A stretch of DNA of 38,959 bases from Miniimonas arenae (GTDB taxonomy: Bacteria; Actinomycetota; Actinomycetes; Actinomycetales; Beutenbergiaceae), in assembly GCF_006351005.1 (NCBI RefSeq), contig NZ_VENP01000031.1:1-38959 (forward strand), read 5' to 3'. A program made the translations under genes and the position numbers. Positions 1-38,959 of the stretch are shown here, piece by piece (position 1 is the first letter of the stretch; each line of letters begins with the position of its first letter). The notes below the pieces were generated by a model. It was given only the letters and a program-made list of their open reading frames with translations, was not told the DNA's origin and ran no database searches.

Positions 1-57
1 CGTCACCTTCACGGTGACGGCCCGCCGTCGTGCGTCGTGCGTCGTGCTGACGGCGGG
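1..57 (+). terminator. Two hairpins at the left edge, probable terminator of the upstream unit
   Basis: Two perfect inverted repeats are visible. The first is CGTCACC (1-7) with GGTGACG (13-19) around a 5-nt loop. The second is CCCGCCGTC (21-29) with GACGGCGGG (49-57); its loop holds three exact tandem copies of GTCGTGC (27-47). No U-tract follows, which is common in GC-rich actinobacteria. By inference this ends whatever lies to the left (rpoC is usual upstream of rpsL), but no upstream gene is visible. Confidence 0.5.
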
Positions 58-412
58 GGAGCGGTGGCCGGTGCGCGGAGGCGAGGTTCGCCGTCGGGCC
101 CTTTGCCGCCGCGGCGGGGGAGCGGTGGCGTCCGACTGGCGGGCGCACAGGGCGCCGCGGTTGACCTCGGGCGCGCTGGAGGGTAACCTCGTCTGCGGTG
201 CCCGCACGTTCGGGCCCTTTGCGTGCGCGTGACACCGGCTCATCACGGTTCCCCTCAGGGGTCGGAGCCCGGTCTCACTGAGTGGCTCTGCCACCGGCGC
301 TGCCTCGACCAGCCACGGCTGGGGACGAGTGTGCGCGCGGTGGCGTGCGCTCGATGCGAGGGCCGGTCCGTACGGCAGACCACGAAGTCACCCCTTCGAA
401 GACGGAGACGCA
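58..412 (+). other. Gene-free rpsL leader region with duplicated modules
   Basis: I see no gene here. The stretch holds the rpsL promoter (161-189) and a leader of roughly 217 nt. Two direct repeats stand out: an 18-mer CGGCGGGGGAGCGGTGGC at 51-68 and 112-129, and TCGGGCCCTTTGC at 94-106 and 210-222. Downstream of the promoter are small hairpins: TGCGG/CCGCA at 194-206 and CCAGC/GCTGG at 309-322. The leader may regulate the str operon, but no known element is recognised. Confidence 0.5.
161..189 (+). promoter_or_regulatory. Promoter of the str operon (rpsL)
   Basis: A -35 box TTGACC (161-166) and a -10 box TAACCT (184-189) are separated by exactly 17 bp, close to the housekeeping sigma consensus of actinobacteria. 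Transcription would start near 195, leaving a leader of about 217 nt before the rpsL GTG. Confidence 0.75.
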
Positions 413-787
413 GTGCCCACTATTCAGCAGCTGGTCCGCAAGGGCCGGACGGCGAAGGCCAGCAAGACCAAGACGCCGGCGCTCAAGGGTTCGCCCCAGC
501 GCCGCGGTGTCTGCACGCGCGTGTACACCACGACCCCGAAGAAGCCGAACTCCGCCCTCCGCAAGGTGGCGCGCGTGAAGCTCTCCTCGGGCATCGAGGT
601 CACGGCGTACATTCCCGGCGTCGGCCACAACCTCCAGGAGCACTCGATCGTGCTCGTGCGCGGCGGCCGTGTGAAGGACCTTCCCGGTGTCCGCTACAAG
701 ATCGTGCGTGGCGCACTCGACACGCAGGGCGTGCGCGGGCGTCAGCAGGCGCGCAGCCGTTACGGCGCCAAGAAGGAGAAGAAGTAA
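413..787 (+). CDS. rpsL: 30S ribosomal protein S12
   Basis: S12 lies at the decoding centre of the small subunit and takes part in tRNA selection. The 124-residue product has the usual family length and starts [11 protein letters not shown] after a GTG. GGAGA (404-408) precedes that start by 4 nt. The universally conserved segments [12 protein letters not shown] (residues 41-52) and [13 protein letters not shown] (82-94) are intact, including the lysines at which streptomycin-resistance changes usually occur, so the site looks wild type. First gene of the str operon; its TAA overlaps the rpsG ATG by one base. An in-frame start further upstream (329) lacks the conserved N-terminus and a ribosome site. 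Confidence 0.98.
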
Positions 788-1257
788 TGCCTCGTAAGGG
801 TCCCGCTCCGAAGCGCCCCATCGTCATCGACCCGGTCTACGGCTCGCCGACGGTCACGCAGCTCGTCAACCGCGTCCTGCTCGACGGCAAGAAGTCCGTC
901 GCGGAGCGCATCGTCTACGACGCCCTCGAGGGTGTGCGCGAGAAGACGCAGGGTGACCCCGCCGTCGTGCTCAAGCGCGCGCTCGACAACGTCCGCCCGT
1001 CGCTCGAGGTCAAGTCCCGCCGCGTCGGTGGCTCGACCTACCAGGTGCCGATCGAGGTCCGTCCCGCCCGCGCGACCGCGCTCGCGATGCGCTGGCTCGT
1101 GGACTACTCGCGCCAGCGTCGCGAGAAGACCATGACCGAGCGCCTCATGAACGAGATCCTCGACGCCTCCAACGGCCTCGGTGCCGCGGTGAAGCGCCGC
1201 GAGGACGTGCACAAGATGGCCGAGTCGAACCGGGCCTTCGCGCACTACCGCTGGTGA
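787..1257 (+). CDS. rpsG: 30S ribosomal protein S7
   Basis: S7 nucleates assembly of the 30S head by binding the 3' major domain of 16S rRNA and lines the E site. The product is 156 residues, the standard bacterial length, beginning [10 protein letters not shown] and ending FAHYRW. The start is set by AAGGAG (773-778), 8 nt before the ATG, and by a TAATG overlap with the rpsL stop, which implies translational coupling. Conserved blocks include [18 protein letters not shown] near the N-terminus and [12 protein letters not shown] near residue 118. Second gene of the str operon; a 10-bp hairpin separates it from fusA. Confidence 0.98.
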
Positions 1258-1263
1258 TTCGGT

Positions 1264-1291
1264 GCCCGGCGCCTCCTCGGGGGCGCCGGGC
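1264..1291 (+). terminator. Hairpin between rpsG and fusA
   Basis: Perfect 10-bp stem GCCCGGCGCC (1264-1273) with GGCGCCGGGC (1282-1291) and an 8-nt loop; no U-tract. It begins 7 nt after the rpsG stop. It could attenuate transcription into fusA or protect the rpsL-rpsG 3' end. Function is inferred from position only. Confidence 0.5.
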
Positions 1292-1359
1292 CGCCGACCA
1301 CCCCTCCGGGCCGCTGCCGCGGCCACCCTCCCTGCTCGTCACGAAAGAAGAGAGCATCT

Positions 1360-3462
1360 GTGGCACTCGACGTGCTGACCGACCTGAACAAGGTCCGCAA
1401 CATCGGCATCATGGCGCACATCGACGCCGGCAAGACGACGACGACCGAGCGGATCCTGTACTACACCGGCCGTAACTACAAGATCGGCGAGACGCACGAC
1501 GGCGCCTCGACGACCGACTGGATGGAGCAGGAGAAGGAGCGCGGCATCACGATCACGTCGGCCGCCGTGACCTGCTTCTGGAACGACAACCAGATCAACA
1601 TCATCGACACGCCGGGTCACGTCGACTTCACGGTCGAGGTCGAGCGCTCGCTGCGCGTGCTCGACGGTGCCGTCGCCGTCTTCGACGGCAAGGAGGGTGT
1701 CGAGCCCCAGTCCGAGACCGTGTGGCGTCAGGCCGACAAGTACGACGTGCCGCGCATCTGCTTCGTCAACAAGATGGACAAGCTGGGCGCCGACTTCTAC
1801 TTCACCGTCGACACCATCGTCTCCCGCCTCGGCGCGAAGCCGCTGGTCATCCAGCTGCCGATCGGGTCCGAGAGCGACTTCGAGGGCGTCGTCGACCTGG
1901 TCGAGATGCGTGCGCTGCTCTGGCGCGGCGAGACCGCCATGGGTGCGAACTACACGGTCGAGGAGATCCCGGCCGACCTCCAGGCCAAGGCCGAGGAGTA
2001 CCGCGCCGCGCTCGTCGAGGCCGTCGCCGAGACGTCCGAGGACCTCATCGAGAAGTACCTCGGCGGCGAGGAGCTGACGGTCGCGGAGCTCAAGGCCGGC
2101 ATCCGCAAGCTCACGGTCTCCTCGCAGGCCTACCCGGTGCTGTGCGGTTCGGCGTTCAAGAACAAGGGCGTCCAGCCCATGCTCGACGCGGTGGTCGACT
2201 ACCTGCCGTCCCCGCTGGACGTGCCGGCCGTCGAGGGCCACGACGTGCGCGACGAGGAGAAGATCCTCGAGCGTCACCCGTCGGTCGACGACCCGTTCTC
2301 CGCGCTCGCGTTCAAGATCGCCGTGCACCCGTTCTTCGGCAAGCTCACGTTCGTGCGCATCTACTCCGGCTCGGTCACCCCGGGCCAGCAGGTGCTCAAC
2401 GCGACGAAGGGCAAGAAGGAGCGCGTGGGCAAGCTGTTCCAGATGCACGCGAACAAGGAGATCCCGATCGACAGCGCGACTGCCGGTCACATCTACGCGT
2501 TCATCGGGCTGAAGGACGTCACCACCGGTGACACGCTCTGCGACATCGCGAACCCGATCGTGCTCGAGTCCATGACGTTCCCGGACCCGGTCATCGAGGT
2601 CGCGATCGAGCCGAAGACGAAGGGTGACCAGGAGAAGCTCTCCGTGGCCATCCAGAAGCTGGCCGAGGAGGACCCGACGTTCCAGGTCCAGCTCGACCAG
2701 GACACCGGCCAGACCGTGATCAAGGGCATGGGCGAGCTCCACCTCGACATCCTCGTGGACCGCATGCGGCGCGAGTTCAAGGTCGAGGCGAACGTCGGCA
2801 AGCCGCAGGTCGCCTACCGCGAGACCATCCGCCGCAAGGTGGAGAAGGTCGACTACACGCACAAGAAGCAGACCGGTGGGTCCGGCCAGTTCGCCAAGGT
2901 CCAGGTGACCTTCGAGCCGCTGGACACGACCGACGGCCAGATGTACGAGTTCGTCAACGCCGTGACCGGTGGTCGCGTGCCGCGCGAGTACATCCCCAGC
3001 GTGGACGCCGGCATCCAGGACGCGCTGCAGGCCGGCGTGCTCGCGGGCTACCCGCTCGTCGGGGTCAAGGCGACGCTGATCGACGGCGCCTACCACGAGG
3101 TCGACTCCTCGGAGATGGCCTTCAAGATCGCCGGCTCGATGGTGCTCAAGGAGGGTGTCCGCAAGGCGGACCCCGTGCTCCTCGAGCCGCTCATGGACGT
3201 CGAGGTGCGCACGCCCGAGGAGTACATGGGTGACGTCATCGGCGATCTGAACTCCCGGCGTGGCCAGATCCAGTCGATGAGCGACGCGTCGGGCGTTAAG
3301 GTTGTCCGCGCACTGGTGCCGCTGTCGGAGCTGTTCGGCTACATCGGCGACCTGCGGTCGAAGACCCAGGGTCGCGCGGTGTACTCGATGCAGTTCGACA
3401 GCTACGCCGAGGTTCCTCGGAACGTCGCCGAGGAGATCATCAAGAAGACCCGGGGCGAGTAG
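1360..3462 (+). CDS. fusA: Elongation factor G
   Basis: EF-G is the GTPase that drives translocation and, with RRF, ribosome recycling. The 700-residue product has family length. The G domain shows G1 AHIDAGKT (19-26), G2 in the RGITITSAA switch, G3 DTPGH and G4 NKMD. Domains II to V follow and end in the conserved IIKKTRGE region. GTG start 1360 gives [20 protein letters not shown], matching the family N-terminus; the site upstream (GAAGAGAG, 1347-1354) is modest. Third gene of the str operon, 102 nt after rpsG across a hairpin. It is a standard EF-G, with none of the features of a tetracycline-resistance paralogue. Confidence 0.98.
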
Positions 3463-3568
3463 TCCCACGGGGCGTCAGCTCCACCCGATTCACCAACCGA
3501 CCCGTAGGGACACCGCCAGCAGGACACCTGCCCGGTGAAGCAACTACCCGAGTTCCAGGAGGAACGAA

Positions 3569-4759
3569 GTGGCGAAGGCCAAGTTCGAGCGGACCAAGCC
3601 GCACGTCAACATCGGCACGATCGGTCACGTCGACCACGGCAAGACGACGCTGACCGCTGCCATCTCCAAGGTCCTGCACGACAAGTTCCCGGACCTGAAC
3701 CCCTTCACGCCTTTCGACGAGATCGACAAGGCGCCCGAGGAGAAGCAGCGCGGCATCACGATCAACATCGCGCACGTGGAGTACCAGACGGCCGCGCGGC
3801 ACTACGCGCACGTCGACGCTCCCGGTCACGCCGACTACATCAAGAACATGATCACCGGTGCGGCGCAGATGGACGGCGCCATCCTGGTGGTCGCGGCGAC
3901 CGACGGCCCGATGGCCCAGACGCGTGAGCACGTGCTGCTCGCCAAGCAGGTCGGCGTGCCGTACCTGCTCGTCGCGCTCAACAAGTCCGACATGGTCGAC
4001 GACGAGGAGATCCTCGAGCTCGTCGAGATGGAGGTCCGTGAGCTGCTGTCCGCGCAGGGCTTCGACGGCGACAACGCGCCGGTCGTGCGCGTCTCCGGCC
4101 TCAAGGCCCTCGAGGGTGACCCGGAGTGGGTCAAGACCGTCGAGGAGCTCATGGACGCCGTGGACGAGAACGTCCCGGAGCCCGTGCGTGACATGGACAA
4201 GCCGTTCCTCATGCCGATCGAGGACGTCTTCACCATCACCGGCCGCGGCACCGTCGTGACCGGCAAGGTCGAGCGCGGCAAGCTGCCGATCAACTCCGAG
4301 GTCGAGATCGTGGGTCTGCGTTCCCCGCAGAAGACCACTGTCACCGGCATCGAGATGTTCCACAAGCAGATGGACGAGGCGTGGGCCGGCGAGAACTGCG
4401 GTCTGCTCCTGCGCGGCACCAAGCGTGACGACGTCGAGCGCGGCCAGGTCGTCGTGAAGCCCGGCTCGGTCACCCCGCACACGCAGTTCGTGGGCCAGGC
4501 CTACATCCTGAAGAAGGAGGAGGGCGGCCGCCACAACCCCTTCTACACGAACTACCGTCCGCAGTTCTACATCCGCACCACCGACGTCACCGGCGTCATC
4601 TCGCTGCCCGAGGGCACCGAGATGGTCCTGCCCGGCGACACCACCGAGATGACGGTCGAGCTCATCCAGCCGATCGCCCTCGAGGAGGGCCAGGGCTTCG
4701 CCATTCGCGAGGGTGGCCGCACGGTCGGTTCGGGCACGGTCACCAAGATCCTCAAGTGA
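3569..4759 (+). CDS. tuf: Elongation factor Tu
   Basis: EF-Tu carries aminoacyl-tRNA to the ribosomal A site as a GTP complex. The 396-residue product has G1 GHVDHGKT (19-26), G3 DAPGH (83-87, with the catalytic His87), G4 NKSD (138-141), then the two beta-barrel domains ending [13 protein letters not shown] instead of DCPGH is normal for actinobacteria. An ideal AGGAGG (3557-3562) lies 6 nt before the GTG. Last gene of the str operon. The 106-nt gap after fusA contains no promoter I can defend, and a 17-bp terminator follows. This is the only tuf copy in the window. Confidence 0.98.
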
Positions 4760-4807
4760 CCCCGACCCCCGCGAGGGGGTGTGCGGCGCACTGAGCGTCG
4801 CGACCGG

Positions 4808-4845
4808 GCGAGGGCCCGGCGGCACGACTGCCGCCGGGCCCTCGC
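4808..4845 (+). terminator. Strong terminator of the str operon after tuf
   Basis: Perfect 17-bp stem GCGAGGGCCCGGCGGCA (4808-4824) with its complement (4829-4845) around a CGAC tetraloop, 48 nt after the tuf stop. No U-tract follows. A second copy of the descending sequence GGGCCCTCGCGCCG occurs at 4870-4883 and could compete for the ascending arm. Confidence 0.85.
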
Positions 4846-5257
4846 GCCGTGTCGGGCCGGCCCTGCGGGGGGCCCTCGCGCCGGGGCGTGGTCGATCTCA
4901 CCCCTGCGAGGCGGCGCACGGTCGGCCGCTGGCCCGTCCCGAGTGGCGCGATCCCGGGGGATGTGGCAGACTGTCCAGGTTGCCTCGTGGGAACGAGGCT
5001 CGTGCGTGCGCGCTGGGCACCGCGACGAGCGGCTCGACAGAGTCGGTCGGAGCAGTCCGCGCGGTGCGCTCGGGTCTCGACCCGGCAGCCATCGCGGTTC
5101 TCGGCCCCCGGGCCGACGGGCCACAGACCCCGACTCGAGTACCGACTCGCTGCGCGAGTGCGCGGCGCTGGGGTAGGTCGCAACGGCGACACGCCCGAGC
5201 GCGGGGGTCGGTCAAGCAGTTCAACGAGCGGTAACGACGAGAGAGAGTCAGACAGCC
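4846..5257 (+). other. Gene-free S10-operon leader, rich in hairpins
   Basis: I see no gene here. A weak promoter candidate ends at 4972. The following 285 nt contain a series of perfect small hairpins: GCCTCGT/ACGAGGC with a GGGA (GNRA) loop (4982-4999), CGGGT/ACCCG (5071-5084), TCGGCCC/GGGCCGA (5101-5116), ACTCGC/GCGAGT (5145-5159), GTCGC/GCGAC (5177-5190) and CCCG/CGGG (5194-5205). Only purine runs (GAGAGAG) near 5240 stand in for a ribosome site. In E. coli this leader is where L4 regulates; the actinobacterial counterpart is inferred. Confidence 0.5.
4944..4972 (+). promoter_or_regulatory. Possible S10-operon promoter
   Basis: CAGACT (4967-4972) resembles the actinobacterial -10 box. 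A poor TGGCGC (4944-4949) lies 17 bp upstream. Start of transcription would fall near 4979, just before the GNRA-capped hairpin at 4982. The call rests mainly on position and the -10 box. Confidence 0.35.
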
Positions 5258-5566
5258 ATGGCGGGACAGAAGATCCGCATCCGGCTCAAGTCCTACGACC
5301 ACGAGGTCATCGACAGCTCGGCGCGCAAGATCGTCGACACGGTGACCCGGGCCGGTGCGACGGTGGTGGGCCCGGTGCCGCTGCCGACCGAGAAGAACGT
5401 GTTCTGCGTGATCCGTTCTCCGCACAAGTACAAGGACAGCCGCGACCACTTCGAGATGCGCACCCACAAGCGCCTCATCGACATCATCGACCCGACGCCC
5501 AAGGCCGTCGACTCGCTCATGCGTCTCGACCTGCCGGCCGACGTCAACATCGAGATCAAGCTGTAG
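5258..5566 (+). CDS. rpsJ: 30S ribosomal protein S10
   Basis: S10 sits in the 30S head; in many bacteria the same protein (NusE) joins transcription antitermination complexes. The 102-residue product [15 protein letters not shown]...VNIEIKL matches the family over its whole length, including the PLPTEK and RTHKRLIDI segments. ATG 5258 is the first plausible start; the ribosome site is weak (GAGAGAG region, 5238-5250). It opens the S10 operon after a structured leader of about 280 nt, with rplC starting 11 nt after its stop. Confidence 0.98.
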
Positions 5567-5577
5567 AGGTTCCGATC

Positions 5578-6240
5578 ATGACTTCCACCACTTCCGCCGC
5601 GTCCGCCGTGACGGCGCTGCTCGGGACGAAGCTCGGGATGACCCAGGTCTGGGACGGTGCCGGCAAGCTCGTGCCCGTCACCGTCGTCCAGGTCGGGACC
5701 AACGTCGTCTCGGCCGTGCGCACGCCGGAGACGGACGGGTACTCCGCCGTCCAGCTGGCCTTCGGCCAGATCGACCCGCGCAAGGTCACCCAGCCCGTCA
5801 AGGGCCACTTTGCCAAGGCCGGCCTCACGCCGCGTCGCCACGTCGCGGAGGTCCGCACGGCGGACGCCGCCGACTTCGCCCCCGGTCAGGAGCTGACCGC
5901 CGAGGTGTTCGAGGCCGGCGCGCGCGTCGACGTCATCGGCACCACGAAGGGCAAGGGCACCGCCGGCGTCATGAAGCGCCACGGCTTCTCCGGTGTCGGC
6001 GCCTCGCACGGTGCGCACCGCAACCACCGCAAGCCGGGCTCGATCGGTGGCGCCTCCACGCCGTCGCGCGTGTTCCGTGGCCTTCGGATGGCCGGTCGGA
6101 TGGGCAACGCCCGCAAGACCGTCCACAACCTCACGATCCACTCCGTCGACGCGGCGGCCGGTCTGCTGCTGGTCGCGGGCTCGGTGCCCGGCGCCAAGGG
6201 CTCGCTCGTCGTCGTCCGCTCCGCAGTGAAGGGAGCCTGA
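5578..6240 (+). CDS. rplC: 50S ribosomal protein L3
   Basis: L3 binds near the 3' end of 23S rRNA and reaches the peptidyl-transferase centre. The 220-residue product has the conserved [13 protein letters not shown] start (after a 13-residue Ser/Thr/Ala-rich N-tail) and the glycine- and histidine-rich loop [27 protein letters not shown] in pieces around residues 131-157. ATG 5578 is preceded by AGAGG in the short gap after rpsJ. Standard S10-operon position before rplD, which starts one base after its stop. Confidence 0.97.
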
Positions 6241-6241
6241 G

Positions 6242-6895
6242 ATGACCACCATCGACGTCATCGACGCCGGGGGCGCGAAGTCCGGCACGGCCGAGCTGCC
6301 CGCCGAGGTGTTCGACGTGACGACCAACGTCCCGCTGATCCACCAGGTCGTCGTCGCCCAGCTCGCTGCGGCGCGCCAGGGCACGCACAAGACCAAGACG
6401 CGCGGCGAGGTTCGCGGCGGCGGCAAGAAGCCCTACAAGCAGAAGGGCACCGGCCGCGCCCGTCAGGGCTCGACCCGCGCTCCTCAGTTCGCCGGCGGTG
6501 GCGTCGTGCACGGTCCCGTGCCGCGCGACTACAGCCAGCGCACCCCCAAGAAGATGAAGGCCGCCGCCCTGCGGGGCGCGCTCTCGGATCGCGCTCGCGC
6601 GGGCCGCGTGCACGTGGTCTCCGGCTTCGTGACCGACGTCGCGTCCACCAAGGACGCGCTGGCCACGCTCCGCTCCGCGACCGCCTCGGCGCGCGTCCTC
6701 ACGGTCGTGTCGCGCGGGGAGGACCTCGCCTGGCTGAGCCTGCGCAACGCCCCCGAGGTGCACCTCATCACGCCCGACCAGCTGAACACCTACGACGTCC
6801 TCGTCAACGACGACGTCGTGTTCACCTCGGCCGCGCTCGAGGCGTTCCTCGCGAACGCCGGGGGCCCCGCTGACGTGAAGGAGGACGCCAAGTGA
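6242..6895 (+). CDS. rplD: 50S ribosomal protein L4
   Basis: L4 is an early-assembly protein whose long loop lines the peptide exit tunnel. The 217-residue product contains the tunnel-loop segment [19 protein letters not shown] (around residues 59-77) and the conserved [10 protein letters not shown]. In E. coli L4 also represses its own operon; whether that holds here is unknown, though the rpsJ leader is structured. GAAGGGAG before the start and a 1-nt gap to rplC indicate tight coupling. Its TGA overlaps the rplW GTG. Confidence 0.97.
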
Positions 6896-7194
6896 GCGCC
6901 ACCGTCGGGAAGGACCCCCGCGACATCCTGCTCGCGCCGGTCGTGTCCGAGAAGAGCTACGGCCTGCTCGACGCGGGCAAGTACACGTTCCTCGTCCACC
7001 CGGACGCCAACAAGACCGAGATCAAGATCGCGGTCGAGCAGGTGTTCGGCGTGAAGGTCGCCGACGTCAACACGATGAACCGACCGGGCAAGACCCGTCG
7101 GACGCGTAACGGCCTCGGCAAGCGCAAGGACACCAAGCGCGCGATCGTCACGCTGCGCGAGGGCTCGATCGACATCTTCGGCACCGGCGCCTGA
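6892..7194 (+). CDS. rplW: 50S ribosomal protein L23
   Basis: L23 lies at the tunnel exit and is the docking site for trigger factor and SRP. The product is 100 residues, with the family motifs [12 protein letters not shown] and [20 protein letters not shown] split over the middle. GTG 6892 overlaps the rplD stop (GTGA) and has AAGGAGG (6878-6884) 7 nt upstream, so the start is well fixed. It lies between rplD and rplB in the usual order. Confidence 0.97.
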
Positions 7195-7226
7195 GCCCCC
7201 GGCCGAGGAAGAAGGACTGCTGAGTC

Positions 7227-8063
<837 letters not shown>

Positions 8064-8078
8064 TAGGGAGTACGGAGC

Positions 8079-8360
8079 ATGCCTCGCAGCCTGAAGAAGG
8101 GCCCGTTCGTCGACGGCCACCTGCAGAAGAAGGTGGACGTGCAGAACGAGAAGGGCACGAAGAACGTCATCAAGACGTGGTCGCGCCGCTCGATGATCAC
8201 GCCGGACTTCCTCGGCCACACGTTCGCGGTGCACGACGGCCGCAAGCACGTCCCGGTCTTCGTGACCGAGTCGATGGTCGGGCACAAGCTCGGTGAGTTC
8301 GCCCCGACGCGTACCTACCGTGGACACGACAAGGACGACCGGAAGGCGCGCCGCCGCTGA
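8079..8360 (+). CDS. rpsS: 30S ribosomal protein S19
   Basis: S19 forms a complex with S13 in the 30S head and contacts the large subunit. The 93-residue product [15 protein letters not shown]...[10 protein letters not shown] has the universal motifs GPFVD, TWSRRS and [18 protein letters not shown] (8065-8070) lies 8 nt before ATG 8079. It follows rplB and precedes rplV by 49 nt in a canonical arrangement. Confidence 0.98.
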
Positions 8361-8409
8361 CCTCGGTCAGCACGCGGAGCCCTGACGGCCAGAGAAGAAG
8401 GACAGACAC

Positions 8410-8769
8410 ATGGAAGCCAAGGCGCAGGCGCGGTACGTCCGCGTCACGCCCCAGAAGGCTCGCCGCGTCGTGGACACCATCCGTGGCAAGCGAGCCGAGG
8501 AGGCCGTGGCCCAGCTCGGGTTCGCCCCGCAGGCGGTGGCGGTCGACGTGCGCAAGCTCGTCTCGAGCGCGATCGCGAACGCTCGCGTGAAGGCCGATGC
8601 CGCCAGCGAGCGGTTCGACCCGAGCGAGCTCGTCATCGCGGAGGCGTTCGTCGACGAGGGCCCGACCCTGAAGCGGATCCGTCCGCGCGCTCAGGGTCGT
8701 GCCAACCGCGTCCTCAAGCGCACCAGCCACATCACGGTGATCGTGGCGTCGAAGGAAGGGGCTCGCTGA
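8410..8769 (+). CDS. rplV: 50S ribosomal protein L22
   Basis: L22 reaches from the subunit surface into the peptide exit tunnel through a beta hairpin. The 119-residue product starts [22 protein letters not shown] and carries the hairpin region [21 protein letters not shown] in two runs near residues 84-104; changes there are associated with macrolide resistance in other species, but nothing unusual is seen. AAGAAGGA precedes the start. TGA overlaps the rpsC ATG (TGATG). Confidence 0.97.
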
Positions 8770-9545
8770 TGGGTCAGAAGGTCAACCCGCTCGGGTTCCG
8801 GCTCGGCATCACCACCGAGCACCGCTCCAAGTGGTTCGCGGACTCGACCAAGCCGGGTCAGCGCTACCGCGACTTCGTGCGCGAGGACGTGCAGATCCGC
8901 AAGCTCCTGACCACCGGTCTCGAGCGCGCCGGCATCGCCAAGGTGCAGATCGAGCGCACGCGTGACCGCGTGTCCGTGACGCTCTACACCGCGCGTCCTG
9001 GCATCGTCATCGGTCGCCGTGGCGCCGAGGCCGAGCGTCTGCGCGGTGAGCTGGAGAAGCTCACCGGCAAGCAGGTCACGCTCAACATCCTCGAGGCCAC
9101 CAACCCCGAGCTCAACGCCCAGCTCGTCGCGCAGGGCATCGCCGAGCAGCTCGCCAGCCGTGTCGCGTTCCGTCGCGCCATGCGCAAGGGCATCCAGTCC
9201 GCGCAGCGCGCGGGTGCCAAGGGCATCCGGGTGCAGTGCGCGGGCCGTCTCGGCGGCGCCGAGATGAGCCGCAAGGAGTTCTACCGCGAGGGTCGCGTCC
9301 CGCTGCACACGCTGCGCGCGAACATCGACTACGGCTTCTTCGAGGCTCGTACCACCTTCGGCCGCATCGGCGTGAAGGTGTGGATCTACAAGGGCGACCA
9401 GACGGAGCGCGAGTACGCGGCCGAGCAGGCCGGTCAGGCTCCCCGTCCGCGGCGCGGTTCCGACCGCCCGCGTGGCCGTCGCGACGAGGCCCAGGCGGCT
9501 CCGGCCGCTGCGGAGGCCTCGGCAGGCACCGGAACGGAGGGCTGA
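8769..9545 (+). CDS. rpsC: 30S ribosomal protein S3
   Basis: S3 guards the mRNA entry tunnel and has helicase activity with S4 and S5. The 258-residue product starts [14 protein letters not shown]. It has the KH domain with [17 protein letters not shown] (about 81-97) and the C-terminal domain with [21 protein letters not shown] in two blocks. The last 35 or so residues are a Pro/Arg/Ala-rich tail ([14 protein letters not shown]), a low-complexity extension typical of actinobacterial S3. ATG 8769 overlaps the rplV stop by one base. Confidence 0.98.
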
Positions 9546-9550
9546 GCACC

Positions 9551-9970
9551 ATGCTTATCCCACGGCGGACCAAGCACCGCAAGCAGCACCACCCCCGTCG
9601 CACGGGGGCCGCCACGGGCGGCACCGCGATCTCGTTCGGCGACTTCGGCATCCAGGCCGTCGAGGGCGGGTACCTCACGAACCGCCAGATCGAGGCGGCT
9701 CGTATCGCGATGACCCGTCACATCAAGCGTGGCGGAAAGGTGTGGATCAACGTCTACCCCGACCGCCCGCTCACCAAGAAGCCGGCCGAGACCCGCATGG
9801 GTTCCGGCAAGGGCTCCGTGGAGTGGTGGATCGCCAACATCAAGCCCGGCCGGATGCTGTTCGAGCTCGCCGGCGTTCCTGAGCCGCTGGCTCGCGAGGC
9901 CATGCGCCGCGCCCAGCACAAGCTCCCGATGAAGACCCGCTTCGTGCGGCGCGAGGGTGGTGACCTGTGA
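9551..9970 (+). CDS. rplP: 50S ribosomal protein L16
   Basis: L16 shapes the A-site side of the large subunit and helps position aminoacyl-tRNA. The 139-residue product [14 protein letters not shown]...FVRREGGDL is full length, with the conserved [15 protein letters not shown] and [13 protein letters not shown] blocks. ATG 9551 begins 6 nt after the rpsC stop; CGGAGGG at the end of rpsC serves as the ribosome site. Longer in-frame upstream sequence lies inside rpsC and lacks family similarity. Confidence 0.97.
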
Positions 9971-10209
9971 TGGCAGTGGGTTCGAAGGACCTGCAGGCAT
10001 CCGAGCTGGACGGCATGGACGACGAGCGTCTCGTCGCCGAGCTCCGCAAGGCCAAGGACGAGCTCTTCCACCTCCGGTTCGCCTCGGCGACCGGTCAGCT
10101 GGAGAGCCACGGCCGGCTCAAGGAGGTCCGTCGCGACATCGCCCGGATCTACACGATCCTGCGCGAGCGTGAGCTCGGCATCCGTACCGCTCCGACGAGC
10201 GTGAAGTGA
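9970..10209 (+). CDS. rpmC: 50S ribosomal protein L29
   Basis: L29 lies beside L23 at the tunnel exit. The 79-residue product [25 protein letters not shown]... has the family core [14 protein letters not shown] and [10 protein letters not shown]. Two starts compete: GTG 9967 (overlapping the rplP stop as GTGA) and ATG 9970 (TGATG). I chose the ATG because MAVGS matches actinobacterial relatives; the difference is one residue. Tightly coupled to rplP and rpsQ. Confidence 0.95.
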
Positions 10210-10220
10210 GCGAGGAAGCA

Positions 10221-10535
10221 ATGGCGAAGGACGAGACGGTTCAGGCCGTCGAGAGCACCGAGGACCACCTCGGGCACGGTGGTGACCGGAACTACCGCAA
10301 GACGCGGCAGGGCTACGTCGTCAGCGACAAGATGACCAAGACCGTCGTGGTCGAGCTCGAGGACCGGGTCAAGCACCCGCTCTACGGCAAGGTCATCCGC
10401 CGCACCACCAAGGTGAAGGCGCACGACGAGGAGCAGGTGGCCGGCATCGGCGACCTCGTCCTCATCATGGAGACGCGGCCGCTGTCCGCCACCAAGCGGT
10501 GGCGTGTGGTGGAGATCCTCGAGAAGGCCCGCTGA
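10221..10535 (+). CDS. rpsQ: 30S ribosomal protein S17
   Basis: S17 is a primary 16S-binding protein of OB fold. The 104-residue product has the core [19 protein letters not shown] and [13 protein letters not shown] after a 27-residue acidic N-terminal extension. GTG 10206 would overlap the rpmC stop and add five residues (MSEEA) but has no visible ribosome site. ATG 10221 has GAGGAAG (10212-10218) just upstream, so I prefer it. Last gene of the S10 operon before a 79-nt gap to rplN. Confidence 0.94.
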
Positions 10536-10614
10536 CCAGTCAATATCCGTTCGGCCAGGCTGGTGGTTGCCTCGAGCAGCTGCCGAGAACCGGCACGACG
10601 ACAGGAGCAGTTTC

Positions 10615-10983
10615 ATGATCCAGCAGGAGTCGCGACTCAAGGTCGCCGACAACACGGGTGCGAAGGAGATCCTCTGCATCCGCGTTCTCGGCGGTTCGGG
10701 CCGTCGCTACGCCGGCATCGGTGACGTCATCGTCGCCACCGTCAAGGACGCCATCCCCGGCGGCAACGTCAAGAAGGGCGACGTCGTCAAGGCCGTGGTG
10801 GTTCGTACCCGCAAGGAGCGCCGTCGTGCCGACGGTTCCTACATCCGCTTCGACGAGAACGCGGCCGTCATCCTCAAGGCCGACGGCGAGCCTCGTGGTA
10901 CCCGCATCTTCGGCCCGGTGGGCCGCGAGCTGCGTGACAAGAAGTTCATGCGCATCGTGTCGCTCGCCCCGGAGGTGATCTGA
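10615..10983 (+). CDS. rplN: 50S ribosomal protein L14
   Basis: L14 lies at the subunit interface and contacts 16S helix 14. The 122-residue product starts [18 protein letters not shown] and includes the [14 protein letters not shown] block, ending SLAPEVI, exactly the family length. AGGAG (10603-10607) lies 7 nt before the ATG. The 79-nt gap upstream marks the border of the S10 and spc operons; I see no clear promoter in it. rplX starts 3 nt after the stop. Confidence 0.98.
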
Positions 10984-10986
10984 GAG

Positions 10987-11334
<348 letters not shown>

Positions 11335-11335
11335 G

Positions 11336-11920
11336 ATGACCGAGACGCTTCAGGAGACGGTCGCGGAGGAGAAGGTCGCTCCGCGGCTGAAGACCCGCTA
11401 CCGCGAGGAGATCGTCCCCGCCCTGCGCGAGGAGTTCGCGTACGCGAACGTCATGCAGGTCCCCGGCCTCGTCAAGGTCGTGGTGAACATGGGTGTGGGG
11501 GACGCCGCGCGCGACTCCAAGCTCATCGACGGCGCCGTGCGCGACCTGTCGCTCATCACGGGTCAGAAGCCGCAGGTCACCAAGGCCCGCAAGTCCATCG
11601 CGCAGTTCAAGCTGCGCGAGGGTCAGCCGATCGGCGCGCACACCACGCTGCGCGGTGACCGGATGTGGGAGTTCGTGGACAGGCTGCTGTCGATCGCGCT
11701 CCCGCGCATCCGTGACTTCCGCGGGCTGGAGCCCAAGCAGTTCGACGGTCGCGGGAACTACACGTTCGGGCTCACCGAGCAGTCGATGTTCCACGAGATC
11801 GACCAGGACTCGATCGACCGCGTGCGCGGCATGGACATCACCGTGGTGACCACCGCGACGACCGACGACGAGGGCCGGTCGCTGCTGCGCCGCCTCGGCT
11901 TCCCGTTCAAGGAGAACTGA
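11336..11920 (+). CDS. rplE: 50S ribosomal protein L5
   Basis: L5 binds 5S rRNA and forms the bridge to S13 in the 30S head. The 194-residue product has a 15-residue acidic N-tail, then [53 protein letters not shown] and the conserved [12 protein letters not shown], so the family core is complete. One-base gap to rplX, with AAGGA overlapping the rplX end. AAGGAG at its own 3' end serves rpsN. Confidence 0.98.
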
Positions 11921-11921
11921 C

Positions 11922-12107
11922 ATGGCGAAGACCGCCCTGGTGCAGAAGGCCGCCGCGAAGCCGAAGTTCGGCGTCCGCGCGTACACGCGGTGCAACCGCT
12001 GCGGGCGTCCCCGCTCGGTGTACCGCAAGTTCGGCCTGTGCCGCATCTGCCTGCGCGAGATGGCCCTGGCGGGTCAGCTCCCGGGCATCACCAAGAGCAG
12101 CTGGTAA
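11922..12107 (+). CDS. rpsN: 30S ribosomal protein S14, zinc type
   Basis: S14 of the short zinc-binding (type Z, C+) form: 61 residues, with CNRCGRP and CRICLRE giving the four cysteine ligands. Zinc-free S14 paralogues, when present in actinobacteria, are usually about 100 residues and lie elsewhere. AAGGAG (11909-11914) lies 7 nt before ATG 11922. Standard place between rplE and rpsH. A hairpin element follows in the 69-nt gap to rpsH. Confidence 0.98.
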
Positions 12108-12115
12108 CACGACTA

Positions 12116-12158
12116 CGCCGCAGGTTCCCCACCCGCTGAGGTGGGGGAAACCACGGCG
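12116..12158 (+). promoter_or_regulatory. Extended hairpin just before the rpsH ribosome site
   Basis: The rpsN-rpsH gap folds into one long arm: CGCCG (12116-12120) with CGGCG (12154-12158), GGTT (12123-12126) with AACC (12149-12152), CCCC with the G-run, and ACC (12131-12133) with GGT (12140-12142). The loop is CGCTGA. Two small internal asymmetries interrupt the helix. It ends immediately before the GAGGAAGGG purine run that precedes rpsH. A translational control element is a plausible inference. Confidence 0.55.
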
Positions 12159-12176
12159 AGGAAGGGCGAAGGCCCG

Positions 12177-12575
12177 ATGACGATGACAGACCCGATCGCA
12201 GACATGCTCACGCGTCTGCGCAACGCGAACTCCGCGTACCACGAGTCGGTGACCATGCCGTACTCGAAGCTCAAGTCGCGCATCGCCGAGATCCTCCAGG
12301 CGGAGGGCTACATCTCGGGGTGGCGCGTCGAGGACGCCGAGGTCGGCAAGAACCTCGTGCTGTCCCTCAAGTACGGCCCGCACCGCGAGCGCTCGCTCGC
12401 CGGCGTGCGCCGGGTGTCCAAGCCCGGTCTGCGGGTGTACGCCAAGTCGACCAACCTGCCCCAGGTGCTCGGCGGCCTCGGGGTGGCGATCCTGTCCACC
12501 TCCTCGGGTCTGCTGACGGACCGTCAGGCGGCAACGAAGGGCGTGGGTGGGGAAGTCCTCGCCTACGTCTGGTAA
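12177..12575 (+). CDS. rpsH: 30S ribosomal protein S8
   Basis: S8 binds the central domain of 16S rRNA and in E. coli also represses the spc operon by binding its mRNA. The 132-residue product starts [23 protein letters not shown], exactly like actinobacterial S8, and ends [11 protein letters not shown] with the [12 protein letters not shown] motif. ATG 12177 is preferred over ATG 12183 and over an upstream GTG at 12141 inside the hairpin, on conservation. A long hairpin lies directly upstream, one of the few gaps inside this operon. Confidence 0.97.
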
Positions 12576-12587
12576 AGGAGGAGAACC

Positions 12588-13124
12588 ATGTCGCGCATCG
12601 GAAAGGTCCCGGTCGTGGTTCCCGCCGCCGTCGACGTCACGCTCGCCGACGGCGTCGTGACGGTCAAGGGCCCCAAGGGCACGCTGGCGCACACGATCCC
12701 CTCGACCATTACGGTCGAGCACACCGACGGCACCCTCGTGGTGACCCGTGAGAACGACGAGCGCACCGCGCGGTCGCTCCACGGCCTCACCCGGACGCTG
12801 CTGGCCAACCTGGTCACGGGCGTCACCGAGGGCTACGAGAAGAAGCTCGAGATCGTCGGCACCGGTTACCGCGTGGCGGCCAAGGGCAGCGACCTCGAGT
12901 TCGCGCTCGGCTTCAGCCACCCGGTCACCGTCAAGGCGCCGGAGGGCATCACCTTCGCCGTCGAGTCCCCGACCAAGTTCTCGGTCGTGGGCATCGACAA
13001 GCAGCAGGTGGGCGAGGTCGCCGCCAACATCAGGAAGATCCGCAAGCCGGAGCCCTACAAGGGCAAGGGCGTGCGGTACGCGGGCGAGCAGGTCCGCCGC
13101 AAGGTCGGAAAGGCTGGTAAGTGA
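12588..13124 (+). CDS. rplF: 50S ribosomal protein L6
   Basis: L6 lies near the factor-binding site and sarcin-ricin loop. The 178-residue product [17 protein letters not shown] has the two repeated L6 folds and the C-terminal signature [19 protein letters not shown] near-perfect AAAGGAGG (12574-12581) lies 6 nt before ATG 12588. Twelve-nt gap to rpsH. The TGA overlaps a GTG that could begin rplR. Confidence 0.98.
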
Positions 13125-13126
13125 CC

Positions 13127-13504
13127 ATGGCTGTCTCCATCAAGTCGGCCGGGAAGTCCAAGGCCACGGCGCGTCAGCGCCGCCACCTCCGGCTGCGCAA
13201 GCGCATCGCCGGCACGTCCGAGCGTCCGCGCCTGGTCGTCACCCGCAGCGCGCGGCACATCGTCGCGCAGCTCGTGGACGACTCCACCGGCACCACGATC
13301 GCCTCGGCCTCGACGCTCGAGGCCGACCTGCGCGCCAACACCGACGCCAAGGTCGACAAGGCGAAGGTCGTCGGCGGCCTGGTGGCCAAGCGCGCTGCCG
13401 CCGCCGGCGTCACCGTGGCGGTGTTCGACCGGGGTGGCAACGCCTACCACGGTCGCGTCGCAGCCGTCGCCGACGGCGCCCGCGAGGGAGGCCTGACGCT
13501 GTGA
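13127..13504 (+). CDS. rplR: 50S ribosomal protein L18
   Basis: L18 binds 5S rRNA in the central protuberance. The 125-residue product [27 protein letters not shown]...[17 protein letters not shown] is full length and ends [13 protein letters not shown] 13121 overlaps the rplF stop (GTGA) and has GGAAAGG 7 nt upstream, so a start two residues earlier (MTMAVS) is also possible. I kept ATG 13127 on family similarity. rpsE follows after 28 nt. Confidence 0.96.
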
Positions 13505-13532
13505 TGACCCAGAAGCAGGAGAGGAACGTCTG

Positions 13533-14219
13533 ATGGCTGCACCGCAGCGCAGCAGGACTGCCGGCGCGGCCGGCGGCAACGAGAACGACCGCTCGAACGA
13601 CCGCGGTGGACGCGGCGAGCGCCGCAACGACCGTGGTGGTCGCGGCGACCGCAACGCCCGCGAGGCCGAGCGCAACCAGTTCGTCGAGCGCGTCGTGACG
13701 ATCAACCGCGTCGCGAAGGTCGTCAAGGGTGGACGCCGCTTCAGCTTCACGGCCCTCGTGGTCGTGGGCGACGGCGACGGCACCGTCGGTGTCGGCTACG
13801 GGAAGGCCAAGGAGGTGCCCGCCGCGATCGCGAAGGGCGTCGAGGAGGCCAAGAAGAACTTCTTCCGCGTGCCCCGCATCGGCCGCACCATCCCGCACAT
13901 CGTGCAGGGTGAGGCCGCCGCGGGCGTCGTGTTCCTGCGTCCCGCCTCGCCGGGTACCGGGGTCATCGCGGGCGGTCCCGTCCGCGCGGTCCTGGACTGC
14001 GCCGGCATCCACGACGTGCTGAGCAAGTCGCTCGGCTCGTCGAACGCGATCAACATCGTGCACGCGACCGTCGCGGCGCTCCGTTCGCTCGAGCAGCCCG
14101 AGGCCGTCGCGGCCCGTCGTGGCCTGCCGGTCGAGGACGTCGTCCCGGCCCCGCTGCTGCGGGCCCAGGCCCAGGCGCGCGCCGAGGCTGCGGCCAAGAC
14201 GCAGGTGGGGGTGGCGTGA
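13533..14219 (+). CDS. rpsE: 30S ribosomal protein S5
   Basis: S5 is important for accuracy and lies at the mRNA entry. The 228-residue product has a 45-residue N-terminal extension rich in Arg, Gly, Asp and Asn ([18 protein letters not shown] region), then the S5 core [36 protein letters not shown] and the [12 protein letters not shown] motif. The extension is low complexity and probably disordered; such tails are frequent in actinobacterial S5. Ribosome site CAGGAGAGGAA lies just before ATG 13533. Overlaps rpmD. Confidence 0.97.
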
Positions 14220-14401
14220 TGGCTTCGCTCGAGATCACCCAGACCCGCTCCGCCATCGGCGGCAAGCACAAGCAGCGTGAGACGCTGCGCACGCTGGGCC
14301 TCGGCAAGATCGGCCGCACGGCCGTCTACGAGGACTCCCCGCAGGTGCGCGGCATGATCCAGGTGGTTTCCCACCTGGTGAAGGTCGAGGAGGTCGACTG
14401 A
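14219..14401 (+). CDS. rpmD: 50S ribosomal protein L30
   Basis: L30 is a small large-subunit protein found in many but not all bacteria. The 60-residue product [32 protein letters not shown] has the usual core and ends [11 protein letters not shown] 14219 overlaps the rpsE stop (TGATG); GTG 14216 would add one Met. Its own stop overlaps the rplO ATG in the same way, so rpsE-rpmD-rplO are translationally coupled. Confidence 0.96.
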
Positions 14402-14907
14402 TGGCTGAGGCCAAGAAGGCGGCCGCCAAGGAGCAGGCTCCGGCCGACGCTCCCCAGGCGGGCGCGACGCTCAAGCTCCACCACCTGCGCCCCGCGCCCG
14501 GCTCGAACACGGCCAAGACGCGCGTCGGTCGTGGTGAGGGCTCGAAGGGCAAGACGGCGGGCCGCGGTACCAAGGGCACCAAGGCGCGCTACCAGGTTCC
14601 TGCCGGGTTCGAGGGTGGGCAGATGCCGATGCACATGCGGCTGCCCAAGCTCCGCGGGTTCACCAACCCGTTCCGGACCGAGTACCAGGTCGTCAACGTC
14701 GAGCGGCTCGCCGCCCTGTTCCCGCAGGGTGGCGCCGTGAGCGTCGAGGACCTCGTGGCGAAGGGCGCCGTGCGCGCCAACCGCCCGGTCAAGGTCCTCG
14801 GCGACGGCGACCTGGGCGGCGTGGCCCTCCAGGTCACGGTCGACAAGGTCTCGGCCTCCGCCAAGGAGAAGATCGAGGCCGCCGGCGGTTCGGTGACGCA
14901 GGCCTGA
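14401..14907 (+). CDS. rplO: 50S ribosomal protein L15
   Basis: L15 is a late-assembly protein threading into 23S rRNA. The 168-residue product has a 22-residue Ala/Lys-rich N-tail, then [36 protein letters not shown] (in parts) and the conserved [19 protein letters not shown] block near residues 70-88. ATG overlaps the rpmD stop by one base. A 15-bp hairpin begins 6 nt after the stop, so the spc message may largely end here. Confidence 0.97.
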
Positions 14908-14912
14908 CGATC

Positions 14913-14947
14913 ACGGGTGGCGACGCTCCAGCAGCGTCGCCACCCGT
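14913..14947 (+). terminator. Strong hairpin between rplO and secY
   Basis: Perfect 15-bp stem ACGGGTGGCGACGCT (14913-14927) with its complement (14933-14947), CCAGC loop, followed by TTCGTCGTCCC. It is one of the longest perfect stems in the window and lies inside what is usually a continuous spc operon. It can terminate or attenuate transcription before secY. Confidence 0.7.
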
Positions 14948-15000
14948 TCGTCGTCCCTCCGGGCGCCAGGAGGTGCCCGGTCCAGCGACCTGGAGGAAGT

Positions 15001-16308
15001 GTGCTCAGGGCATTCGCTCAGGCGTTCCGCACGCCCGACCTGCGGCGCAAGCTGCTCTTCACGATGGGCATCATCGTGATCTTCCGCATCGGCTCGTTCC
15101 TGCCGACCCCGGGAGTGAACTACGCCAACGTCCAGACCTGTGTCTCGGCGTCCGCGGACAACGACGTCCTCGGCCTCATCAACCTCTTCTCGGGCGGTGC
15201 GCTGCTGCAGCTGTCCGTGTTCGCGCTCGGGATCATGCCGTACATCACGGCGAGCATCATCGTGCAGCTCCTGCGCGTGGTGATCCCCCACTTCGAGGCC
15301 CTGCACAAGGAGGGCCAGGCGGGTACCGCGAAGCTCACGCAGTACACCCGCTACCTCACGATCTTCCTCGCGATCCTGCAGGCCACCACCATCATCACGA
15401 CGGCGCGCACCGGTGTGCTCTTCGGCGGGTGCGGTGAGGCCGGCGGAACCATCCCCGTGATCTCCGACGACTCGGCCGTGACGATCCTGCTGGCGATCCT
15501 CACGATGACGGCCGGCACGGGCCTGGTGATGTGGCTCGCCGAGCTCATCACCGAGCGCGGCGTCGGCAACGGCATGTCGCTCCTCATCTTCATCTCGATC
15601 GCCGCGTCGTTCCCGGCCGCTCTCTGGACCGTGGCCAACGCGCAGGGCGGGTTCATGACCTTCCTGCTCGTGGTGCTCCTCGCGCTGCTGCTCATCGCCG
15701 TCGTGGTGTTCGTCGAGCAGTCCCAGCGCCGGATCCCGGTGCAGTACGCCAAGCGGATGGTCGGGCGTCGGGTGTACGGCGGGACCAGCACCTACATCCC
15801 GATCAAGATCAACATGGCCGGCGTGATCCCGGTGATCTTCGCGAGCTCGATCCTCATGCTGCCCACGCTGCTGGCGCAGTTCGGGGACCAGAACGCGGGC
15901 TGGGTGCAGTGGATCCTGCGGCACTTCGCCACGCCGGCCTCGCCGTTCTACCTCATCACGTTCGCCCTGCTGATCCTGTTCTTCGCGTTCTTCTACACGT
16001 CGATCACGTTCAACCCGGACGAGGTCGCCGACAACATGAAGCGGTACGGCGGCTTCGTCCCCGGCATCCGCGCCGGGCGCCCGACGGCGGAGTACCTGCG
16101 TTACGTGATCAACCGCGTCACGTCCGCAGGCTCGATCTACCTCGTGCTCGTGGCGCTCATCCCGACGCTCGCCTTCGTGCTGCTCGGCATCTCGAACATC
16201 CCGTTCGGCGGCACGTCGCTGCTGATCATCGTGGGTGTCGGCCTGGAGACTGTGAAGCAGATCGACTCCCAGCTCCAGCAGCGCCACTACGAAGGGATCC
16301 TCAAGTGA
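15001..16308 (+). CDS. secY: Protein translocase subunit SecY
   Basis: SecY is the channel of the Sec translocon in the cytoplasmic membrane. The 435-residue product starts MLRAFAQAFRTPDLRRKLLFTMGIIVIFRIGSF and has about ten hydrophobic segments, with the plug/TM2 region GLINLFSGGALLQLSVFALGIMPYITASIIVQ in pieces near residues 55-90. GGAGG (14992-14996) stands 4 nt before GTG 15001. An in-frame GTG at 14917 would add 28 non-conserved residues encoded by the hairpin and is rejected. TGA overlaps the adk GTG. Confidence 0.97.
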   Translation: MLRAFAQAFRTPDLRRKLLFTMGIIVIFRIGSFLPTPGVNYANVQTCVSASADNDVLGLINLFSGGALLQLSVFALGIMPYITASIIVQLLRVVIPHFEALHKEGQAGTAKLTQYTRYLTIFLAILQATTIITTARTGVLFGGCGEAGGTIPVISDDSAVTILLAILTMTAGTGLVMWLAELITERGVGNGMSLLIFISIAASFPAALWTVANAQGGFMTFLLVVLLALLLIAVVVFVEQSQRRIPVQYAKRMVGRRVYGGTSTYIPIKINMAGVIPVIFASSILMLPTLLAQFGDQNAGWVQWILRHFATPASPFYLITFALLILFFAFFYTSITFNPDEVADNMKRYGGFVPGIRAGRPTAEYLRYVINRVTSAGSIYLVLVALIPTLAFVLLGISNIPFGGTSLLIIVGVGLETVKQIDSQLQQRHYEGILK

Positions 16309-16889
16309 GCCGTCTCGTCATCATGGGCCCGCAGGGGTCGGGCAAGGGCACCCAGGCGGCGCGCATCGCCGAGGCGCTGGGCATCCCGGCGATCTCGACG
16401 GGGGACATCTTCCGCGCGAACATCAAGGGCGGCACGGAGCTCGGGCAGCTCGCCCGCTCCTACTCCGACCGCGGTGAGCTCGTGCCGGACGAGGTCACCA
16501 ACGCGATGGTGCGCGACCGCCTCGCCCAGCCCGATGCCGCCGGCGGGTTCCTGCTGGACGGGTACCCCCGCAACGCGGCGCAGGTCACCGAGCTGGACGC
16601 GATCCTCGCCGAGCACGGCGTCGCGCTCGACGCCGTGATCGAGCTGGAGGTGCCCACCGAGGAGCTGCTCGAGCGGCTCGCCCACCGGGCTGCGGTGGAG
16701 GGTCGCGCCGACGACACGGCCGAGGTGATCCGTCGTCGCCTCGACCTGTACCACGAGCAGACCGCGCCGCTCGCGGCGACCTACGCCGAGCGCGGCCTGC
16801 ACGTCCCGGTCACCGGGACGGGCGAGGTCGCCGCGATCACGGACGCGATCCTCGACGCGCTGCGCGCGCACGGGGGAGCGACCGCCTGA
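16305..16889 (+). CDS. adk: Adenylate kinase
   Basis: Adenylate kinase interconverts ATP + AMP and 2 ADP in the cytosol. The 194-residue product has the P-loop GPQGSGKGT (8-16), the AMP-site STGDIFR (about 30-36) and GFLLDGYPRN (about 81-90). It is the short form, with only a few residues in place of the zinc-type LID, as usual in actinobacteria. GTG 16305 overlaps the secY stop (GTGA) with GAAGGGA (16291-16297) upstream. The gene that often follows, map, is absent; infA comes next after its own promoter. Confidence 0.97.
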   Translation: MSRLVIMGPQGSGKGTQAARIAEALGIPAISTGDIFRANIKGGTELGQLARSYSDRGELVPDEVTNAMVRDRLAQPDAAGGFLLDGYPRNAAQVTELDAILAEHGVALDAVIELEVPTEELLERLAHRAAVEGRADDTAEVIRRRLDLYHEQTAPLAATYAERGLHVPVTGTGEVAAITDAILDALRAHGGATA

Positions 16890-16938
16890 GCACTCCACGC
16901 GGGCCCCTCGTGACTCGGGTGCGCGGAGCCGGCGTCGT

Positions 16939-16967
16939 TTGGGGCATTTCGGCCCGTGCCGTATGAT
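16939..16967 (+). promoter_or_regulatory. Promoter of the infA/alpha operon
   Basis: TTGGGG (16939-16944) and TATGAT (16962-16967) with a 17-bp spacer. The -10 box is near consensus, the -35 is half-matching. Transcription would begin near 16974, at the foot of the first leader hairpin. Confidence 0.7.
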
Positions 16968-16976
16968 GTCTCGTTG

Positions 16977-17085
16977 GGTTCGCGTGCCGTAAACGGCTGG
17001 ACGCGACGCGAACCGCACCCACGACCATCCGATCGTGATGCAGCCGCGCACGCGGCGGCGTCGAGCGGGATTCCGCCTCGTCGCC
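16977..17085 (+). promoter_or_regulatory. Two-hairpin infA leader
   Basis: The 150-nt infA leader has two clear structures. GGTTCGCGT (16977-16985) pairs with ACGCGAACC (17006-17014), enclosing a GCCG-TAAA-CGGC hairpin (16986-16997). A second arm at 17057-17085 pairs GGCG/CGCC, CGAG/CTCG and CGG/CCG with a GATT loop. The first starts almost at the predicted transcription start. Role unknown. Confidence 0.45.
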
Positions 17086-17123
17086 ACATCATGCAGGACC
17101 AGCCCGAGGAGTAAGCGGAGGAC

Positions 17124-17345
17124 ATGGGGAAGAAGGACGGTGTCATCGAGATCGAGGGCGTCGTGGTCGAGGCGCTCCCGAACGCGATGTTTCGCGTGGA
17201 GCTCAGCAACGGGCACAAGGTGCTCGCGATGATCTCGGGCAAGATGCGCCAGAACTACATCCGGATCCTGCCGGAGGACCGCGTCGTGGTGGAGCTCACG
17301 CCGTACGACCTGTCCCGTGGCCGGATCGTCTACCGCTACAAGTAA
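17124..17345 (+). CDS. infA: Translation initiation factor IF-1
   Basis: IF-1 occupies the 30S A site during initiation. The 73-residue product [35 protein letters not shown] has the OB fold and the conserved [16 protein letters not shown] block, ending RGRIVYRYK. Two purine runs precede it: GAGGAG (17106-17111) and GGAG (17117-17120). It has its own promoter and a 150-nt structured leader, and heads the rpmJ-rpsM-rpsK-rpoA-rplQ run. Confidence 0.98.
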
Positions 17346-17403
17346 GCCACCCCGCAACGAGCAAGCCGTCGCCCGCCAGGGCGCGCGGCGGCAAGGAACG
17401 ATC

Positions 17404-17517
17404 ATGAAGGTCAAGCCCAGCGTCAAGCCGATCTGCGACAAGTGCAAGGTCATCCGCCGGCACGGTCGCGTCATGGTGATCTGCGAGAACCTGCGCCACA
17501 AGCAGCGTCAGGGCTGA
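17404..17517 (+). CDS. rpmJ: 50S ribosomal protein L36, zinc type
   Basis: L36 is the smallest large-subunit protein, and binds zinc in this form. The 37-residue product [20 protein letters not shown] has ligands C11, C14, C27 and H32 (CxxC...Cx4H). AAGGAA (17393-17398) is 5 nt before ATG 17404. Placement after infA and before rpsM is canonical. The zinc-free paralogue that some actinobacteria induce under zinc starvation is not in this window. Confidence 0.98.
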
Positions 17518-17610
17518 GTAGCCCCCGCTGACCGGTCGGGCCGCTGCGCCCGATCCACCCGCCGGCCACGCCGGCACCGGCGGCAGTCACGCCGCCAGCG
17601 ATGCACCACC

Positions 17611-17664
17611 CGCCCCGCGAGGGGCGACCCCCCGGTCCGGAGGCCGGGGCCCACGGCCCGTGGG
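17611..17664 (+). promoter_or_regulatory. Three consecutive hairpins before rpsM
   Basis: CGCCCC-GCGA-GGGGCG (17611-17626, a GNRA loop), CCCCGG/CCGGGG (17630-17649, 8-nt loop) and CCCACG-GCC-CGTGGG (17650-17664) follow one another with almost no gaps, ending 48 nt before the rpsM ATG. In E. coli the rpsM leader is the S4 target of the alpha operon. Here rpsD is not in the operon, so the ligand, if any, is unknown. Confidence 0.5.
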
Positions 17665-17712
17665 ACGGTGCGTCGACCGACCTCCGGACTCCCGTGACGG
17701 AGAACACCGCAC

Positions 17713-18093
17713 ATGGCACGTCTTGTCGGAGTCGACCTCCCCCGCGAGAAGCGGCTCGAGGTTGCACTCACCTACATCTACGGCATCGGCCGTACTCGCG
17801 CGGCCGAGACCCTCGCCGCAACCGGCCTGAGCCCGGACCTGCGCGTGCGCGACCTCGGTGACGCCGAACTCGTCGCGCTTCGTGACCACATCGAGGGCAG
17901 CTACAAGACCGAGGGTGACCTTCGCCGCGAGGTCGCCGCTGACATCCGTCGCAAGGTGGAGATCGGTTCGTACGAGGGTCTGCGTCACCGCCGCGGCCTC
18001 CCGGTGCGCGGCCAGCGCACGAAGACCAACGCGCGTACTCGCAAGGGTCCCAAGCGGACCGTGGCCGGCAAGAAGAAGGCCGGTCGCAAGTAG
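17713..18093 (+). CDS. rpsM: 30S ribosomal protein S13
   Basis: S13 lies in the 30S head and contacts the P-site tRNA and L5. The 126-residue product [26 protein letters not shown] has the helix-two-turn-helix core and the C-terminal [22 protein letters not shown] block (around 94-115) with a lysine-rich end. GACGGAGAA lies upstream. First gene of the alpha group after a 195-nt structured gap. Confidence 0.98.
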
Positions 18094-18100
18094 CCGGTGA

Positions 18101-18116
18101 CCCGCCCTCGGGCGGG
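18101..18116 (+). terminator. Hairpin between rpsM and rpsK
   Basis: CCCGCC (18101-18106) pairs with GGCGGG (18111-18116) around CTCG. Flanking CCGG at 18094-18097 and 18119-18122 can extend it across small internal loops. Likely an intercistronic stabiliser or mild attenuator rather than a full stop. Confidence 0.35.
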
Positions 18117-18148
18117 ACCCGGTCCGACGACCTCGACGAAGGAACAGC

Positions 18149-18559
18149 ATGCCTCCCAAGACTCGCGCCGCTGCGTCCGGCGCTCGCAAGACGCGCCGCA
18201 AGGAGAAGAAGAACGTCTCCCACGGCCACGCCTACATCAAGTCGACCTTCAACAACACGATCGTGTCGATCACGGACCCCACGGGTGCCGTGATCGCGTG
18301 GGCCTCCTCGGGCCAGGTCGGCTTCAAGGGGTCGCGCAAGTCGACCCCGTTCGCCGCCCAGCTCGCCGCCGAGGCCGCCGCCCGCCGCGCGCAGGAGCAC
18401 GGCATGAAGAAGGTCGACGTCTTCGTGAAGGGCCCGGGCTCGGGCCGCGAGACCGCGATCCGCTCGCTCCAGGCCACCGGCCTCGAGGTCGGCTCGATCT
18501 CCGACGTGACGCCGCAGGCGCACAACGGGGTCCGGCCGCCGAAGCGTCGCCGCGTCTGA
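18149..18559 (+). CDS. rpsK: 30S ribosomal protein S11
   Basis: S11 forms the 30S platform with S18 and lies by the E-site mRNA. The 136-residue product [41 protein letters not shown] (in parts) has a basic N-tail and the conserved [26 protein letters not shown] and VRPPKRRRV ends. CGAAGGAA lies just before ATG 18149. In many bacteria rpsD follows; here a 115-nt hairpin-filled gap and rpoA follow. Confidence 0.98.
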
Positions 18560-18565
18560 TCCTCT

Positions 18566-18655
18566 CGCCGGCCGGGCCTCGTGCCCGGCCGGCGGACCCA
18601 TCGCCGTCCGCGCGCCCGCGGACGGCTCCCGGACGGCGTCATATAGCGGACGCCG
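18566..18655 (+). terminator. Triple-hairpin block between rpsK and rpoA
   Basis: Three perfect hairpins in 90 nt: a 12-bp stem 18566-18577/18583-18594 with CTCGT-type loop, a 10-bp stem GCCGTCCGCG/CGCGGACGGC (18603-18626, loop CGCC), and a 7-bp stem CGGCGTC/GACGCCG (18634-18655, loop ATATAGCG). The first is the likely attenuator; the last ends near the rpoA ribosome site. No convincing promoter is seen. Confidence 0.65.
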
Positions 18656-18674
18656 AAGGAAGGAATGACCGCCC

Positions 18675-19685
18675 GTGCTCATCGCACAGCGCCCCACCCT
18701 GACCGAAGAGGTCGTCAGCGAGTTCCGCTCGCGCTTCGTCATCGAGCCCCTCGAGCCCGGCTTCGGCTACACGCTCGGCAACTCGCTGCGGCGCACGCTG
18801 CTGTCCTCGATCCCCGGTGCCGCCGTGACCAGCATCCGCTTCGACAGCGTGCTGCACGAGTTCTCCACCGTCGAGGGTGTCAAGGAGGACGTCACCGAGA
18901 TCATCCTCAACATCAAGAACATCGTCGTCTCCTCGGAGAACGACGAGCCCGTCGTGATGTACCTGCGCAAGCAGGGCCCGGGGACGGTCACCGCCGGTGA
19001 CATCACCCCGCCGGCCGGGGTGGAGATCCACAACCCCGACCTGCACCTCGCCACGGTCAACGGCAAGGGCAAGCTCGAGATCGAGCTCACGGTCGAGCGT
19101 GGCCGCGGCTACGTCTCCGCGGCGCAGAACAAGGCGTTCGACGCCGAGATCGGCCGCATCCCGATCGACTCGATCTACTCGCCGGTGCTCAAGGTGACGT
19201 ACAAGGTCGAGGCGACCCGCGTCGAGCAGCGCACCGACTTCGACCGCCTCATCGTCGACGTCGAGACCAAGCACGCGATCAGCCCGCGCGACGCCGTGGC
19301 GTCCGCCGGCAAGACGCTCGTGGAGCTCTTCGGCCTCGCCCGTGAGCTGAACTCCTCCGCCGAGGGCATCGAGATCGGCCCGTCGCCGACCGACGTCGAG
19401 CTGGCGCAGGACCTCGCGCTGCCGATCGAGGACCTCGACCTCACGATCCGGTCCTACAACTGCCTCAAGCGAGAGGGCATCCACACGGTGGGCGAGCTCG
19501 TCGCGCGCAGCGAGGCGGACCTCCTGGACATCCGCAACTTCGGCCAGAAGTCGATCGTGGAGGTCAAGGAGCGGCTCGCGAGCCTCGGCCTGGCGCTCAA
19601 GGACTCCCCGATCGACTTCGACCCGTCCCTGGTCGTCGACGCCTACGACGGCGACATCGACTTCAGCGACGACACCTACAACTGA
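18675..19685 (+). CDS. rpoA: DNA-directed RNA polymerase subunit alpha
   Basis: Alpha dimerises to seed RNA polymerase assembly, and its C-terminal domain contacts activators and UP elements. The 336-residue product starts [40 protein letters not shown] (in parts); this [10 protein letters not shown] block is the dimer signature. The C-terminal domain covers about residues 250-320 with [16 protein letters not shown] and [11 protein letters not shown]. The tail is acidic ([15 protein letters not shown]). GAAGGAAGGAA lies about 10 nt before GTG 18675. rpsD is missing upstream. Confidence 0.98.
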
Positions 19686-19735
19686 CCCACCCTGCAACCG
19701 GTACGGCGCTCGCCCGCTGAACCAAAGGAGACACC

Positions 19736-20329
19736 ATGCCTACGCCCACCAAGGGCCCCCGCCTCGGTGGCGGACCGGCGCACGAGCGTCTGCTGCTCGG
19801 CAACCTGGCCACGTCGCTGTTCGAGCACCGTCGCATCACCACGACGGAGGCCAAGGCCAAGCGCCTGCGTCCGCTCGCCGAGCGTCTCGTGACGTTCGCC
19901 AAGCGCGGTGACCTCGCCGCTCGCCGTCGCGTCCTCACGGTCGTGAAGGACAAGGGCGTCGTGCACGAGCTCTTCACCGAGATCGCGCCGCTCGTCGCCG
20001 ACCGCCCGGGCGGCTACACGCGGATCACGAAGATCGGTCCGCGCAAGGGCGACAACGCGCCCATGGCCGTGATCGAGCTCGTGCTCGAGCCGCTCAGCCC
20101 GAAGCAGGCCACGGTCGCCGAGGCGACGGCCGCCACCAAGCGCGCCGCCAAGAAGGACGCGCCCAAGAAGGCTGCTGCTCCGGTCGAGGCCGCTCCGGCC
20201 GAGGCCGAGGACGCTCCCGTCGAGGAGGCTCCCGTGGAGACCGCCGAGGTCGAGGCCGCGCCGGCCGAGGCCCAGGACGTTCCCGCCGAGGACGTTCCCG
20301 CCGAGAAGGACGCCGACGACACCAAGTGA
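19736..20329 (+). CDS. rplQ: 50S ribosomal protein L17 with acidic C-tail
   Basis: L17 lies near the tunnel exit. The core (residues 1-125) has [25 protein letters not shown] in its opening and the [20 protein letters not shown] block. The last 65-70 residues, after a lysine-alanine stretch, are Ala/Glu/Pro-rich (repeats such as [11 protein letters not shown]), giving 197 residues against about 120-130 for the bare family. Similar tails are common in actinobacterial L17 and are probably disordered. CAAAGGAGA precedes ATG 19736. It ends the ribosomal super-cluster; a 17-bp terminator starts 33 nt after its stop. Confidence 0.96.
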
Positions 20330-20338
20330 CCCGTGCGG

Positions 20339-20344
20339 CACACT
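20339..20344 (+). promoter_or_regulatory. -10 box for a probable leaderless transcript
   Basis: CACACT lies exactly 6 nt before ATG 20351, the spacing expected when transcription starts at the start codon. No ribosome site and no good -35 box are visible. Confidence 0.4.
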
Positions 20345-20350
20345 GGCCGC

Positions 20351-21187
20351 ATGACGGCCGCCGACGAGGCCCGGACCCTTCGGGGTCCGGGCCTCGTCGC
20401 GTCCCGGGTCACCCGGGTCGGCTCGCCCCGGGTGGTTCTCGTGCACGGCGTGCGCACCTCCGCGTCGATGTGGCGCCACCAGGTCGCGGCGCTCACGACG
20501 GCGGGCTACCGTCCCGTCGCCGTCGACCTTCCCGGTCACGGCACCCGGGCGGGGGACCCGTTCACGCTCGCGGCGGCCGACGAGGTCCTCACCGGCGCCT
20601 CGGCTGAGGCGAGCGTGGCGCGGGAGGGTGGGCTCGCCGTCGTGGGCCTGTCGCTGGGCGGCTACGTGGCGCTGCACTGGGCGGCGCGCACGACGCACCC
20701 GCCCGCGGCGCTCGTGCTGTCCTCGTGCACCGCACTGACCGGCGGGCTCGCGCACGGGGGTTTCGTCGCACTCTCGCGCGGGATCACCGCGCTGCCGCGC
20801 GACGGTGCGCGCCGCGTCAGCGAGGTCGCCGCCCGGCTCGCCGTCGGCGTGGCCGGTGCGCGCGACATCGCCGCGGGCGGCGTGGCCGTGCCCGCCCAGG
20901 TCCCGACGCTGCTCGCGGTGCGCGAGCTTGACCCGCTCGCCGACCTCGCGGTGGTGCTCGACCGCGGCATCGCGGTGACGTTCGTGCAGGGGGAGTGGGA
21001 CCACTTCCGGATCGACGAGCGCGCCTTCCGCCGGGTGGCCGCGAGGCGCGCGCGGTGGGTGGTCGTGCGGCGCGCGCACCACCTCGTGAGCCTGCACCGG
21101 CCGCGTGCGTACACGCGGGCGCTGCTGGACGCGCTCGGGAGGGTCGACGGCGACCGCGCCGGGGATGAGCCGGGGCCGGTGCCCTAG
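20351..21187 (+). CDS. Alpha/beta hydrolase
   Basis: A cytosolic serine hydrolase of the alpha/beta fold; the substrate cannot be told. From ATG 20351 it has 278 residues. The oxyanion segment VHGVRTSASMW starts near 31, the nucleophile elbow GLSLGG puts Ser101 at the centre, an acid is plausible in the QGEWDHF region, and the histidine is in RAHHLVS near the end. Starts are uncertain: GTG 20333 lies earlier, and in-frame GTG 20432 (MVLVHG) lies after the rplQ terminator hairpin, which otherwise occupies codons 4-17. No ribosome site; the CACACT box suggests a leaderless start at 20351. Confidence 0.8.
   Translation: MTAADEARTLRGPGLVASRVTRVGSPRVVLVHGVRTSASMWRHQVAALTTAGYRPVAVDLPGHGTRAGDPFTLAAADEVLTGASAEASVAREGGLAVVGLSLGGYVALHWAARTTHPPAALVLSSCTALTGGLAHGGFVALSRGITALPRDGARRVSEVAARLAVGVAGARDIAAGGVAVPAQVPTLLAVRELDPLADLAVVLDRGIAVTFVQGEWDHFRIDERAFRRVAARRARWVVVRRAHHLVSLHRPRAYTRALLDALGRVDGDRAGDEPGPVP
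20362..20399 (+). terminator. Terminator of the alpha operon, 17-bp stem with UUCG loop
   Basis: CGACGAGGCCCGGACCC (20362-20378) pairs perfectly with 20383-20399 around TTCG. The closing pair is C-G, giving the very stable cUUCGg tetraloop. It lies 33 nt after the rplQ stop and inside the 5' end of the next reading frame. No U-tract. Confidence 0.8.
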
Positions 21188-21190
21188 GGT
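21185..21190 (+). promoter_or_regulatory. -10 box for a probable leaderless transcript
   Basis: TAGGGT fits TANNNT and ends 6 nt before ATG 21197. It overlaps the stop codon of the hydrolase gene. No ribosome site precedes the ATG. Confidence 0.45.
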
Positions 21191-21196
21191 CCGAGC

Positions 21197-21832
21197 ATGG
21201 CGTCGGAGGCGGGCTGGGACAGCGAACGGGACGCGTACGCGGCGGCGGCGGGGTGGGCGGTCGACCTCGTGGCCCAGGTCGGTGACCGGTGGGGGGAGCC
21301 CGGACTGGGCGTGTGGGACGTCCGTGCGCTCGTCGGCCACCTCTCGCGCTCGTTCCGCACCGTGGCGGAGTACCTCGCTCGGCCCGCCGCGTCGGTCGCG
21401 GTGCCGGACGCGGCGTCGTACTACCGCGCGACGGCGGAGCTCGCCCGGCAGGCCGGCGTCGCCGAGCGCGGGGTCGAGGCCGGCCGGGCGCTCGGGACCG
21501 ACCCCGCCGTCGCGTTCGCGGCGCTGGCCGACGAGGCCCGGACGATCGTCGACCGCTGCACCGGCTCGGAGCTGCCGACGACGATCGCGGGCGGCATTCG
21601 CCTGGTGGACTACCTGCCCACGCGCACGCTGGAGCTGACCGTGCACGGGTGCGACCTCGCCGTCGCGCTGGGGCTCGCTCCGGCGCCGCCCGCCGTGGCG
21701 GCGCGCAGGACGCTCGGGCTGCTGACCGAGCTCGCCGTGCGGGCGGGGGAGGACGGGGGCGACGTGGCGGGCCGGGTCCTGCTCGCCCTGACCGGGCGGC
21801 GGGCGTGGGAGGCGGGCAGCAGTCTGCTCTAG
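21197..21832 (+). CDS. MDMPI-family (mycothiol-dependent) protein
   Basis: Resembles the maleylpyruvate isomerase / DinB-like mycothiol-dependent family. The 211-residue protein has the metal-ligand pattern of that fold: His48 in LVGHLSRS, then Glu146 and His150 in TLELTVHGCDLA, matching the three ligands known for the C. glutamicum isomerase. The N-terminal four-helix half and the VWDVRALVGHL lead-in are typical. These genes are numerous in actinobacteria and most have no known substrate, so no reaction is claimed. It starts 9 nt after the hydrolase, with a leaderless-type box. A 22-bp repeat array follows its stop. Confidence 0.75.
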   Translation: MASEAGWDSERDAYAAAAGWAVDLVAQVGDRWGEPGLGVWDVRALVGHLSRSFRTVAEYLARPAASVAVPDAASYYRATAELARQAGVAERGVEAGRALGTDPAVAFAALADEARTIVDRCTGSELPTTIAGGIRLVDYLPTRTLELTVHGCDLAVALGLAPAPPAVAARRTLGLLTELAVRAGEDGGDVAGRVLLALTGRRAWEAGSSLL

Positions 21833-21839
21833 CGAAGAA

Positions 21840-21914
21840 CCTCTCGCGAAAGGACGGAAATCCTCTCGCGAAAGGACGGAAATCCTCTCGCGAAAGGACG
21901 GAATCCCTCTCGCG
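21840..21914. repeat. 22-bp tandem repeat array, 3.4 copies
   Basis: Copies at 21840-21861, 21862-21883, 21884-21905 and a partial copy 21906-21914. Each has the 19-nt core CCTCTCGCGAAAGGACGGA followed by a 3-nt end (AAT, AAT, ATC). The core contains the palindrome TCGCGA inside an imperfect CCTC...AAGG dyad. The array fills the gap between two convergent genes. The same core recurs at 38876-38959. Confidence 0.9.
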
Positions 21915-21918
21915 GGGG

Positions 21919-22668
21919 TCAGCGCTGCAGGGACCAGGCCCGCACGCCGCCCACGATGCCCGCCGAGTTCGGCACCACCACGATGTCGTCGCCGAGCCGG
22001 GCGAGCGTGGTCGCGGTGATCCGACGTCCGTTGCCGCCGCCGATGTACAGCCGGTCCCACAGCACCACCGGTTCGAGCGCCTCGACCACCGTGCGCACGC
22101 GCCGCGACCAGTGCGCGTCGCCGAGCCGGAGTCGCTCGTGCTCGCCGATGTAGCCGTCGTACGTCAGCCCCCACCGGACCGGGGCGTGGCTGAGCTCAAG
22201 GTGGGGCGCGAGGCGCCCGCCGTCGAACAGCGCGCTGCCGAGGCCGGTGCCGAGCGTGATGACGAGCTCGAGCCCCGCGCCCGCGATCACACCGGCGCCA
22301 TGCACCTCGGCGTCGTTGAGCACGAGGGTGGGCCGCTCGAGCGTGTCCGCGAGGTGCGCCTGGATGTCGAAGCCCGACCACGCCTCGACCAGCTCGGGCA
22401 GCACGCGCGTGCGCGGGCCGGACCGGGTCACGTAGTGCGGCGTCCTCACCACCACGCCGTGCCGGATCATCCCGGGCATGCCCACCGTCACGCGGTCGGC
22501 GTGCGGGAGCTGCGCGGCGAGGTCGACGATGACGCCGATGAGGCGGTCCGGCGGGAGCGGGTAGGGCGTCGGCGTGCGCACGGCGGGCGCGCGCAGCGTG
22601 CCGGCCGAGTCCAGCACGGAGGCCTTGATCCCGCCGCCGCCGCAGTCGATCGCGAGCGTGGCGTCCAT
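21919..22668 (-). CDS. ROK-family kinase, polyphosphate-glucokinase-like
   Basis: A 249-residue actin-fold sugar kinase. The phosphate-1 loop is AIDCGGGGIKASVLD (6-20), LNDAEVHG holds the probable catalytic Asp, GTGLGSALFDGG is the phosphate-2 loop, and IGGGNGRRI with PNSAGIVGG closes the fold as in polyphosphate glucokinases. It lacks the cysteine-rich zinc motif of ROK repressors and has no DNA-binding domain. The usual EFGH segment reads ELSHAPVRWG. Donor (ATP or polyphosphate) and substrate are not known. Divergent from truA, with overlapping -10 boxes. Confidence 0.75.
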   Translation of the reverse strand: MDATLAIDCGGGGIKASVLDSAGTLRAPAVRTPTPYPLPPDRLIGVIVDLAAQLPHADRVTVGMPGMIRHGVVVRTPHYVTRSGPRTRVLPELVEAWSGFDIQAHLADTLERPTLVLNDAEVHGAGVIAGAGLELVITLGTGLGSALFDGGRLAPHLELSHAPVRWGLTYDGYIGEHERLRLGDAHWSRRVRTVVEALEPVVLWDRLYIGGGNGRRITATTLARLGDDIVVVPNSAGIVGGVRAWSLQR

Positions 22669-22676
22669 GACCCATG

Positions 22677-22682
22677 AGGGTA
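22677..22682 (-). promoter_or_regulatory. -10 box of the ROK kinase gene
   Basis: On the reverse strand TACCCT lies 8 nt before the ATG at 22668. It shares two base pairs with the forward-strand TACGGT box of truA. Confidence 0.45.
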
Positions 22683-22686
22683 CGGT
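22681..22686 (+). promoter_or_regulatory. -10 box of truA
   Basis: TACGGT lies exactly 6 nt before GTG 22693; no ribosome site is seen, so a leaderless truA mRNA is likely. Overlaps the opposing -10 box at 22681-22682. Confidence 0.45.
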
Positions 22687-22692
22687 GCCCGG

Positions 22693-23610
22693 GTGAGCCA
22701 GGAGGGGAGTACGCCGGGGGGCGCGCCGGGCGCAGAGCCCGGGACGTCGTCGGAGCCGCAGCCCGGCGTGCGCCTGCGGCTCGCGGTGGCCTACGACGGC
22801 ACCGCCTTCTCCGGCTGGGCCACCCAGCCCGGCCTGCGCACCGTGCAGGGCTGCCTCGAGGACGCCCTCGCGACGGTGCTGCGGACGCCGGCCCGCCTCA
22901 CGGTCGCGGGCCGCACCGACGCCGGCGTGCACGCGCGCGGCCAGGTGGCGCACCTCGACGTCGACCCCGCGGCGCTCGTCGCCGTCCGCGGCCGCAGCAG
23001 CCGCACCGCCCCCGACGCCCTGCGCGCGCGCCTGGGCGGCGTGCTGCCCACGGACCTCGTCGTCGGCGCGGTGACGACCGCCCCGGCCGGCTTCGACGCC
23101 CGGTTCTCGGCGATCTGGCGGCGGTACGCCTACCGGATCGACGACGGCGTCGCCCCGGACCCCCTGCGGCGCACCTGGGTCCTGCGGCACCGTCGCCCGC
23201 TCGACGTCGACGCGATGGCACGGGCCGGCGCCGCGCTGCTCGGCGAGCACGACTTCCTCGGCTACTGCAAACCCCGCGCGGGCGCCACGACGATCCGGAC
23301 GCTGCAGGAGCTGAGGGTCGTGCGCGAGGGCGGGCTCGCCGTCGTGCACGTGCGCGCGGACGCGTTCTGCCACTCGATGGTGCGCTCGCTCGTGGGCGCG
23401 CTGCTCGCCGTCGGGGAGGGGCGCCGCGAGGTGGACTGGCCACTGGCCGTGCTGCGCGCCGTCCGGCGCGACCCGGGGGTCGCCGTCGCCCCCGCGCACG
23501 GCCTCGTGCTGGAGGAGGTGGGCTACCCGCCCGACGGCGAGCTCGCCGCGCGCGCCCGCCTCGCCCGGGCGGTGCGCACGCTGGGCGAGGGTCAGTCCGC
23601 CTCGTCGTAG
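22693..23610 (+). CDS. truA: tRNA pseudouridine(38-40) synthase TruA
   Basis: Makes pseudouridine at positions 38-40 of the tRNA anticodon arm. The 305-residue protein has a 24-residue low-complexity N-tail, then [19 protein letters not shown], the catalytic Asp76 in [17 protein letters not shown], and the conserved [12 protein letters not shown] and [12 protein letters not shown] blocks. TruA often follows rplQ in actinobacteria; here three genes intervene. GTG 22693 has a leaderless-type box. The 3' end overlaps the convergent DUF5709-like gene by 19 bp. Confidence 0.95.
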
Positions 23611-24032
23611 ACCGGGTCCTCGCCGTCGGCCTCCGCGGTCTCGATGCGCTCGAGGTCGTCCAGGCTCACGGTGTGCACCGCGGCCTCCTCGGCGCTCGCG
23701 GCGCCGCCGGCCAGACCCGCGTCGCGGGCGTAGGAGTCCTGGCCCCACGTGCCCTCCGCGACCGCTTCGAGCCGGCCCGCGCGATCGTTCTCGCGTCCGC
23801 GCGGCGCGTGGTCCCAGGTGTCGGGGACCTCCTGCGCGAGGCGGGAGTCCAGGGGTTCGCCGAGCGACTCCTCCAGCGGCGTCTCGCCCCAGTGGCTGCG
23901 GGTGTCGCGCTCCTGGGGGGAGTAGCCCTCGTCGAGGACGTCCTCCACGGCGACCTGCTCCAGCGTGTCGGCGGCGTCCAGCTGGTCGCCGTCGAGCTCG
24001 GCTGCCTGCTCGGGATCGGTGCGTTCGGTCAT
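23592..24032 (-). CDS. DUF5709-like acidic protein
   Basis: A 146-residue, strongly acidic protein with no membrane or signal segment. The motif [12 protein letters not shown] (about 31-42), followed by [23 protein letters not shown] in parts, resembles the actinobacterial DUF5709 family, of unknown function. The ending [22 protein letters not shown] is also acidic. On the reverse strand CACAGT (24039-24044) lies 6 nt before the ATG, again suggesting a leaderless mRNA. Convergent overlap of 19 bp with truA. Confidence 0.7.
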
Positions 24033-24038
24033 GTCCCT

Positions 24039-24044
24039 ACTGTG
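24039..24044 (-). promoter_or_regulatory. -10 box of the DUF5709-like gene
   Basis: Reverse-strand CACAGT is 6 nt upstream of the ATG at 24032. It closely resembles the CACACT box at 20339. No -35 box recognised. Confidence 0.35.
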
Positions 24045-24093
24045 TCACTGGACACACGGGGCGGCCAGCCGCCCCGGCGGCCCTCCCGAGGTT

Positions 24094-24122
24094 TTGACCG
24101 CGCGGCCGGCCGGGGGTAGTCT
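24094..24122 (+). promoter_or_regulatory. Promoter of the rplM-rpsI operon
   Basis: TTGACC (24094-24099) and TAGTCT (24117-24122) with a 17-bp spacer. The -35 box and the spacing are the same as at the rpsL promoter (161-189). Predicted start near 24128, giving a leader of about 180 nt. Confidence 0.8.
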
Positions 24123-24127
24123 GGAGC

Positions 24128-24310
24128 GTCGTTGTGCACAGCCCTGCCCGTCGGGCGGGGGGAGTTCAGTAGAGCCAGGGCCGAGCCCAGGTTCCCGGGC
24201 GCCGGTGCACACGCCGCAACCCATCGGTTCCGCCGGTGCGATGCCACGCGAGGCCGACGCCCGCGTACATCGGACCTCGGGCCTCCTGCATCGAAACGAA
24301 GGCTACGACT
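24128..24310 (+). promoter_or_regulatory. rplM leader with hairpins
   Basis: The 180-nt leader has a 7-bp hairpin CCCTGCC/GGCGGGG (24142-24160), CATCG/CGATG (24222-24243) and GAGGCCGA pairing with TCGGGCCTC across one bulge (24250-24285), ending 12 nt before GAAGG (24298-24302). GCCGGTGC occurs twice (24201-24208, 24232-24239). An L13 autoregulatory leader exists in Firmicutes; no sequence likeness to it is claimed. Confidence 0.4.
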
Positions 24311-24754
24311 GTGCGTACGTTCACCCCGAAGCCGTCCGACGTCGACCGCACCTGGTACGTCGTGGACGCGACCGACGTCGTCCTCGGGCGCCTCGCGACC
24401 CACGTGGCGTCCCTGCTGCGCGGCAAGCACAAGGCGACGTTCGCCAACCACGTCGACACCGGTGACTTCGTCATCGTGATCAACGCCGACAAGGTGGCTC
24501 TCACCGGCTCCAAGGCCGAGAAGAAGTTCGCCTACCGCCACTCGGGCTACCCGGGCGGCCTCCGTGCGACGAGCTACGCCGAGCTCCTCGCCACCCGTCC
24601 CGAGCGCGCCGTCGAGAAGGCCGTGGCAGGGATGGTCCCGAAGAACTCGCTGGGGCGCGCGCAGCTGCGCAAGCTCAAGGTGTACGCCGGTGCCGAGCAC
24701 CCGCACGCCGCTCAGCAGCCCCAGGCCTTCGAGCTGACGCAGGTCGCGCAGTAG
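24311..24754 (+). CDS. rplM: 50S ribosomal protein L13
   Basis: L13 is an early large-subunit assembly protein. The 147-residue product [22 protein letters not shown] is full length, with [21 protein letters not shown] and [20 protein letters not shown] blocks. GTG 24311 has GAAGG (24298-24302) 8 nt upstream. It has a strong promoter of its own and leads rplM-rpsI-glmM. Further in-frame upstream sequence belongs to the leader. Confidence 0.97.
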
Positions 24755-24804
24755 TCGCCCCGCGACTTCGCCGCAGCGCCAGAGAAACACATCCAAGGAG
24801 AATC

Positions 24805-25290
24805 GTGGCTCAGCCTCTGACCGACGAGCTGGACGAGAACGCGCCCAGCAGCTACACCACCGAGACCCCGCTCGCGACCTCGAACCGCGGGCAGAGCATC
24901 ACCGCCCCGGGTCAGGCCGTGGGTCGCCGCAAGGAGGCCGTCGCCCGCGTGCGTCTCGTCCCCGGCACCGGCCAGGTGACCGTGAACGGGCGCACGCTCG
25001 AGGACTACTTCCCGAACAAGCTCCACCAGCAGCTCGTGAACAGCCCGTTCGTGCTGCTCGAGCTCGAGGGCCGGTTCGACGTGATCGCGCGCATCGACGG
25101 TGGTGGCGTGTCCGGTCAGGCCGGCGCCATGCGCCTGGGCATCGCCCGCGCGCTCAACGGCATCGACGTCGAGGCGAACCGCCCGGCGCTCAAGAAGGCC
25201 GGCTTCCTCACCCGTGACGCCCGCGTCACCGAGCGCAAGAAGGCCGGTCTCAAGAAGGCCCGCAAGGCCCCCCAGTACAGCAAGCGCTGA
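24805..25290 (+). CDS. rpsI: 30S ribosomal protein S9
   Basis: S9 touches the P-site tRNA with its C-terminal tail. The 161-residue product has a 35-residue acidic/Thr-rich N-extension, then [36 protein letters not shown] and the basic end [12 protein letters not shown] with the terminal arginine required by the family. CAAGGAGAA lies directly before GTG 24805. Second gene of the rplM operon; glmM starts 9 nt after it. Confidence 0.97.
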
Positions 25291-25298
25291 TCTCGCAC

Positions 25299-26666
25299 GT
25301 GGCGAGGATCTTCGGGACCGACGGCGTCCGAGGGCTCGCGAACCGCGACGTCACGCCCGAGCTCGCGCTCGGGCTTGGCGTCGCGGCGGCGCGTGTGCTG
25401 GCTGCGCACCGAGGCGACCTCGAGGGGTCCGGGTCCTCGCCGTCCCACCGTGCGCGCGCCGTGGTCGGCCGCGACGGTCGCGCGTCGGGGGAGTTCCTGT
25501 CCGCCGCGCTCGCGGCCGGGCTCGCCTCGGCCGGCGTCGACGTGGTCGACCTGGGCGTGCTGCCCACCCCCGCGATCGCGTACCTGACCGCCGTGCGTGA
25601 CGCCGACCTCGGCGTCGTCGTCTCGGCGTCGCACAACCCGATGGCCGACAACGGGATCAAGTTCCTGTCCCGCGGCGGCCACAAGCTGCCCGACGACCTC
25701 GAGGACGAGATCGCCGGCCTGCTCGGCGCCGACTGGGAGCGCCCGGTCGGCCCGGCCGTGGGGCGGCTCAGCCGCGACTCGGGCCGGTCCGGTGAGGAGT
25801 ACGTCGAGCACCTGCTCGACACCGTCGACACCCCCCTGGACGGCCTGCGGATCGCCCTGGACTGCGCGAACGGCGCGGCCAGCGAGGTGGGGCCGCGCGC
25901 GCTGCGTGACGCGGGCGCCGACGTCGTCGTCGTGAACGCCTCGCCCGACGGACGCAACATCAACGAGAAGTGCGGCTCCACGCACCCCGAGCAGCTCCAG
26001 GCGACCGTGGTCGCCTCCGGCGCCGACCTCGGATTCGCGTTCGACGGCGACGCCGACCGCTGCCTCGCGGTGGACGCGTCCGGCAACCTCGTCGACGGCG
26101 ACCAGATCATGGGTCTCATGGCGCGGACGCTGCACCGCAGCGACCGGCTCGCCCGCAACACCCTCGTCGTGACCGTGATGAGCAACCTCGGGCTGCTGCA
26201 GGCGATGCGGGCCGAGGGCATCGCCGTCGAGCAGACGGCCGTCGGGGACCGCTACGTCCTCGAGCGGATGCGCGCCGGCGGCTACTCCCTCGGCGGCGAG
26301 CAATCCGGGCACATCATCCTGTCCGACCACGCGACCACCGGGGACGGGACGCTCACGGCGCTCCAGGTCGCCGCGCTCGTGGCGCGCGAGGGACCGCTCG
26401 CCGAGCTGGCCTCGTTCGTGCGCCGCCTGCCGCAGGTCCTCATCAACGTCTCCGGCGTGGACCGCACGCGCGCGCAGTCCGACCCCACGCTGTCCGCGGC
26501 CGTCGCCGCCGCGGCAGCCGACCTGGGCGACGCGGGGCGGGTGCTGCTGCGGCCCTCGGGCACCGAGCCGCTCGTGCGGGTCATGGTCGAGGCCGACACG
26601 GCCGCCCGCGCCACCGACACCGCGGAGCGCCTCGCGACCGTCGTCAAGGAGCAGCTCTCGCTCTGA
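25299..26666 (+). CDS. glmM: Phosphoglucosamine mutase
   Basis: Converts glucosamine-6-phosphate to glucosamine-1-phosphate for UDP-GlcNAc and peptidoglycan. The 455-residue product [15 protein letters not shown] has the phosphoserine Ser111 in [12 protein letters not shown], the metal-binding DGDADR loop and the C-terminal phosphate loop [17 protein letters not shown] 25299 follows rpsI by 9 nt with no obvious ribosome site, so coupling is likely. Its pathway partner glmS lies 2 kb downstream. Confidence 0.97.
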
Positions 26667-26702
26667 CGACCTCTGCTGAGCACGTCAGGGTGACTCCCCA
26701 GG

Positions 26703-26756
26703 GCGTCTCCGGGACGCGGGTCGGGGTCGGGGCGGCGCGGATCCCCCCGTGGGGGG
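26703..26756 (+). terminator. Hairpins after glmM
   Basis: GCGTC/GACGC (26703-26717) and CCCCCC-GT-GGGGGG (26743-26756, effectively five pairs with a CGTG loop) lie in the 153-nt gap between glmM and the DedA gene. They are the only terminator candidates for the rplM operon. Confidence 0.4.
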
Positions 26757-26819
26757 AACCGGGGCCTGGCCGGCCCGTGTGAGAGTGGGGAGACGTCCCC
26801 GACCCGGAAGGTCCCACCC

Positions 26820-27572
26820 GTGCACCTGTTCGACGCGCTCACGGCCGCCATCGAGCACGCCGCGGACCAGTGGTGGATCCTTCTCGTGCTCTACCTGCTG
26901 TGCACCATCGACGGCTTCTTCCCGCCCCTGCCGAGCGAGTCCATCGTCATCGCGCTTGCCTCCCTGTCGGTGAGCGGGGACGCCGTCTCGCTGTGGTGGG
27001 TCGTCCCGATCGCCGCGGCGGGCGCCATGACGGGGGACCTCATCGCCTTCGCGATCGGCCGCCGCATCCCGCTGCACCGGGTCCGCTGGTTCCGCAGCGG
27101 CCGCGGGAGGTCGATGCTCCACTGGGCCGAGGAGCAGCTGCGCGTGCGCGGCGGCGTCTTCATCCTCTCCGCGCGCTACGTGCCCGTGGGCCGCGTCGCT
27201 GTGAACATGACCGCCGGGTCCGTCGGGTTCCCCCTGCGCCGCTTCATCGCGTTCGACGCGGTGGCCGCCGTCATGTGGGCCGTGTACGGCGTGCTCATCG
27301 GTACGGTCGCGGGGGCGATCTTCGAGGACAACTCGCTGCTGTCGATCGGCGTCGGCGTCGTCGGCGGCGTCCTCATCGGCTTCCTGCTCGACAAGGTGCT
27401 CAAGCTCGTCGGCATCGCGCCCGCCGAGCTGCACCCGCGCGACGGCGGGCCACAGGCCGACAGCGAGCCGGACAGGAGGGACGCCGAGACCGAGGGCGCC
27501 GGACCGATCGAGGCCGAGAAGACCGGGCCGGTACGCGACACCGCAGAGCACGTAGAGCCCGGCACGACCTGA
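26820..27572 (+). CDS. DedA-family membrane protein
   Basis: DedA (VTT-domain) proteins are integral membrane proteins; some act as lipid carrier flippases and affect membrane potential. The 250-residue protein has hydrophobic segments at about 18-45, 60-78, 145-165 and 170-195. It carries the family motifs FPPLPSESIVIALA (about 34-47) and ARYVPVGRVAVNMTAG (about 119-134). The C-terminal 45 residues are hydrophilic and acidic. GGAAGG (26806-26811) lies 8 nt before GTG 26820. Convergent with coaA, with a 23-nt gap. Confidence 0.87.
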   Translation: MHLFDALTAAIEHAADQWWILLVLYLLCTIDGFFPPLPSESIVIALASLSVSGDAVSLWWVVPIAAAGAMTGDLIAFAIGRRIPLHRVRWFRSGRGRSMLHWAEEQLRVRGGVFILSARYVPVGRVAVNMTAGSVGFPLRRFIAFDAVAAVMWAVYGVLIGTVAGAIFEDNSLLSIGVGVVGGVLIGFLLDKVLKLVGIAPAELHPRDGGPQADSEPDRRDAETEGAGPIEAEKTGPVRDTAEHVEPGTT

Positions 27573-27595
27573 CAGCAAGCCGCCGCCGTGGCCGC

Positions 27596-28567
27596 TCAGA
27601 GCTTGCGCAGCAGCATCCGCTGGATCCGGTGGTCGGCGTCCTTCGTCATCACGAGGGTCGCGCGCGAGCGGGTCGAGGCGATGTTCTGGTGCAGGTTCGG
27701 CTCGTTGATCCGCGCCCAGATGTCCTGCGCCGTCGCGCGCGCTGCCTCGTCGTCGAGCCCCGCGTACCGGTGGAAGTAGGACTCCGGCTGCGCGAACGCC
27801 GTCTGGCGCAGCCGCAGGAACCGCTCGACGTACCAGCGCCGGATGTCCTGCGGGCGAGCGTCGACGTAGATCGAGAAGTCGAAGAAGTCCGACACCGCCA
27901 GCGTCGTGCTCGCGCCGGCCCGGGCGGGCTGCAGCACGTTGAGGCCCTCCACGACGAGCACGTCCGGGCGCCGCACCACCACGCGGCGGTCCGGCACGAC
28001 GTCGTAGGTGAGGTGGTCGTACACCGGCGCCTCGACGACCGGGGCGCCGCTCTTCACCGTCGCGAGGAAGCGCAGCAGCGCGCGGCGGTCGTAGGACTCC
28101 GGGAAGCCCTTGCGCTCCATCAGCCCGCGCCGCGCGAGCTCGGCGTTGGGCAGCAGGAACCCGTCGGTCGTGACGAGCTCGACCCGCGGCGTCTCCGGCC
28201 AGCGGCGCAGCATCTCCACGAGCACGCGCGCCGTGGTCGACTTGCCCACCGCGACCGAGCCGGCGATCCCGATGACGAAGGGAGTGCGGGTCTCCCACTC
28301 GCCGAGGAACGTCGAGGTCGCGTCGTGCACGCTCGCGACGCCCTGCACGTACAGGCCCAGGAGCCGGGACAGCGGCCGGTACACCTCGTCCACCTCGACG
28401 AGGTCGATGGGGTCCGTCATGCCCCGCAGCCGCACCACGTCCTGCTCGGTGAGGGGCAGCGGGGTCGACGCCGAGAGCCTGCTCCAGTCGGCCCGGTCGA
28501 GCTCGACGAACGGCGTCCCCGCGGTCGCGTCGGTGATCTCGACGACGTCCACGCCCTCGCTGCTCAT
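27596..28567 (-). CDS. coaA: Type I pantothenate kinase
   Basis: Phosphorylates pantothenate, the first and controlled step of coenzyme A synthesis. From ATG 28567 it has 323 residues: P-loop GSVAVGKS (103-110), [36 protein letters not shown] and ending [10 protein letters not shown], all as in bacterial CoaA. An in-frame ATG at 28585 would add six residues. I prefer 28567 because CAGACT (28574-28579) lies exactly 6 nt upstream, a leaderless arrangement. Divergent from glmS, with the two -10 boxes about 22 bp apart. Confidence 0.95.
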
Positions 28568-28573
28568 CGGGAC

Positions 28574-28579
28574 AGTCTG
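28574..28579 (-). promoter_or_regulatory. -10 box of coaA
   Basis: Reverse-strand CAGACT with a 6-nt gap to the ATG at 28567; it selects that start over the one at 28585, which it would overlap. Confidence 0.45.
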
Positions 28580-28595
28580 GCCCATGGCCCCGGGA

Positions 28596-28601
28596 TATCG
28601 T
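28596..28601 (+). promoter_or_regulatory. -10 box of glmS
   Basis: TATCGT lies 7 nt before ATG 28609. GATATC two bases earlier is an alternative register. It supports the ATG that yields the essential N-terminal cysteine. Confidence 0.45.
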
Positions 28602-28608
28602 GGCCACC

Positions 28609-30456
28609 ATGTGTGGAATCGTGGGTTATGTCGGCCGGTCGCAGGCGTCGCAGCGCCCGCTCGAGGTGGTGCTGTCGGGGCTGGGCCGGCTGGAGTACCG
28701 CGGCTACGACTCGGCCGGCGTCGCCGTCGTCTGCCCCGACGGACTGGTGACCGCGAAGCGCGCCGGCAAGCTCACGAACCTCCTCGACGACCTCGCCGAG
28801 CACCCCCTCACGCCGGGCTCGGCGGCGATCGGGCACACCCGGTGGGCCACGCACGGCGGGCCGACCGACGGGAACGCGCACCCGCACCGCGTGGGCGGGC
28901 TCGCCGTCATCCACAACGGCATCATCGAGAACTTCGCGACGCTCAAGGCCGAGCTGCTCGCGGACGGCGCCGAGTTCCTCTCCGACACCGACACCGAGGT
29001 CGTGGCGCACCTCCTGGCCCGCGCGTACGAGGGCGATCTCACCGAGGCGATGCGCGCTGTCGTCGCCCGGCTCGAGGGGGCGTTCACGCTCCTGGCCGTG
29101 CACGAGGACGCACCCGGGCGGGTGGTGGGCGCGCGGCGCAACTCCCCGCTCGTCGTCGGGCTCGGGGAGGGGGAGAACTTCCTCGGCAGCGACGTCGCCG
29201 CTTTCATCGCCTCGACGAAGGAGGCGCTCGAGCTCGGCCAGGACCAGATCGTCACGATCACGGCCGACTCGGTCGACGTCATCGGGTTCGACGGCGAGCC
29301 CGCCACCGCGACCGCCTACACCGTGGACTGGGACGCGACCGCAGCCGTCAAGGGCGGCTTCGCGAGCTTCATGGACAAGGAGATCCACGACCAGCCCAAG
29401 GCGGTCGCGGACACGCTGCTGGGCCGGACCGACCCGCGCGGCGCGCTCGTGCTGGACGAGCTGCGGATCCCCGAGGCCACGCTGCGCAGCATCGACAAGA
29501 TCATCGTCATCGCGTGCGGCACGGCCGCCTACTCCGGGCACGTCGCGAAGTACGCGATCGAGCACTGGTGCCGCATCCCGGTGGAGGTCGAGCTCGCGCA
29601 CGAGTTCCGCTACCGCGACCCGATCGTCGGGCCGCGCACGCTCGTCGTCGCGATCTCCCAGTCGGGGGAGACGATGGACACGCTCATGGCCGTGCGGCAC
29701 GCCCGCGAGCAGGGCGCGAGCGTGCTCGCGATCTGCAACACGCACGGCTCGACCATCCCGCGCGAGTCCGACGCGGTCCTCTACACCCACGCCGGCCCGG
29801 AGGTCGCGGTCGCCTCGACCAAGGCGTTCCTCGCGCAGGTGGCCGCGTGCTACCTGCTCGGGCTCTACCTCGCGCAGCTGCGCGGGACGAAGTTCCCCGA
29901 CGAGCTGCGCGAGATCCTCGAGGACCTGCACGCGCTGCCGGACAAGATCCAGCGCGTGCTCGACGACGAGGAGGCCGTGCGGCACGTCGCGCAGAAGATG
30001 GCGGACGAGGAGTCCTTCCTGTTCCTCGGCCGGCACGTGGGCTACCCGGTCGCGCTCGAGGGCGCGCTCAAGCTCAAGGAGATCGCCTACATCCACGCTG
30101 AGGGGTTCGCCGCCGGCGAGCTCAAGCACGGCCCGATCGCGCTCGTCGACGAGGGCCAGCCCGTCTTCGTCATCGTGCCGTCGCCGCGCGGGCGCGACCA
30201 GCTGCACGCCAAGGTCGTCTCCAACATCCAGGAGGTTCGCGCGCGCGGCGCCCGCACGCTCGTGATCGCCGAGGACGGCGACGAGGCGGTCGTGCCCTAC
30301 GCCGACGTCGTGTTCCGGGTGCCGCAGACGCCGTCGCTGCTCGCGCCGCTCGTCGCCGTCGTGCCGCTGCAGATCTTCGCGTGCGCGCTCGCGACGGCGA
30401 AGGGCTTGGACGTGGACCAGCCGCGCAACCTGGCCAAGTCGGTGACGGTCGAGTGA
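28609..30456 (+). CDS. glmS: Glutamine-fructose-6-phosphate aminotransferase
   Basis: Makes glucosamine-6-phosphate from fructose-6-phosphate and glutamine, the entry to amino-sugar synthesis. The 615-residue protein starts [11 protein letters not shown]; the Cys after the removed Met is the glutaminase nucleophile, which fixes the start at ATG 28609 rather than an in-frame GTG at 28600. The Ntn glutaminase domain covers about 1-230, with [18 protein letters not shown]. Two SIS domains follow, with [11 protein letters not shown], and the end NLAKSVTVE is canonical. It leads glmS-acpS-nnrD-alr-tsaE-tsaB-rimI, all within 13 nt of each other or overlapping. No ribozyme-like element upstream. Confidence 0.97.
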
Positions 30457-30469
30457 GCCGGTCCCGGCC

Positions 30470-30820
30470 GTGATCGTCGGCGTGGGCATCGACGTCGTGG
30501 ACGTGGGCCGGTTCGTCGCCGCGCTCGCCCGGACCCCGCGGCTGCGCGAGCGGCTGTTCACCCCGCCCGAGCGCGAGCTGCCCGACGCGTCCCTCGCCGC
30601 GCGGTTCGCCGCCAAGGAGGCGATCGCCAAGGCGCTCGGCGCCCCGCCGGGCCTGCGCTGGCACGACGCGACCGTGCGCCGCACGCCCGGCGCCCCGCCT
30701 GCCGTCGAGCTGCGCGGCACCGTCGCGGACCGGGCCGACGCGCTCGGGGTCACGGCCTGGCACCTCTCGCTCTCCCACGACGCGGGGATCGCCTCGGCCG
30801 TCGCGGTCGCGGAGGGCTGA
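30470..30820 (+). CDS. acpS: Holo-[acyl-carrier-protein] synthase
   Basis: Transfers 4'-phosphopantetheine from CoA to acyl carrier protein. The 116-residue protein [15 protein letters not shown] has the metal-binding Asp8 and Glu50 in [12 protein letters not shown], and the [14 protein letters not shown] end motif. GTG 30470 lies 13 nt after glmS. Its CoA substrate links it to coaA upstream. Family length and trimeric AcpS type, not an Sfp-type enzyme. Confidence 0.95.
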
Positions 30821-30823
30821 GCC

Positions 30824-32407
30824 GTGCTGCGCGCCTACCCCGCGGCGGACGTCCGGGCCGCCGAGGAGCCGCTCCTGGCGGCCGGTGCTCCCCTCATGGC
30901 GACGGCCGCGCGGGCGGTGGAGCTCGCCGTCGTGCACGCGCTGCGTGAGCGCACCGGTGGCGTGGCCGGTGGACGCGTCGTGGTGCTCGTCGGCGCCGGC
31001 AACAACGGCGGCGACGGACTGTACGCGGCCGCGGGGCTCGCGCGCCGCGGCGTCGGCGTGCACGTGCTCACGACGTCGGAACATCCGCAAGCCGGCGGGC
31101 TCGCCGCCCTGCGCGGCGGGACCGCGCGCCTGGTGCCGCTCGCGCAGGCGTGGCCCGCGCAGGCGCTGCGGGCCGTGGCCGACGCGGTCGGGCCGGCCGA
31201 CGTCGTGGTGGACGCGGTCGCCGGCACCGGCGTGACGGGCGGCCTGCGCGGCGTGGCCGCGACCGTGGTCGCCGCGACGCGCGAGGCCGTCGAGGCAGCT
31301 CCGCGGCCGCCGGTCGTCGTCGCCGTCGACGTCCCCTCCGGCATCGGGGTGGACGACGGCGCGCTCCCCGGTGACGTGCTGCCCGCCGACGTCACCGTGA
31401 CGATGGGGGTCGCCAAGCCCGGCCTGCTGCTGCCGCCGGCGACCGTCTGCGCGGGTCGCGTCGAGGTGGTCGACCTCGGCCTGGACCTCACGCGTCGGAC
31501 GCCGGCGGCCGCGCGGCTCACGGACGCCGACGTGGCCGACCTGTGGCCCGTGCCCCACCGCGAGGACCACAAGTACTCCCGCGGCGTCCTCGGGGTCGTG
31601 GCCGGGTCGGACCGCTACCCGGGCGCCGCGGTGCTCGCGACGTCGGCGGCCGCGCCGCTGGCCGGGATGGTGCGCTACGTCGGGCCCGACGGCGCAGCCC
31701 GGCACGTGCTCGACGCGCGCCCGGAGGTCGTGGTCGGGTCGGGCCGGGTGCAGGCCTGGGTCGTCGGCCCCGGAGTGGGCGACGACGACACCGCGCGGCT
31801 GCGCGACGTGCGCCGGGCGCTCGCGGAAGGGCTCGGCACCGTGCCCGTCGTCGTCGACGCCGGTGCGCTGCTCGCGCTGCCCGAGCGGGTCGCGCCCACC
31901 GCGGTGCTCACGCCGCATGCGGGCGAGCTCGCGCGCCTGCTCTCGGCGTGGGGGCGCTCCACGAGCCGCGCCGACGTCGAGGCGGACCCGGTGGGTGCGG
32001 CGCGCCGCGCGGTGTCGTTCACCGGCGCGACGGTGCTGCTCAAGGGGGCCACGACGCTCGTCGTCGGGCCGTCCGAGGAGGGTGTGGCGGGCTCATCGGA
32101 CGGAACGGGCACGGTGTACGCGCAGGCCGACGGGACCGACTGGCTGGCCACCGCCGGCGCCGGCGACGTGCTGGCGGGCGTGCTCGGCGCGCTGCTCGCC
32201 GGGCGGAGCGCGGACGTCATGGCGCACCCGCCGCTCGCGGCGCGGCTCGCCGCGGCCGCCGCACTCGTGCACGGCCGCGCGGCCCGCGCCGCGTCGGCCG
32301 GCGGACCGCTCGTCGCGCTGGACGTCGCGCGAGCCGTCCCCGGCGTGGTCGCCACGCTGCTCGCGCCGCCGCTGCGCACCGGCCCGGGTGGGAGAATGCC
32401 CGGGTGA
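30824..32407 (+). CDS. nnrD: Bifunctional NAD(P)H-hydrate epimerase / dehydratase
   Basis: Repairs damaged NADH and NADPH hydrates. The 527-residue fusion has an N-terminal epimerase domain (about 1-225) with GAGNNGGDG (57-65) and AVDVPSGIGVDDG. The C-terminal ribokinase-like ADP-dependent dehydratase domain (about 235-527) has HKYSRGVLGVVAGSDRYPGA and the catalytic Asp448 in GAGDVLAG. GTG 30824 has GGAGGG (30811-30816) 7 nt upstream. TGA overlaps the alr GTG. The symbol nnrD is used although the protein covers both activities. Confidence 0.94.
   Translation: MLRAYPAADVRAAEEPLLAAGAPLMATAARAVELAVVHALRERTGGVAGGRVVVLVGAGNNGGDGLYAAAGLARRGVGVHVLTTSEHPQAGGLAALRGGTARLVPLAQAWPAQALRAVADAVGPADVVVDAVAGTGVTGGLRGVAATVVAATREAVEAAPRPPVVVAVDVPSGIGVDDGALPGDVLPADVTVTMGVAKPGLLLPPATVCAGRVEVVDLGLDLTRRTPAAARLTDADVADLWPVPHREDHKYSRGVLGVVAGSDRYPGAAVLATSAAAPLAGMVRYVGPDGAARHVLDARPEVVVGSGRVQAWVVGPGVGDDDTARLRDVRRALAEGLGTVPVVVDAGALLALPERVAPTAVLTPHAGELARLLSAWGRSTSRADVEADPVGAARRAVSFTGATVLLKGATTLVVGPSEEGVAGSSDGTGTVYAQADGTDWLATAGAGDVLAGVLGALLAGRSADVMAHPPLAARLAAAAALVHGRAARAASAGGPLVALDVARAVPGVVATLLAPPLRTGPGGRMPG
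32392..32397 (+). promoter_or_regulatory. Possible internal -10 box before alr
   Basis: GAGAAT ends 6 nt before GTG 32404, inside the 3' end of nnrD. It matches the spacing of the other leaderless-type boxes, but alr is also coupled by a GTGA overlap, so the box may be fortuitous. Confidence 0.3.
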
Positions 32408-33558
32408 GCCATCCCGACTCCTTCCCGGCGCGCGCCGTCGTGGACCTGGACGCGATCGCAGGGAACGTGGCCAGGCTCGCCGGCTACGCGCGCGGGGCGC
32501 AGGTGATGGCGGTGGTGAAGGCGGACGCCTACGGGCACGGTCTGGTGCCGGCGGCGCAGGCAGCGCAGGCGGGCGGTGCGACGTGGCTGGGCGTGGCCCA
32601 GCTCGCCGAGGCGATGGACCTGCGCGAGGCCGGAGTTGCGGGGCGCATCCTCACCTGGATCTTCTCCCCGGGGGCGGATCTCGCCCGCGCCCTCGCGCTC
32701 GACCTGGACCTCTCGGTCGGGGCGCCGTGGGCGCTCGCGGAGGTGGAAGCGGCCGCACGGGCGACGGGTCGCACGCCGCGCGTGCACCTCAAGGTCGACA
32801 CCGGGCTCGGCCGCGGCGGCCAGTTCCTTCCGGCCTGGAGCGACATGCTCGCGGACGCGCTGCGCGCCCAGGCCGAGGGCGTGCTCGAGGTGGTCGGCGT
32901 GTGGTCGCACCTCGCGTCGGCCGAGGACGTCACGTCGCCGGTCACCGACGCGCAGCTCGAGGTGTTCACCGAGGCCGTCGCGCGGGCCGAGGCGGGCGGG
33001 GCGCACCTGGAGGTGCGACACCTGTCCAACTCCGCCGCGACGATCGTGAACCCGGCGATGCGGTTCGACCTCGTCCGCCCCGGGCTCGCGGTGTTCGGGC
33101 TCAGCCCCGTGCCAGGCCGCGCCAGCGCCGAGCTGGGACTGCGGCCCGCGATGCGCGTGGAGGCCGCGGTGATGCTCGTCAAGGACGCGCGAGCCGGCCA
33201 GGGGGTCTCCTACGGCCACACCTACACGACCGCCGCCGACACGGTGCTCGCCGACATCCCGCTGGGCTACGCGGACGGGATCCCGCGGCACGCCTCGAAC
33301 GCGGGCCCGATGCTCCTGGGCGGGCGGGTGCGCCGGATCGCGGGGCGGGTCTGCATGGACCAGGTCGTCGTCGACCTCGAGGGCGACCGCGGAGTGCGCG
33401 CGGGCGACGTCGCGGTGCTGTTCGGCCCGGGGGACGACGGCGAGCCCACCGCCCAGGACTGGGCGGAGGCGGCCGGCACGATCTCCTACGAGATCGTCAC
33501 GAGGCTCGGCGCGCGCATCCCGCGCGTCTACACGGGAACGGCGGGGCTTCCGGCATGA
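32404..33558 (+). CDS. alr: Alanine racemase
   Basis: PLP enzyme giving D-alanine for peptidoglycan. The 384-residue protein has the PLP lysine Lys39 in AVVKADAYGHG, the second-base Tyr270 in GVSYGHTYTT, and the conserved IPLGYADGIPRH and GRVCMDQVVVDL blocks. GTG 32404 overlaps the nnrD stop. Its stop overlaps the tsaE ATG (ATGA). Position next to glmS and glmM fits a supply line for the cell wall. Confidence 0.96.
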   Translation: MSHPDSFPARAVVDLDAIAGNVARLAGYARGAQVMAVVKADAYGHGLVPAAQAAQAGGATWLGVAQLAEAMDLREAGVAGRILTWIFSPGADLARALALDLDLSVGAPWALAEVEAAARATGRTPRVHLKVDTGLGRGGQFLPAWSDMLADALRAQAEGVLEVVGVWSHLASAEDVTSPVTDAQLEVFTEAVARAEAGGAHLEVRHLSNSAATIVNPAMRFDLVRPGLAVFGLSPVPGRASAELGLRPAMRVEAAVMLVKDARAGQGVSYGHTYTTAADTVLADIPLGYADGIPRHASNAGPMLLGGRVRRIAGRVCMDQVVVDLEGDRGVRAGDVAVLFGPGDDGEPTAQDWAEAAGTISYEIVTRLGARIPRVYTGTAGLPA

Positions 33559-34091
33559 CGACGCGCGACACGACGCAGCAGGCAGCCGGCGATCCCGTCC
33601 ACGTGCAGCTGCCCTCGGCGGCCGCGACCCGCGCGCTCGGTGAGGCGCTCGCCGCCGAGCTGCGCGCGGGAGACCTCGTGCTGCTCGTCGGCGACCTTGG
33701 CGCCGGCAAGACCACCCTGACGCAGGGCCTCGGTGCGGCGCTGGGCGTGCGCGGCCAGGTCGCCTCGCCGACGTTCGTCATCGCGCGGGAGCACCCCAGC
33801 ACCGTGGGCGGGCCGGCGCTCGTGCACGTCGACGCCTACCGCCTCGGCGGTCTGGCGGAGCTCGACGCGCTGGACCTGGACTCCACCCTCGAGGAGTCGG
33901 TCACGGTGGTGGAGTGGGGCGGCGGCCTTGCCGAGGCGCTCGCGGAGGACAGGCTCGAGGTGACTCTCGACCGGGCGCGCGGCGCCGAGGAGGACTCGGG
34001 TCGTCGGGCCGGGCTGCGGGCGGTCGGCCCGCGCTGGGCGGACGTGGACCTGGCGGCGATCGTCGCCGTCGTGGACGAAGGAGAACGGTGA
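33555..34091 (+). CDS. tsaE: tRNA t6A synthesis ATPase TsaE
   Basis: ATPase that works with TsaB and TsaD in transferring threonylcarbamoyl to A37 of ANN-decoding tRNAs. The 178-residue protein has Walker A GDLGAGKTT (46-54), the PTFVIAREH switch and HVDAYRLGGLAELDALDLD, as in the family, with VVEWGGGL. ATG 33555 overlaps the alr stop. The C-terminus after about 150 is variable. GTGA overlap with tsaB. Confidence 0.94.
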   Translation: MTTRDTTQQAAGDPVHVQLPSAAATRALGEALAAELRAGDLVLLVGDLGAGKTTLTQGLGAALGVRGQVASPTFVIAREHPSTVGGPALVHVDAYRLGGLAELDALDLDSTLEESVTVVEWGGGLAEALAEDRLEVTLDRARGAEEDSGRRAGLRAVGPRWADVDLAAIVAVVDEGER

Positions 34092-34804
34092 GGATCCTCG
34101 CGATCGACACCTCGGCGGGCACGCAGGTCGCGCTCGTCGTCGACGGCGTGGTGGCGGCGCGGGCCGGCACCCCCGAGGGACGCGGCCACGCCGAGCACAC
34201 CACGCCGTTCGTGCACGACGTGCTCGCGGCGGGCGGACTCGAGCCGCGCGACCTCGACCTCGTCGCGGTCGGCACGGGACCCGCGCCCTTCACGGGGCTG
34301 CGGGTCGGGCTCGTCAGCGCCCAGCTCCTCGGCCGCGCCGCGGGGGTGGCCGTGGCCGGCGTGCCGAGCCTCGAGGCATGGGCGCAGGGGTGGTTCGAAC
34401 GCTGCGCTGACGGAGCTGCCGGCCCGTCCGCCGCAGGCCCGGGCGAGGTCCGCGTCGCCACCGACGCGCGACGTCGCGAGGTCTACACCGCGCGCTACGT
34501 CGCGGGCGAGCACGGACCGGTCGCGGTGGACGGCCCGCGCGTGGTTCGCCCGGCCGACCTCGCGGACGAGGTGACGCGCGAGCGCGCGGCGGGGATCGCC
34601 GTCGTCGGCCCCGGTCTGTACCCCGACGTGCTGGGCGACGTCGCGGACGTGCCGTTCGACGTCGCCCACCTCGCGGCGATCGCCTGGCTGCGGACGCAGG
34701 CGGGCGAGCCCGTGCCGGTCGAGCCGCTCTACCTGCGCCGGCCCGACGTGCACGGCGTGCTCGGGGACGCGCTCGCCGTCGGAGCCCCGGAGGCCGCGCG
34801 GTGA
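34088..34804 (+). CDS. tsaB: tRNA t6A synthesis scaffold TsaB
   Basis: TsaB is the inactive homologue that dimerises with TsaD. The 238-residue product [17 protein letters not shown] has the ASKHA fold start and [23 protein letters not shown], typical of TsaB; it lacks the HxxxH metal motif of TsaD. AAGGAG (34078-34083) lies 4 nt before GTG 34088, which overlaps the tsaE stop. The gene is followed with a GTGA overlap by rimI. Confidence 0.94.
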
Positions 34805-36183
34805 GCGGGCCGAGGCTGCGCCCGATGACGGCGCGCGACCTGGACGTCGTCGCCGCGCTCGAGCCGGAGCTCTTCGGGGCGGGCGCGTGGTCGCGCAGCA
34901 CGTACGAGGACCAGATCGAGCGGACCGACCGGGTCTACCTCGTGGCCGAGCTCGACGGCGAGGTCGCCGGCTATGCGGGCGTCGCGCTGGAGCCGGAGTG
35001 GGACATCATGACGGTGGGCGTCGCGCCGCAGGCACGACGGCGTGGGGTCGCCACCGCGCTCGTCGAGGCGCTCGTCGACGCGGCCCGGTCCGCGGGCGGG
35101 CGCGAGCTGTTCCTCGAGGTGCGCGCGCACGACGGCGGTGCGCAGCAGCTCTACCGCAACGCCGGGTTCGCCCCGGTGGGGCTGCGGCGGCGGTACTACC
35201 AGCCGGAGGGCGCGGACGCCGTCGTGATGCGACTCGCGCTCGACCCGACGGACGCCGGGCCGGTCGGGCCGGTCGGCGCGGAGGCGGTGGACGACGGGTC
35301 GGTCGAAGGGGACGGGTCCGCAGTCGGACCATTCGTCGACGTCGCCACCGCGTACGCCTGGGTGTGGAGCGAGCACGCGCCGGTGGTGCTCGACGTGCGC
35401 TGGGCGCTCGGGCGCACCGACGGGCGCGAGCAGTACGCGCAGGGGCACCTGCCGGGCGCGGTGTTCGTGGACCTGGACACCGAGCTGGCCGGTCCGGCGT
35501 CGCCCGAGGCCGGTCGTCACCCGCTGCCGGATCTGGACGTGCTGCAGGCCGCGGCGCGGCGGTGGGGCGTGCGCGGCGACTCGCGCGTCCTGGTCTACGA
35601 CGACGCGGGCGGCACCTCGGCGGCGCGCGCGTGGTGGCTGCTGCGCTGGGCGGGGGTGCGCGACGTCGTGCTGCTCGACGGCGGCCTGCGCGCCTGGGTC
35701 GAGGCGGGCCACCACCTCGAGGACGGGCACGTGCGGCCGCGGCCGGGGGACGTCACGCTGACGAGCGGCGCGATGCCGACGGTGGCCGCCGACGACATCG
35801 CGGTGCTGCCCGAGCGGGGCGGCGTGCTGCTCGACGCGCGGGCCGCGGAGCGGTTCCGCGGCGAGGTCGAGCCGGTCGATCCGCGCCCCGGACACATTCC
35901 GGGCGCCACGAGCGCGCCGACCCTGGCGAACCTCACCGCGGGCGGGTGGCTGCTGGAGGCCGAGGAGCTGCGCGAGCGGTTCGCGGCGCTCGGGGTCGAC
36001 GTCCCGGCGGCGGGTGCGCCCGAGCCCGGCTCGCGCCCGGTCGCCGTGTACTGCGGGTCCGGCGTGACGGCGTCGCACACGGTCGCCGTGCTCGCGTCGC
36101 TCGGCGTGACCGCGGCGCTGTACCCGGGGTCGTTCTCGCAGTGGAGCAGCGACCCCACGCGGCCGGTCGCCACCGGGCTCTAG
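34801..36183 (+). CDS. rimI: RimI acetyltransferase fused to a tandem-rhodanese sulfurtransferase
   Basis: One uninterrupted frame of 460 residues joins two enzymes. Residues 1-147 are a RimI-type GNAT domain, which acetylates protein N-termini (S18 in E. coli): acetyl-CoA loop [10 protein letters not shown] (77-86) and [18 protein letters not shown] (106-123) with Tyr118. A Gly/Val/Asp-rich linker spans 148-177. Rhodanese domain 1 (about 178-305) has DVRWALG and the inactive-type VYDDAGG. Domain 2 (about 325-460) has the active loop CGSGVTAS with Cys418, the 3-mercaptopyruvate-sulfurtransferase pattern. GTG overlaps the tsaB stop. No credible internal start for the second half (GTG 35287 has only a 2-nt spacer after GGAGG). 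Whether the product is cleaved is unknown. Confidence 0.9.
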
Positions 36184-36794
36184 AGGACGACGACGGCGTC
36201 GCTCACCTCGAGGCGAGCCGCGCGCGGGTGCGTGCCGTTCTCGGCGGCGGCCCAGCCGACGGTGAGCACGAGCTCGCTGCGCCAGCCGTTGCCGGCGAAG
36301 AGGTCGGCGTCCAGGCCGGCGCGGTCGAAGCCGGCCATCGGGCCGACGCTGAGGCCGCGGGCGCGCAGGGCGACGATGAGGTAGCCGATCTGGATGAGGG
36401 TGTTGGTGCGCGCCATCTCGAGGCGGCGCTCCTCCTGCGGCTCCAGGTCCTGCTCGAGCCCCACGCGGTGCGGGGCGAGCGTGCCGAGGTGGCGGTGGAA
36501 GCCCGGGTCCGCCACGGCGACCACGACGAGCGGGGCGGCGAGCGTCTTGTCGCGGTTGAAGCCCGCCATGTGGGCCGCGAGGCGCTCGCGGGACTCGCCC
36601 TGAGGCACGACGGCGAGGCGCAGCGGCGAGACATTCATCGCCGTCGGGCCCCAGCGCAGGACCTCGTAGGCCGCCTGGATCTCGGCGGGGTCGACGTCGC
36701 CGTCGACGTAGGTGTTGACGGTGCGCGCGTCGGTGAACAGGAGCGCGAGGGCGTCGTCGTCGAGGGCGGCGGGCGCCAGGAGGTCGAGGGTCAT
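36180..36794 (-). CDS. Nitroreductase-family protein, RutE/HadB-like
   Basis: FMN-dependent oxidoreductase of the nitroreductase superfamily. The 204-residue protein has [18 protein letters not shown] (18-35; Arg24, Asn27), [18 protein letters not shown] and a C-terminal half with [21 protein letters not shown]. These match malonic-semialdehyde reductase (RutE) relatives, but the rest of the rut pathway is absent, so the substrate is open. It lies backwards between rimI and tsaD, sharing the palindrome CTAG (36180-36183) as both stop codons with the rimI fusion. ATG 36794 has no clear ribosome site. Confidence 0.85.
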
Positions 36795-36861
36795 GCCGGG
36801 GGAACGCGCGCGTGGGCGCACGTCATTCCGGGCTGTGAGCGAGGTCACGAGGGGGCGCGGG

Positions 36862-36867
36862 TAGGCT
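36862..36867 (+). promoter_or_regulatory. -10 box of tsaD
   Basis: TAGGCT fits TANNNT and stands 8 nt before GTG 36876, with no ribosome site. It would give tsaD its own near-leaderless transcript, needed because the gene is cut off from the tsaE-tsaB operon. Confidence 0.4.
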
Positions 36868-36875
36868 CGGCTGCC

Positions 36876-37970
36876 GTGAGCCAGCCCCCGGTCCAGCCTC
36901 TGGTCGACCCCTCGGTACCGCCGTTGGTCCTGGGCATCGAGTCCACCTGCGACGAGACGGGCGTGGCCCTCGTGCGGGGTCGCGAGCTGCTCGCCGACGT
37001 GACCGCGTCGTCCATGGACGAGCACGCCCGGTACGGCGGGATCGTGCCCGAGGTGGCCTCCCGCGCGCACCTCGAGGCGCTGCTGCCGTCGCTGGAGGCG
37101 GCGCTCGCGAGCGCCGAGGTGACGCTCGCGGACGTGGACGCGATCGCCGTCGCCTCGGGTCCTGGCCTCGTGGGATCGCTGACGGTCGGGACGGCGGGCG
37201 CGAAGGCGCTCGCGCTCGGCCTCGGGGTGCCGCTGTACGGCGTGAACCACGTGGTGGGCCACGCCGCCGTGGACGAGCTCGTGCACGGCCCGTTCCCCGA
37301 GCGGTTCCTCGCACTCGTCGTGTCCGGAGGGCACTCCTCGCTGCTGCTCGTGCGGGACATCGCGACGGACGTCGTCGAGCTCGGACAGACCCTGGACGAC
37401 GCCGCGGGCGAGGCGTTCGACAAGGTGGGTCGGCTGCTGGGTCTGCCCTATCCGGGCGGGCCGCACGTCGACCGGCTGGCGCGCGAGGGCGACCCGACCG
37501 CGATCCCGTTCCCGCGTGGCCTGTCGAAGGGGCGCGAGCTGCTGCGCCACCCGTACGACTTCTCGTTCTCGGGCCTGAAGACCTCGGTGGCGCGCTACCT
37601 CGAGGCGCGCGAGGCGTCGGGTGAGCCGTTCTCGCGGGCGGATGTGGCGGCGTCGTTCTCCGAGGCGGTGGCCGATGTGCTCGTGACGAAGACGCTGCGC
37701 GCGTGCGAGGAGCACGGGGCGGACACGCTCGTCGTCGGGGGCGGGTTCTCCGCCAACTCGCGGCTGCGCGAGCTCGCCGCGGAGCGCTGCGCGCAGGCGG
37801 GGGTCGAGCTGCGGATCCCGCCGATCCGCTACTGCACCGACAACGGCGCGATGATCGCGGCGCTGGGCTCCGCCGTCGTGCGCGCGGGGCTGCCGTCGTC
37901 GCCGCTCGACCTCGCGGTCGACTCGCAGATGTCGCTCTCGGTGCCGGTGGTGCTGCCGCCTGCGGAGTGA
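36876..37970 (+). CDS. tsaD: tRNA N6-threonylcarbamoyladenosine transferase TsaD
   Basis: Catalytic subunit that attaches threonylcarbamoyl to A37 of tRNA. The 364-residue protein has an 18-residue tail, then [15 protein letters not shown] (19-33), the metal ligands His125 and His129 in [57 protein letters not shown] and [12 protein letters not shown], all intact. GTG 36876 has a leaderless-type box and no ribosome site. Normally continuous with tsaB and rimI; here a reverse gene of 615 bp intervenes. Confidence 0.96.
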
Positions 37971-38003
37971 AGCCGCCTGCTGAGGACTGCCCTCCGCGAC
38001 GCT

Positions 38004-38128
38004 TTGACTGGTCGCCCCGACGGATTGACTGGCCAGATCGCCGTGAGCCGTCTCGACGGCGGTGTTTCCCCAGGTCGCGGTGACCGCGGAGAACTCTGAC
38101 CAGTCCGTGTGCGCAGGCGACCAGTCAA
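38004..38128. repeat. 125-bp symmetric inverted-repeat element
   Basis: The arms start with an exact 13-bp inverted repeat, TTGACTGGTCGCC (38004-38016) and GGCGACCAGTCAA (38116-38128). Inside, GACTGGCCAGA (38027-38037) matches TCTGACCAGTC (38095-38105) except for one position. The four GACTGG/CCAGTC cores are 21 bp apart on each side and exactly symmetric about 38066. The centre holds two further hairpins, GCCGT/ACGGC (38047-38060) and CGCGG/CCGCG (38076-38088). It lies between tsaD and the GNAT gene. Confidence 0.8.
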
Positions 38129-38153
38129 TGTGTCAGCGAGGCGGCCCCGGTGG

Positions 38154-38159
38154 CACGAT
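38154..38159 (+). promoter_or_regulatory. -10 box of the GNAT gene
   Basis: CACGAT stands exactly 6 nt before ATG 38166, with no ribosome site, as in the other leaderless-type genes. Confidence 0.35.
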
Positions 38160-38165
38160 CGGGCC

Positions 38166-38831
38166 ATGTCGCTGACCGACCTCTGGCCGGCCGCGGGCGT
38201 TCGCGTCCGCGCCGGCGACCTCGAGCTGCGGTGGATCGACGACGACCTGCTCGTCGCCCTCGCCGAGCTCGCCTCCCGCGGCGTGCACGTGCCCGACGCC
38301 ATGCCGTTCACGGTTCCGTGGACGCGCGGCACTCCCACGCAGGTCGCGCGCAGCGTGATCGCCTACCAGTGGGCCGCGCGCGGCCGCGTCGGTCCCGACG
38401 ACCTTCGGCTCGAGCTCGCGGTTCTCGTCGACGGCGTGCCGGTCGGCATCCAGGGCGCGGGCGGCGCCGACTGGGCGGTCATGCGCACGGCGGAGACCGG
38501 GTCGTGGCTCGGACTCGAGCACCAGGGACGCGGCATCGGCACGCGGATGCGCGTGCTCATGCTCGCGCTGCTCTTCGACGGACTTGGCGCCGAGGAGGTG
38601 ACGTCGGCGGCCTGGCTCGACAACCCGGCGTCCCACGCGGTCTCGCGCCGCGTCGGGTACGAGGACAACGGCATGCGGCGGCTCGTCCGCGAGGGTGGCG
38701 TCGCGATCAACCAGGGCTACCGGATGGCCCGGCCGCGGTGGGAGCAGGTGCGCGAGGCGAACCTCGCGCTGCTCGCCGGCCCGATCGTGCTCGACGGCGT
38801 CGCTCGCCTGCGCGAGCAACTCGCGGAGTAG
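38166..38831 (+). CDS. GNAT-family N-acetyltransferase
   Basis: A 221-residue acetyltransferase of RimJ/RimL-like type. The acetyl-CoA loop is HQGRGIGTRM (119-128). LDNPASHAVSRRVGYEDNG (151-169) is the conserved acceptor-side segment. The N-terminal VRAGDLELRWIDDDLL is also typical. The substrate is not predictable from sequence. Chosen start ATG 38166 gives MSLTDLWPAAG; an in-frame start at 38109 would run into the inverted-repeat element. It lies alone between two repeat elements. Confidence 0.85.
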   Translation: MSLTDLWPAAGVRVRAGDLELRWIDDDLLVALAELASRGVHVPDAMPFTVPWTRGTPTQVARSVIAYQWAARGRVGPDDLRLELAVLVDGVPVGIQGAGGADWAVMRTAETGSWLGLEHQGRGIGTRMRVLMLALLFDGLGAEEVTSAAWLDNPASHAVSRRVGYEDNGMRRLVREGGVAINQGYRMARPRWEQVREANLALLAGPIVLDGVARLREQLAE

Positions 38832-38875
38832 GCGGCGTACGAGGCCGCGCCGAGGGGCTCGCGGGCAACAGAGAT

Positions 38876-38959
38876 CCTCTCGCGAAAGGACGGACTTCCT
38901 CTCGCGAAAGGACGGACTTCCTCTCGCGAAAGGACGGACTTCCTCTCGCGAAAGGACGG
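38876..38959. repeat. 22-bp tandem repeat array, at least 3.8 copies, open at the window end
   Basis: Copies at 38876-38897, 38898-38919, 38920-38941 and 38942-38959 (cut by the window). All have the 19-nt core CCTCTCGCGAAAGGACGGA seen at 21840, here followed by CTT. It begins 44 nt after the GNAT stop. The array continues beyond the sequence. Confidence 0.92.

Follow-up and report, generated by a model that had tools for sequence, protein, structure and literature searches.

The DNA analysed here, referred to as the window, is a stretch of 38,959 nt from Miniimonas arenae (contig NZ_VENP01000031.1). At positions 34801-36183 of its plus strand we observed a single uninterrupted frame with a GTG start, which encodes 460 aa and comprises a RimI domain, a short linker and a tandem-rhodanese sulfurtransferase. 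The features of the locus are the following (bit scores and cut-offs in brackets):

30824..32407, plus strand: nnrD-like NAD(P)H-hydrate epimerase/dehydratase, head of the run (TIGR00197 104.4 bits, cut-off 88.6; TIGR00196 96.9 bits, below its cut-off of 129.85)
32404..33558, plus strand: alr, alanine racemase (TIGR00492 310.4 bits, cut-off 168; 4-nt overlaps with nnrD and tsaE)
33555..34091, plus strand: tsaE (TIGR00150 91.3 bits, cut-off 60.1; 4-nt overlap with tsaB)
34088..34804, plus strand: tsaB (TIGR03725 151.2 bits, cut-off 69.3)
34789..34804, plus strand: Shine-Dalgarno sequence GGAGG, and GTGA in which the start overlaps the tsaB stop (from the sequence)
34801..35241, plus strand: RimI GNAT N-acetyltransferase domain, aa 1-147 (TIGR01575; fold match to 2cnm)
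35242..35313, plus strand: linker with GPVGAE, about aa 148-171, about 24 aa (low pLDDT, coding G+C pattern)
35314..36183, plus strand: tandem-rhodanese sulfurtransferase, 3-mercaptopyruvate type by sequence, aa 172-460 (two PF00581 stretches)
36180..36794, minus strand: malonic semialdehyde reductase-like nitroreductase, convergent (NF003768 202.1 bits, cut-off 152)
36876..37970, plus strand: tsaD (TIGR03723 400.7 bits, cut-off 296.1)

The initial annotation had described one frame that carries RimI, a linker and both rhodanese domains, and this was confirmed by the frame itself, by hmmscan, by an AlphaFold model and by sister genomes. Using hmmscan we found Pfam Acetyltransf_1 at aa 28-123 (70.7 bits) and PF00581 Rhodanese in two stretches of the fusion (93.8 bits in all). 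The CGSGVTAS loop begins at Cys418 in the C-terminal rhodanese domain and is intact as claimed, and the active-site regions of both halves are intact by sequence as well. The computed mass of 48,359 Da (~48.4 kDa) agrees with the proposed protein of roughly 48 kDa. A hidden stop in the linker region had been considered as an objection to the fusion, but the frame is open throughout, and the linker carries the G+C signature of coding sequence: the values at codon positions 1/2/3 are 0.90/0.59/0.90, compared to 0.82/0.50/0.96 and 0.81/0.57/0.97 in the two domains. The proposed coupling to tsaB takes the form of a 4-nt overlap (GTGA) between the start of the fusion and the tsaB stop, with GGAGG located 7 nt upstream of the start. 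TsaB and the fusion are separate frames, and no TsaB-RimI chain is present in the window.

The fusion had also been placed inside a t6A operon. This holds in so far as it belongs to the same-strand run nnrD-alr-tsaE-tsaB-[rimI-sulfurtransferase] together with tsaE and tsaB, but the run ends with the fusion, and tsaD lies beyond the convergent nitroreductase-family gene, whose stop overlaps that of the fusion in a palindromic CTAG (36180-36183). The Mycobacterium tuberculosis operon is reported to have the order alr-tsaE-tsaB-rimI-tsaD-groES-groEL1, with rimI overlapping tsaD directly (PMC5335608). The alr-tsaE-tsaB-rimI order with 4-bp overlaps is common to both, whereas here the fused sulfurtransferase and the convergent gene stand between rimI and tsaD. 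At the right end of the window (38831-38959) we noticed repeated SRERTDFLSRKDGLPLAKGR-like units in one frame, which are directly preceded by a second GNAT gene (38109-38831).

Identity and predicted structure of the two halves

The TIGR01575 rimI model matched aa 13-143 with 92.6 bits (cut-off 86.4), and among its 11 matches in the whole genome the fusion was the only one above the cut-off. Aligning the predicted structure of aa 3-150 with RimI 2cnm resulted in Z 21.1 and an rmsd of 2.0 over 146 residues, with archaeal Ard1 4pv6 tied (Z 21.6). E106 and Y118 align with 2cnm and are the counterparts of E103 and Y115, the catalytic Glu and Tyr of Salmonella RimI. Both residues, as well as R80-R81-G82 of the acetyl-CoA loop, are invariant across ten aligned fused proteins, which were taken from two of the fused clades described below (four in all). 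These matches point to the N-terminal half as the RimI-type protein N-alpha-acetyltransferase of the cell, with a predicted rather than observed activity.

For the C-terminal half the closest solved sequence is E. coli SseA/3MST (1urh, 123.9 bits). The match to the curated 3MST equivalog NF008557 reached 145.7 bits against a cut-off of 250, and we therefore call this half 3MST-type and not a member of that equivalog. The fold of aa 173-460 was most similar to 3MST 5wqj (Z 34.9, rmsd 2.0, 276 residues aligned) and human 3MST 4jgt (Z 34.0); the thiosulfate sulfurtransferases 8q5z and 8agf tie with the 3MST folds in structure alignment, so that the fold alone cannot tell the sulfur donor. The enzymes with the best sequence and fold matches, E. 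coli SseA and human 3MST (1urh, 4jgt, 3olh) and 5wqj, likewise have two rhodanese domains and a CGSGVTA loop. Compared to E. coli SseA and human 3MST, the fusion adds an N-terminal GNAT enzyme. 3-Mercaptopyruvate sulfurtransferases carry two substrate-binding arginines: R351 aligns with an arginine of the E. coli and human enzymes, whereas the second arginine falls into a stretch of different length (EPVDPRPGH here), where R362 may replace it. Residues 418-424 and R351 are invariant in the same ten aligned fused proteins. The sequence is consistent with a 3-mercaptopyruvate-type sulfurtransferase and predicted persulfide carrier on Cys418, and from the invariance of the active-site residues in the ten proteins we infer that both halves are probably working enzymes.

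An assignment of this half to the mycobacterial SseA type was rejected with 44.9 bits to 3hzu, compared to 123.9 bits to E. coli SseA. The genome contains a second, unfused tandem rhodanese (on C114) which scores 457.2 bits against 3hzu and represents the mycobacterial SseA type; no SufE-like neighbour was seen among six ORFs of its locus (L002). M. tuberculosis SseA is a tandem-rhodanese sulfurtransferase reported to be activated by its neighbour Rv3284/SufE (PMC12375888); it shares the tandem-rhodanese layout with the sulfurtransferase half of the fusion but belongs to a different clade.

The AlphaFold model (46-row alignment; mean pLDDT 90.7, pTM 0.80) shows two confident domains. In the region between them the block means of pLDDT drop to 58 (aa 151-160) and 48 (aa 161-170), and aa 161-167 is the sole run of at least 3 residues with pLDDT under 50. 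The model suggests a flexible linker between two domains that fold separately, each with an active site of its own. The linker contains the motif GPVGAE (aa 156-161, window positions 35266-35283). In many split relatives (the window's family, Georgenia, f13) GPVGAE, GPVGSE or a similar motif forms a C-terminal tail of RimI beyond the GNAT fold (loci L105, L068, L016, L019, L022, L023, L025, L026, L029 and L030), and this tail is kept in the linker after fusion. The linkers of separate fused clades differ in length and sequence and are unconserved beyond the inherited GPVGAE tail.

Split and fused genes in related genomes

In the window's family, in which the window's own genus is represented by one genome, both parts were found in 24 of 24 genomes: 11 fused, 10 split and adjacent, and 3 split with 5-7 kb between them. 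The window-type fusion occurs in five sister genomes of three other genera, which form one starred clade with the window. In genus g7 (L073, L173, L174) 5-7 kb of extra DNA lies between rimI and the sulfurtransferase gene, and in G011 and G013 of this genus the latter still adjoins tsaD.

A sequencing or assembly error could have removed a stop or shifted the frame, and it is true that the assembly is a 148-contig draft and that relatives have split genes. The same fusion in these five other genomes excludes chance or error for the clade, and the codon bias of the linker is that of coding sequence; we consider an error extremely improbable.

For named actinobacteria we evaluated the best 80 loci of a longer candidate list, with flanks of up to 5 kb. 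rimI was nearby in 42 of these 80 (1 fused, 41 split, two of the latter 1.2 kb apart), the fused one being L074 of Cellulomonas cellasea NBRC 3753, while the flanks of the other 38 contained no rimI. No rimI or tsa gene was found within at most 5 kb of the same sulfurtransferase in Jiangella, Geodermatophilus, Rhodococcus, Frankia and others; flanks without rimI were also observed in Blastococcus, Actinoplanes, Arthrobacter and two Cellulomonas loci (L142, L145), and in Pseudactinotalea (L129) rimI is located 5.5 kb from the sulfurtransferase. Adjacency of the two genes is found in many Cellulomonadaceae, Sanguibacter, Georgenia and Ruania.

Family f9 comprised 221 genomes, of which best matches only were considered, and the order sample comprised 396 genomes. 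The junction was read in 79 f9 genomes, of which 4 are fused (G184, G483, G488, G511) and 75 split, the sulfurtransferase match beginning no more than 172 nt after the rimI stop; most of these genomes were selected because their open frame reached at least about 430 aa or because they ranked among the best matches, so that 4/79 is not a rate, and fusions with long linkers and low scores could be missed in the rest of f9. In the phylum sample of 396 genomes, which is thin and was searched at a strict threshold (E 1e-60), 35 genomes matched, and none except the window's reached the RimI half (earliest start aa 152). A match in G083 (f14) starting at aa 108 was rejected, as no RimI is present at this junction (L172).

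In total we obtained 120 same-strand loci with rimI and sulfurtransferase, distinct by sulfurtransferase DNA: 80 show a 4-nt ATGA/GTGA overlap, 20 another spacing, 5 a distance of more than 400 nt, and 15 are fused. In Cellulomonadaceae and relatives the sulfurtransferase gene has long been located next to rimI, and in most cases its start overlaps the rimI stop by 4 nt. At L016 (G021) and L019 (G015), both in g8, and at L155, L156 and L157 the two genes lie in one frame with a single TGA between them; such loci are candidates for being one step from fusion or for stop read-through. A cluster of the actinobacterial type, alr-tsaE-tsaB-rimI-sulfurtransferase-tsaD, is also present in L122, a MAG that bears the label Proteobacteria; this bin is probably mislabelled. 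In split g8 genomes the RimI tail reads GPVGAE or GPVGSE, AIEE and stop, and the GAGGAG codons of this tail look like a Shine-Dalgarno sequence of the sulfurtransferase gene.

We calculated a maximum-likelihood tree from 52 loci (15 fused, 37 split) picked from the wider locus set, with the linker excluded. The tree requires 4 changes between split and fused states, the starred branches alone force at least 4, and 0 of 500 shuffles were as low. The four fused clades consist of the window with G004, G005, G006, G022 and G023 (four genera), five g8 genomes, G184 with G511, and G483 with G488. The fused rows G184 and G511 have unusual composition and G002 has a long branch. The fusion is recurrent, with at least four changes between the two states. 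The tree by itself cannot separate gain from loss; since every fused clade has split loci as its neighbours on the tree, and since the ATGA/GTGA overlap occurs in 80 of the 120 loci, separate origins of the fusion are the simplest reading, and the direction of change would be from split to fused. The linker of G483 is the same as that of L074, and both are probably the same species. The records of Cellulomonas cellasea disagree: NBRC 3753 (L074/L154) is fused, while ET82 (L128) is split and groups with G489 on the tree.

For comparison we counted one-frame fusions of other gene pairs on nearly, not provably, identical loci: rimI-sulfurtransferase was fused in 15 of 120, tsaB-rimI in 0 of 120, tsaE-tsaB in 0 of 98 and alr-tsaE in 4 of 74. 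Because long frames at the rimI-sulfurtransferase junction are over-represented among the loci, these counts are not rates and the contrast between gene pairs is suggestive only. All 4 alr-tsaE fusions belong to genus g6 (G007-G010; L032, L033, L034, L036).

With the junctions at hand, it can be asked whether the long frame is an artefact of overlapping genes, with mostly a separate RimI and an internally started sulfurtransferase being produced and the fused chain as a minor product. In all five fused g8 (Ruania-group) genes (L012, L013, L014, L015, L017) the linker contains an in-frame ATG that is preceded, at a distance of 8-9 nt, by AGGAGG or AGGAG; in G022 an ATG follows GGAGG at 5 nt. 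Against this, no stop separates the halves, so that every ribosome initiating at rimI produces the fused chain. The window gene has four in-frame start candidates, each of which either lacks a Shine-Dalgarno match or has one of 4 nt at a spacing of 3 or 13 nt; no internal Shine-Dalgarno sequence is present in g111, and g5, g10, g73 and g113 have matches of at most 4 nt. The separate start of the rhodanese half that the initial annotation had considered thus has no good candidate in the window gene, while one exists in the Ruania-group fusions. We regard the artefact as very unlikely overall; judging from the start sites, some fusions (the Ruania group, possibly G022) may also yield free sulfurtransferase, and the window gene most likely gives the fused protein only.

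Possible meaning of the fusion

Why RimI belongs to the t6A gene cluster has long been puzzling. Sulfur matters for two t6A-specific enzymes, MtaB (ms2t6A) and TcdA (ct6A). Searching the whole genome (99.73% complete) we found no match above the cut-off for either enzyme: the best scores were 294.9 bits for MtaB (cut-off 357.05) and 49.4 bits for TcdA (cut-off 304); related proteins match below the cut-off here, likewise in most control genomes. A link between t6A modification and sulfur transfer, as suggested initially, was not supported by these searches, and elsewhere the sulfurtransferase occurs without rimI or tsa genes in its flanks. Lacking MtaB and TcdA over the cut-off, direct sulfur delivery to t6A-37 is unlikely in this genome. 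The sulfurtransferase might feed tRNA thiolation in general or H2S metabolism, as had also been proposed initially.

According to the initial annotation, RimI elsewhere stands beside TsaB or is fused to it, which agrees with PMC5335608 and PMC4926160, where TsaB-RimI fusions are reported for Mycobacterium leprae, Bordetella and Neisseria. In those fusions RimI is likewise merged with a neighbour from the t6A cluster, whereas here the partner is the downstream sulfurtransferase, which is not a t6A enzyme, and TsaB is separate. When tested by fragment complementation, Mycobacterium RimI interacted with TsaD and GroES, while no interaction was detected for TsaB (PMC4926160). It is also reported to acetylate N-terminal peptides of its neighbours, but not the folded proteins tried (PMC4926160, PMC5335608). 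Partnering of RimI with its neighbours is a known theme, while a sulfurtransferase as partner is apparently undescribed: among the papers listed by full-text searches aimed at a RimI-sulfurtransferase fusion, subscription papers aside, none describes it in title or abstract, and the initial concern that the architecture might be already described found no support there.

We favour, with a probability of about 70%, two enzymes that work independently but are tethered, the fusion having originated from operon neighbours with coupled translation. Separate genes with an ATGA/GTGA overlap would have become one frame several times, and the fusion would mainly fix 1:1 co-production and proximity rather than create a new reaction; the sulfurtransferase may be kept at this place as serving translation or protein quality control. 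The low-confidence linker and the match of each half to the fold of its own family argue for the tether. Passive merging, however, should hit the equally tight pairs tsaB-rimI (0/120) and tsaE-tsaB (0/98) too. As these remain unfused, the rimI-sulfurtransferase pair may be functionally special, or the RimI tail may simply be tolerant of additions.

If the pair were special, the two halves could form a coupled machine, in which the transfer of sulfur (as persulfide or H2S derived from 3-mercaptopyruvate) cooperates with acetylation by RimI or with the Tsa proteins that RimI binds, for instance when translation responds to the redox state. The recurrence of the fusion (four or more changes of state on the tree) in the absence of tsaB-rimI and tsaE-tsaB fusions would fit this, as would the adjacency of the two genes in many Cellulomonadaceae, Sanguibacter, Georgenia and Ruania and the reported interaction of Mycobacterium RimI with TsaD and GroES, though not TsaB (PMC4926160). 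The linker, however, is disordered in the model and unconserved save for its GPVGAE tail, 38 of the best 80 loci from named actinobacteria carry the sulfurtransferase without a rimI in the vicinity, and neither MtaB nor TcdA is found over the cut-off in the genome. We consider such a machine doubtful and prefer the tether.

Repeated independent fusion of two neighbours is a classical hint of joint function. In its most specific form, still less probable than a coupled machine in general, selection would have locked RimI and the sulfurtransferase together at least four times, and persulfide or H2S chemistry at Cys418 would act on, or be steered by, the N-terminal acetylation of S18, TsaD or GroES. 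Taken together, the architecture is real, recurrent, made of ordinary enzymes and apparently undescribed. The occurrence of fused and split versions in close relatives (the g8 Ruania group; g111 around Cellulomonas cellasea) makes a link between acetylation and sulfur directly testable. If Cys418 and acetylation did form one unit, it would be a switch tying the sulfur or redox state to translation in these actinobacteria.
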